From: Candidatus Zixiibacteriota bacterium
GTDB taxonomy: Bacteria > Zixibacteria > MSB-5A5 > GN15 > FEB-12
Direction: 5' to 3'
NCBI GenBank assembly: GCA_020346225.1
Contig: CP070777.1
Location: 2,489,576-2,528,863, forward strand
DNA: 39,288 nt
The notes under the pieces were generated by a model that worked only from the letters and a program-made list of their open reading frames with translations, made no database searches and was not told the origin of the DNA. Shown in pieces: positions 1-39,288 of this stretch. A program made the translations under genes and the position numbers. Numbering within the stretch: the stretch's first letter is position 1; every line of letters begins with the position of its first letter.

Positions 1-362
1 AGCTGCGAAGAGTTGTTCGGCTCGAAATAATGAAAACCGAACGACATAATCACGGTGGCCAGACCCAGCACCACCAGCGACGGGGCCAGGCCGCAGAGCA
101 AAAGGCCCAGGCCGATGGTGACAATCGAGATGGCGGCGATTTTGGATTCGGTAAAGTAGACGGCCAGGGCCCCGGCCCCGAAGGCCAGCAGGCCGGGGAT
201 TTCGCGGGCAGCCTGGATGAGGCCGACATCGGTGGCGGAGGCGTCGAAAATTTCGACGGCGAAGTTGTTGAACATGACCCGCCAGGCGTAGAAGCCGACA
301 TAGACGACTATCGCCGAAAGGGTGATGGTAAAGACGGAGACTTTCCGGATGCCGAGCGCCAT
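1..362 (-). CDS. MFS transporter, N-terminal part (runs off the window)
   Basis: The first 120 codons of a membrane transporter read leftwards from ATG at 362 and leave the window with the frame still open. The N-terminus MALGIRKVSVFTITLSAIVV leads into a first membrane helix. Two further hydrophobic stretches follow, around residues 55-70 and 77-112, separated by short polar loops. The arrangement and the fragment ATDVGLIQAAREIPGLLAF resemble the first three helices of major facilitator superfamily permeases. The substrate cannot be told. It lies 70 bp downstream of the sigma-factor gene on the same strand and may be co-transcribed with it. Family assignment is by general pattern only, since most of the protein is missing. 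Confidence 0.6.
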   Translation of the reverse strand, partial: MALGIRKVSVFTITLSAIVVYVGFYAWRVMFNNFAVEIFDASATDVGLIQAAREIPGLLAFGAGALAVYFTESKIAAISIVTIGLGLLLCGLAPSLVVLGLATVIMSFGFHYFEPNNSSQ

Positions 363-432
363 GATTGGCTAAAGATAAGGCAATCAGGAGCAGGCTCCGA
401 GGAGAAATTGGCTGGCCCGTAAATTAATCCGT

Positions 433-1146
433 CTAAACCACTCCGAGAAACTTCAAGGCCTGAGGGCAGGTTCGCTTCAGTTCCTGTCGTACTTTTATGC
501 GGGCCCGATGAAGGTACCACCGGGCGGTGGCCTCGGATATTTCCATAGACGTGGCGACTTCATCAATAGCGCACCCTTCCAGGTCGCGCAGGACGAAGAC
601 GCTTCGCTGTTTCTCGCTGAGATGCCCGGCGGCCAGCATAACCGAGTCGGTTATCTGACGCCGCCGATACGACACTTCCGGGTCGGACCGGGTGCCGTCG
701 ATCATCTCATGGAACTCCTCGAGGGGTTCATGACGGTGCCGCTTGTGCTTTCGCATGTAGTCAATGGCGGCGTTGATGGTGATACGGTACAGCCAGCTGT
801 AGAACTTCCGGCTGCGGTCGTAACGCCAGATGTTGTCGTACATTTTTACGAATACGATCTGGGTAATGTCGGCGGCTTCATCATAGTTGTTGACCATTTT
901 GTAGGCCAGCGCCGCCACCTGCCGCTGGTACCGGCTCACCAGTTCGCCAAAGGCATTATGGTTGCCGCGCTTGATCGCGGCGATGAGCTTTCTCGCCCTG
1001 ACTTCATCATCATCGTTGACAGAAAATGCTGCGGATTCCAGGTTGTCTTCTTCGCACACCCCATCCTGCCCGGATATGGACCTGGCGGCTGCTTTATCTC
1101 GCGGGGCTTTGGGGGAGTTCGTGGTGTCTACCGAAGCCTGGTTCAT
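433..1146 (-). CDS. ECF-type RNA polymerase sigma factor
   Basis: A 237-residue alternative sigma factor. Region 2 is clear: an NAFGELVSRYQRQVAALAYK helix, then DEAADITQIVFVKMYDNIW (core binding and -10 recognition), then SWLYRITINAAIDYMRKHKR. Region 4 is a helix-turn-helix, LSEKQRSVFVLRDLEG followed by IDEVATSMEISEATARWYLHRAR (-35 recognition). The first 50 or so residues form an extra acidic, low-complexity N-terminal tail not usual in the family. ATG at 1146 is chosen because AGGAG lies about 8 nt upstream; the TTG one codon earlier is less likely. No anti-sigma gene is adjacent. A long structured leader precedes the gene, which suggests post-transcriptional or attenuation control (inference). 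Confidence 0.9.
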   Translation of the reverse strand: MNQASVDTTNSPKAPRDKAAARSISGQDGVCEEDNLESAAFSVNDDDEVRARKLIAAIKRGNHNAFGELVSRYQRQVAALAYKMVNNYDEAADITQIVFVKMYDNIWRYDRSRKFYSWLYRITINAAIDYMRKHKRHRHEPLEEFHEMIDGTRSDPEVSYRRRQITDSVMLAAGHLSEKQRSVFVLRDLEGCAIDEVATSMEISEATARWYLHRARIKVRQELKRTCPQALKFLGVV

Positions 1147-1228
1147 CAAATCAACTCCTGGTTAGCGGTCGTTTTCCCTTACTAACAATGTCCAGGTGCT
1201 TCTGGTACAGAGTATGTACTAAAGAGGT

Positions 1229-1266
1229 GCTGCCATACAGACCACTGCGGCAGCCTGTATGGCAGC
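1229..1266 (-). promoter_or_regulatory. Perfect 12-bp inverted repeat in the sigma-factor leader
   Basis: GCTGCCATACAG at 1229-1240 and CTGTATGGCAGC at 1255-1266 are exact complements with a 14-nt loop. The repeat sits about 85-120 nt upstream of the sigma-factor start. As RNA on the minus strand it would form a very stable hairpin. No T-run follows, so it is not a standard terminator. It could be an operator for a dimeric regulator or a structured leader. Confidence 0.5.
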
Positions 1267-1304
1267 GGGAGATTTAGGGCCAACAGCCCCCTGGATTCAA
1301 TTGT

Positions 1305-1361
1305 CGGGAGTAAGGTCGGAGCCTACCCTGCGCACCCAGTATCTCCTGATCCTTACTCCCG
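1305..1361 (-). promoter_or_regulatory. 11-bp inverted repeat upstream of the sigma-factor gene
   Basis: CGGGAGTAAGG at 1305-1315 and CCTTACTCCCG at 1351-1361 are perfectly complementary across a 35-nt interior. With the neighbouring 12-bp repeat it gives two strong dyads within 140 bp of untranslated DNA ahead of the sigma factor. Function unknown; either a leader RNA or an end-of-transcript structure for something upstream. Confidence 0.4.
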
Positions 1362-1369
1362 GCTGTTTC

Positions 1370-1564
1370 CTATCCCCCTTTGATGTAAAGAATCACATCC
1401 GCACCGTCTACGGATGTAGCGTTGGCTTTTTCAATCGCGAGGTGATCTTTTAAGTCAAAATCAAGGCTGATCGAACGAGTGCGCGCGGCGGCGGTACAAA
1501 CCGGTTTCAAGAGGGAGGTACAGCACGAATCTGCCGGTGGACGAGTATCTATGGCAAGAGTCAT
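1370..1564 (-). CDS. Possible small hypothetical protein (64 aa), doubtful
   Basis: The 640-bp gap between the PAS regulator and the sigma factor holds one reading frame with some coding character. From ATG at 1564, with GAAGG about 10 nt upstream, it encodes 64 residues ending in SVDGADVILYIKGG. The C-terminal half looks protein-like (DFDLKDHLAIEKANATSVDG), while the N-terminal half is rich in Cys, Arg and Pro and is less convincing. No family is recognised. It could equally be a chance frame in a long leader. The rest of the gap holds hairpins and no other supportable gene. Confidence 0.2.
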   Translation of the reverse strand: MTLAIDTRPPADSCCTSLLKPVCTAAARTRSISLDFDLKDHLAIEKANATSVDGADVILYIKGG

Positions 1565-1692
1565 ATGGTCCCAACCTTCGAAGTTGCTATGCGACGGAAA
1601 CCGGGCCGTCACAGTTCTCGACTTAACCCTTCTATCGGACAAAAAAGACTGTTTTATATTGCTTTACAAGAGGGTATAATAGGGGCGGTATA

Positions 1693-1750
1693 GGGTATCA
1701 GCAATACCCCACAACTCGGACAGTAAACTGTCGGTCGAGACCGCCGACCG
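1693..1750. repeat. Cluster of three short hairpins
   Basis: Three stem-loops stand almost back to back just downstream of the PAS-LuxR gene. They are GGGTAT/ATACCC (1693-1709), GACAG/CTGTC (1719-1732) and CGGTCG/CGACCG (1732-1750). None is followed by a T-run on the minus strand. They may form an intrinsic-like 3' end for the regulator mRNA or part of an unannotated RNA. Confidence 0.3.
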
Positions 1751-1789
1751 TAGACCGTAATGCGTTAACAATAATAATCTTACGCCACA

Positions 1790-3556
1790 TCACTGAGCCC
1801 GATCAAGCGATTTCAGGTAGGTCACCAGGTTGATATCTTTCTTCGAGATACCCAGTTTGCGCCTGATAATCTTGCGCTGCTTGAGGACGGTTTCGACCGA
1901 GTTGTTGAGAGCGCCGGCTATCTGCTTGCTTGTGAAGCCGGTCTTTATCATCTCGCAGATTTCCAATTCACGCGGTGTAAGGTTGGCGAAATCGCGTTCG
2001 AGATTGCTGACGAACGGTGACGTGAGGTCAATGAGACAACTTTTCAAAAGGGCTATATAATGTTCACCTTCCGAACCGGCTTTCTCGGCCAGGGCATTGA
2101 CGACGGGAAGAACGACGCGATTTACATTAAGATGGATCTGAGTGGCCAGGCGTTTTTTCTCGTCCTCTATCTGGCTGAGTATCTCTTTTAGAGCCAGGTT
2201 CTTCTGTCTCAGAGTTTCCCGCTCCAGATTCAGTTCTTCGTTGACATCTCTCAGCGCTTTCTCGGTCCGATCGAGGCGGGTGATATCGCGGCAGGTGAAC
2301 ATGACCGTACCGCCCTTGATGTTCACCCGCTTGACGTTCACCAGCAGCGTTCGGATGTGCCCGTCGCGATCGGTGATCTCCACCCGGATATTAGGCAGTT
2401 CGCCGTCGCGCTCGAGTTGTCCGTCGTCATACAGGTCGTTTCCCAGAAGGCCGGCGATATCCATTCCTTCGGTCATTTCATCGAAGGAGTACCCGAAAAT
2501 GTTATCGGGGTTGGCGCAGACCCAGGTGAGCTTGCCGGTATCGTCGGCGACAAGGATGGCATCGGATATGTTGCCCAGGATGACCCGGTAGAGCTCTTCG
2601 GATTGGCGCAGGGCAAGCTCCACCTGCTCACGCCTGGCATTTTCCTCTTTGAGTTGCTCGTTCATACGGCGCAGCTTGGCGGTTCTTTCAACGACCCTCC
2701 CCTCCAGCTCCTGTTGCGTCTGATGACGTAATCGTTCAGCGCTCTTGCGCTCGCTGACATCGCGCGTCATCAGTATCACGGCGGCTACCGTTTCTCCATC
2801 CATAATGGGCCCCAGCCTGGTGGCGTGCCACCGGGTCGTGCCGTCGTCACATTCGTTGGGAATCTCGTATGAATCGGCCCGGCCGGTCTCGAACACCTGT
2901 TCGATAGCGGCTTGAACCATCGACCGGTGTTCCGATGGTATTAAATCGTAAACGCTTCCGCCGATAACGTCGTCGGCCGCGGCTCCGCAGGGCGGACGAT
3001 TAATGAATAATATTCGCCCGGTCCTGTCTACGGCCGTGATCAGGTCGGGAGCATGTTCTACTACGGAACGCCACTTGGCCTCGGACTCTTTGAGGGCATC
3101 CTCGGCCAGTCGGCGCTGGGTAACATCCTGAGCGTACTCAATGACAGCCACGACATCACCCCGGTTGTCAAAAACGGGGTAGCCGCTGACCGCGAAATAC
3201 CTTTGATTCCCCTCGATATCGGGATGAACGTGCTCAACCACGGTCGGTAGTTTGGTTTTCTTGATGATATCAATCGGGCAGGGTTCGCCGACCGTGGAGC
3301 AGGGACTGTTGCGGCGATGCAGGGCCGAGAAGCACTTAACCGGGGAAGAGCCACAGTCCACGCCGGCAGCGGAATTGGCCACTCTTACGGTAAAATCCGC
3401 GGCGTCGATCAGGCAGAAAGGATACGGCAGCGATTCCAGGGCCAGACGAAAGAGGTCATCTTTCATCGAAGGTTTGGGTTGGTCGGGAATCCGGGCCACT
3501 CGGTCAATTACCCCCATTTGGTTGTCGGGACACGGGACCTCAGCTGGCTGTCTCAA
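1790..3556 (-). CDS. Three-PAS-domain sensor/regulator with LuxR-type DNA-binding domain
   Basis: A 588-residue protein with three PAS sensor domains (about residues 35-150, 158-270 and 315-430). Coiled coils around 275-312 and 430-470 link them to a C-terminal LuxR/GerE helix-turn-helix (LTPRELEICEMIKTGFTSKQ to about 585). There is no histidine kinase H-box, ATPase or receiver domain, so it is likely a one-component transcriptional regulator with direct ligand or redox sensing. PAS1 contains C75-x4-H80-x5-C86-x6-C93, a Cys/His cluster seen in a subset of PAS domains that could hold metal or respond to redox state. The start is uncertain: TTG at 3556 gives the full frame, ATG at 3517 or 3466 are alternatives, and none has a clear ribosome-binding site. 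A good promoter lies at 3607-3635. Confidence 0.88.
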   Translation of the reverse strand: MRQPAEVPCPDNQMGVIDRVARIPDQPKPSMKDDLFRLALESLPYPFCLIDAADFTVRVANSAAGVDCGSSPVKCFSALHRRNSPCSTVGEPCPIDIIKKTKLPTVVEHVHPDIEGNQRYFAVSGYPVFDNRGDVVAVIEYAQDVTQRRLAEDALKESEAKWRSVVEHAPDLITAVDRTGRILFINRPPCGAAADDVIGGSVYDLIPSEHRSMVQAAIEQVFETGRADSYEIPNECDDGTTRWHATRLGPIMDGETVAAVILMTRDVSERKSAERLRHQTQQELEGRVVERTAKLRRMNEQLKEENARREQVELALRQSEELYRVILGNISDAILVADDTGKLTWVCANPDNIFGYSFDEMTEGMDIAGLLGNDLYDDGQLERDGELPNIRVEITDRDGHIRTLLVNVKRVNIKGGTVMFTCRDITRLDRTEKALRDVNEELNLERETLRQKNLALKEILSQIEDEKKRLATQIHLNVNRVVLPVVNALAEKAGSEGEHYIALLKSCLIDLTSPFVSNLERDFANLTPRELEICEMIKTGFTSKQIAGALNNSVETVLKQRKIIRRKLGISKKDINLVTYLKSLDRAQ

Positions 3557-3606
3557 TAGAGAATGTCAAAGACCCCACAGGTACACATTGCCCCGGATGT
3601 TACCCC

Positions 3607-3635
3607 AAAATATACCCCATAAATGTTGCTGTCAA
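3607..3635 (-). promoter_or_regulatory. Sigma70-like promoter for the PAS-LuxR gene
   Basis: On the minus strand TTGACA (3635-3630) is followed after 17 bp by TATTTT (3612-3607). Transcription would start near 3600, some 44 nt before the TTG start codon. A direct repeat of GGGGTA lies across the spacer and the -10 region and could be an operator. Confidence 0.6.
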
Positions 3636-3655
3636 GCTATTTGGTCAGTTCTGGC

Positions 3656-5029
3656 TCAGACTTTTACGGTCAGCCAGCGCCCTCGCCGATAATACTGATA
3701 GAAGGCCAGAGACGACAGAATCGTTGCGGCGGCGATAGTCCACCAGATGGCGTTCTGATCGAAAGTGAAGAATCGCGTGAGAACGTATATAGGCACCACT
3801 TCAAGTAACCACGAGTGAACGATATTCAGGATCATGGCCGGGGTGTTGAGACCGACACCCAAATGGATCTCCTCCACCATGAGAAAGACGCCAAGAAACG
3901 GGAAACTCAGGGAAATGATCCTCAGCATCGCAACTCCATAACCGAGAGTGTCGGGCCCGTCGAAGAATAGCAGCATAATGGGCCGAGCAAAAACATAGGT
4001 GACGATTCCAAAAGCCAGCGTGATGCCGACTCCGAGCAGGACTGCCTGGTCCGCGGTTTTTTTCGCGCGCTCATACTTCCGACGCCCCAGGTTATGACCG
4101 ATCAGTGACGACAGTCCCAGGCCGATACCGACCAGTACCATAATTCCGAAATGGGTGACCTGATTACCGACCCCGTAAGCCGCCACGACCTTGGTCCCGA
4201 AAGCAGCTATCAGTGGTGTGATGACAAGTCGCGCTCCGGAGAACGACATCTCCCCCAGCCAGGTGGGCACTCCGATCTTTACGATCTTCCACATGGAGGC
4301 GACCGAGATTCGCATTTTGCTCACGAGATAAAGGCGAACGTTGGTGCGCCCGCTATAGAAAAAGTATAAGCCTACGGCAAGGGTGAGCGTGTAGGAAGCC
4401 ACCGAGGCGATGGCGGCTCCCCTGATGCCCATAGCGGGCAGGCCGAAATAACCGAACATGAAAATCGGGTCGAGAATCATGTTGAGAATGTTGGAGGCTA
4501 TCATCAGGAACATAGCCATCCGGGGATTGGCCACGCCGCGCATGGCGGTGTATATGGAATAGGTGGCGAACATGACCGCCGTACCGACGAACATTATCCG
4601 GCCATAGGCGATACCTTCGGCCAGAGCCGCCCCCCGGGCGCCCATCAGGATGAGCATTTTGTCGATAAAGAAAAACCCGACGAGACCGAAAACGGCGCCG
4701 CAAACCAGTTTCAACAGGAGCGTTTCCTTGATGGCTTTTTCGGCGCTGTCATAATCCTTCTCGCCGTAGCGCCTTGATATGATGGCCACCGAGCCGGGGC
4801 CGATAAGCTGGTTGAAGGAAAAGAACAACCACAGGATGGCGGCAAAGAAAGTCACGGCCGCCACCCCGGCTTCTTTCTCGGGCAGACGCGAGACCCAGTA
4901 GGTGTCGACGAAGGAATAGATATTGTGGCTCAGAAAGCCGAACATCGACGGCAGACCCATCTTCAGGATAGACCCGAGTATCGACCCCTCGGTATAGTCC
5001 GCGCGTGGTTTTTCCCGGACATTTGCCAT
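3656..5029 (-). CDS. MATE family multidrug/metabolite efflux transporter
   Basis: A 457-residue inner-membrane protein with about 12 hydrophobic helices in two homologous halves, the usual length for MATE antiporters. N-terminal family features include SILKMGLPSMFGFLSHNIYS and DTYWVSRLPEKEAGVAAVTF, followed by ISRRYGEKD in the first intracellular loop. The second half repeats the theme (MWKIVKIGVPTWLGEMSFSG, GLSSLIGHNLGRRKYERA). Proteins of this family export drugs or metabolites in exchange for sodium or protons; the substrate is not predictable here. ATG at 5029 has only a weak GCAGG upstream. The gene stands alone between the PAS regulator and tRNA-Tyr. The 188-bp gap upstream of it holds no other supported feature. 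Confidence 0.93.
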   Translation of the reverse strand: MANVREKPRADYTEGSILGSILKMGLPSMFGFLSHNIYSFVDTYWVSRLPEKEAGVAAVTFFAAILWLFFSFNQLIGPGSVAIISRRYGEKDYDSAEKAIKETLLLKLVCGAVFGLVGFFFIDKMLILMGARGAALAEGIAYGRIMFVGTAVMFATYSIYTAMRGVANPRMAMFLMIASNILNMILDPIFMFGYFGLPAMGIRGAAIASVASYTLTLAVGLYFFYSGRTNVRLYLVSKMRISVASMWKIVKIGVPTWLGEMSFSGARLVITPLIAAFGTKVVAAYGVGNQVTHFGIMVLVGIGLGLSSLIGHNLGRRKYERAKKTADQAVLLGVGITLAFGIVTYVFARPIMLLFFDGPDTLGYGVAMLRIISLSFPFLGVFLMVEEIHLGVGLNTPAMILNIVHSWLLEVVPIYVLTRFFTFDQNAIWWTIAAATILSSLAFYQYYRRGRWLTVKV

Positions 5030-5217
5030 AGCCTGCAGCTTACTCCCTTACGACCGTACCCGAGGGTGGTTTCATAAGCACGAGGAAATGTCCACATCGG
5101 CGGGCGATATGCGATTCATGGCGCATTCAGGTACCGGACGAATTCGGGCTGAAAGCTATGTTGTCGCAGAGACAGGAGCAAGCTTTTTCAGGCAAGGCAG
5201 TGGCGAGATAAAGGAAG

Positions 5218-5299
5218 TGGTGGGGGGAGGATTCGAACCTCCGAAGGCTTCGCCGGCAGATTTACAGTCTGCTCCCTTTGGCCGCTCGGGAACCCCACC
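5218..5299 (-). tRNA. tRNA-Tyr (GUA)
   Basis: On the minus strand the sequence folds as a class II tRNA. The acceptor is GGTGGGG/CCCCACC, the D-arm starts CCCGAGCGGCC, the anticodon stem-loop CAGACTGTAAATCTG carries anticodon GTA, there is a long variable arm, and the T-arm is GGAGGTTCGAATCCTCC. The discriminator is A. The 3' CCA is not encoded, so it must be added by CCA-adding enzyme. Confidence 0.96.
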
Positions 5300-5342
5300 A
5301 ACAACAGCAATAGTCTGTAAACCCAAATGAATGGGTGCGGCC

Positions 5343-5371
5343 ATAATATACCATCAATATCGAAAAATCAA
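5343..5371 (-). promoter_or_regulatory. Promoter candidate for tRNA-Tyr
   Basis: On the minus strand TTGATT (5371-5366) and TATTAT (5348-5343) are separated by 17 bp, about 45 bp ahead of the mature tRNA 5' end. A small dyad (ACCCA/TGGGT) lies between the two. Confidence 0.4.
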
Positions 5372-5417
5372 TCTAATTTTTGAGGGCCGACTCGGCGCCG
5401 GTCTCTCCTCGCCGGTG

Positions 5418-6290
5418 TCAGCGAACCAGTTTCAGAAGGTAATCGCGGTAGTCCGTGTCAGGCATTTTCTCGGCCAGTTCGGTCAGCTGCCCGGCCGTGA
5501 TAAAGCCCTCCAGGTAGGCCGCCTCTTCGATGCAGCCGATCTTCCGCTCGGCGGTGCTTTCGAGCGAAGAAATGTAGTTGCCGGCATTGAGCATGCTCTG
5601 CGCGGAACCGGCGTCGAACCAGATAAGGTTCGCATCGAGAGTGACCATCCGGAGTTGTTTCCGCTCGAGGTAGACATTGTTGACGGTCGTGATTTCCAAC
5701 TCTCCCCTTTCGGACGGCTGAATGCCGCGGGCAATCTGTACCACGGTGTCGTCATAGAAATACAGACCGGTCACGGCAATGTCGGATTTCGGCTGCACCG
5801 GCTTTTCTTCTATCGCCGTAACGTTGCCGTAACAGTCGACATCGGCCACGCCGTACTCGGACGGGTCGGTAACATGCACACCGAAGACCACGGCGCCCGA
5901 CCGATAAGACTCGGCGGCCGATTTCAGCGGGCCCGTGTCGCAGTATATATTGTCACCGAGCAACAGAGTGACATTGTCACGACCGATGAAGTCCTCGCCG
6001 ATAAGAAAAGCGTTGGCGATTCCCCGCGGCCGGGTTTCCGACAGGATGTTCAGTTTAATGCCGAGATGGCTGCCGTCGCCGAGCAGGGCGCGGAAGCGGT
6101 CTTCATCATTGACGTGGGTGATGAGCAGAATATCGCGGATACCCAGCCGCATAAGCACACTGAGCGAATAATAGATGAGCGGTTTGTCATAGACCGCCAG
6201 AAGCTGCTTGCTGACGGCGGCGGACGCGGGGTAAAGCCGGGTTCCGGCGCCGCCGGCCAGCAGTATGCCCTTGTTAATATACTGAGCCAT
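5418..6290 (-). CDS. rmlA: Glucose-1-phosphate thymidylyltransferase (dTDP-glucose synthase)
   Basis: This 290-residue enzyme joins dTTP and glucose-1-phosphate to make dTDP-glucose, the first step of dTDP-deoxysugar synthesis for surface polysaccharide. The nucleotidyltransferase signature GILLAGGAGTRLYPASAAVS with the Lys-containing KQLLAVYDKPLIYY is at the N-terminus. LLLGDNIYCD (metal-binding Asp), EEKPVQPKSDIAVTGLYFYD and LIWFDAGSAQSML complete the family pattern. Length matches the short RmlA form. ATG at 6290 is chosen because the frame upstream overlaps rmlD and lacks conserved sequence. It is the last gene of the operon, 8 nt after rmlD. Confidence 0.93.
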   Translation of the reverse strand: MAQYINKGILLAGGAGTRLYPASAAVSKQLLAVYDKPLIYYSLSVLMRLGIRDILLITHVNDEDRFRALLGDGSHLGIKLNILSETRPRGIANAFLIGEDFIGRDNVTLLLGDNIYCDTGPLKSAAESYRSGAVVFGVHVTDPSEYGVADVDCYGNVTAIEEKPVQPKSDIAVTGLYFYDDTVVQIARGIQPSERGELEITTVNNVYLERKQLRMVTLDANLIWFDAGSAQSMLNAGNYISSLESTAERKIGCIEEAAYLEGFITAGQLTELAEKMPDTDYRDYLLKLVR

Positions 6291-6298
6291 GTTTTGTC

Positions 6299-7186
6299 TC
6301 ACCGGGACCGAGCCAGATAGCCCCTGGTTTGAAGGTAATCTTCCAGCGCTTGCGCCCACGGACGCATCGGGTAAAGGCGGCCGAGCCGGGAGTTGTCCAT
6401 CGAGCAAAACTGCGGCCGTTGGGCGTACGAATGAAACTCGGCGTACGAGACCGGGGTGAGGTCGTTTTCGAGGCCGGTAAGCTCGAATATCTTCTGAGCG
6501 AACTCAAACCAGGTGCACTCGCCGCCGTTGCAGGCGTGATAGAGACCGTAGCCGCTCACATCGTCTTCAACGAGAAAGCGAATAACGCGGGCCACGTCAT
6601 CGGTGAAAGTCGGCGACATGACCTGGTTATCGATAACTCTGAGCGGCCTGTTCTCCCTGGCCGCCCGCACCATCTTCTCGACAAAGTTCACTTCGGCCGG
6701 CCGGATTTCTCTCTCGCCGAACAGCGAAGAAACCCTGAGAACGAAATGCTTCGGGCAGTAGGCCGCGGCCAGCATCTCACCGGCCAGTTTCGAAGCGCCG
6801 TAGACGTTAAGGGGCGCCGGCAGGTCGTCTTCGCGATACGGTTCCTTTTTGACGCCGTCAAAAACGTAATCGGTGCTTATGTGCATGAAAGTGAGGTCAT
6901 GACCGGCGCAAAACCGGGCCAGTTTCATGACCAGCTCGCCGTTTATTCGGAAGCTCTCTGCGAAATTGTCTTCACACCGGTCGACCTTGTGATAAGCGAT
7001 GCAGTTGACGAGGTAATCGTGATCGGCATAAGCGGCCAGCATCTCGGCCGGTTCGTGACGGTCGGCATCGAAATCAGACCGCCTCAACGGCGTCACGGCC
7101 GGTCCGCCGTTGCCACAAATCTTCGTGATAGCCGTGCCGAGCTGGCCGCCGGCGCCCAGCACCAGCACTTTGCTCTGTTTGCTCAT
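6299..7186 (-). CDS. rmlD: dTDP-4-dehydrorhamnose reductase family protein (SDR)
   Basis: A 295-residue extended short-chain dehydrogenase/reductase that would reduce dTDP-4-keto-rhamnose to dTDP-rhamnose. The dinucleotide-binding motif VLVLGAGGQLGTAI is at the N-terminus. NCIAYHKVDRCEDN, the catalytic STDYVFDG and YGASKLAGE (YxxxK), FGEREIRPAEVNFVEKMV and the C-terminal RPQFCSMDNSRL all match RmlD. ATG at 7186 overlaps the stop codon of the upstream SDR gene by one base (TGATG), which points to translational coupling; the GTG one codon earlier is less likely. Confidence 0.9.
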   Translation of the reverse strand: MSKQSKVLVLGAGGQLGTAITKICGNGGPAVTPLRRSDFDADRHEPAEMLAAYADHDYLVNCIAYHKVDRCEDNFAESFRINGELVMKLARFCAGHDLTFMHISTDYVFDGVKKEPYREDDLPAPLNVYGASKLAGEMLAAAYCPKHFVLRVSSLFGEREIRPAEVNFVEKMVRAARENRPLRVIDNQVMSPTFTDDVARVIRFLVEDDVSGYGLYHACNGGECTWFEFAQKIFELTGLENDLTPVSYAEFHSYAQRPQFCSMDNSRLGRLYPMRPWAQALEDYLQTRGYLARSR

Positions 7187-8220
7187 CACTGTATATCCAG
7201 TATGCCGCCGTATTTTTCGACGGTCCGAATGATTTCATGCCACCGGGTGAGATTCCGATACCACTCGAGGGTCAGTGTGTCGGGCGTTTTGTCGATCAAT
7301 CCCTTTTCAAGGGCATCGATTATATCGACCACCCCGTTCTCGACAGTGCGCCCGGCCTTCCATTTCAGAACGCTTTCGATTTTGCCGAAGGCCAGTCGGT
7401 AGCTGCGATGGTCGGGGTCGCCGTACCACTCGATAGCGATATCGCGCCCGGTTTTCTCCGAAACGACATCGGCTATGCGCCGGGCAAGATCTTTTAGCCG
7501 GAAGTTGTTGGCCTCGCTGCCGACGTTGAATACCTCGCCGTTAATCAGGTTGCTGTCGGTTTTGAGAAGATGAAGCATCAGGTCGGTGGTGTCCTCGATG
7601 TGCAGCATCGGTCGATACTGCTTGCCGTCGCGCATGAGCGGCAACCGGGCGTGCTTCCAGCAACCGTAGGTCATGGCGTTGACGGCGAGATCGAAGCGCA
7701 TACGCGGGCTGTAGCCGAAGACGGTGGCCTGGCGAAGCACGGTCACCACGAAAGCCTCGGAGGCCAGCGGCAGAATGTCCTCTTCCGTGCGCTGGTTGGC
7801 TCTGGCATAGACGGTCAACGGGTTGGTCGGCGAGGTTTCATCCACCAGCCGGTCCTGGTATCCGTAGATGCTGGCGCTTGACGGCAACAGGTACCTTTTG
7901 ACGCCCGCTTTTCGGGCCAGGTTGGCGGTGTTGACACGTCCGGCGTGATTGATGGCCCAGGTTTGCTCCGCGAACAACTCGGCGCTGGGGTCGTTGGAGA
8001 TGGCGACCAGGTCGATGACATGATCGACACCGTCAAAGTGAGAGGCGGTCAGCTTCCGGCTGTCGTCGATGGTGACCGAGAGATTCTCGTTGCGCTTGAG
8101 CTTGTCCCGTCCGAAGAAGTAACGGTCGACAGCTCTGACGGCGTAACCCCGGTCAAGGAGTTTACCTACGAGGACGGAGCCGATATAGCCGCCGGCGCCT
8201 GTAACCAGGACCGTCTCCAC
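7186..8220 (-). CDS. NAD-dependent epimerase/dehydratase (extended SDR) of the sugar operon
   Basis: A 344-residue nucleotide-sugar SDR. The Rossmann motif VTGAGGYIGS is at residues 5-14, and a Ser-rich LLPSSASIYGYQD supplies the usual catalytic Ser. The active-site Tyr is present (Y138), but the Lys of YxxxK is replaced by Asn (Y138-A-R-A-N142), confirmed by reading the codons. It lacks RmlB hallmarks, so it is probably a sugar epimerase or reductase acting on a dTDP-sugar rather than the 4,6-dehydratase. The GTG start at 8220 overlaps the rmlC stop by one base and its own stop overlaps rmlD, so it sits inside a tightly coupled operon. Exact substrate unknown. Confidence 0.82.
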   Translation of the reverse strand: METVLVTGAGGYIGSVLVGKLLDRGYAVRAVDRYFFGRDKLKRNENLSVTIDDSRKLTASHFDGVDHVIDLVAISNDPSAELFAEQTWAINHAGRVNTANLARKAGVKRYLLPSSASIYGYQDRLVDETSPTNPLTVYARANQRTEEDILPLASEAFVVTVLRQATVFGYSPRMRFDLAVNAMTYGCWKHARLPLMRDGKQYRPMLHIEDTTDLMLHLLKTDSNLINGEVFNVGSEANNFRLKDLARRIADVVSEKTGRDIAIEWYGDPDHRSYRLAFGKIESVLKWKAGRTVENGVVDIIDALEKGLIDKTPDTLTLEWYRNLTRWHEIIRTVEKYGGILDIQ

Positions 8221-8780
8221 TACCCTGCCTCATAACGAAAATTGTTGTCGGCATCCGCAAAGGCCGGTGCCCGCCGGTCCCGATCCGAGAGCACCGGGTC
8301 GGAGACGGGCCATTCGATGCCGATCTCGGGGTCGTTCCATCGAAAAGCCCGGTCCAGCTCGGGGGCGTAGTACCGGTCCACCTTGTAACAGACTTCGGTG
8401 TTGGCCGCCAGGGTGCAGTAACCGTTGGCGAAACCGGTCGGGATGAAGAGCATCTTCCTGTTCTCGGCCGAGAGAACGACGCCTTCCCACCGACGATAAG
8501 TCGGGCTGCCGATCCTGATATCGACGATAACATTCAGTATCTCGCCGCGGACGACGCGCACCAGTTTGGCCTGATCCTCGGGAGGGAGCTGGTAATGCAT
8601 GCCGCGCACGGTGCCTTTGGCGACACTCAGCGAGTGATTGTCCTGAATGAACTCAACCGAGACCCCCAGCCGCTCGAAATGCCTGCGAACGTAGCACTCC
8701 ATAAAAAAGCCACGATTGTCCTTTATAACCCGGGGCTCGATTATAAAAACTCCCGACAGACCGGTCTGAGTATGCTTCAT
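8220..8780 (-). CDS. rmlC: dTDP-4-dehydrorhamnose 3,5-epimerase
   Basis: A 186-residue cupin-fold epimerase that converts dTDP-4-keto-6-deoxyglucose to the rhamno form. RmlC motifs are complete: FIIEPRVIKDNRGFFMECY, FIQDNHSLS, the catalytic His62 in RGMHYQLPP, PTGFANGYCTL and the catalytic Tyr132 in TEVCYKVDRYY. Length matches the family. It is the first gene of a four-gene operon (rmlC, SDR, rmlD, rmlA), with a promoter at 8817-8845. rmlB is not in the window and must lie elsewhere if rhamnose is the product. Confidence 0.95.
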   Translation of the reverse strand: MKHTQTGLSGVFIIEPRVIKDNRGFFMECYVRRHFERLGVSVEFIQDNHSLSVAKGTVRGMHYQLPPEDQAKLVRVVRGEILNVIVDIRIGSPTYRRWEGVVLSAENRKMLFIPTGFANGYCTLAANTEVCYKVDRYYAPELDRAFRWNDPEIGIEWPVSDPVLSDRDRRAPAFADADNNFRYEAG

Positions 8781-8816
8781 CGAATTATCTCAAGTCCTGC
8801 AGCAGTCAATAAGCGG

Positions 8817-8845
8817 AATATTCGAGGTTTTGGCTTTGATGACAA
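8817..8845 (-). promoter_or_regulatory. Promoter candidate for the rml operon
   Basis: On the minus strand TTGTCA (8845-8840) is spaced 17 bp from AATATT (8822-8817). This gives a start near 8810 and a leader of about 30 nt before rmlC. Confidence 0.45.
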
Positions 8846-8886
8846 CAGATTTTGCGGTCTGACGGCCGGAATCGGGCAAAAAAAAG

Positions 8887-8959
<73 letters not shown>

Positions 8960-9022
8960 GCTTTTACGTAAGTACAGCCGAAAGGGCAATTTATCACGAT
9001 ATCGAGGCTTGTCAACCTTTTA

Positions 9023-9397
9023 TTAATGAGGTTGCTTCAGGTATTCCCTCGTGTCCGAAGCCAGAAGCCCGTACAGGGCGGCGGCCGATAACACCAGTAT
9101 GATTATATTCTCATATCGGCCGATGTCCAGCAGCGACCCGAGCACGACCAGCACACTGATGCAGATAAGTCCGTACCATCCCCATTTCTTCAGCTCGCGG
9201 AAAGCGAGGGCAACGGAAAAGAGGATCACGCCGAGGGCCGCAAAGAGAATCGGCGGCGCCATATTCTGGTAATTACGGTCGAGTATGTTAAGGATGATCT
9301 CAACGCCGCCATACAGCAGGAAAATCACGGCCAAGACAAAACCATACCAGTAGGCGATGGAATATGTCAGCGGTCGCTCACGTTTGCTATCGCTCAT
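9023..9397 (-). CDS. Small hypothetical membrane protein
   Basis: A 124-residue protein of about four membrane helices (around residues 16-38, 47-66, 73-90 and 94-112). The N-terminus is charged (MSDSKRERPLTYSIAYWYGF) and the C-terminal tail is polar (DTREYLKQPH). I recognise no family. ATG at 9397 has GAGG about 10 nt upstream and lies 17 nt after the stop of the ROK kinase gene, so the two are probably co-transcribed. No link in function can be argued. Confidence 0.7.
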   Translation of the reverse strand: MSDSKRERPLTYSIAYWYGFVLAVIFLLYGGVEIILNILDRNYQNMAPPILFAALGVILFSVALAFRELKKWGWYGLICISVLVVLGSLLDIGRYENIIILVLSAAALYGLLASDTREYLKQPH

Positions 9398-9414
9398 ACC
9401 GCAGAATCCTCGTG

Positions 9415-10386
9415 TTATTGGTTAACTTCACCCAGCAGACCGGCCCCCATGAAGCCGGCGTCGTTGCCCAGAGCGGCCTTTGTCACGGTCAAGTTCTCGG
9501 TGGCGGAGGTAAAGGCCCGCCGTTTGATCTCCTCGTTCACGGCGCCGACGAAACCGGCCCCGCCATCGGTAATACCACCACCTATTACTACGACTTCGGG
9601 GTTCAGAAGGTTCACGATGCCGGACAGTCCCACCCCCAGGTACCGGCCGGTTTCGATGACGACTTCGTTGGCGGTCTGGTCCCCCTTCCGGGCGGCGGCG
9701 AATATCTTCTTGATGGTCAGGTTGTCCAGCGACCCGTCCAAAACGGTGCGGAAGATATCCGACATGCCGTTTTTCAGTTTCGTCCGGGTGCGATTGATGA
9801 TGGCCTGAGAGGAGCAAAACGACTCGATGCAGCCGTGATTGCCGCAGGCACACAGGGGTCCGTCGACCTCGATGGTCATATGCCCCAGCTCGCCGGCCGA
9901 GGAGTTGGCGCCGTGGACCACCTTGCCGTCGATGATCACACCGCCGCCGACACCGGTGCCGACCGTGACGCACACCACCGACCGCGCACCCATGGCGGCC
10001 CCGAAGCGGGTTTCGGCCAGGGCCATGCTGTTGACGTCGTTATCGACAAAGACGGGCATGTTCAGTCTCTCGCGCATGGCCGCGGCGATCTCGGTCCCCT
10101 GCCACCCCTCGATATTGGGACAGGGACCGATGACCCGGCCGGTCCGATGGTCCACGGCACCGGGCGAACCGACGCCGATCCACCTGACCGAGTAGTTCTC
10201 TTCGGCGGCGTGATACATCAGACGCTCGGCGATATTCGTGATGAGATGCAAAAGCGGCGTGGGGCCTTTTTCGGCCATGGTGGGACGCTGCTCCCGGTAC
10301 AGGATTTTCCCCTCGGCGTCGAAAAGACCGAACTTGATGTTGGTGCCGCCGATGTCAATGCCGGCGTAGATCTGAACGTCTGACAC
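9415..10386 (-). CDS. ROK family sugar kinase (glucokinase-like)
   Basis: A 323-residue cytosolic kinase that phosphorylates glucose or a related hexose with ATP. It has the N-terminal phosphate loop GIDIGGTNIKFGLFD, the catalytic Asp in VDNDVNSMALAE, and the ROK signature GTGVGGGVIIDGKVVHG. The zinc site is H in GELGHMTIE followed by CACGNHGCIE. The adenosine-binding region VVVIGGGITDGGAGF lies near the C-terminus. GTG at 10386 is the start. Its promoter at 10447-10475 gives a leader of about 50 nt. Sugar specificity among glucose, N-acetylmannosamine and others cannot be fixed by eye, although the EIGH-like GELGH and the overall pattern fit glucokinase. Confidence 0.92.
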   Translation of the reverse strand: MSDVQIYAGIDIGGTNIKFGLFDAEGKILYREQRPTMAEKGPTPLLHLITNIAERLMYHAAEENYSVRWIGVGSPGAVDHRTGRVIGPCPNIEGWQGTEIAAAMRERLNMPVFVDNDVNSMALAETRFGAAMGARSVVCVTVGTGVGGGVIIDGKVVHGANSSAGELGHMTIEVDGPLCACGNHGCIESFCSSQAIINRTRTKLKNGMSDIFRTVLDGSLDNLTIKKIFAAARKGDQTANEVVIETGRYLGVGLSGIVNLLNPEVVVIGGGITDGGAGFVGAVNEEIKRRAFTSATENLTVTKAALGNDAGFMGAGLLGEVNQ

Positions 10387-10446
10387 AATAATGTAAGCTG
10401 GTTATTGAACGGTTCTGAAATCGACTACCCGTGAATCACACGCTCC

Positions 10447-10475
10447 AAAATAGAGGTCGCTCCAATCGGTGTCAA
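10447..10475 (-). promoter_or_regulatory. Sigma70-like promoter for the ROK kinase gene
   Basis: On the minus strand TTGACA (10475-10470) is followed after 17 bp by TATTTT (10452-10447). It lies in the 116-bp gap after hisS, so the kinase gene has its own promoter. Confidence 0.6.
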
Positions 10476-10502
10476 GGCAATTTGGCGCGGCCGGTATTGA
10501 CG

Positions 10503-11936
10503 TTACATGTTCAGATGCCTCTTGAGGTAGGCGATGAGCCGGTCGGCCGGGATCGTTTCCTGAATCTCTTCTGCCTTTAACCACTCGTCGCGGTCGGCCG
10601 TCTTCATGGCCTTGGCTCGCCCGGCGGCCAGATTCTTGACGGTGACCGTGCCGCTTTCGAACTCGTCCGAGCCGGCGATGACGGCAAACGGGATCCGGGC
10701 GCGGTCGCCGTATTTTATCTGACGGGTCAGGTTCCTGGTGTCGCCCGAATATATCTCCGCCGGTATACCCGACAACCGCAGTTCCCGCAATATGGCCAGG
10801 TACCGGGGAAGCTTCTCGCGGTCCATGACGGTCACCAGCACTTTCGACGTTGCCGGCTCCGTTTCAACGGCGCCCAGCTCGATGAGGGCGGCCAGAAGAC
10901 GGTCGATGCCTATCGACGCCCCGGTGCCCGGCACCGACGTGCTCGAGAACCGGTCGACGAGATTGTCGTAACGTCCGCCGGCGAAAACCGAACCGTACTG
11001 GGGCAGGTCAAGCAGGATTGTTTCGAACACCGGGCCGGTGTAATAACCGAGACCGCGCACGATGGTCAGGTCCACTTCGGCCCTCGACGGGTCCACCGCC
11101 ATGGACTCGAGATAACTCTCGATGTCGCGCAGCTGGCGGATGCCGTTTTTGGACTCGTCGATCTTTCCGAGCAGCCCTTCGATTTCGGCCACTGCCTCGC
11201 TCCCGCCGGCCTGGGCGATATCCAGAAACTTCTCCAGACGGCCAATCTGTGCGGCGCTTAAATTGACACCTTTGATGGTATCCCCGGACTGGTCGACCCG
11301 GCCGAGCCCGAGTTCGAGAACGACCGCTTCCCGACCCTGCTTGTCCAGCTTGTCGATAACACGCATGACGTCCTGCGCCCGGGCAGGCTCGATGCCGGCC
11401 CACTCCATCAGACCGTTGAGCAGGCGCCGCGTCGAATAGCGAACCTTGAAGTTCTCGATGCCCAGATGCTCAAAGGTGGTCACCATGGCGGCGATGATTT
11501 CGGCGTCGGCCAGAAGATTCCTGGTACCGACGATATCGATATCGAACTGCGTGAACTCTCGAAAGCGGCCGGGCCCCGGTTTGTCGACGCGCCAGACGTT
11601 ACCGTACTGGTAGCGGCGGAACGGCAGGGGCAAAGTCGGGTTGGCGGCCACATATCGCGCCAGGGAAACGGTGAACTCGTAACGCAGGGCCATGTCGGTA
11701 TCATCGGGGCCCCGGAAACCGAACAGTTCGGCCAGCGAATCCTCGTGATAATGGGGACCGAGCAGGGTTTCCGCGAATTCCAGCGAGGCCGTCTGCAGGG
11801 GCAAAAAGCCCATCATCTCGAACACCGCGCGCACCGTGTCCATCATCTTCTGGCGGGCGATCTGTTCGGCGGGCGGGTAGTCGCGAAAGCCCTTGAGAAG
11901 CTGCGGTTTTATTCTGTCTTTCTTGCTCTTTGCCAC
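10503..11936 (-). CDS. hisS: Histidyl-tRNA synthetase
   Basis: A class II aminoacyl-tRNA synthetase of about 477 residues that charges tRNA-His. It begins with the usual LLKGFRDYPPAEQIARQKMM. Motif 2 is FRRYQYGNVWRVDKPGPGRF, with FREFTQFDIDIVG next to it. The histidine-specific VRGLGYYTGPVFE and FAGGRYDNLV (motif 3 region, GASIGIDRLL) follow. The C-terminal anticodon-binding domain runs from about 375 (TSKVLVTVMDREKLP). GTG at 11936 is chosen because family sequence starts there and GGAG lies upstream; the open frame continues far beyond (to 12539) but that part is antisense to the peptidase gene. It belongs to the longer HisRS subgroup with an inserted helical region. Confidence 0.95.
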   Translation of the reverse strand: MAKSKKDRIKPQLLKGFRDYPPAEQIARQKMMDTVRAVFEMMGFLPLQTASLEFAETLLGPHYHEDSLAELFGFRGPDDTDMALRYEFTVSLARYVAANPTLPLPFRRYQYGNVWRVDKPGPGRFREFTQFDIDIVGTRNLLADAEIIAAMVTTFEHLGIENFKVRYSTRRLLNGLMEWAGIEPARAQDVMRVIDKLDKQGREAVVLELGLGRVDQSGDTIKGVNLSAAQIGRLEKFLDIAQAGGSEAVAEIEGLLGKIDESKNGIRQLRDIESYLESMAVDPSRAEVDLTIVRGLGYYTGPVFETILLDLPQYGSVFAGGRYDNLVDRFSSTSVPGTGASIGIDRLLAALIELGAVETEPATSKVLVTVMDREKLPRYLAILRELRLSGIPAEIYSGDTRNLTRQIKYGDRARIPFAVIAGSDEFESGTVTVKNLAAGRAKAMKTADRDEWLKAEEIQETIPADRLIAYLKRHLNM

Positions 11937-12091
11937 AACCGGTCCCACTCCACCGGCGCCGCCGGGGCGCCTTGAAAAAACTAATTTAGACAAATCCAAC
12001 TTCAAAAGGAAAGTTTTTTTCTGAGATCGGCAGCCGCTGCCGCCGGCGATTTTGCCCAGGCCAAAGGACTCGTATGAATTTCGGAGGCGAC

Positions 12092-12119
12092 TTGCTTTTT
12101 GTCTCGTATACTGTATTTT
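12092..12119 (+). promoter_or_regulatory. Promoter candidate for the C1 peptidase gene
   Basis: TTGCTT (12092-12097) and TATTTT (12114-12119) are 16 bp apart, about 25 bp before the GTG start. It is weak by consensus but well placed in the divergent hisS/peptidase gap. Confidence 0.3.
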
Positions 12120-12144
12120 GTGACGTTTAGCGAAAGGAGACCGT

Positions 12145-13560
12145 GTGAGACAGTCAACCGTGATACTTGCTGCAACCGCCGTGTTTTTTGTAGTCACCTG
12201 CGTCACCGCGGCCGATAAGGGCGCCGTCGATGACCCTATGCTCGAACGGTTCGAGCGGCGCGTCAACGGCGAAGACGGGCACCGGCAGATCATAAACGCC
12301 ATCACCAATAATGACATCAAAGACCTGTCGCTCAACCGGGAACGGCTGGTCACCCATGACAAGCTGTTCAGCCTCAAACTCGAGACCACCGGCGTGACCA
12401 ACCAGAAAAGCAGCGGCCGTTGCTGGATCTTCGCCGGAGCCAATGTCCTGACCCCGAAAATAAAGCAGAAGCTGGACCAGTCGGATTTTGAACTGTCCCA
12501 CTCATATCTGGCCTTCTGGGATAAACTCGAAAAGGCCAACTTCTTTCTGGAGCGGGTGATCGAAATGCGCGACCGCCCCCTGGACGACCGTTCGCTGACC
12601 CTCGAATTCGACTACCTTTTCGGGGATGGTGGCTGGTGGCACTACTTCACCGACCTGATCGACAAGTACGGACTGGTGCCGGTGTCGGCGATGCCGGAAA
12701 CCAAACAATCATCGGCCACGGGCAGTTTCAACGGCCTGGCCAAACATCTGCTCCGCCGGGTCGCCTCGGACATCAGGGAAAGGCACCGCCAGGGCAAAAA
12801 CCTCGAGGAGCTTCGCGTCATAAAGGCAAACGCCCTCGAGGATATATACCGGCTACTCGTTTACAACTATGGTCAGCCGCCGAAGGAATTCACTTTTCGC
12901 TACGAGAAGGATGTCGATTCCACCGAACAGATTATAGCCAAAACTTATACGCCGCGTTCGTTTTTCGAGGAGTGCTTGGCCGAAGACTGGCCCGAATACG
13001 TTACCATCGTAAACAACCCCTCGATGGACTTCGATCAGCTCTACGAACTGGAGGCGAGCCGGAACATTTACGAGCGTCCCGATTTCCGCGTGCTCAATCT
13101 GCCCGTCGAAGAACTGAAAGAATACACCCTGCTGTCGCTGATGGACAGCCAGGCCGTCTGGTTCTCCTGCGATGTCGGTCGTGAGAACTACGGGGACTCG
13201 GGAGTTATGGCCGTGGGGATTTACGATTTCAACGGCACTTTCGATATGGATTTCAACTTGAACAAGGCCGACCGCATCCGTTTTAAGGACATCTCCCCCA
13301 ACCACGCCATGGTCATAAACGGCGTCGATACCAGCGCCGCCGGGGCTCCGGTCAAGTGGCGGGTCGAAAACAGCTGGGGCACCAAGCGCGGCGATAACGG
13401 CATCTGGTACATGTACGACGACTGGTTCACCGAGTACGTTTTGACCGTGGTGATCGACAAGAGACTCCTCAGTGACGAGGACCGCCAGAAGCTGAAACAG
13501 AAACCGGACAAAATAGCCGACTGGGAACCGTTCTTTTTGGCTTTGAGAAACCTGGATTAG
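12145..13560 (+). CDS. Secreted C1B cysteine aminopeptidase (bleomycin hydrolase/PepC family)
   Basis: A 471-residue papain-fold peptidase. The signal peptide is at residues 1-22 (VILAATAVFFVVTCVTAAD), followed by the oxyanion Gln and catalytic Cys93 in TNQKSSGRCWIFAG. His387 is in SPNHAMVINGVD and Asn409 in VENSWGTKRGDNG, so the triad is complete. The family trims peptides from the N-terminus as a hexameric, self-gated enzyme. Most members are cytosolic, so the export signal is notable and suggests work on peptides outside the cytoplasm. GTG at 12145 is preceded by AAAGGAG. The FAD oxidase gene starts 15 nt downstream of its stop. Confidence 0.93.
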   Translation: MRQSTVILAATAVFFVVTCVTAADKGAVDDPMLERFERRVNGEDGHRQIINAITNNDIKDLSLNRERLVTHDKLFSLKLETTGVTNQKSSGRCWIFAGANVLTPKIKQKLDQSDFELSHSYLAFWDKLEKANFFLERVIEMRDRPLDDRSLTLEFDYLFGDGGWWHYFTDLIDKYGLVPVSAMPETKQSSATGSFNGLAKHLLRRVASDIRERHRQGKNLEELRVIKANALEDIYRLLVYNYGQPPKEFTFRYEKDVDSTEQIIAKTYTPRSFFEECLAEDWPEYVTIVNNPSMDFDQLYELEASRNIYERPDFRVLNLPVEELKEYTLLSLMDSQAVWFSCDVGRENYGDSGVMAVGIYDFNGTFDMDFNLNKADRIRFKDISPNHAMVINGVDTSAAGAPVKWRVENSWGTKRGDNGIWYMYDDWFTEYVLTVVIDKRLLSDEDRQKLKQKPDKIADWEPFFLALRNLD

Positions 13561-13575
13561 CATGGCGCGCTCGAT

Positions 13576-14937
13576 ATGAGCATTATTGAGAAACTCTCCT
13601 CCCTGTTGCCGCCCGATCGGATGTCCACCCATGCGGACCATCTGGCCGTGGCCTCACGCGACGAATCGACTCTCGAAGGGGTGACGCCGCTGGCCATCGT
13701 CTGGGCGACATCAACCGACGACGTCCGGAACATCGTCAAACTGTGTCTGGACGAGAGTACACCGATAACGACGCGGGGGGCCGGAAGCGCCCTAGAAGGG
13801 TCCACCATCCCGCTGGCAAACGGGATTGTAATCGACCTCAGCCGGATGACCGAGGTGCTGGCTTTCTGGCCGGATGACCTTCAGGTCCGGGTCCAGCCCG
13901 GCATAATCTATGACAACCTCAACGAGTATCTGAAAAGGGAGGGACTGTTCTTCCCTCCGTCGCCCGGCGGCTCGGGCGATGTCGCGACGGTCGGCGGTAT
14001 GGTGTCGACCAATGCCAGCGGCATATACTCGGTCAAGTACGGCGGGACGCGCGATTACGTGCTCCAGATGGAAATCGTAACCGGCACGGGCGAGTTGATG
14101 AAGCTGGGCAACCGCGCCGTCAAGCGTTCCAGCGGCTACAACCTGGTCGACCTGGTCTCCGGCTCGGAAGGTACGCTGGCCATAATAACAGCCGTCACGC
14201 TCCGGCTGGCCGGCCTGCCGGAGGGCCGGCTCCAGACGGCCTTCAAGTTCAGCAGGGAAACTGACGCCGCCCGGGCGGTATCGGAGATGCGCAAATACGG
14301 ACTGGATGTCGCCGCCATTGAATTCCTCGACCGGCGGGTCATGCAGGCCCTGAACAGTCTGAAGGGCTACGGGCTCGAAGAAGTCCCGGCCCTGTTTCTG
14401 GAGTTTCACGGACCGGAGCAGGTCCTGACGTCCAACAGCGAACTGGCTGAAACCATCTGCCGGGAGATGGGCGGCAGCGAGCTTACGCTGGGCGAGGGGC
14501 AGCGTCCCTGGGAGATACGCCATTTCGTGACCGATGCCGTTAAGTACCGCAAATCCGGCTACGCGATCATCAGAAATGACGTGGCCTTCCCCATTTCGAG
14601 CCTTCCGGAAATCGTTGACTACTGTTACCGGCTCGGCGATGAAAACGACCTGTTAATTCACACCTTCGGTCATGTCGGTCTGGGTTTGCTTCATGCCCTG
14701 ATTCTGGCCAAACGGGAAGATACCCGCCAGTGGCAGCGCGCCACCGACGTGAGCGATCTGATTATCCGCAGGACAATCGAACTGGACGGCACGATATCGG
14801 GCGAGCACGGCATCGGGCTGGGGCACAAGAGCCTGTTCGAACTGGAGCACGGATCTTCGGTAGAGTTGATGCGCAAAATAAAGCGTCAATTCGACCCCCG
14901 GAACATCCTTAACCCCGGCAAGATATTTGATATGTAA
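13576..14937 (+). CDS. FAD-linked oxidase (GlcD/D-lactate dehydrogenase type)
   Basis: A 453-residue flavoprotein of the PCMH/VAO superfamily. The FAD-binding domain covers about residues 30-215: ITTRGAGSALEGSTIPL, QPGIIYDNLNEYLK, FPPSPGGSGDVATVGGMVST, then RSSGYNLVDLVSGSEGTLAI. The substrate cap domain follows and ends with the family signature GTISGEHGIGLGHKS and FDPRNILNPGKIF. Such enzymes oxidise 2-hydroxy acids such as glycolate or D-lactate and feed electrons to quinone or an Fe-S partner. No GlcE/GlcF partners are adjacent. It is probably co-transcribed with the upstream peptidase. Substrate not determined. Confidence 0.92.
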   Translation: MSIIEKLSSLLPPDRMSTHADHLAVASRDESTLEGVTPLAIVWATSTDDVRNIVKLCLDESTPITTRGAGSALEGSTIPLANGIVIDLSRMTEVLAFWPDDLQVRVQPGIIYDNLNEYLKREGLFFPPSPGGSGDVATVGGMVSTNASGIYSVKYGGTRDYVLQMEIVTGTGELMKLGNRAVKRSSGYNLVDLVSGSEGTLAIITAVTLRLAGLPEGRLQTAFKFSRETDAARAVSEMRKYGLDVAAIEFLDRRVMQALNSLKGYGLEEVPALFLEFHGPEQVLTSNSELAETICREMGGSELTLGEGQRPWEIRHFVTDAVKYRKSGYAIIRNDVAFPISSLPEIVDYCYRLGDENDLLIHTFGHVGLGLLHALILAKREDTRQWQRATDVSDLIIRRTIELDGTISGEHGIGLGHKSLFELEHGSSVELMRKIKRQFDPRNILNPGKIFDM

Positions 14938-14984
14938 CCTACTATAGTGCAGGATATTATAAGTATCATCTAAAGTACACTGTT

Positions 14985-15060
14985 ATATGTGGCCGCCGAC
15001 TCACTTCGCCCGGGGCATGCTCATCACCGCACGAAGGCCACTCGGCCGGCCGACACATAT
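14985..15060. repeat. 76-nt imperfect palindrome (long hairpin)
   Basis: Stems nest in register. ATATGTG (14985-14991) pairs with CACATAT (15054-15060), GCC (14992-14994) with GGC (15048-15050), GCCGA (14995-14999) with TCGGC (15042-15046), and CTTCG (15004-15008) with CGAAG (15032-15036), around a 23-nt loop. It lies in the 243-bp gap between the FAD oxidase and the first DUF1573 gene. There is no T-run, so it is not a plain terminator. It may protect the 3' end of the oxidase mRNA or be a dispersed palindromic repeat. Confidence 0.45.
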
Positions 15061-15100
15061 TCAGCATCTTTGACGCGAAACCGATAAGAGCTTATAAAAC

Positions 15101-15129
15101 TTGACCAATTGGATGTCAGACAATATATT
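15101..15129 (+). promoter_or_regulatory. Strong sigma70-like promoter of the DUF1573 pair
   Basis: TTGACC (15101-15106), a 17-bp spacer and TATATT (15124-15129). The predicted start near 15136 leaves a leader of about 45 nt. It rules out the ATG at 15109 as the translation start. A dyad of GAGACAGTTC (15130-15139) with GAAC-T-TGTCTC (15144-15154) overlaps the start site and may be an operator or a 5' hairpin. Confidence 0.65.
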
Positions 15130-15180
15130 GAGACAGTTCTTGGGAACTTGTCTCAAGAATGTTTTTATAATGGGTTGAGC

Positions 15181-15873
15181 ATGAGGATACATCATTTCCT
15201 GACTATCGCCATACTGTCGTCAATGGCGTCGACTTCCCAGGCCGGGCCTGACTTGCGGGTCCGCAGTGAACGATTCGAGATGGGTGCTGTCCAGCACAGT
15301 ACCTGGGCCAGTCACGCTTTCTGGTTTCGCTCCACGGGCGACGACACGCTGGTCATCCACGAGATCAAGACAAACTGCGGCTGTACTCTGATGCCGCTGG
15401 AGAGAAACTGGATTGCTCCCGGGGACAGCCTGCGGGTCGATATTTGCTGGGATGTATGGAAGCGAATCGGTGCCACGGGCAGCTACCCGTACATTTACAC
15501 CAACGCCGGCGTGGACCCTTTCCGGGTCTATCTGACGGCGACGGTAATTGTCGACGGGGGTAATACGCGGCCGCTGGCTTTCAATCCGCACATATTCGAG
15601 TTGCCGCGTTTTGGCGACCGCTCGATCGACAGTGTCGGTTTCACCATCCGCAATTTCTCGGATGAAGAGGTGCGTCTGAAGCCGGTGTCGTTCTTCGTTG
15701 ATGAATGTGATATCGTGCTGCCCGAAGTGGTCGCCGGCAAAGGGACCGCCAAGGGTTATATCAAGGTAAGAAATGACTTTCTTGACAGCGAATTCAAGAG
15801 GTCGATAACCATAGAGATGAACGACCAGAAGGAGAATCGTCTGACGATACCGATCAGACGAAAGATCTACTGA
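15181..15873 (+). CDS. DUF1573 domain protein, exported, Cys form (C-G-C)
   Basis: A 230-residue protein with a signal peptide (MRIHHFLTIAILSSMASTSQ then AGPDL). The first beta-sandwich domain of DUF1573 (PF07610) type follows: FWFRSTGDDTLVIHEIKTNC, then C66-G-C68-T and the PGDSLRVDI strand. A second Ig-like half runs from about residue 130 to the end. The role of DUF1573 is not established; members are usually periplasmic or surface proteins. ATG at 15181 is preferred over the frame start at 15109 because the signal peptide starts here and the promoter would overlap the longer version. It is the first gene of a pair and ends 45 nt before the Sec-containing paralogue. Confidence 0.85.
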   Translation: MRIHHFLTIAILSSMASTSQAGPDLRVRSERFEMGAVQHSTWASHAFWFRSTGDDTLVIHEIKTNCGCTLMPLERNWIAPGDSLRVDICWDVWKRIGATGSYPYIYTNAGVDPFRVYLTATVIVDGGNTRPLAFNPHIFELPRFGDRSIDSVGFTIRNFSDEEVRLKPVSFFVDECDIVLPEVVAGKGTAKGYIKVRNDFLDSEFKRSITIEMNDQKENRLTIPIRRKIY

Positions 15874-15918
15874 TCGCGTCTGTCCCATGAGATGATATCA
15901 ACAGCGAGGTTCTGCGTG

Positions 15919-16671
15919 ATGAGAACGATATTATTGACACTGACGTTAACGGTGGTGTTGGCTTTCGCCGGTTCCAGCGCCCTGGGCGGCCCGAACATGA
16001 GCATCCCCGAGACCGATTTCGATTTCGGCTATGTGCCGCAACAGGCCAAAGTCAGCCATTACTTCTGGCTGCACTCCACCGGTGATTCCACCCTCGTGAT
16101 CGAAAAAGTGGTCCCCGGCTGAGGGTGCACCAAGGCTCCGCTGGAGAAGACGGAGCTTGCTGTCGGCGACAGCACCAGGCTGGAGATAATTTTCGATACC
16201 CGGCGCTACAGCCAGAAGGTGACCAAGCGACCGAAGATAGTGACCAACGAGGGTCCCCCCGACAAGCGGGTGTCCATCATGGCCTATATCACCAAGCGGC
16301 CCGATTCCACGTACCCGGCGGTTATCAAACCGTACAAACTGGATCTCACTCAGTTCGGAGAGAAGGTCCGCGACGAAGTTACTTTTCGAATAACCAACGT
16401 ATCCGACCAGGATCTCGATGTTTCGATGGTAGCCTACGACGGTGATTATTTCGAGGTTGAGCTTCCCGGAACCATCTCCCCCGGCGAATGGGGCGAGGCC
16501 AAACTCAAGCTGGTTGAGGAAGCACTCGACAAGGAGTTCGAAAAGTCATTCACCATTTGCGTGGGCGACGAGCTGAACACCCGGTTTACGGTACCGGTCA
16601 AGCGCAAGCTCAGACCAAGCCTTCAACAGGCGGATTCCGACGCCGGCGCCGGCGATAAAGACGCCCCGTAA
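15919..16671 (+). CDS. DUF1573 domain protein with in-frame TGA: probable selenoprotein (U-G-C)
   Basis: Read through the TGA at 16120-16122 this is a 250-residue exported protein. It has a signal peptide (MRTILLTLTLTVVLAFAGSS), a first DUF1573 domain and a second Ig-like half to the end. Residue 68 is the TGA: VVPG-U68-G-C70-T-KAPLEK. The tandem neighbour reads KTN-C66-G-C68-T-LMPLER at the aligned place, and the preceding blocks match (SHYFWLHSTGDSTLVIEK against SHAFWFRSTGDDTLVIHE). The frame after the TGA is intact, keeps the VGDSTRLEI strand, and stays open for 183 codons. A stem-loop starts 10 nt after the TGA. Selenocysteine is therefore more likely than a nonsense mutation or sequencing error, though neither is excluded. 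ATG at 15919 has GAGG upstream. A standard annotation would split or truncate this gene at 16122. Confidence 0.8.
16120..16176 (+). promoter_or_regulatory. Candidate bacterial SECIS element after the TGA
   Basis: From the TGA, AAG-G-CTCCG (16132-16140) pairs with CGGAG-CTT (16151-16158), giving eight base pairs with one bulged G at 16135. The 10-nt apical loop is CTGGAGAAGA (16141-16150). The loop begins 18 nt after the TGA and carries GG near its 5' side. Bacterial SECIS elements bound by SelB are stem-loops just downstream of UGA with G in the apical loop, so spacing and loop fit. A second hairpin, GCTGTC/GACAGC (16159-16173), follows, and GGTGC (16124-16128) can pair with GCACC (16172-16176) to close both. 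A competing small hairpin CTCC/GGAG is possible. Confidence 0.6.
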
Positions 16672-16694
16672 CGGGCTCGAAAAAGACAAAAAAG

Positions 16695-16717
16695 AGCCAC
16701 CCCGAGGGGTGGCTTTT
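16695..16717. terminator. Bidirectional rho-independent terminator
   Basis: AGCCACCCC (16695-16703) and GGGGTGGCT (16706-16714) form a GC-rich hairpin with T's after it on the plus strand and an A-rich run before it that serves the minus strand. It sits between the converging DUF1573 pair and the GWxTD operon. Confidence 0.85.
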
Positions 16718-16742
16718 ATTTTGCCTGCATGCGGCCGCCGGC

Positions 16743-18179
16743 TCAACGGTTCAAGTCGATATAACCCTGGTCGATCTGCTCCTGCCACCCGCGGCTGTAA
16801 ACCTCACCGGATACGTTGGAATGAACCAGCCGGTAGTCGTCGTTGCCGGACCAGTCCTCGAACAGGAAGAACTTCCCTTCCCTTATCGAGCGATAGTGCC
16901 AGATTTCAAAGGGGTTGCCTATGCGCGGGGCCTGGTACTCATCACGCTCGTCCCACACGCCGTAGGTCAGGTAAATTCTCCCGCGATCGGTGGACCAGCC
17001 GTCGGTCCGGTCGTTGTTGGTGGAGAAGAATTTGTTGGCGTACTTGTACCGGCGAATCATCTCGATCCTGTTTTCCACGACGCCGGTCGCGCGGTTGACA
17101 TCGTGCTCCTTCCAGTACCCGTCCAGATAATTCATCTTGCCCTGAGCCGACAGACCTTCCAGAATGGCCAGCTGCTCGGCCGTGACCAGATACTTGACCA
17201 TGTTGACATGGTCATCGACGGTAAGGCCTTCCTCCAATTGCTGTTGAGTCCGGCGCTGTCCGGAAGCGGCCGCCAGTAAAGCCTGGGTCGAAACGATACT
17301 GAAGGGGAGGATGGCGGTGTCGGCCTGTCCCGACTGAAGGTCGCCGGCCACAATTTCCACCTTATAACCGCCCGTTTTCCAGCCGGCGATGCCGAACGAC
17401 TCGGTGATCACGGCTGATTCGCCCGGTTTCCGGGCGATTCTTCCTCCCATATTTTCAACCTCGACACCGTTTGCATCGGTCAGGCGGAGGGCTATGCGGT
17501 AATCGGACGGCGCCGAAGCCTCGTACGTAAGGTTATAAATCTCGCCGTAAACGTATATCAGCGTATCGCTTCGGGCGAAGATCGAAACGGGATTGACGGT
17601 GACATGAAAGCCGTTTTTGTACAGGCGCGGGTTGTAGCTAGGGCTCTCTTTGCCGACGTAGACCAGGTTATAGGCCAGGCAGGCGCCGCCGATCGTCAGT
17701 CTCGACGGATCCGACGGTGTGACGGTCAGTTCATCGAAGAAGTAGTCCCCTCGAGCCTTGCTGGCCACGTCGATAACAATAAGCCGCGCCGCATATCGAC
17801 CCGGCCGGACCATCATCACCAGTTTGTTGAAGATGCGGAATCCGCCGATCCGGGCCTCATCAGGGCTGTTGACTTTCAGGGAAAAATACGTTCTCACCGA
17901 ATCAATGGCGAAACCGGCGGTGTCAAGCAGGTCGACCTGGGCGAAGACCCGGGCGTAAAGGCCGCCGTCAAGCGAATCCCGGTCGAAAAAAGTGAACTCG
18001 TCGCGGTTGAGCGAAAAGGGGAATTCAACCATGACGAGCGAGTCGAAATCCGGGTTATTGCTGATGACCGCGCCGGCGTAAACCGCGAGCTCCCCTTTCG
18101 GTTCGGCTCCTGCCTGCCCGGCAGCAAGGAGACCGGCAACAATCAGTACAGTGGCCCCCAGCATCCTCACCGCTGTCAA
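16743..18179 (-). CDS. GWxTD-domain protein, exported (second copy)
   Basis: A 478-residue protein with an N-terminal signal peptide (MLGATVLIVAGLLAAGQAGA). A central beta-rich region follows, then the C-terminal GWxTD motif: TDGWSTDRGRIYLTYGVWDE, then PFEIWHYRSIREGKFFLFED. The GWxTD domain is found in envelope proteins of Bacteroidetes-like and related phyla, and its function is unknown. TTG at 18179 is chosen because AAAGGAG lies 7 nt upstream; the first ATG is five codons later. It is the last gene of the export operon, 12 nt after the first GWxTD gene, and ends at the bidirectional terminator. Confidence 0.85.
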   Translation of the reverse strand: MTAVRMLGATVLIVAGLLAAGQAGAEPKGELAVYAGAVISNNPDFDSLVMVEFPFSLNRDEFTFFDRDSLDGGLYARVFAQVDLLDTAGFAIDSVRTYFSLKVNSPDEARIGGFRIFNKLVMMVRPGRYAARLIVIDVASKARGDYFFDELTVTPSDPSRLTIGGACLAYNLVYVGKESPSYNPRLYKNGFHVTVNPVSIFARSDTLIYVYGEIYNLTYEASAPSDYRIALRLTDANGVEVENMGGRIARKPGESAVITESFGIAGWKTGGYKVEIVAGDLQSGQADTAILPFSIVSTQALLAAASGQRRTQQQLEEGLTVDDHVNMVKYLVTAEQLAILEGLSAQGKMNYLDGYWKEHDVNRATGVVENRIEMIRRYKYANKFFSTNNDRTDGWSTDRGRIYLTYGVWDERDEYQAPRIGNPFEIWHYRSIREGKFFLFEDWSGNDDYRLVHSNVSGEVYSRGWQEQIDQGYIDLNR

Positions 18180-18191
18180 GGTACGTCTCCT

Positions 18192-19526
18192 TTAAAATTC
18201 GGGCCGGTGCCCAAGGCCGTCGTAGGGATATACGAGCCTGAAGTCGCCGTCGCCATTCTCATCGACAAACACGAACTTCCGGTACCTGGCCTCCCGGTAA
18301 TAGTGCCACTCCTGATAGGGCTGCCGGTCAAGCACGAAAGGATAATCGTCGACCTGATCCGGTTCGCCGTACACGATGTAAACCCTGCCCCGGTCGGTTT
18401 TCCAACCGGCCCTTCTGAGATACGAGAAATGCTGATTGGCGAAATTGATGCGGCGGTAGAACTCCGTTTTGACCTCATTATCGGGAGTCCCGGGAGTCGG
18501 GTCACGACCGAGCCAGAATTCAGCGAAGGCCCGTTGCCTCTCGTCGAAAGTCTCAAGACCTTTCAGCTGGTCAACGTCGCTGTCCTGAGCGATGATCGAA
18601 AGCTGGCTAAGAATCGACTCGTAGTCATGCTTCAACAGCGATTTTTCCGACCAGACCAGCTCAAAGTACTTGTCTTTCTCGTCAACTTTCTTGTCGCGTC
18701 GACCCTTCAGGGCGATGTGAAGTCGGAAACCGCCGGGTCTCAAATCCTCCAGGGAGATTTCGCGCAACTGGCGGGCGGCGCCGTCCACAAACTCGCTCGA
18801 AAGCGAATCCCGGTATAGCATGCCCCTGGTGTCATGGCGAAGAGAGGTTTCTATCTGGACCTCGCTCGCCGAATCCTGGCCCTGATACACCTCGAAGTAG
18901 AACATCAGCTTCAGGGCGTCATCGGAGCCGTACTTGTGCGAAACGGACGGGACCACGGTAAACTCACCCTTGTCGAACTTGGTGGCGTCGTCCCCGGTCG
19001 CCGAAGCACTCTGAACCAGCTGGATATCCGAAAGACTGGCATGCTTCTGTTGCAGGTACTGCGCCTTGGTCTTGAAAGAACGTTCAATGCTCTTGTCGCT
19101 TCTGGCATCCGTCAGAGTCAGCTTCACCTCGTACTTCTCAGGGTCCAGATCAAACTTGACCAGGTTGGTGCGGTAATCGAAGCGTGACTTGGCCTGCGCC
19201 TCGGTCCGGACCTTGATGCGCTTGGTGTCGCGGTACGAGTCGACGAGCAGATCGTTCTTACCGTACACCGCCACCAGGATTTCGTACTCGGCGGCGTAGA
19301 CTCCCCCCTGGCGATAAAACTCGAGGGCGGCGTTATAAATCTGGTAGTAGACCTCCAGCCGGACTTTGCCCGGGGTCGTCGAGTTAAAAACCGCGTGGTC
19401 AACCAGGAAGTAAGGGTCGTTGGCATCTTTGGAAAAAACGTTGAAAGCCGACTGCCCGTGAACGACGCCGGCAACCATCGTGAGGGCGATGAGAATCGCT
19501 ACAATGTGGGTTTTGTAAGTCATCAT
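18192..19526 (-). CDS. GWxTD-domain protein, exported (first copy)
   Basis: A 444-residue exported protein. The signal peptide (THIVAILIALTMVAGVVHGQ) is followed by a beta-rich N-terminal half. A helical segment (LLKHDYESILSQLSIIAQDS) leads into the GWxTD domain near residues 375-440: AGWKTDRGRVYIVYGEPDQV, then PYQEWHYYREARYRKFVFVD. It shares layout with the next gene but is clearly diverged, so the pair is an old duplication. Start is ATG 19526 or 19523; no good ribosome-binding site is visible. It lies about 100 bp after the second ABC permease gene and is probably in the same transcript. Confidence 0.85.
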   Translation of the reverse strand: MMTYKTHIVAILIALTMVAGVVHGQSAFNVFSKDANDPYFLVDHAVFNSTTPGKVRLEVYYQIYNAALEFYRQGGVYAAEYEILVAVYGKNDLLVDSYRDTKRIKVRTEAQAKSRFDYRTNLVKFDLDPEKYEVKLTLTDARSDKSIERSFKTKAQYLQQKHASLSDIQLVQSASATGDDATKFDKGEFTVVPSVSHKYGSDDALKLMFYFEVYQGQDSASEVQIETSLRHDTRGMLYRDSLSSEFVDGAARQLREISLEDLRPGGFRLHIALKGRRDKKVDEKDKYFELVWSEKSLLKHDYESILSQLSIIAQDSDVDQLKGLETFDERQRAFAEFWLGRDPTPGTPDNEVKTEFYRRINFANQHFSYLRRAGWKTDRGRVYIVYGEPDQVDDYPFVLDRQPYQEWHYYREARYRKFVFVDENGDGDFRLVYPYDGLGHRPEF

Positions 19527-19629
19527 CACATAATAATAAACGAAATTGGTAACTTAGTGTTGCAAGTTAATTTTCGGGTACCTCCGGCGCAACCAAAAAG
19601 ACCCGGAAAAGCCGAATCGGAACGATATC

Positions 19630-20886
<1,257 letters not shown>

Positions 20887-20892
20887 GGCAAT

Positions 20893-22113
20893 TTACTCAT
20901 AACTTAAGGCTTTTATGGGGTCCATTCGGGCCGCTTTCAGGGCCGGGTATATTCCAAACACCAGGCCGGTGCCGGTTGAGATCGTCAGACCGGCAATTAT
21001 GGCCAGAGCCGACGGTGTTATCTGCATATCGAGCATGCCCACCAGCGACTTGGCTATCAGGAAACCCAGTATTATGCCCAACAGGCCGCCCGACAGGGTC
21101 AGCATCAGGGCCTCGAACATAAACTGAATCAGGACATGGCGCCTCTTGGCGCCGACCGATTTCCTGATGCCGATTTCCCGCGTTCGTTCGGTTACGGAAA
21201 CCATCATTATATTCATGACCACGATTCCGCCGACAACGACGGATATGGAAGAGATGCCCACCAATCCCAGCCGGAAGATCTTGGTCAGCGAATTCAGAAG
21301 GTCCAGCATAGACTCGGCCGTGACCATGTCAAAATCGTCGGGCTTATCGTATGGTACATGTCTCTGGGCGCGCAGTATAATTCGCACCTGGTCCATGGCT
21401 TCGTCCAGGTCCTCCACGGTCGGGGCTTTCACGACGATGCTCAGTCCGCGACGGGGAAAACCGAATTGCCGGCTGAAGGCCGAGAGCGGGATGATCACGA
21501 AGTCGTCCTGGCTTTCGCCGAACATACTTCCCCGCTTCTTGGCCACCCCGATGACGGTGTACTTGTTCGTGCCGAGTTTGATTTCCCGGCCGATAGGGTC
21601 AACGCCTTCAAAGAACGTTTCCCTGACCAGGTCGCCAATAAACACCACCGGCCGCCGGTACAGGTCATCTTCAAACGAATGAAAGCGGCCCTGCTCGACT
21701 TCGAAATCGACAATATCGACATAGTTGGCGGTGGCGCCGGTCACGAAAACATCGCGCAGCGACTGGTCACGATATTTCGCGGTCACGGACTGGTAGGCCC
21801 GCGGGCAGACTTTTTCGCACAGTTCGCAGCCGTTTTCAATGAGCTCGACGGCCTTGTAATCGATCGGCTTGCGCTTGATCTTTTCCCAGAACATCTCGTC
21901 GGACGTAATAAAAATGATGTGCCGGACCACGAAGGTGGACGGGCCGAGGCGGGCCAGGTCCTCCTCGATGGCGCCGGCCATGCCTTCGAGAGCGGAAATG
22001 ATCGTCATCACCGAAGTGACTCCGATGATAACGCCGAGAAGGGTCAGGCCGCTGCGGAGGCGGTGCGCTCGCAGGGCACTGACGGCGATCCGAAACAGGG
22101 AAAAGACAACCAT
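20893..22113 (-). CDS. MacB-like ABC transporter permease (first), with CxxCxxxC in the periplasmic domain
   Basis: A 406-residue MacB/FtsX-type permease with the same plan as its neighbour: an N-terminal helix (SGLTLLGVIIGVTSVMTIIS), a periplasmic domain, then GIVVMNIMMVSVTERTREIG and a DPIKALSYE ending. Unusual for the family, the periplasmic domain holds C96-x2-C99-x3-C103 (NGCELCEKVCPRAYQ). The paralogue has only a single Cys there (ENCPHVDAV). ATG at 22113 is 3 nt after the ATPase stop codon, so translation is coupled. Confidence 0.92.
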   Translation of the reverse strand: MVVFSLFRIAVSALRAHRLRSGLTLLGVIIGVTSVMTIISALEGMAGAIEEDLARLGPSTFVVRHIIFITSDEMFWEKIKRKPIDYKAVELIENGCELCEKVCPRAYQSVTAKYRDQSLRDVFVTGATANYVDIVDFEVEQGRFHSFEDDLYRRPVVFIGDLVRETFFEGVDPIGREIKLGTNKYTVIGVAKKRGSMFGESQDDFVIIPLSAFSRQFGFPRRGLSIVVKAPTVEDLDEAMDQVRIILRAQRHVPYDKPDDFDMVTAESMLDLLNSLTKIFRLGLVGISSISVVVGGIVVMNIMMVSVTERTREIGIRKSVGAKRRHVLIQFMFEALMLTLSGGLLGIILGFLIAKSLVGMLDMQITPSALAIIAGLTISTGTGLVFGIYPALKAARMDPIKALSYE

Positions 22114-22116
22114 GGG

Positions 22117-22824
22117 CTAATGTACGCCGTTTCTCTGACTCTCCGGGACGGTCAGGTCTTCGGCAATCTGGCCGTCCAGAATCGACAGTATTCGATGGGC
22201 GTGCCGGGCGATATCTCTCTCGTGAGTGACGATGATGATGGTGTTGCCCTGGCGGTGCAGCTCGTCGATCAGCTTCATTATCTCGATCGAGGTCTTACTG
22301 TCGAGGTTACCGGTCGGCTCGTCGGCCAAAAGCAGCGACGGGTCGTTCACCAGCGCCCTGGCCATGGCGACCCGCTGACGCTGCCCGCCCGACAACTCGC
22401 TCGGCTTGTGGGTCACGCGGTCGCCGAGGTCCACCTTCTCCAGGGCCTGCATGGCCTTGGCCCGCCGGTCCTGCCCGGTGGTGCCGTTGTATATCAGCGG
22501 CAGCTCCACGTTATGGAGAGCCGTCGCCCGCGGCAACAGATTGAACGTCTGAAAAACAAAGCCGATTTCGCGATTGCGTATAGCGGCCAGTTCGTCGTCG
22601 TTCATCTGACTGACCTTGCGTGAGTTCAGATAGTACTCGCCCTGGGTCGGGGTATCCAAACAGCCAATCAGGTTCATCAGAGTGGACTTTCCGGAACCCG
22701 AGGGGCCCATGATGGCGACATATTCCCCTTTATCGATGCTGATCGAGACGCCCCTGAGGGCATGCACCTTTTCGGCGCCCATCTCGTATGTCTTCCACAG
22801 ATCTCTGGTCTCAATCATTGCCAT
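22117..22824 (-). CDS. ABC transporter ATP-binding protein (MacB/LolD type)
   Basis: A 235-residue ATPase subunit with all motor motifs: Walker [11 protein letters not shown]-loop [18 protein letters not shown] signature [15 protein letters not shown], Walker [17 protein letters not shown] and the switch His in [14 protein letters not shown]. Length and motif spacing match the LolD/MacB ATPase group. It powers the two permeases encoded next to it. ATG at 22824 follows the adaptor stop codon by 2 nt; the ATG two codons later is also possible. Confidence 0.96.
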
Positions 22825-22826
22825 GC

Positions 22827-24155
22827 TCAGTCACCTTCCCCGCCGCGCTTCTTGATTATTTCCACGTTGTCACCGTCCTTGATAGTCCGGAGCACCCGGT
22901 AGGGGCCGGAGACAACCGAGTCACCGTCAACAACGCCGGCGGTTACTTCGATACTCTTCTGGTCAGCAATACCTGTTTCCACCTGCACAAAGCGCGCCTT
23001 GCCGTCGCGGATGACAAAAACGCCCTTGATTTCTTCGCGCTCGCCTTCCTCGCTGCCGGCGGTATCGGCGCTATCAGCCGCCGTGTCGGCGGCGGCGGGC
23101 TCATCGGCCGCCTGAACTTCAGCCACCACTCCCGAGCTACCCTGCTCCTGCTCGGCGGCGCGGGCACGCTCGAGGGAATCGAGGTCGAAGGCGCGCATGA
23201 CGATGGCGCTGTAGGGCACGGCCAGAGCATCCTGCCGCTCGCTGGTGATGATGTCAACCGTGGCCGACATGCCCGGCCGGATGCGCACGTTGGGGTCTTT
23301 GAAGATTACTTTGACGCTGAAGTTGGTGGACTGGTCCTGCGTGCCGACACCGGCCAGGATGGCGGTGTTGCCGATTTCCACGACCTCGCCGGCGAAGACC
23401 GTGTCCGGGAAAGCGTCGACTTCGATATCAACCGACTGATTGAGCTCGACCTTGTTGATCTCGGTCTCGTCGACCTCGACCTCGACCTCGAAGACGCTCA
23501 GGTTGGATATCGTCATCAGGGTCTTCCCCTGCGTAAAAGCCGTTTGAGCCGGGGCGATTTCGCCGGCCTCGCAGTCGACGAAAGTCACGATGCCCGACAT
23601 GGGCGCGACGATTTTGGCTTTGCTGAGGTTATCGAGCTGCTGGGCGTAACGCGCCTCGAGCTGCTTGGTCTGGGCCTGAGCCGCTTCGTGCGTCGCCCTG
23701 GCGTTAAGGTAGGTGTACTTGGCGTTGTTGTAGGCGGTCTCGGAAGTCAGCTTGTCCTTATACAGCTTGTCCTGCCTCTGGTATTCCTCGTAAGCCTGAT
23801 CGAAGCTGGCCTTGGCGCCTTCCAGGCGGGCCTGAGTTTCCGTCAGGGCGTACCGGGCCTGATCCACCTCGGCGCGGAGACGAACCGTATCCAGTACGAT
23901 CATGAGATCGCCGGCCATGACGCTGTTGCCCTCCTTGGCCCGGAGATCGATGATCTCGCCGGTCACTTCCGAGGTGATATCCACCTTGGTTTGAGGCTGA
24001 ATCCGCCCCGACGCCGACACCATCTCGGTGAGATCGGTTGCCGACGCCACGGTGGCCTGCACCTTGGTGGACTTGGAGGTATCGGAGGTCAAATTGACGA
24101 CGATGATGACCACAACCACGACTATAGCGCCTATGATCAGGAGTTTCTTCTTCAT
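22827..24155 (-). CDS. Periplasmic adaptor protein (MacA/HlyD family)
   Basis: A 442-residue membrane fusion protein that would bridge the inner-membrane ABC transporter to the TolC-like channel. A single N-terminal anchor ([18 protein letters not shown]) is followed by a lipoyl/barrel half ([20 protein letters not shown]), a helical hairpin (about 85-200, Ala/Gln/Glu-rich), the second lipoyl half ([19 protein letters not shown]) and a beta-barrel ([10 protein letters not shown]). A low-complexity Ala/Asp/Glu stretch of about 45 residues (roughly 325-375) splits the C-terminal membrane-proximal domain and is unusual. It lies 51 bp after the TolC gene in the same transcript. Confidence 0.93.
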
Positions 24156-24206
24156 ATGAGATTACCTTCCATCATGTTTATTATACATGTAATGTTCTGA
24201 GCTTAT

Positions 24207-25523
24207 TCACATTTTGCCCATGGCGTTTTCGAGCCGGGCCACGGCCAGGTTGAGGTCAAAGTCGGCCTGGATCAGCGATACCTGCGCCTGCTTGAGCGAA
24301 ACCTGGGCATCTAGAAGATCCAGAATGGTGGCGGCGCCCAGGTTGTATTTCTCCTGCGTTATTTTCAAATCCTCGTTGGCGGCGTCGACGTTTTCGGTGG
24401 CCACCGTTTTTGCATCGTTCTGCTGCTCCATGTCGAAGTAAGCTGTCTTGATCTCATGTATCAGCAGGTTCCTGGTGTCGGCCCGGTATGCTCTGGCGTT
24501 ATTGTAGTTGACCCTGGCCGAGGTTACGACCCGTTCCCTGAAGAACCCGTCGAAAATGGTCCAGGATGCGGACACGCCGTAGCGGGTGGTTGTCGACGAG
24601 AAGTTGAACAGCAGGGTATCGCCCTGGGAACCGTCCGATACGCTATAGGAAGCGTAGCCGCCCAGGGTAGGCAGATATCGGGACCAGCCGGAACGCACAC
24701 CGTGACGGGCGGCAGCAACGTTCTTGTCGGCCGCCAGGAGGCCCGGCTCGTGCTCCAGCCCGAACTGCAGGGCCTCGTCGAGCGAGCCCTGGTATTCACG
24801 CACCAAATAATCGGCGGAAAACTCCACCTCCCTGTTGGGGTCGATGCCGATAGTGTAGGCCAGGCTGGCCTTGGACGTCACCACGGCGTTGCGTGCCCGA
24901 AGCAGGGCCAAGCGGTCATTGCCGTACTGGACCTTCTGTTTCAGCACGTCGGAAAGCGAGGCGGAGCCGAGATCGTAGCGCGACGTGATCAGCTTGAGTT
25001 GTTCTTCGCTTCGAGCCACCGCCTGTTCCTGCACGTCGACATTCTGGACGCTGGCCAGGTAGGCGTAGTGGGACAACTTGACGCTGTAAATCAGATCCTG
25101 CTCGGAGTTGATGACATCGAGTCTCGCCGCCGCGCGAGCGGCCCGGGCGCCGGCAAAGTTAAAGAAGTTGGTTGCGTCGAACAAAGACATCCGGGCCGAC
25201 AGGTTGAGCGAAGTGCCCTCGCCGTCCTGGTCGGGCTGCTGGACCTCCGGAAAACCTTCGAACTGCGATGTCTGGTCGCGCTGCTTCGATTCGTAGTAGT
25301 CGTAACTGGCGCTGACAGAAGGTAAAAAGGCTCCCAGGGCCGAGCGCTGGTCGGCTTTGGCCAGGCTTTCGGCGCCTCGGGCCGCTATAATAGAGGCGCG
25401 ATTTTGCAGTGCCAGTTCGATACAATCGTTAAGTGTCAGACCTTCATCCGCAGCACCGGCGCCGGCCCCCGCCAGAATCGCCGGCATCAGTATGAGCAGG
25501 AACTTATACAACAAGCTTCTCAT
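24207..25523 (-). CDS. TolC family outer-membrane efflux protein
   Basis: A 438-residue protein with a signal peptide (FLLILMPAILAGAGAGAA) and two outer-membrane-efflux repeats of long helices and short strands. Family features include LTLNDCIELALQNRASIIAA at the mature N-terminus, PSVSASYDYYES, RSEEQLKLITSRYDLGSASL, and the second repeat TQEKYNLGAATILDLLDAQV. It would form the exit duct of the tripartite exporter encoded downstream. AGGAG lies about 7 nt before ATG 25523, and the gene starts 12 nt after the Yip1 gene ends. Confidence 0.93.
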   Translation of the reverse strand: MRSLLYKFLLILMPAILAGAGAGAADEGLTLNDCIELALQNRASIIAARGAESLAKADQRSALGAFLPSVSASYDYYESKQRDQTSQFEGFPEVQQPDQDGEGTSLNLSARMSLFDATNFFNFAGARAARAAARLDVINSEQDLIYSVKLSHYAYLASVQNVDVQEQAVARSEEQLKLITSRYDLGSASLSDVLKQKVQYGNDRLALLRARNAVVTSKASLAYTIGIDPNREVEFSADYLVREYQGSLDEALQFGLEHEPGLLAADKNVAAARHGVRSGWSRYLPTLGGYASYSVSDGSQGDTLLFNFSSTTTRYGVSASWTIFDGFFRERVVTSARVNYNNARAYRADTRNLLIHEIKTAYFDMEQQNDAKTVATENVDAANEDLKITQEKYNLGAATILDLLDAQVSLKQAQVSLIQADFDLNLAVARLENAMGKM

Positions 25524-25535
25524 GAATCATCTCCT

Positions 25536-26255
25536 TTAGCCAAGCAGGCCTCCTACCCCGGTGAGAATTATGTGCAGGACTGAGATCAGTCCAATGGATA
25601 AGACCGCCGTCCAGTAACCTTTGTTGCGCGGAAAATTGTATACCGCCGCCAGGCCGATGCCGACCGCAATGATCTCCCATATGTTGAACAGGCCGATCTT
25701 GGAAAGGGCCACGAAGGGAATGCTGTCAAAGCCCTGACCGGCCGCCAGCACCCCCAGCGAAAGCGTCACCCCGACCGAGCCTTTCGCCAGCATCAACGCG
25801 GCATGTATGAGCGTACCCACGGCGAAGATTATGTTGCCGTACAGTATAACCGACAGGACCGCTTTGTACCGCGCCTTGGCACCCATGATAAAGCCGCCGA
25901 AAAATGACGCCAGCCATGCCGCCACAATGGGATAGAGCGCCATGAACACGGTCGGAAAAGCAATCGAAGTTATCTTCAGTGCCTGCCGAACCTGTGGTGT
26001 CGCCGGCTGGCCCTGCATCCGTTCGGCCATCTGCGGTGACTCCAGCTGGGCCTGCACCAACAGGTCCGAGATGAGGACAAACGAAACGGCATAAAGGATC
26101 ACCGCGACAATGTAGGGAACGAGAATCCTGGGATTGTTTTTGAGTTTCTCGAAGAACTCACCGGGCTTGCTGAAAACCTGGACAAGACCTTTCCAGGAAA
26201 GCCCGCTCACACTCTGGCTGGCGGGATGAACGTCCGCCGCACTGCTCTGCTCCAC
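25536..26255 (-). CDS. Yip1-domain membrane protein
   Basis: A 239-residue protein with a short polar N-terminus, then LVQVFSKPGEFFEKLKNNPR (the typical entry of bacterial Yip1/PF04893 proteins) and about five or six membrane helices. Function in bacteria is unknown. GTG at 26255 is supported by GAGGAGG 5 nt upstream. It is the first gene of an eight-gene transcript that continues through tolC, the adaptor, ATPase, two permeases and two GWxTD genes. Confidence 0.8.
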   Translation of the reverse strand: MEQSSAADVHPASQSVSGLSWKGLVQVFSKPGEFFEKLKNNPRILVPYIVAVILYAVSFVLISDLLVQAQLESPQMAERMQGQPATPQVRQALKITSIAFPTVFMALYPIVAAWLASFFGGFIMGAKARYKAVLSVILYGNIIFAVGTLIHAALMLAKGSVGVTLSLGVLAAGQGFDSIPFVALSKIGLFNIWEIIAVGIGLAAVYNFPRNKGYWTAVLSIGLISVLHIILTGVGGLLG

Positions 26256-26332
26256 CCTGACCTCCTCTGTTATTCTTTGAATTAACGATACTTACAAACA
26301 AAAGTTTCATCCGCCATCGGCGGCCCATGGAA

Positions 26333-26362
26333 ATTATACCACTATCTTTCAGAGATATTCAA
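26333..26362 (-). promoter_or_regulatory. Strong sigma70-like promoter of the export operon
   Basis: On the minus strand TTGAAT (26362-26357) is followed after 18 bp by a perfect TATAAT (26338-26333). The leader of about 70 nt contains a CCGCC-ATC-GGCGG hairpin (26311-26323). Confidence 0.65.
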
Positions 26363-26377
26363 CTCGAGTTTCAAGAA

Positions 26378-26407
26378 AAGGGGACTTATCGAGCGATAAA
26401 TCCCCTT
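26378..26407 (-). terminator. Probable terminator after hppA
   Basis: AAGGGGA (26378-26384) pairs with TCCCCTT (26401-26407), and an inner TATCG/CGATA extends the hairpin. On the minus strand it is followed by a short imperfect T-run (TTTTCTTG). It lies about 30 bp downstream of the hppA stop. Confidence 0.55.
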
Positions 26408-26437
26408 CATTAATAGAACTTTCTTTTCGACGACCGT

Positions 26438-28423
26438 TTATCCGAACAGATAGGGACCCACCACCAGCGATACTATGGCCATCAGCTTGATGAGGATGTT
26501 CATGGACGGCCCCGAGGTGTCCTTGAACGGGTCACCGACGGTATCCCCGACCACGGCCGCTTTGTGAGCATCCGACCCCTTGCCGCCGTGCGCCCCCTGC
26601 TCGATATACTTCTTGGCGTTGTCCCAAGCGCCGCCGGCGTTGGCCATCATAAGGGCCAGCATCACACCCGACATGGTGGCACCGGCCAGCATCCCTCCCA
26701 GGCCTTCCTTGCCCAGCACGGTGCCGACTATGAGCGGCGACAGGATCGCCGTGAGTCCGGGCACGATCATCTGCAGCAGCGCCCCTTTGGTGGCGATATC
26801 CACGCAACGCCCGGTATCGGGCTTGGCCGTGCCCTCCATGAGACCCTTGATCTCACGGAACTGGCGCCGTACTTCTTCCACCATTTTGGAGGCGGCCCGC
26901 CCCACGGCCGTCATCGTGAGAGCGGCCACGAAAAATGGCAAGACGCCGCCCAGGAAAAACCCGATAACAACTGTCGGCTTTAGAATACTGATGCTTTCCA
27001 GGCCCACCGCTGACGAGTAAGCCGAAAACAGAGCCAGCGCCGTCAGGGCCGCCGAGCCAATGGCAAAGCCCTTGCCGATGGCCGCGGTGGTGTTGCCGAG
27101 CGAGTCCAGCTTGTCGGTAATGGCCCGCACTTCGGGACCCAGCCCCGACATCTCGGAAATGCCCCCGGCATTGTCGGCGATAGGGCCGTAAGCGTCGACC
27201 GACATGGTCACTCCGATGGTGGCCAGCATGCCCACCCCGGCGATACCGATCCCGTAGAGACCGGCGAAGGTGAAACCGGTGAAGATGGCCGCGCAGATCA
27301 CGATTATCGGCAGCAGCACGGACTGCATCCCGACCGCCAGGCCGGCGATGATGTTGGTTGCCGAACCGGTCAATGAAGACCGGGCGATATGCCTGATGGG
27401 TCGGGAAGCGGTATAGTATTCGGTAAGCAGACCCAGAAGGATTCCGGCCAGGTTACCGGCCAGGATGGCCCAGAAGATTTTTTGGTCAAGGCCCAATCGG
27501 TCTATAATCACCCAGGAAGCGATGAGCATGACAACGGCGCCGACATAGGTAACCAGTCTGAGGGTCGCGGCCGGGTTCATTCTCGAAAACAGCCAGACCG
27601 AGACGATACCCAGCATGGAGGCTATCGCTCCAAAAGCGACAATCATCAGCGGCAGTTGCATGTGCGCCACGCGCATGGAATCCGGAATGGCGACCGAGGT
27701 GGCCCCGATGGCTATGGTCGCAACGACCGAGCCCACGTAGGACTCAAACAGGTCGGCGCCCATACCGGCGGTGTCACCGACGTTATCGCCGACGTTGTCG
27801 GCGATGACAGCGGGATTGCGGGGGTCGTCCTCGGGAATTCCCGCCTCGACTTTACCGACCAGGTCGGCACCGACATCGGCCGCCTTGGTGTATATGCCGC
27901 CGCCGACACGGGCAAAGAGGGCTATGGACGAGGCGCCCATGGCGAAACCGTTTATGACACTGGCCTCAGCCGGATTATCGCCGAAGATGTGGTAGGCGAT
28001 GCCGACGCCCACCAGGCCGAGCGCCGCCACCGACATGCCCATAACGGCCCCGCCCGAAAAGGCGATGGAGAGAGCCGACGACTGGCCGGACTCTTTAGCC
28101 GCGGCAGTGGTTCTCACGTTGGCGCGGGTGGCCGCTTTCATTCCGAAGAAGCCCGCCAGCATCGAGCAGGCCGCCCCGCCCAGAAAGGCCAGTCCCGTAT
28201 TCAGCTGGATTCGCCAGGCCAGCAAAGCGAAGACCACAACTATAAACAGAACCAGGATAGAGTACTCGCGTTTCAAAAATACCATGGCGCCGCTGTGAAT
28301 GACGTCGGAGATTTCTTTCATCAAATCCGTGCCCCACGGCTTGCGCTTAATAAAGGTGAACAGTACCAGGGCAAAAGCCAGACCCACTAGCCCGATGACG
28401 GCCGATAACAAACCCGTGCTCAT
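26438..28423 (-). CDS. hppA: Membrane-bound ion-translocating pyrophosphatase
   Basis: A 661-residue integral membrane enzyme with about 16 helices that couples pyrophosphate hydrolysis to H+ or Na+ pumping. Substrate-site motifs are intact: [20 protein letters not shown] followed by [12 protein letters not shown], then [19 protein letters not shown], and the C-terminal [20 protein letters not shown]. In [10 protein letters not shown] (A447 and G450) the Lys and Thr of potassium-independent enzymes are absent, so this should be a potassium-stimulated type (family knowledge). Whether it pumps protons or sodium cannot be settled by eye. AGGAG lies 8 nt before ATG 28423. Its promoter is at 28493-28521. 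Confidence 0.96.
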
Positions 28424-28492
28424 CCGTTTTTCTCCTGTTAAGACTATAATCGCTAATAACTTACGAACGCCCTCCCGAAAAAATCAGGGGGG

Positions 28493-28521
28493 AATATATC
28501 GCCTGCCGCTTTCCTTGGCAA
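28493..28521 (-). promoter_or_regulatory. Sigma70-like promoter for hppA
   Basis: On the minus strand TTGCCA (28521-28516), a 17-bp spacer and TATATT (28498-28493). The leader to the ATG is about 60 nt. Confidence 0.6.
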
Positions 28522-28565
28522 GCTAAAACTGCCTCAGACCCGACGATTGAATGGCAACAAGAAAA

Positions 28566-28589
28566 ACCGGCGCGGGGTTCCGCGCCGGT
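28566..28589 (-). terminator. Rho-independent terminator of the lipoprotein gene
   Basis: A perfect 10-bp GC-rich hairpin, ACCGGCGCGG (28566-28575) with CCGCGCCGGT (28580-28589) and a 4-nt loop, is followed on the minus strand by TTTTTCTTGTT. It lies 28 bp after the lipoprotein stop codon. Confidence 0.9.
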
Positions 28590-28616
28590 CAGACTGTTCT
28601 TTTTGCAGGAAAATAA

Positions 28617-29990
28617 TCAGAATCGCTTCATGGTGACGCCCATCCACGGGAAGCCGTGGTCGGTATCGCTCTCCTGCATCATCCACCCTCTCAGGACGAA
28701 CTGCTGGACGGCGTCGCTGTCGGTTACCTCGGTGCGCGAGTACGGCAACTCACCGACAAACGGTATGAGCGGGAAATTGGTCGTATCGGTGACGGAGTTG
28801 ATCGGTTCGAGCGAAATAAAGACGCGACCGGGGTTGCCCGTTCTGGAGGGCACGAAATTCACCGGCGGATGGTTTCCCGGCAGATTCATGAGGAAGTCCT
28901 CGCCCGGGTACTGCGGGACCCTGGTGCTGGCCACATACGGGTTGGCGTCATCGGCACACCGGGCATCGGCGAAAGTACCCGTGGTCAGGACGGCCCCTTC
29001 GCACTCGTCGAGCCAGGGGTCGAGCTGCCGCCAGGCCGGCATGGTCATACGGTTCGCAACAATATTGGAGTCGATCTGCGGTGAAACAATCCAGCCTTTA
29101 TACTTCCAGCCGTAATCGATCAGAAGCGGCATCAGGAACTCGCCCTCGGGATGTTCCTCGGTTTCACCCTGGTTGAATTCGTCAAAGATCACACTGCCGA
29201 CGGTAACATCGTATACGATCGACAGCGAGGTATTGAAGTACGGTTCGTCGGTGAGAGTGTCGCGGACCAGGTCAAAACGCACCACCGAGTGATAAACCGT
29301 ATCCAGGCCGAAGATACGCCCGGTATCCTTCACCAAAATGGAAGCAGGGTCGAGACCCGTCGTCACGATGACGGTATCCCCCGATTCATGCTCGGTATCG
29401 ATCAGCGTGTCCACCCACCATTCGACGATGGCGTTGGTATCGTTCATGGGCCTGGTCTGCTCGGTGTAAGTAGCGAACCAGACGGCGTAGCCATCGGTCA
29501 CCGAATCCAAGCCATCGGACGGGCTCTCCATATTGTACCAGGCGGTCGCTCCCCAGAGAGAATCGATCTGGGGGAAACGAAGCCGGACAGTCTGATCGGA
29601 AAGCGAGCCCATGAGCATAATCGCGCCGGGAGAATTGGTGTTGTCGTCGGGAAACCTCTCAACGGAAACGAGCATGTCAGTATAGCTCATAGCGTCATAA
29701 GCAGCGAAGAACTCATTTGAATCCGACCGCACCGAACCGTCGGTCTCGAGGTACCTGTGAAGGATCTGATCATATCCGAACTTACCCAGCGAGAGCGTGT
29801 CGCTGGAACCGGCCACCCACAATTCATAGACCATGCCCGGAGGATTCGCCGGCAGCTTCTCTTCCTGGAGCCATATGTTAGTTTTTGAAAGTGGAGTTAG
29901 AATGTCTTCGGGCTGCTCACAACCCCAGTACAAACAGCTGGATAGTAGAGCTAAGATTAAAAGAAACAACAGCTTATTGCGCTTGAACAT
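28617..29990 (-). CDS. Hypothetical lipoprotein
   Basis: A 457-residue protein with a lipoprotein signal (MFKRNKLLFLLILALLSS then Cys19; a second Cys at 24). The mature part is rich in beta strands, Asp, Thr and Trp. It has an N-terminal block NPPGMVYELWVAGSSDTLSL, a segment GAIMLMGSLSDQTVRLRFPQ, and a C-terminal region with two Cys (WLDECEGAVL, DARCADD) that may form a disulfide. I recognise no family. It is probably anchored in the outer membrane or periplasm. GGAGGAAGG lies just before ATG 29990. It is a single-gene unit with its own strong promoter and terminator. Confidence 0.75.
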   Translation of the reverse strand: MFKRNKLLFLLILALLSSCLYWGCEQPEDILTPLSKTNIWLQEEKLPANPPGMVYELWVAGSSDTLSLGKFGYDQILHRYLETDGSVRSDSNEFFAAYDAMSYTDMLVSVERFPDDNTNSPGAIMLMGSLSDQTVRLRFPQIDSLWGATAWYNMESPSDGLDSVTDGYAVWFATYTEQTRPMNDTNAIVEWWVDTLIDTEHESGDTVIVTTGLDPASILVKDTGRIFGLDTVYHSVVRFDLVRDTLTDEPYFNTSLSIVYDVTVGSVIFDEFNQGETEEHPEGEFLMPLLIDYGWKYKGWIVSPQIDSNIVANRMTMPAWRQLDPWLDECEGAVLTTGTFADARCADDANPYVASTRVPQYPGEDFLMNLPGNHPPVNFVPSRTGNPGRVFISLEPINSVTDTTNFPLIPFVGELPYSRTEVTDSDAVQQFVLRGWMMQESDTDHGFPWMGVTMKRF

Positions 29991-30049
29991 CGATTCCTTC
30001 CTCCTCCGGAGCCACCGGGAAAATATTGAGCCAAAATTTTCAAAACCTG

Positions 30050-30079
30050 AGTATAACCTGCCCCCGAGCTTATTGTCAA
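30050..30079 (-). promoter_or_regulatory. Strong sigma70-like promoter for the lipoprotein gene
   Basis: On the minus strand a perfect TTGACA (30079-30074) is followed after 18 bp by TATACT (30055-30050). Transcription would start near 30043, about 50 nt before the ATG. The rest of this 220-bp divergent gap holds AT-rich sequence that may carry the promoter of the plus-strand gene. Confidence 0.65.
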
Positions 30080-30210
30080 GTCCTTATTTCGATAGATTTT
30101 ATCTCAATGGTAAGGGACGTTTCTGGTGGGAGCATCATCTAAAGAAATGTCGCCAGCGAGTCGATAAAATATACATAATAACCTATCTAAAAACCACGGG
30201 AGAGATTCTC

Positions 30211-32394
30211 TTGACGATATGCTCCAAGTGCCGCAGCGAGCAACCTTCCAGCGATGTAACAACCTGTATCCAATGCGGTTATCCAATTGAGCGAACTTCC
30301 GAGCCGGATGGCATCTCCGATGACGAAGGGTCCCTTGACTTTTTCGTGGAGGAGGCGCCTGAAAATACTCAGGAGTTTGCGGGGGCAACCGGTTCGGCCG
30401 GGCGGAAATTCGACGAAGAGCTTGGCATTGAGTCAACCTCAGACTTAATGGAACAATCCGCCAAGCACCAAAGGGGGCCGTTCAACGAACAGAGGGAAAG
30501 CGATTACGGCATCGCGCCTATCGGCGACAGCGCGCCGCCGCCGCCGCCCGCTCCCGTCGACGAGTATCCCGCTGAGCCGGAGACGGCTCGCGGGCAGGAT
30601 GGCGGCACCACCGAACGGGTCCAACCCGACGAGAGCGACTCGCAACAGGTCAAAAAACTTTCCGATGAAGAGATCAAGCGGATTGAACAGAACTTGTACG
30701 GCAAGGACTTTCTCAAAGGCAACGAGAGGAACGATCTGGCCAGTAAGATCGATGCCGTCAGAAACGACGCGCCCCCGACGGCCGAGCAATCCCCGGCCGG
30801 GGCGGACGGCCAGCGCACGGAGAAGCAGCCGGCGTCGTTTTCCCGGCCGCACCAGGCCAAATCGCGGTCGGCCAGAAGGGGCCAGGGCATCGCGTATTAC
30901 TACAGGAATTACCTCCAGTTACTCGGCAACCGTACTTTGATGACGGGCGACGTTCTCAAGGTCGGCGAGCGCGAATACGTCCTCAAACCCAAGAAAATCA
31001 AACCGGCTTTCCTGATTGGAACGTTTGCGGTCGTTCTCGTGATAGTTCTGGTCACGGCCGCCTCGCTTCTTACTTCCGGCAGTAGTTCCGAGGGCCATCT
31101 CGTGGGGGTGATACTGGACGGCAGCGACCGGCCCTATATCCAGGGAGCGGAGATACGTCTGCCGGAACTGGGCAAATCGGTTGAGACCGACGCGCGGGGA
31201 TTCTTTGACGCCGGTTTTCTGCCGGTCGGTACGCATCGAATCGAATATGTGATTGACGGCACCGTCGTCGAGATCGAACATGCCAGCGTCAGCCCCGGTG
31301 AAGTCAGGATGGTGTTTCTGAGGCCGGCAACGGAGGAGGAACTCGACCAGTGGCACGCCCAGACGGAGCCGGAACCGCCGGTAAGCCAGCCGGAGCCGCA
31401 GCGTTCGGCCCAGAAAGAGCCGGAAGCGCCGGCCCGCCAGGCCACCCGAGACGAACCCGTCAAGAGCCCGGCGGCCAGGACCAGCACTGTCAAATCCAGC
31501 CCCGCGAAAACGACGGCTTATGCCAAGATAACGCTGAAAGCCAACGTGGACGGAGCCCGGTTCGAACTTGACGGTTCCATCCTCGGCGCCGGCAATCTCA
31601 CTTACAGCCGCATCAAAGCCGGTCGGCACCGCTACCGGGTATCGGCTGACGGGTACAATCCGGTCGAGGGAGCCATCAGCCTTAGCGGCGGCGAGACGCG
31701 GCGCCTCGAGGTCACTCTCAGCCGAATGAACCAAAGCCAGAAAACCGCGTCATACAGCACCGATGATTTCTTTTACTCGGGGCACGCGGCCCTGCAGTCC
31801 GGCGATTATGAAACGGCCGTGGCCGATCTGACCCGGGGCATCGACGCCAAACCCAGCCATGCCCAGGCTTACTTCTACCGGGGAGAAGCCTACGCCAAGC
31901 AGAAATACGTCCGCAAGGCTCACGATGACTTTGTTCGCGCGGCCGAGATTTACCAGATCGGGAAGGAGTACGGCCGGGCTATCACCGCTTATCGCAGGGC
32001 CATCGAGTGCGACGACAAATCGGTGGTCGCCTATATCGGCCGCGGCAACACCTACCTGAAAAAGGGCGAGGAACTGGCCGCCATTGGCGATTTCGACAAA
32101 GCCGCGCGGCTCGACAAGCGGTGTTTCGAAGCCTATTACGGCATGGGGGAGGCACGGTTCAAGCAGCAACAGTACAAGAAAGCGATCGATAACTTCAAAG
32201 ATGCGCGCTCGGTGAATGACAAGGACATCCGGGTACACCAGTACCTGATGCTCTCGTACATGGCTCTGGCCGACTACAAAAACGTCAAGAAGAGCTATGA
32301 GAAGTTCGCCGACATCGCCACCGACGAACAGATGAACCGTTTCAACAACGATCGGAAGTACAGCGCCGTCCTCAGAGTGCTCGATTCGCACTAG
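30211..32394 (+). CDS. Zinc-ribbon / membrane-anchored PEGA-TPR protein
   Basis: A 727-residue multidomain protein. An N-terminal zinc ribbon (C4-x2-C7-x11-C19-x2-C22) is followed by a long acidic, Pro-rich linker to about residue 265. Then come one membrane helix (AFLIGTFAVVLVIVLVTAAS), a carboxypeptidase-regulatory-like beta domain (about 295-371), a Pro/Glu linker, a PEGA domain (about 437-505: ARFELDGSILGAGNL, AGRHRYRVSADGYNP) and TPR repeats (about 519-727: GDYETAVADLTRGIDAKPSH, GDFDKAARLDKRCFEAYYGM). The ribbon is predicted cytoplasmic and the rest periplasmic, so it may carry a signal or scaffold across the membrane (inference). TTG at 30211 is chosen because GGGAG lies 8 nt upstream and the ribbon starts there; the open frame extends back to 29833 but that part is antisense to the lipoprotein gene. 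Confidence 0.82.
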   Translation: MTICSKCRSEQPSSDVTTCIQCGYPIERTSEPDGISDDEGSLDFFVEEAPENTQEFAGATGSAGRKFDEELGIESTSDLMEQSAKHQRGPFNEQRESDYGIAPIGDSAPPPPPAPVDEYPAEPETARGQDGGTTERVQPDESDSQQVKKLSDEEIKRIEQNLYGKDFLKGNERNDLASKIDAVRNDAPPTAEQSPAGADGQRTEKQPASFSRPHQAKSRSARRGQGIAYYYRNYLQLLGNRTLMTGDVLKVGEREYVLKPKKIKPAFLIGTFAVVLVIVLVTAASLLTSGSSSEGHLVGVILDGSDRPYIQGAEIRLPELGKSVETDARGFFDAGFLPVGTHRIEYVIDGTVVEIEHASVSPGEVRMVFLRPATEEELDQWHAQTEPEPPVSQPEPQRSAQKEPEAPARQATRDEPVKSPAARTSTVKSSPAKTTAYAKITLKANVDGARFELDGSILGAGNLTYSRIKAGRHRYRVSADGYNPVEGAISLSGGETRRLEVTLSRMNQSQKTASYSTDDFFYSGHAALQSGDYETAVADLTRGIDAKPSHAQAYFYRGEAYAKQKYVRKAHDDFVRAAEIYQIGKEYGRAITAYRRAIECDDKSVVAYIGRGNTYLKKGEELAAIGDFDKAARLDKRCFEAYYGMGEARFKQQQYKKAIDNFKDARSVNDKDIRVHQYLMLSYMALADYKNVKKSYEKFADIATDEQMNRFNNDRKYSAVLRVLDSH

Positions 32395-32403
32395 GCTCCT
32401 GGA

Positions 32404-32697
32404 ATGCGCACGAAACTCAACTGCTGGGAATTCAAAAACTGCGGCCGGCAGCGTGGCGGCCTGATGGCCGACCTGCTCGGCGCATGCATCGTTCCGGAAT
32501 TCATGAAGTATGACGGTCTCAACGACGGCAGCGGAGCGGGCCGCGCCTGCTGGATGGTGCCGCATTCTGTGACAGACGGTCACAATCGCCGGACCGCCAC
32601 CTGCTCGCGGCGCTGCTACACCTGCGAATTCTACAAACGGGTAGTGTTCGAGCAGGAAGAAGACACCAAGTTCCGGTTTACCTCGATCAAAGTATAA
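32404..32697 (+). CDS. Small Cys-rich two-CW domain protein
   Basis: A 97-residue protein with paired Cys-Trp motifs, NCWEFKNCGRQ near the N-terminus and GRACWMVPH in the middle, then CSRRCYTCEFYKRVVFEQEE. Seven cysteines suggest a metal or Fe-S site. This pattern matches the bacterial two-CW family, whose role is unknown and which often lies beside signalling genes. It starts 9 nt after the TPR protein, probably in one transcript, and a terminator follows. Confidence 0.75.
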   Translation: MRTKLNCWEFKNCGRQRGGLMADLLGACIVPEFMKYDGLNDGSGAGRACWMVPHSVTDGHNRRTATCSRRCYTCEFYKRVVFEQEEDTKFRFTSIKV

Positions 32698-32720
32698 AAA
32701 CCACTCATTGACGGACAAAT

Positions 32721-32761
32721 CCCGAGTGCCGGGCGCAGGCGATGCGTCGGGCCTTTTTTTT
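32721..32761 (+). terminator. Rho-independent terminator after the two-CW gene
   Basis: CCCGA (32721-32725) pairs with TCGGG (32747-32751) around an inner CGCA/TGCG hairpin (32734-32746), followed by eight T's (32754-32761). Confidence 0.75.
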
Positions 32762-32857
32762 GATCTCACTAAAAGATTGCGCGCCGAACTTTTTGGGGTT
32801 ATGTTCGTCATTTAATAATATCAAATCAAAATCTACAGACAGATCGGGAGCATTTCA

Positions 32858-34801
32858 ATGAAAAGCAAGTTTACGGTTCAGATCCTGGTGGCGGTCTTGT
32901 TAATATCGGCCGCCGGGTGCACCTCTCAGCAGGAAGCCGGCGTAGCGGACGCTACGAAAGTGGCTTCACTGCTTGATAAAGGGGCTTACCAGCCAGACAT
33001 CGCCGCCTTTATGCAGATCGGCGGGAATTTCCTGTCGGGCGCCTCCTGGGACGGCTCGAAGGTCTTTTTCGAATCGAGGGCATCGGGAGCCTATCAGATT
33101 TACCGGATCACCGAAGAAGGCTGGCCATACCAGCTGACGGCTTTCGAGGACGGCGTGGATTTCTTCAGTCTTTCGCGTAACGGCCAGCTGGCCATAATCG
33201 GCGCCTCGGTCGGCGGCTCGGAGCAATCGCAGCTCTATTTGATGGATGTGGAAACGGGCCGGCTGGTGCAGCTCACCGATTATGAAGACACGCGTTTCGG
33301 TCAAGTCGTATGGGCGCAGGACGACAAGTCGATTTTCTACTATTCCAACGAAGAAAACCGTCAGGATATGTTCGTCTACCGGATGGATATCGCCACCGGC
33401 GAATCAGAAAAGATCTTCGGCGACACCGCCGGCGTGAGAGGCTGGTGCAGCGCGGTCGATGTTTCCCAGGACGGCAACCTGCTTCTGCTGGACAGCTGGA
33501 CCTCCAACACCTCCTGTGACATTTACCTCATGGACCTGTCCACCGGAGAATTTCAGAAGCTGAATGACGATGAAGGCAATGTTGAATACGTCTCACTGAC
33601 CCTGATGCCGGACAACAAAACGATCTGGCTCAGGTGCAACGGCAACGAGGACGGGACCATGCGCCTGGCGAAAATGACGGTCGGTTCGCCGGAAGTCGAG
33701 TATATCGATGACGGCTGGCTGGACACCCGCTGGGAACTGGCCGCGCTCGGGGTCTCCAGCGATTACAGATTCATCGCCGCCCTTATTAATGAGGACGGTT
33801 ATCAGCGACTGAAGATCAGGGAGATCGCCGGCGGGAAGGAATTGCCGGCCCCGCCGCTGGACGGTGTGGTGAGTTCGTTCGAGTTCGACCGGAAGGGGTG
33901 CGTTGTCCTGCAGTTCGATGGCCCCACCCGGGCCGCGGACCTGTGGAAATGGGACCCGCGGTCCGAGAAGCTCGAGCAGCTCACCTTCGCCACCTACGCC
34001 GGGATTGACCGGACAACCTTCCGTGACCCGGAACTCATCCATTACACGAGTTTCGACGGTCTCGAAATTCCCGCCTTTCTCTATCTGCCGCCCGACTACA
34101 AGGAAGGTGAGGCCGTGCCGTTTCTGGTTCACGCCCACGGCGGCCCGGAAAGCCAGTACAAGCCGCAGTTCCAGCGCAATATTCAGTATTTCCTGCTCAA
34201 CGGTTTCGGCGTCCTGGCCCCCAATCCGCGGGGTTCATCGGGATACGGCCGGGAGTACCGCGACCTGGACAATTACAAGAATCGCCAGAACTCCCTTAAA
34301 GACTACAAGGCCGGTGTTGAGTGGCTTCTGGAGAACGGCTACACGGCACCGGGAATGCTGGGCATCAAGGGCGGTTCGTACGGCGGTTATGTCGTGCTCG
34401 GCATGATTACCGAATATCCCGAGATGTTTTCGGCGGCGGCCGATATTGTCGGTATCGCCAATTTCAAGACCTTCCTCGAGAACACCAAACCGTACCGGCG
34501 GCACTACCGCGAGACGGAATACGGGCCGCTTTCCGACCCCGAGTTTCTGGAGTCGGTCTCCCCCATCCACAAAGCCGGTATCATCGAAACGCCGCTGTTG
34601 GTGATTCACGGCGAGAACGACCCGCGCGTACCGGTGGGCGAGGCGAGGCAGATTATCGCGGCTATCAACCAGCGGGGCGGCGAAGTGGATTCGCTGATAT
34701 TCCCGGATGAGGGGCACGGGGCCAAAAAAACCGTCAACATTATCGCTATGTACCGCCTGCAGGCGGAGTTCTTCAGCAAGTATCTGAGCGAAGGCAACTG
34801 A
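32858..34801 (+). CDS. S9 family prolyl oligopeptidase-like peptidase, lipoprotein
   Basis: A 647-residue serine peptidase with a lipoprotein signal (VAVLLISAAG then Cys21). An N-terminal beta-propeller of TolB-like repeats (about 50-390: YLMDVETGRLVQLTDYEDTR, FVYRMDIATGESEKIF) precedes an alpha/beta-hydrolase domain (about 395-645). The catalytic triad is Ser507 in GIKGGSYGGYV, Asp588 in VIHGENDPRVPVG and His620 in FPDEGHGAKK. It would cleave short peptides in the envelope, as acylaminoacyl- or dipeptidyl-peptidases do. GGGAG lies 8 nt before the ATG. It forms a single-gene unit between two terminators. Confidence 0.94.
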   Translation: MKSKFTVQILVAVLLISAAGCTSQQEAGVADATKVASLLDKGAYQPDIAAFMQIGGNFLSGASWDGSKVFFESRASGAYQIYRITEEGWPYQLTAFEDGVDFFSLSRNGQLAIIGASVGGSEQSQLYLMDVETGRLVQLTDYEDTRFGQVVWAQDDKSIFYYSNEENRQDMFVYRMDIATGESEKIFGDTAGVRGWCSAVDVSQDGNLLLLDSWTSNTSCDIYLMDLSTGEFQKLNDDEGNVEYVSLTLMPDNKTIWLRCNGNEDGTMRLAKMTVGSPEVEYIDDGWLDTRWELAALGVSSDYRFIAALINEDGYQRLKIREIAGGKELPAPPLDGVVSSFEFDRKGCVVLQFDGPTRAADLWKWDPRSEKLEQLTFATYAGIDRTTFRDPELIHYTSFDGLEIPAFLYLPPDYKEGEAVPFLVHAHGGPESQYKPQFQRNIQYFLLNGFGVLAPNPRGSSGYGREYRDLDNYKNRQNSLKDYKAGVEWLLENGYTAPGMLGIKGGSYGGYVVLGMITEYPEMFSAAADIVGIANFKTFLENTKPYRRHYRETEYGPLSDPEFLESVSPIHKAGIIETPLLVIHGENDPRVPVGEARQIIAAINQRGGEVDSLIFPDEGHGAKKTVNIIAMYRLQAEFFSKYLSEGN

Positions 34802-34845
34802 CGCCGATAATGACCGCAGGTTAACATCTGCGGCACGAGCATAAC

Positions 34846-34873
34846 GGGGCGAACCGATCCGGTTCGCCCCTTT
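34846..34873 (+). terminator. Rho-independent terminator after the S9 peptidase
   Basis: GGGGCGAACC (34846-34855) and GGTTCGCCCC (34861-34870) form a perfect 10-bp hairpin with a 5-nt loop, followed by TTTCT. Confidence 0.8.
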
Positions 34874-34880
34874 CTCATGT

Positions 34881-35294
34881 TCACTCACCGATAATCTTGA
34901 TGACAACTCTCTTGCGGCGGCGGCCGTCGAATTCGGCATAGTAAACCTGCTGCCACGGACCGAAGTCGATCTTGCCCTCGGTCACCGGCAGCGTTACCTG
35001 ATGACCGATCAGCAGGTTCTTCAGATGGGCATCGCCGTTGTCCTCGCCGGTGCGGTGGTGCCGGTAGTCCGGGCCGAACGGGGCCAGCTTGTCGGCCCAC
35101 TCGTCGATATCGGCAATCAGGCCGGACTCGGCGTCGTTGACATACACGCCGGCGGTGATGTGCATGGCCGAGACGAGTATCAGCCCCTCATTAATACCGC
35201 TCTTGGCCAGGGCCTTCTCGACATCGCCGGTGATATTGATATACTCGCGCCTCTTTTTGGTATTGAACACGAGATGTTCGGAATAGCTTTTCAT
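34881..35294 (-). CDS. YjbQ family protein (UPF0047; secondary thiamine-phosphate synthase-like)
   Basis: A 137-residue protein matching the YjbQ family throughout: [60 protein letters not shown] and [19 protein letters not shown]. The conserved His and Glu/Asp residues of the proposed site ([18 protein letters not shown]) are present. E. coli YjbQ has weak thiamine-phosphate synthase activity, but the true role is unsettled. It is 91 bp downstream of the SPOR gene and may be read from the same promoter. Confidence 0.93.
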
Positions 35295-35385
35295 TCAACT
35301 TTCCCTTTGTTGCGGATATGGAAACACCGGATATTATGCGCTGTTAATACCCGGTGAACATCTTCGGAGAACCGGCTGTCAGGGG

Positions 35386-35844
35386 CTATTGAGTGTAATC
35401 AATCCACGCCTTGACGGAATATCGGTCGGCCAGTTCCGCCTTCAGGGCGTTGGCCTCGGCCAGCGTCTCAAAGGTTCCAATGCGGACCCGGTAGTAAGTC
35501 TGGCCGCCCACGGTAGCGGTCGTAATGAACGGCTCGTATCCCCGCGACGTATATCGGTCAATCAGGAACTGAGCATAGGCCCGGTCTTCGCAGCCGGCCA
35601 CCTGGACAGTGTAGCCTTCACCGGGAGGGGGCGCGTAAATCGGTTGTTCTTCCGGGATGGCCGTTACATCGACCTCCGGCCCGGTGTCGGCGACGGGGCC
35701 GACTTCGGTCTGTACCTGCGCCGCGGTATCCTTCTGGCCGAGCAGCTCCTGCTCCATCTCGGCGGCTTCCTCTTTTTTCTTGGAGCAGCCGGCAATCAAG
35801 GCGACCATAAGCAGAATTGTCAGGGCCAATTTATAGGGACTCAT
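35386..35844 (-). CDS. SPOR domain lipoprotein
   Basis: A 152-residue protein with a lipoprotein signal ending at LIAG-Cys20, a charged Lys/Glu linker with Pro (about 21-75), and a C-terminal SPOR domain (about 78-150: GYTVQVAGCEDRAYAQFLID, TYYRVRIGTFETLAEANALK). SPOR domains bind denuded peptidoglycan glycans, often at the division septum, so a cell-wall role is likely. GGGAGG lies 5 nt before ATG 35844. Confidence 0.88.
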   Translation of the reverse strand: MSPYKLALTILLMVALIAGCSKKKEEAAEMEQELLGQKDTAAQVQTEVGPVADTGPEVDVTAIPEEQPIYAPPPGEGYTVQVAGCEDRAYAQFLIDRYTSRGYEPFITTATVGGQTYYRVRIGTFETLAEANALKAELADRYSVKAWIDYTQ

Positions 35845-35914
35845 AATACCTCCCGTTCTAAGCGGCGTAAGCAGTCACCGCTGTGATCTTCTTTGAATCC
35901 ATATCTCTACGATC

Positions 35915-35944
35915 GTATTAAACCAAGGCACGGAAGTATGTCAA
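35915..35944 (-). promoter_or_regulatory. Sigma70-like promoter for the SPOR lipoprotein gene
   Basis: On the minus strand TTGACA (35944-35939), an 18-bp spacer and TAATAC (35920-35915). The leader of about 64 nt includes an AGCGG/CCGCT hairpin (35859-35880). Confidence 0.6.
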
Positions 35945-35978
35945 CTTAAAATGCACCCCTATTTTTATCCAAATTATA

Positions 35979-36008
35979 TTGTTGAAAATCAGTATTGAAT
36001 TGTATAAA
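35979..36008 (+). promoter_or_regulatory. Promoter candidate for the cysteine synthase gene
   Basis: TTGTTG (35979-35984; an overlapping TTGAAA is at 35982) and TATAAA (36003-36008), spaced 18 or 15 bp. The start of transcription near 36015 lies after the ATG at 36011, which favours ATG 36035 as the true start codon. Confidence 0.45.
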
Positions 36009-36034
36009 ATATGTCACCATTGAGAGTTAAGAGA

Positions 36035-37024
36035 ATGAAAGTACACCAGTCAGTATTGGAGTTGATCGGACATACGCCGCTGTTGCGCCTGCGGACGGGC
36101 ATCCCGGAGCCCGGTCCCCAGGCGTACGTGAAGCTGGAATTCCTCAACCCGACCGGTTCGCTGAAAGACCGGATCACATACCATATCCTGAAGAAGGCTC
36201 TTGACGACGGCACGCTCAAGCCGGGCGACACCGTCATCGACAACACCTCCGGCAACACCGGTTCGTCGCTGGGCATGGTGGCCTCGGTGCTGGGCCTGAA
36301 AGCCGTCGTGACGACACCGGAAAAGACCAGCCAAGAGAAGATCGACCTGATAAAGTCTTACGGGGCGGAGGTGATCGTGACGCCCGATGTGGAGGATCAC
36401 GACGACCCGCAGGGTTGCTTCATGGTGGCCCGCCGCCTGGCCGAGGAAAAGGGCTATTACGATGTCAACCAGTATCACAACCAGGACAACGTCGAGGCCC
36501 ACTATCTGACCACCGGACCGGAAATCTGGGACGACACCGACGGCAAGGTTACGCACTTCGTGTGCGGCATCGGCACCGGCGGAACGTTCTCGGGCACGGC
36601 TCGCTTTTTAAAGGAGAAAAACCCGAAGATAGTCAACATCGCCGTCGACCCGGTCGGTTCGATATTCGCGGAGTACATCAAGCACAAAAAGCAGGTGAAA
36701 GGTCATGCCTACCAGGTGGAAGGGATCGGGTCGGACGTGGTCACCGACGCGCTTCACCCCCAACTGGTTGACGACGTTATCACCGTGTCCGACAGCGACT
36801 CTTTCCACCGCGCCCGTTTGATCGCCAGGAAGGAAGGGATATCCGGCGGTGGGTCGTCGGGGGCGGTTGCTTTCGCCATGGAGAAAGTGGCGGGAAAGGT
36901 GGGGCCGGAAAGCCTGATGGTGGGCATCTTCGCCGACGCCGGGATACGCTATCTGAGCAAATGTTACAACGATAACTGGATGAGGAAGCACGGGTATCTG
37001 CCGAAAGTGGAGGTGAATCAGTAA
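36035..37024 (+). CDS. PLP-dependent cysteine synthase / cystathionine beta-synthase family enzyme
   Basis: A 329-residue fold-type II PLP enzyme. The Schiff-base Lys44 is in PTGSLKDRITYH, the substrate-binding loop is DNTSGNTGSSLGM, and the phosphate loop is CGIGTGGTFSGTARFL. EGIGSDVVTDALHPQ and ISGGGSSGAVAFA near the C-terminus complete the pattern. Members make cysteine from O-acetylserine and sulfide, or cystathionine from serine and homocysteine; SDVVTDALHP leans towards the CBS-like branch, but no CBS regulatory domain is present. The start is ATG 36035 rather than 36011, as family sequence and promoter position suggest. The DUF1573 gene begins 2 nt after its stop. Confidence 0.92.
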   Translation: MKVHQSVLELIGHTPLLRLRTGIPEPGPQAYVKLEFLNPTGSLKDRITYHILKKALDDGTLKPGDTVIDNTSGNTGSSLGMVASVLGLKAVVTTPEKTSQEKIDLIKSYGAEVIVTPDVEDHDDPQGCFMVARRLAEEKGYYDVNQYHNQDNVEAHYLTTGPEIWDDTDGKVTHFVCGIGTGGTFSGTARFLKEKNPKIVNIAVDPVGSIFAEYIKHKKQVKGHAYQVEGIGSDVVTDALHPQLVDDVITVSDSDSFHRARLIARKEGISGGGSSGAVAFAMEKVAGKVGPESLMVGIFADAGIRYLSKCYNDNWMRKHGYLPKVEVNQ

Positions 37025-37026
37025 GA

Positions 37027-37716
37027 ATGTTTAGCAGAACATGTATAATCGTATGTCTTCTGGTGGCGGCGGCGGCGTCCTTCGCCACGGCGCAGAATCA
37101 ACGACCGTTCATCGAACAACTGTACGACTTCGGAAACGTGGGTATCGACTTTAACCTGTTCCACAACTATGCCTACATCAACCGCACCGGCGAACCGGTG
37201 ACGATAACCGATATCGAGGTTTCCTGCGACTGTTCCACGGTGATACCCTCGGACACACTGGTTCAGCCGGGGGACACGGCTTTCTTTCAGCTGACGTTCA
37301 ACACGGCTGAATACTACGGTCTGACCAACAAGTCATTCAAGGTCTTCACCACCGACCCGACGGCGCCGGAGATCCAGTATTTCGTTCGCGCCGTTGTCGG
37401 TCAGTGGTTTGACGGCATGAAGCCGAGCGCAATCTCGCTTTTCTTCATACCCGGAAAAGACGCTCAGAGCGTCAGAGTCACAAATAAGAAGTTTGATGAG
37501 ATCCGCATCAGTTCCGTTGAGACCTTTGACTCGACCTTCGCGGTGGAGGTAATCGAGAACAAGGCGAAACAGGAAAAGGCGCTTGAATTCAGGGTTTCCC
37601 CGACTCCTGACCTCACACGCGGCACCTACCTGTCCAGTCTGACGGTGACGATCGAGAAAGCCGACGCGGAACAGCCGACAATCCTGAGTATTCCCGTCAA
37701 GATAGTCAGGTACTGA
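37027..37716 (+). CDS. DUF1573 domain protein, exported, Cys form (C-D-C)
   Basis: A 229-residue protein with a signal peptide (CIIVCLLVAAAASFATAQ). One DUF1573 domain follows: YAYINRTGEPVTITDIEVSC, then C67-D-C69, then PGDTAFFQLTFN. The C-terminal beta half is about residues 130-229. It is the third DUF1573 protein in the window, and the C-x-C pair falls at nearly the same residue number as in the other two. Its 2-nt distance from the cysteine synthase gene implies translational coupling. Function unknown; a link with sulfur or redox state outside the cytoplasm is only a guess from position. Confidence 0.85.
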   Translation: MFSRTCIIVCLLVAAAASFATAQNQRPFIEQLYDFGNVGIDFNLFHNYAYINRTGEPVTITDIEVSCDCSTVIPSDTLVQPGDTAFFQLTFNTAEYYGLTNKSFKVFTTDPTAPEIQYFVRAVVGQWFDGMKPSAISLFFIPGKDAQSVRVTNKKFDEIRISSVETFDSTFAVEVIENKAKQEKALEFRVSPTPDLTRGTYLSSLTVTIEKADAEQPTILSIPVKIVRY

Positions 37717-37750
37717 GGCCGCCGGGCAAAAACATTTGATTTAAAAAAAC

Positions 37751-37779
37751 TTGACAATCTAGTTTACTTTTTGATACTT
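37751..37779 (+). promoter_or_regulatory. Strong sigma70-like promoter of an orphan small RNA
   Basis: A perfect TTGACA (37751-37756) is followed after 16 bp by GATACT (37773-37778). Transcription would start near 37785. No plus-strand reading frame of note follows before the T-run at 37866. Confidence 0.65.
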
Positions 37780-37784
37780 GCAGA

Positions 37785-37874
37785 TAAAGGACAATCGCGA
37801 GGGTGACTCTCTGCTGTCCCTGGGTAGTTTCCTAGCCCCCTCTACCCAACCAGAGTAGCGCCCTCTTTTTTTTT
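37785..37874 (+). ncRNA. Candidate small RNA (about 90 nt) with intrinsic terminator
   Basis: The span between the promoter and nine T's (37866-37874) folds strongly. GAGGG (37799-37803) pairs with CCCTC (37861-37865) and ACTCT (37806-37810) with AGAGT (37852-37856), closing a long stem. Inside it TGGGTAG (37821-37827) pairs with CTACCCA (37842-37848). An alternative helix, GGACA (37789-37793) with TGTCC (37815-37819), would break the closing stem. The sequence does not match SRP RNA, 6S, tmRNA or riboswitch cores that I can recall. No plus-strand gene lies downstream within the window, so it is likely a stand-alone RNA rather than a leader. Confidence 0.6.
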
Positions 37875-37886
37875 GCACGAAAAAGA

Positions 37887-37904
37887 GCCGCCCGGCGGGG
37901 CGGC
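37887..37904 (-). terminator. Rho-independent terminator of the ferredoxin gene
   Basis: GCCGCCC (37887-37893) and GGGCGGC (37898-37904) form a 7-bp hairpin with a 4-nt loop. On the minus strand it is followed by TCTTTTTC. It stands 31 bp after the ferredoxin stop codon and converges on the small RNA's terminator. Confidence 0.8.
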
Positions 37905-37935
37905 CCTGCTGTCATTCCATCTATTGGGCAGATTC

Positions 37936-38124
37936 TTAACCTGCTTTTTCGATACAATCGACCGGGCAGACCGAGACGCACTGCGGGCCGTCATCCTGGT
38001 CTTCGCACTCGTTACACGTCTCCGGATTAATGACGTAAATGTCGCCCTCGGAGATTGACTCGGTCGGGCACTCCGGCAGACAAAGCCCACAGGCGGTGCA
38101 CTCATCGGTTATTGACATGGCCAT
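37936..38124 (-). CDS. 2[4Fe-4S] ferredoxin
   Basis: A 62-residue electron carrier with two cluster motifs: C9-x2-C12-x2-C15-x3-C19-P and C37-x2-C40-x8-C49-x3-C53-P. The eight-residue insert in the second motif (EDQDDGPQ) is that of the Allochromatium-type bacterial ferredoxins, which have very low potentials. ATG at 38124 is chosen because GGAGG lies 8 nt upstream; the longer TTG version is less likely. It is a single-gene unit and its electron partners are not evident. Confidence 0.93.
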   Translation of the reverse strand: MAMSITDECTACGLCLPECPTESISEGDIYVINPETCNECEDQDDGPQCVSVCPVDCIEKAG

Positions 38125-38334
38125 AACGTGTGCCTCCAATAATAGGGTTCGGATTCATTATCGGCGGCTAATATACTTATGCGCCGCCTTCCGACACAAG
38201 CGAAAATTTCGCAAATCCGGCCGAAAAGGCTCCTTTAATTGCGGGCTGTGAAACAGGTTAGGGTTAGCTGACCGTAGCGGTCGGCTCGGGCCGGCGAGGG
38301 CCTCCGCGCCCGGCCAAAAAGGGCAAAAAAAAAG

Positions 38335-38406
<72 letters not shown>

Positions 38407-38413
38407 CGAAAAT

Positions 38414-38489
<76 letters not shown>

Positions 38490-38565
38490 TAGCAAATCCT
38501 CCAAAAATATACGGGCAGAATCCGTCTTGTCAACTGATTTTGGTGGGCTAAATCCGGTGAAAAGT

Positions 38566-39288
38566 TCACTGACCCTGCTTTCTGAGAAGTCCCACGGCTT
38601 GCGCATCCAGCCGGGGCAACTCCCAGGGGGACAGTCGCCCCACCCAGCGCCGGTGAATGGCTGCCCTGGCCGTGTCTCCGGTCAAGACAGCGTGGCGGAA
38701 GAGAACCCTGTGAGCCGGAGCCATGAGTGAATCGCGGGCTACGACCGAATCCAGAAGGTTTACGCCGTAGTCCGTTTCCCCCGTCAGCAGACAGCAGTAG
38801 GCGAGATCATAAAGAACGTTGACGTTTCCGCAGTGAGGACAGGTCTCAATTGCCTTGCGGTGCCACTGGATAGCCTCGTGCAGGTCGCCGGCGTTGTGCC
38901 GCTCCAACCCCAGCGTGTAGTACTCCACAAAAGCGACAGGATAGACCGGTACCAGCTCGCCCGTGATCTCCCGAAACCGCCTGTAAACCGAGTGAATCCG
39001 GGTTTTCCGGTTGTACGGCCCGGGCATCTGCGCGTAGTCGACTATTTTGTAGGCGTCAAAAAACTGCTGGTAGAGATGGAGCGCTTTTTCACCGGGAGCC
39101 GAAGGTTTGCGGCCAGTCGAAAACAGGATGTAATCCGGAGACTGGCTGAGAACATAGGCGGCATTGAAATTCTGCTCTTTCCAGGTGGTGGTTATGCCCG
39201 CGATCGGCTCCTGGGGATGCCTGGCGATAGTCGTGTCGGTCAGGCCGACCATATCGATAATCCGGTGACCGAGCAGTTCGTAGCCGAA
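38566..39288 (-). CDS. C-terminal part of a probable membrane protein with TPR-like tail (runs off the window)
   Basis: The frame enters from the right edge already open (FGYELLGHRIIDMVGLTDTT), so the ATG at 39252 is internal and the true start is beyond the window. The segment GHRIIDMVGLTDTTIARHPQ, followed by NAAYVLSQSPDYILF, resembles the extracytoplasmic tail of multi-span glycosyltransferase-like membrane proteins of the arabinofuranosyltransferase type. The last 100 or so residues are helical and TPR-like (GLERHNAGDLHEAIQWHRKA, then LLTGETDYGVNLLDSVV). The stop at 38566 is 77 nt before tRNA-Gly. Function cannot be fixed without the missing N-terminal membrane part. Confidence 0.6.
   Translation of the reverse strand, partial: FGYELLGHRIIDMVGLTDTTIARHPQEPIAGITTTWKEQNFNAAYVLSQSPDYILFSTGRKPSAPGEKALHLYQQFFDAYKIVDYAQMPGPYNRKTRIHSVYRRFREITGELVPVYPVAFVEYYTLGLERHNAGDLHEAIQWHRKAIETCPHCGNVNVLYDLAYCCLLTGETDYGVNLLDSVVARDSLMAPAHRVLFRHAVLTGDTARAAIHRRWVGRLSPWELPRLDAQAVGLLRKQGQ

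Follow-up and report, generated by a model that had tools for sequence, protein, structure and literature searches.

The DUF1573 locus and its in-frame TGA

The window, a stretch of 39,288 nucleotides from the 3.18 Mb single-contig genome of a Zixibacteria bacterium, contains a two-gene unit that encodes DUF1573 proteins in tandem. The features of this unit are as follows:

15101-15129, plus strand: promoter-like TTGACC-17-TATATT before the two-gene unit (found by consensus scan only, 10/12 matches; two such sites turned up where chance alone would give 1.2)
15181-15873, plus strand: upstream tandem paralogue, an exported DUF1573 protein with Cys in its CGCT motif (PF07610, E-value 2.2e-18)
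15919-16671, plus strand: predicted gene for a DUF1573 selenoprotein of 250 residues (Sec at position 68; N-terminal hydrophobic export signal)
16120-16122, plus strand: TGA that almost certainly encodes selenocysteine, at residue 68 in the U-G-C-T motif
16133-16158, plus strand: stem-loop 1, putative spacer hairpin (5' arm 16133-16140, 3' arm 16151-16158)
16159-16173, plus strand: hairpin 2, GCUGUC-GGC-GACAGC, the putative SECIS hairpin recognised by SelB (triloop at 16165-16167, 42 nt past the UGA)
16692-16717, plus strand: terminator-like hairpin of the intrinsic type 3' of the Sec gene (11-bp stem and T run; a consensus match only)

The Sec gene runs in one frame from the ATG at 15919 to the TAA that ends at 16671, with a single in-frame TGA at 16120-16122 in the residue context ...VVPG-U-GCTKAPL... 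(U68-G-C70), beyond which 183 codons remain open. The Pfam DUF1573 domain (PF07610) spans the TGA, matching residues 28-122 with an E-value of 6.8e-25 and 87.4 bits (curated cut-off 26.1), and the upstream paralogue carries the motif NCGCT with a TGC aligned to the Sec residue. The initial annotation had placed the TGA on the Cys that opens the CGCT motif of DUF1573 and had described the downstream frame as open and family-like, and both observations are borne out by the translation, the domain match and the paralogue. In comparisons of the gene with its homologues, pN is about 0.2-0.35 against a near-saturated pS of about 0.5-1.0 on either side of the TGA, indicating that the region downstream of this codon is under purifying selection. 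Standard annotation breaks the gene: a table-11 ORF listing splits it, and the sole in-frame piece of at least 100 amino acids is a GTG-started fragment at 16219-16671.

Among Sec loci whose flanks are long enough to tell, almost all have a Cys-type DUF1573 copy directly upstream of the Sec gene. On the minus strand of the window, at 16743-22824, lies a convergent gene cluster that encodes two proteins with GWxTD domains, an ABC ATPase and two MacB-like permeases, and that is kept beside the DUF1573 pair in most relatives.

Selenocysteine decoding and conservation of the TGA

The components that the proposed selenoprotein presupposes are all encoded in the host genome, each with a score above its curated cut-off:

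tRNA-Sec: contig 2845796-2845888, 68.4 bits
selA: contig 2856548-2857885, 503 bits
selB: contig 2857915-2859768, 295.7 bits
selD: G000:C1:724970-725890, with its own in-frame TGA (L018 1531-1533) in the context CAG-U-AAK

As selA scores above the cut-off in 116 of the 132 genomes of the phylum, Sec decoding is a trait of the lineage. Six genomes of the family (L156-L161) have a second selD that lacks a TGA and lies within an open frame of 735-753 amino acids, which suggests a fusion protein. The selA match of one relative (G058:C64:9741-11075) has one in-frame TGA, representing either a sequencing error or a Sec-containing SelA.

A DUF1573 match is present in 128 of the 132 genomes. When the Zixibacteria loci were read codon by codon, 76 alignments (58 distinct genes) were found to bear a TGA, in every case at residue 68, and the non-TGA codons at this site are TGC (58) and TGT (27), with none other. 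Since the TGAs of relatives all fall on the same residue, in frames that are otherwise intact, the TGA of the window is not a product of chance.

Two other readings of this codon were considered and dropped. The standard ORF listing ends at the TGA, as would be expected if a nonsense mutation had created a true stop and left a pseudogene with a decaying downstream frame, but the confinement of the TGA to a single residue in more than 50 species, the purifying selection after it, the sel genes of the genome and the Sec-specific RNA element described below make such decay exceedingly improbable. We give as little credence to a TGA that specifies another amino acid, such as the tryptophan of code 4 or similar, or that is passed by unspecific readthrough: the open frame is compatible with this and nothing beyond it is, for the TGA aligns solely with Cys, the neighbouring paralogue uses TGA as its own stop (15871-15873), a Sec system is present and the downstream codon constraint is Sec-specific. 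That the TGA at 16120-16122 encodes selenocysteine in a DUF1573 protein is strongly supported by these sequence comparisons, which make it nearly certain. The refuting conditions of the initial annotation that were checked all favour this reading: the genome has sel genes, homologues carry TGA at this residue alone, and selection after the TGA is purifying.

RNA structure downstream of the TGA

A conserved RNA structure that is specific to the Sec forms of the gene follows the TGA. In the Sec genes, the codons 39-53 nt downstream read GCT GTC GGY GAC AGY and form a 6-bp hairpin with a GGY triloop (hairpin 2); GCTGTCGGYGACAGY is found here in 57 of the 58 Sec genes and the remaining gene matches it at 14 of 15 positions. 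Of the gene's 57 degenerate columns that are conserved, these five codons are the most tightly constrained in codon choice (G 72-139, median 6), whereas the Cys homologues mostly have P-G-D-S or similar at this site, with free codon choice. The 13-base core of the hairpin occurs once in the genome. When the phylum was searched with this core, more DUF1573 genes with Sec emerged in other, distant families of the class, all with the TGA at the identical distance. Of the occurrences outside DUF1573, about 19 were checked in other genomes, and none has a TGA where the spacing would place it. Thus, the hairpin is specific to the DUF1573 selenoprotein family. A codon bias is also seen immediately before the TGA, where codons 66-67 (window 16066-16119) favour CCT/CCC GGC in the Sec genes and rank sixth and seventh in constraint.

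The published bSECIS model calls for an apical loop of 3-9 nt, an upper stem of 4-16 bp, a G among the first two loop nucleotides and a spacing of 16-37 nt from the UGA to the apical loop (PMC13188914), with a threshold of -7.5 kcal/mol or lower for the minimum free energy (MFE). Hairpin 2 agrees with the loop, stem and G requirements in 58/58 Sec genes, but its loop lies 42 nt from the UGA in all 58, outside the 16-37 nt range, and its MFE in isolation is -4.4 to -6.8 kcal/mol. The 60-nt region of the window that includes both stem-loop 1 and hairpin 2 folds with -25.1 kcal/mol. Hairpin 2 varies so little that covariation lends next to no independent support to its pairing, and we infer the structure from this invariance, from A-to-loop changes and replacements of G-C by G-U, and by analogy with selD. 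The selD genes of 24 related genomes have, 20 nt after the UGA, a 6-bp stem whose positions pair in 96.5% of cases and show compensatory changes, and a triloop of the form G[U/G]U (GUU or GGU) in 24/24. From this sequence evidence, hairpin 2 is probably what SelB binds.

Between the UGA and hairpin 2 lies stem-loop 1, whose six inner pairs (16135-16156) span 22 nt. It is paired in 79% of cells in the Sec genes, with compensatory changes in 31 cells, and its covariation score was reached by none of 500 shuffles; out of eight pairs, the Sec genes form 6.3 on average and the Cys genes 2.9. Among informative independent contrasts, pair 18-35 is concordant in 6:0 (p 0.03), and the contrasts for pair 21-32 are not significant (p 0.25). 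The RNAalifold consensus keeps hairpin 2 and does not choose stem-loop 1, selecting instead an unvarying alternative of four pairs near the UGA; we prefer stem-loop 1, whose pairs show compensatory changes, over this alternative. Of the 58 single-sequence MFE folds, only 29 contain both hairpins.

Probable repeated Sec-to-Cys conversion

A maximum-likelihood tree of the homologues contains 11 changes of the Sec/Cys label, at least six of which are forced by supported branches. The Cys copies are mostly nested among Sec relatives, and this topology points to repeated Sec-to-Cys conversion in Zixibacterial DUF1573. An earlier survey reportedly recorded 15 such events in four families. One conversion lies inside the genus of the host itself (L024, in genome G027, where selA is still present). 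This gene and another Cys gene (L143), both with TGC, retain hairpin 2 at 15/15 and 13/13 positions, respectively, a Cys near-copy of a Sec gene (L079) has hairpin 2 with one loop base changed, and older Cys copies have lost it. These genes offer a natural conversion series with intact, fading and erased SECIS elements. Remnant SECIS structures after a Sec-to-Cys change have been reported earlier (PMC1794560), and the intact hairpin 2 of L024 and L143 could also reflect a second role of the hairpin.

More divergent Sec DUF1573 genes (L101, L102, L104, L103, L093 and L094; 41-45% identity) share both the position of the TGA and the hairpin, some of them being second copies in their genomes. Two contigs titled Calditrichota/Calditrichaeota (L054 and L060) carry DUF1573 genes and synteny like those of the Zixibacteria family, so that their taxonomic titles may be wrong. 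A search of IMG/VR found no relatives and no copy of the UGA-plus-hairpin pattern, and a plasmid search returned only distant Bacteroidales DUF1573.

Protein fold and putative function

The AlphaFold model (mean pLDDT 93.9) has an N-terminal hydrophobic helix of the export-signal type followed by a two-domain beta-sandwich, in keeping with the exported beta-sandwich family described in the initial annotation. Its best match in the PDB is 2qsv from Porphyromonas gingivalis (Z 14.4, 101 residues, 1.9 Å), and further VIA-align matches include the PapD-like HYDIN/ASH domains, CEP192 and pilus chaperones, both domains being Ig/PapD-like; a sequence search of the PDB found no relative. Residues 66-70, which form the Sec loop, lie outside the strands and directly after one of them, and a His two strands before the U-G-C motif is nearly invariant. 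A CxC pair on an Ig fold is known to be redox active in CsgC, with a potential of -139 mV, compared to -167 mV for a CGC peptide (PMC3173608), and Sec mostly replaces redox Cys in bacterial selenoproteins (PMC1794560). Given the Ig fold, the exposed Sec loop and the CsgC precedent, the U-x-C motif most likely acts, by analogy, as an envelope redox pair of the selenenylsulfide/thiol type.

Proposed mechanism and alternatives

We propose that the UGA at 16120 is decoded as Sec by the cell's own SelA, SelB, SelD and tRNA-Sec, with SelB binding the coding-region hairpin GCUGUC-GGY-GACAGY at 16159-16173. Stem-loop 1, with its span of 22 nt, would fold up the excess distance so that SelB can reach the ribosomal A site, a spacer role that its position and covariation suggest. 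The product would be exported as a two-domain Ig/PapD-like protein, whose U-G-C loop would most likely serve as the redox pair in the envelope, in concert with the Cys-type DUF1573 protein of the gene just upstream. Taken as a whole, this explanation appears to us quite probable. For its RNA part, we lean towards a two-hairpin SECIS in which the recognition hairpin is displaced by 22 nt and the covarying 22-nt stem-loop restores the distance between the UGA and SelB, with the element also dictating Val for Pro in the PGDS segment.

The roles of the two hairpins might instead be reversed, with stem-loop 1 as the SECIS in its classical position and hairpin 2 as an accessory such as a ribosome-pausing hairpin, Sec still being inserted. 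The classical distance of stem-loop 1 from the UGA, its covariation and the small G-containing loop that it has in the window itself would fit this arrangement. We think it improbable nonetheless: the stem-loop 1 region satisfies the whole bSECIS model in only 20 of the 58 Sec genes and its apical loop is not conserved, whereas hairpin 2 has a suitable loop, stem and G throughout and takes the same 6-bp, G-triloop form as the selD element. For the function of the protein, the main rival to a redox pair is a U-G-C motif that binds a metal (mercury, copper or iron-sulfur, for example) or is structural. The nearly invariant His would suit metal binding; MerT and mercuric reductase, which are metal-related selenoproteins, share the 2007 symbiont list with DUF1573 (PMC9312934); and one Bacteroides operon that contains a DUF1573 gene responds to iron (PMC10434189). 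Such a role is possible, though on the unlikely side, given the measured redox precedent of CsgC and the preference of Sec for redox Cys positions noted above.

Relationship to known selenoproteins and SECIS elements

The initial annotation called the protein a probable new selenoprotein and knew of no described DUF1573 selenoprotein. The selenocysteine assignment stands, but the family is not new. A DUF1573 protein with a UxC/UGC motif, OS_HP2 (pfam07610), was listed in PLoS Genetics in 2008 (PMC2398784), and the DUF1573 'UGC' selenoprotein appears in reviews of 2022 (PMC9312934) and 2026 (PMC13188914), both of which credit Zhang and Gladyshev 2007; its NCBIfam model is NF041425. That 2007 study reportedly gave the first description of OS_HP2, from a deltaproteobacterial symbiont of Olavius algarvensis, and the protein also occurs in Global Ocean Sampling data. 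Because DUF1573 selenoproteins were already known, the headline claim is not novel. Against NF041425, whose curated cut-off is 100 bits, the window protein reaches 73.2 bits, and all 66 relatives match the model with a best E-value of 5e-24, which converts to roughly 85 bits and is likewise below the cut-off. The window protein is thus a related DUF1573 selenoprotein that is not filed under this model. In the open-licence literature we found no report of Zixibacteria selenoproteins, the single joint match concerning marine deltaproteobacteria, although this is weak evidence of absence. The Zixibacteria-wide spread, the repeated Sec-to-Cys conversions and the SECIS layout are apparently unreported.

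A DUF1573 selenoprotein is near-universal in one bacterial order (GN15), where it has a conserved Cys partner gene, so that a redox role of DUF1573 in the envelope is now open to testing. The displaced SECIS layout, part of an RNA element that the initial annotation does not mention, is more unusual than the Sec itself and is the part worth testing, as it consistently breaks the accepted 16-37 nt spacing and has a simple mechanical explanation that is open to experiment. Gene finders built on the 16-37 nt rule would mislocate the element.

The Zixibacterial protein resembles OS_HP2 in its Pfam domain and in having Sec first in the UGC motif, and differs from it in falling below the NF041425 cut-off, in its second Ig-like domain and in its conserved tandem arrangement with a Cys paralogue. 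It is like CsgC and nDsbD, which are redox-active Ig folds, in presenting a UxC motif in a loop of an Ig-like fold, where CsgC has CxC; unlike them, it is a two-domain PapD-like protein with Sec in place of the first Cys, and the likeness is one of fold. Its hairpin 2 shares with the bSECISearch model the small G-first apical loop, the 6-bp upper stem and the location in the coding region downstream of the UGA, but departs from the model in having its loop at 42 nt and a covarying stem-loop in between. The closest counterpart in the same genomes is the SECIS of selD, which also has a 6-bp stem and a three-base G loop (GGY in DUF1573), yet lies 20 nt after the UGA without a spacer hairpin, so that the DUF1573 hairpin is displaced by 22 nt relative to it.
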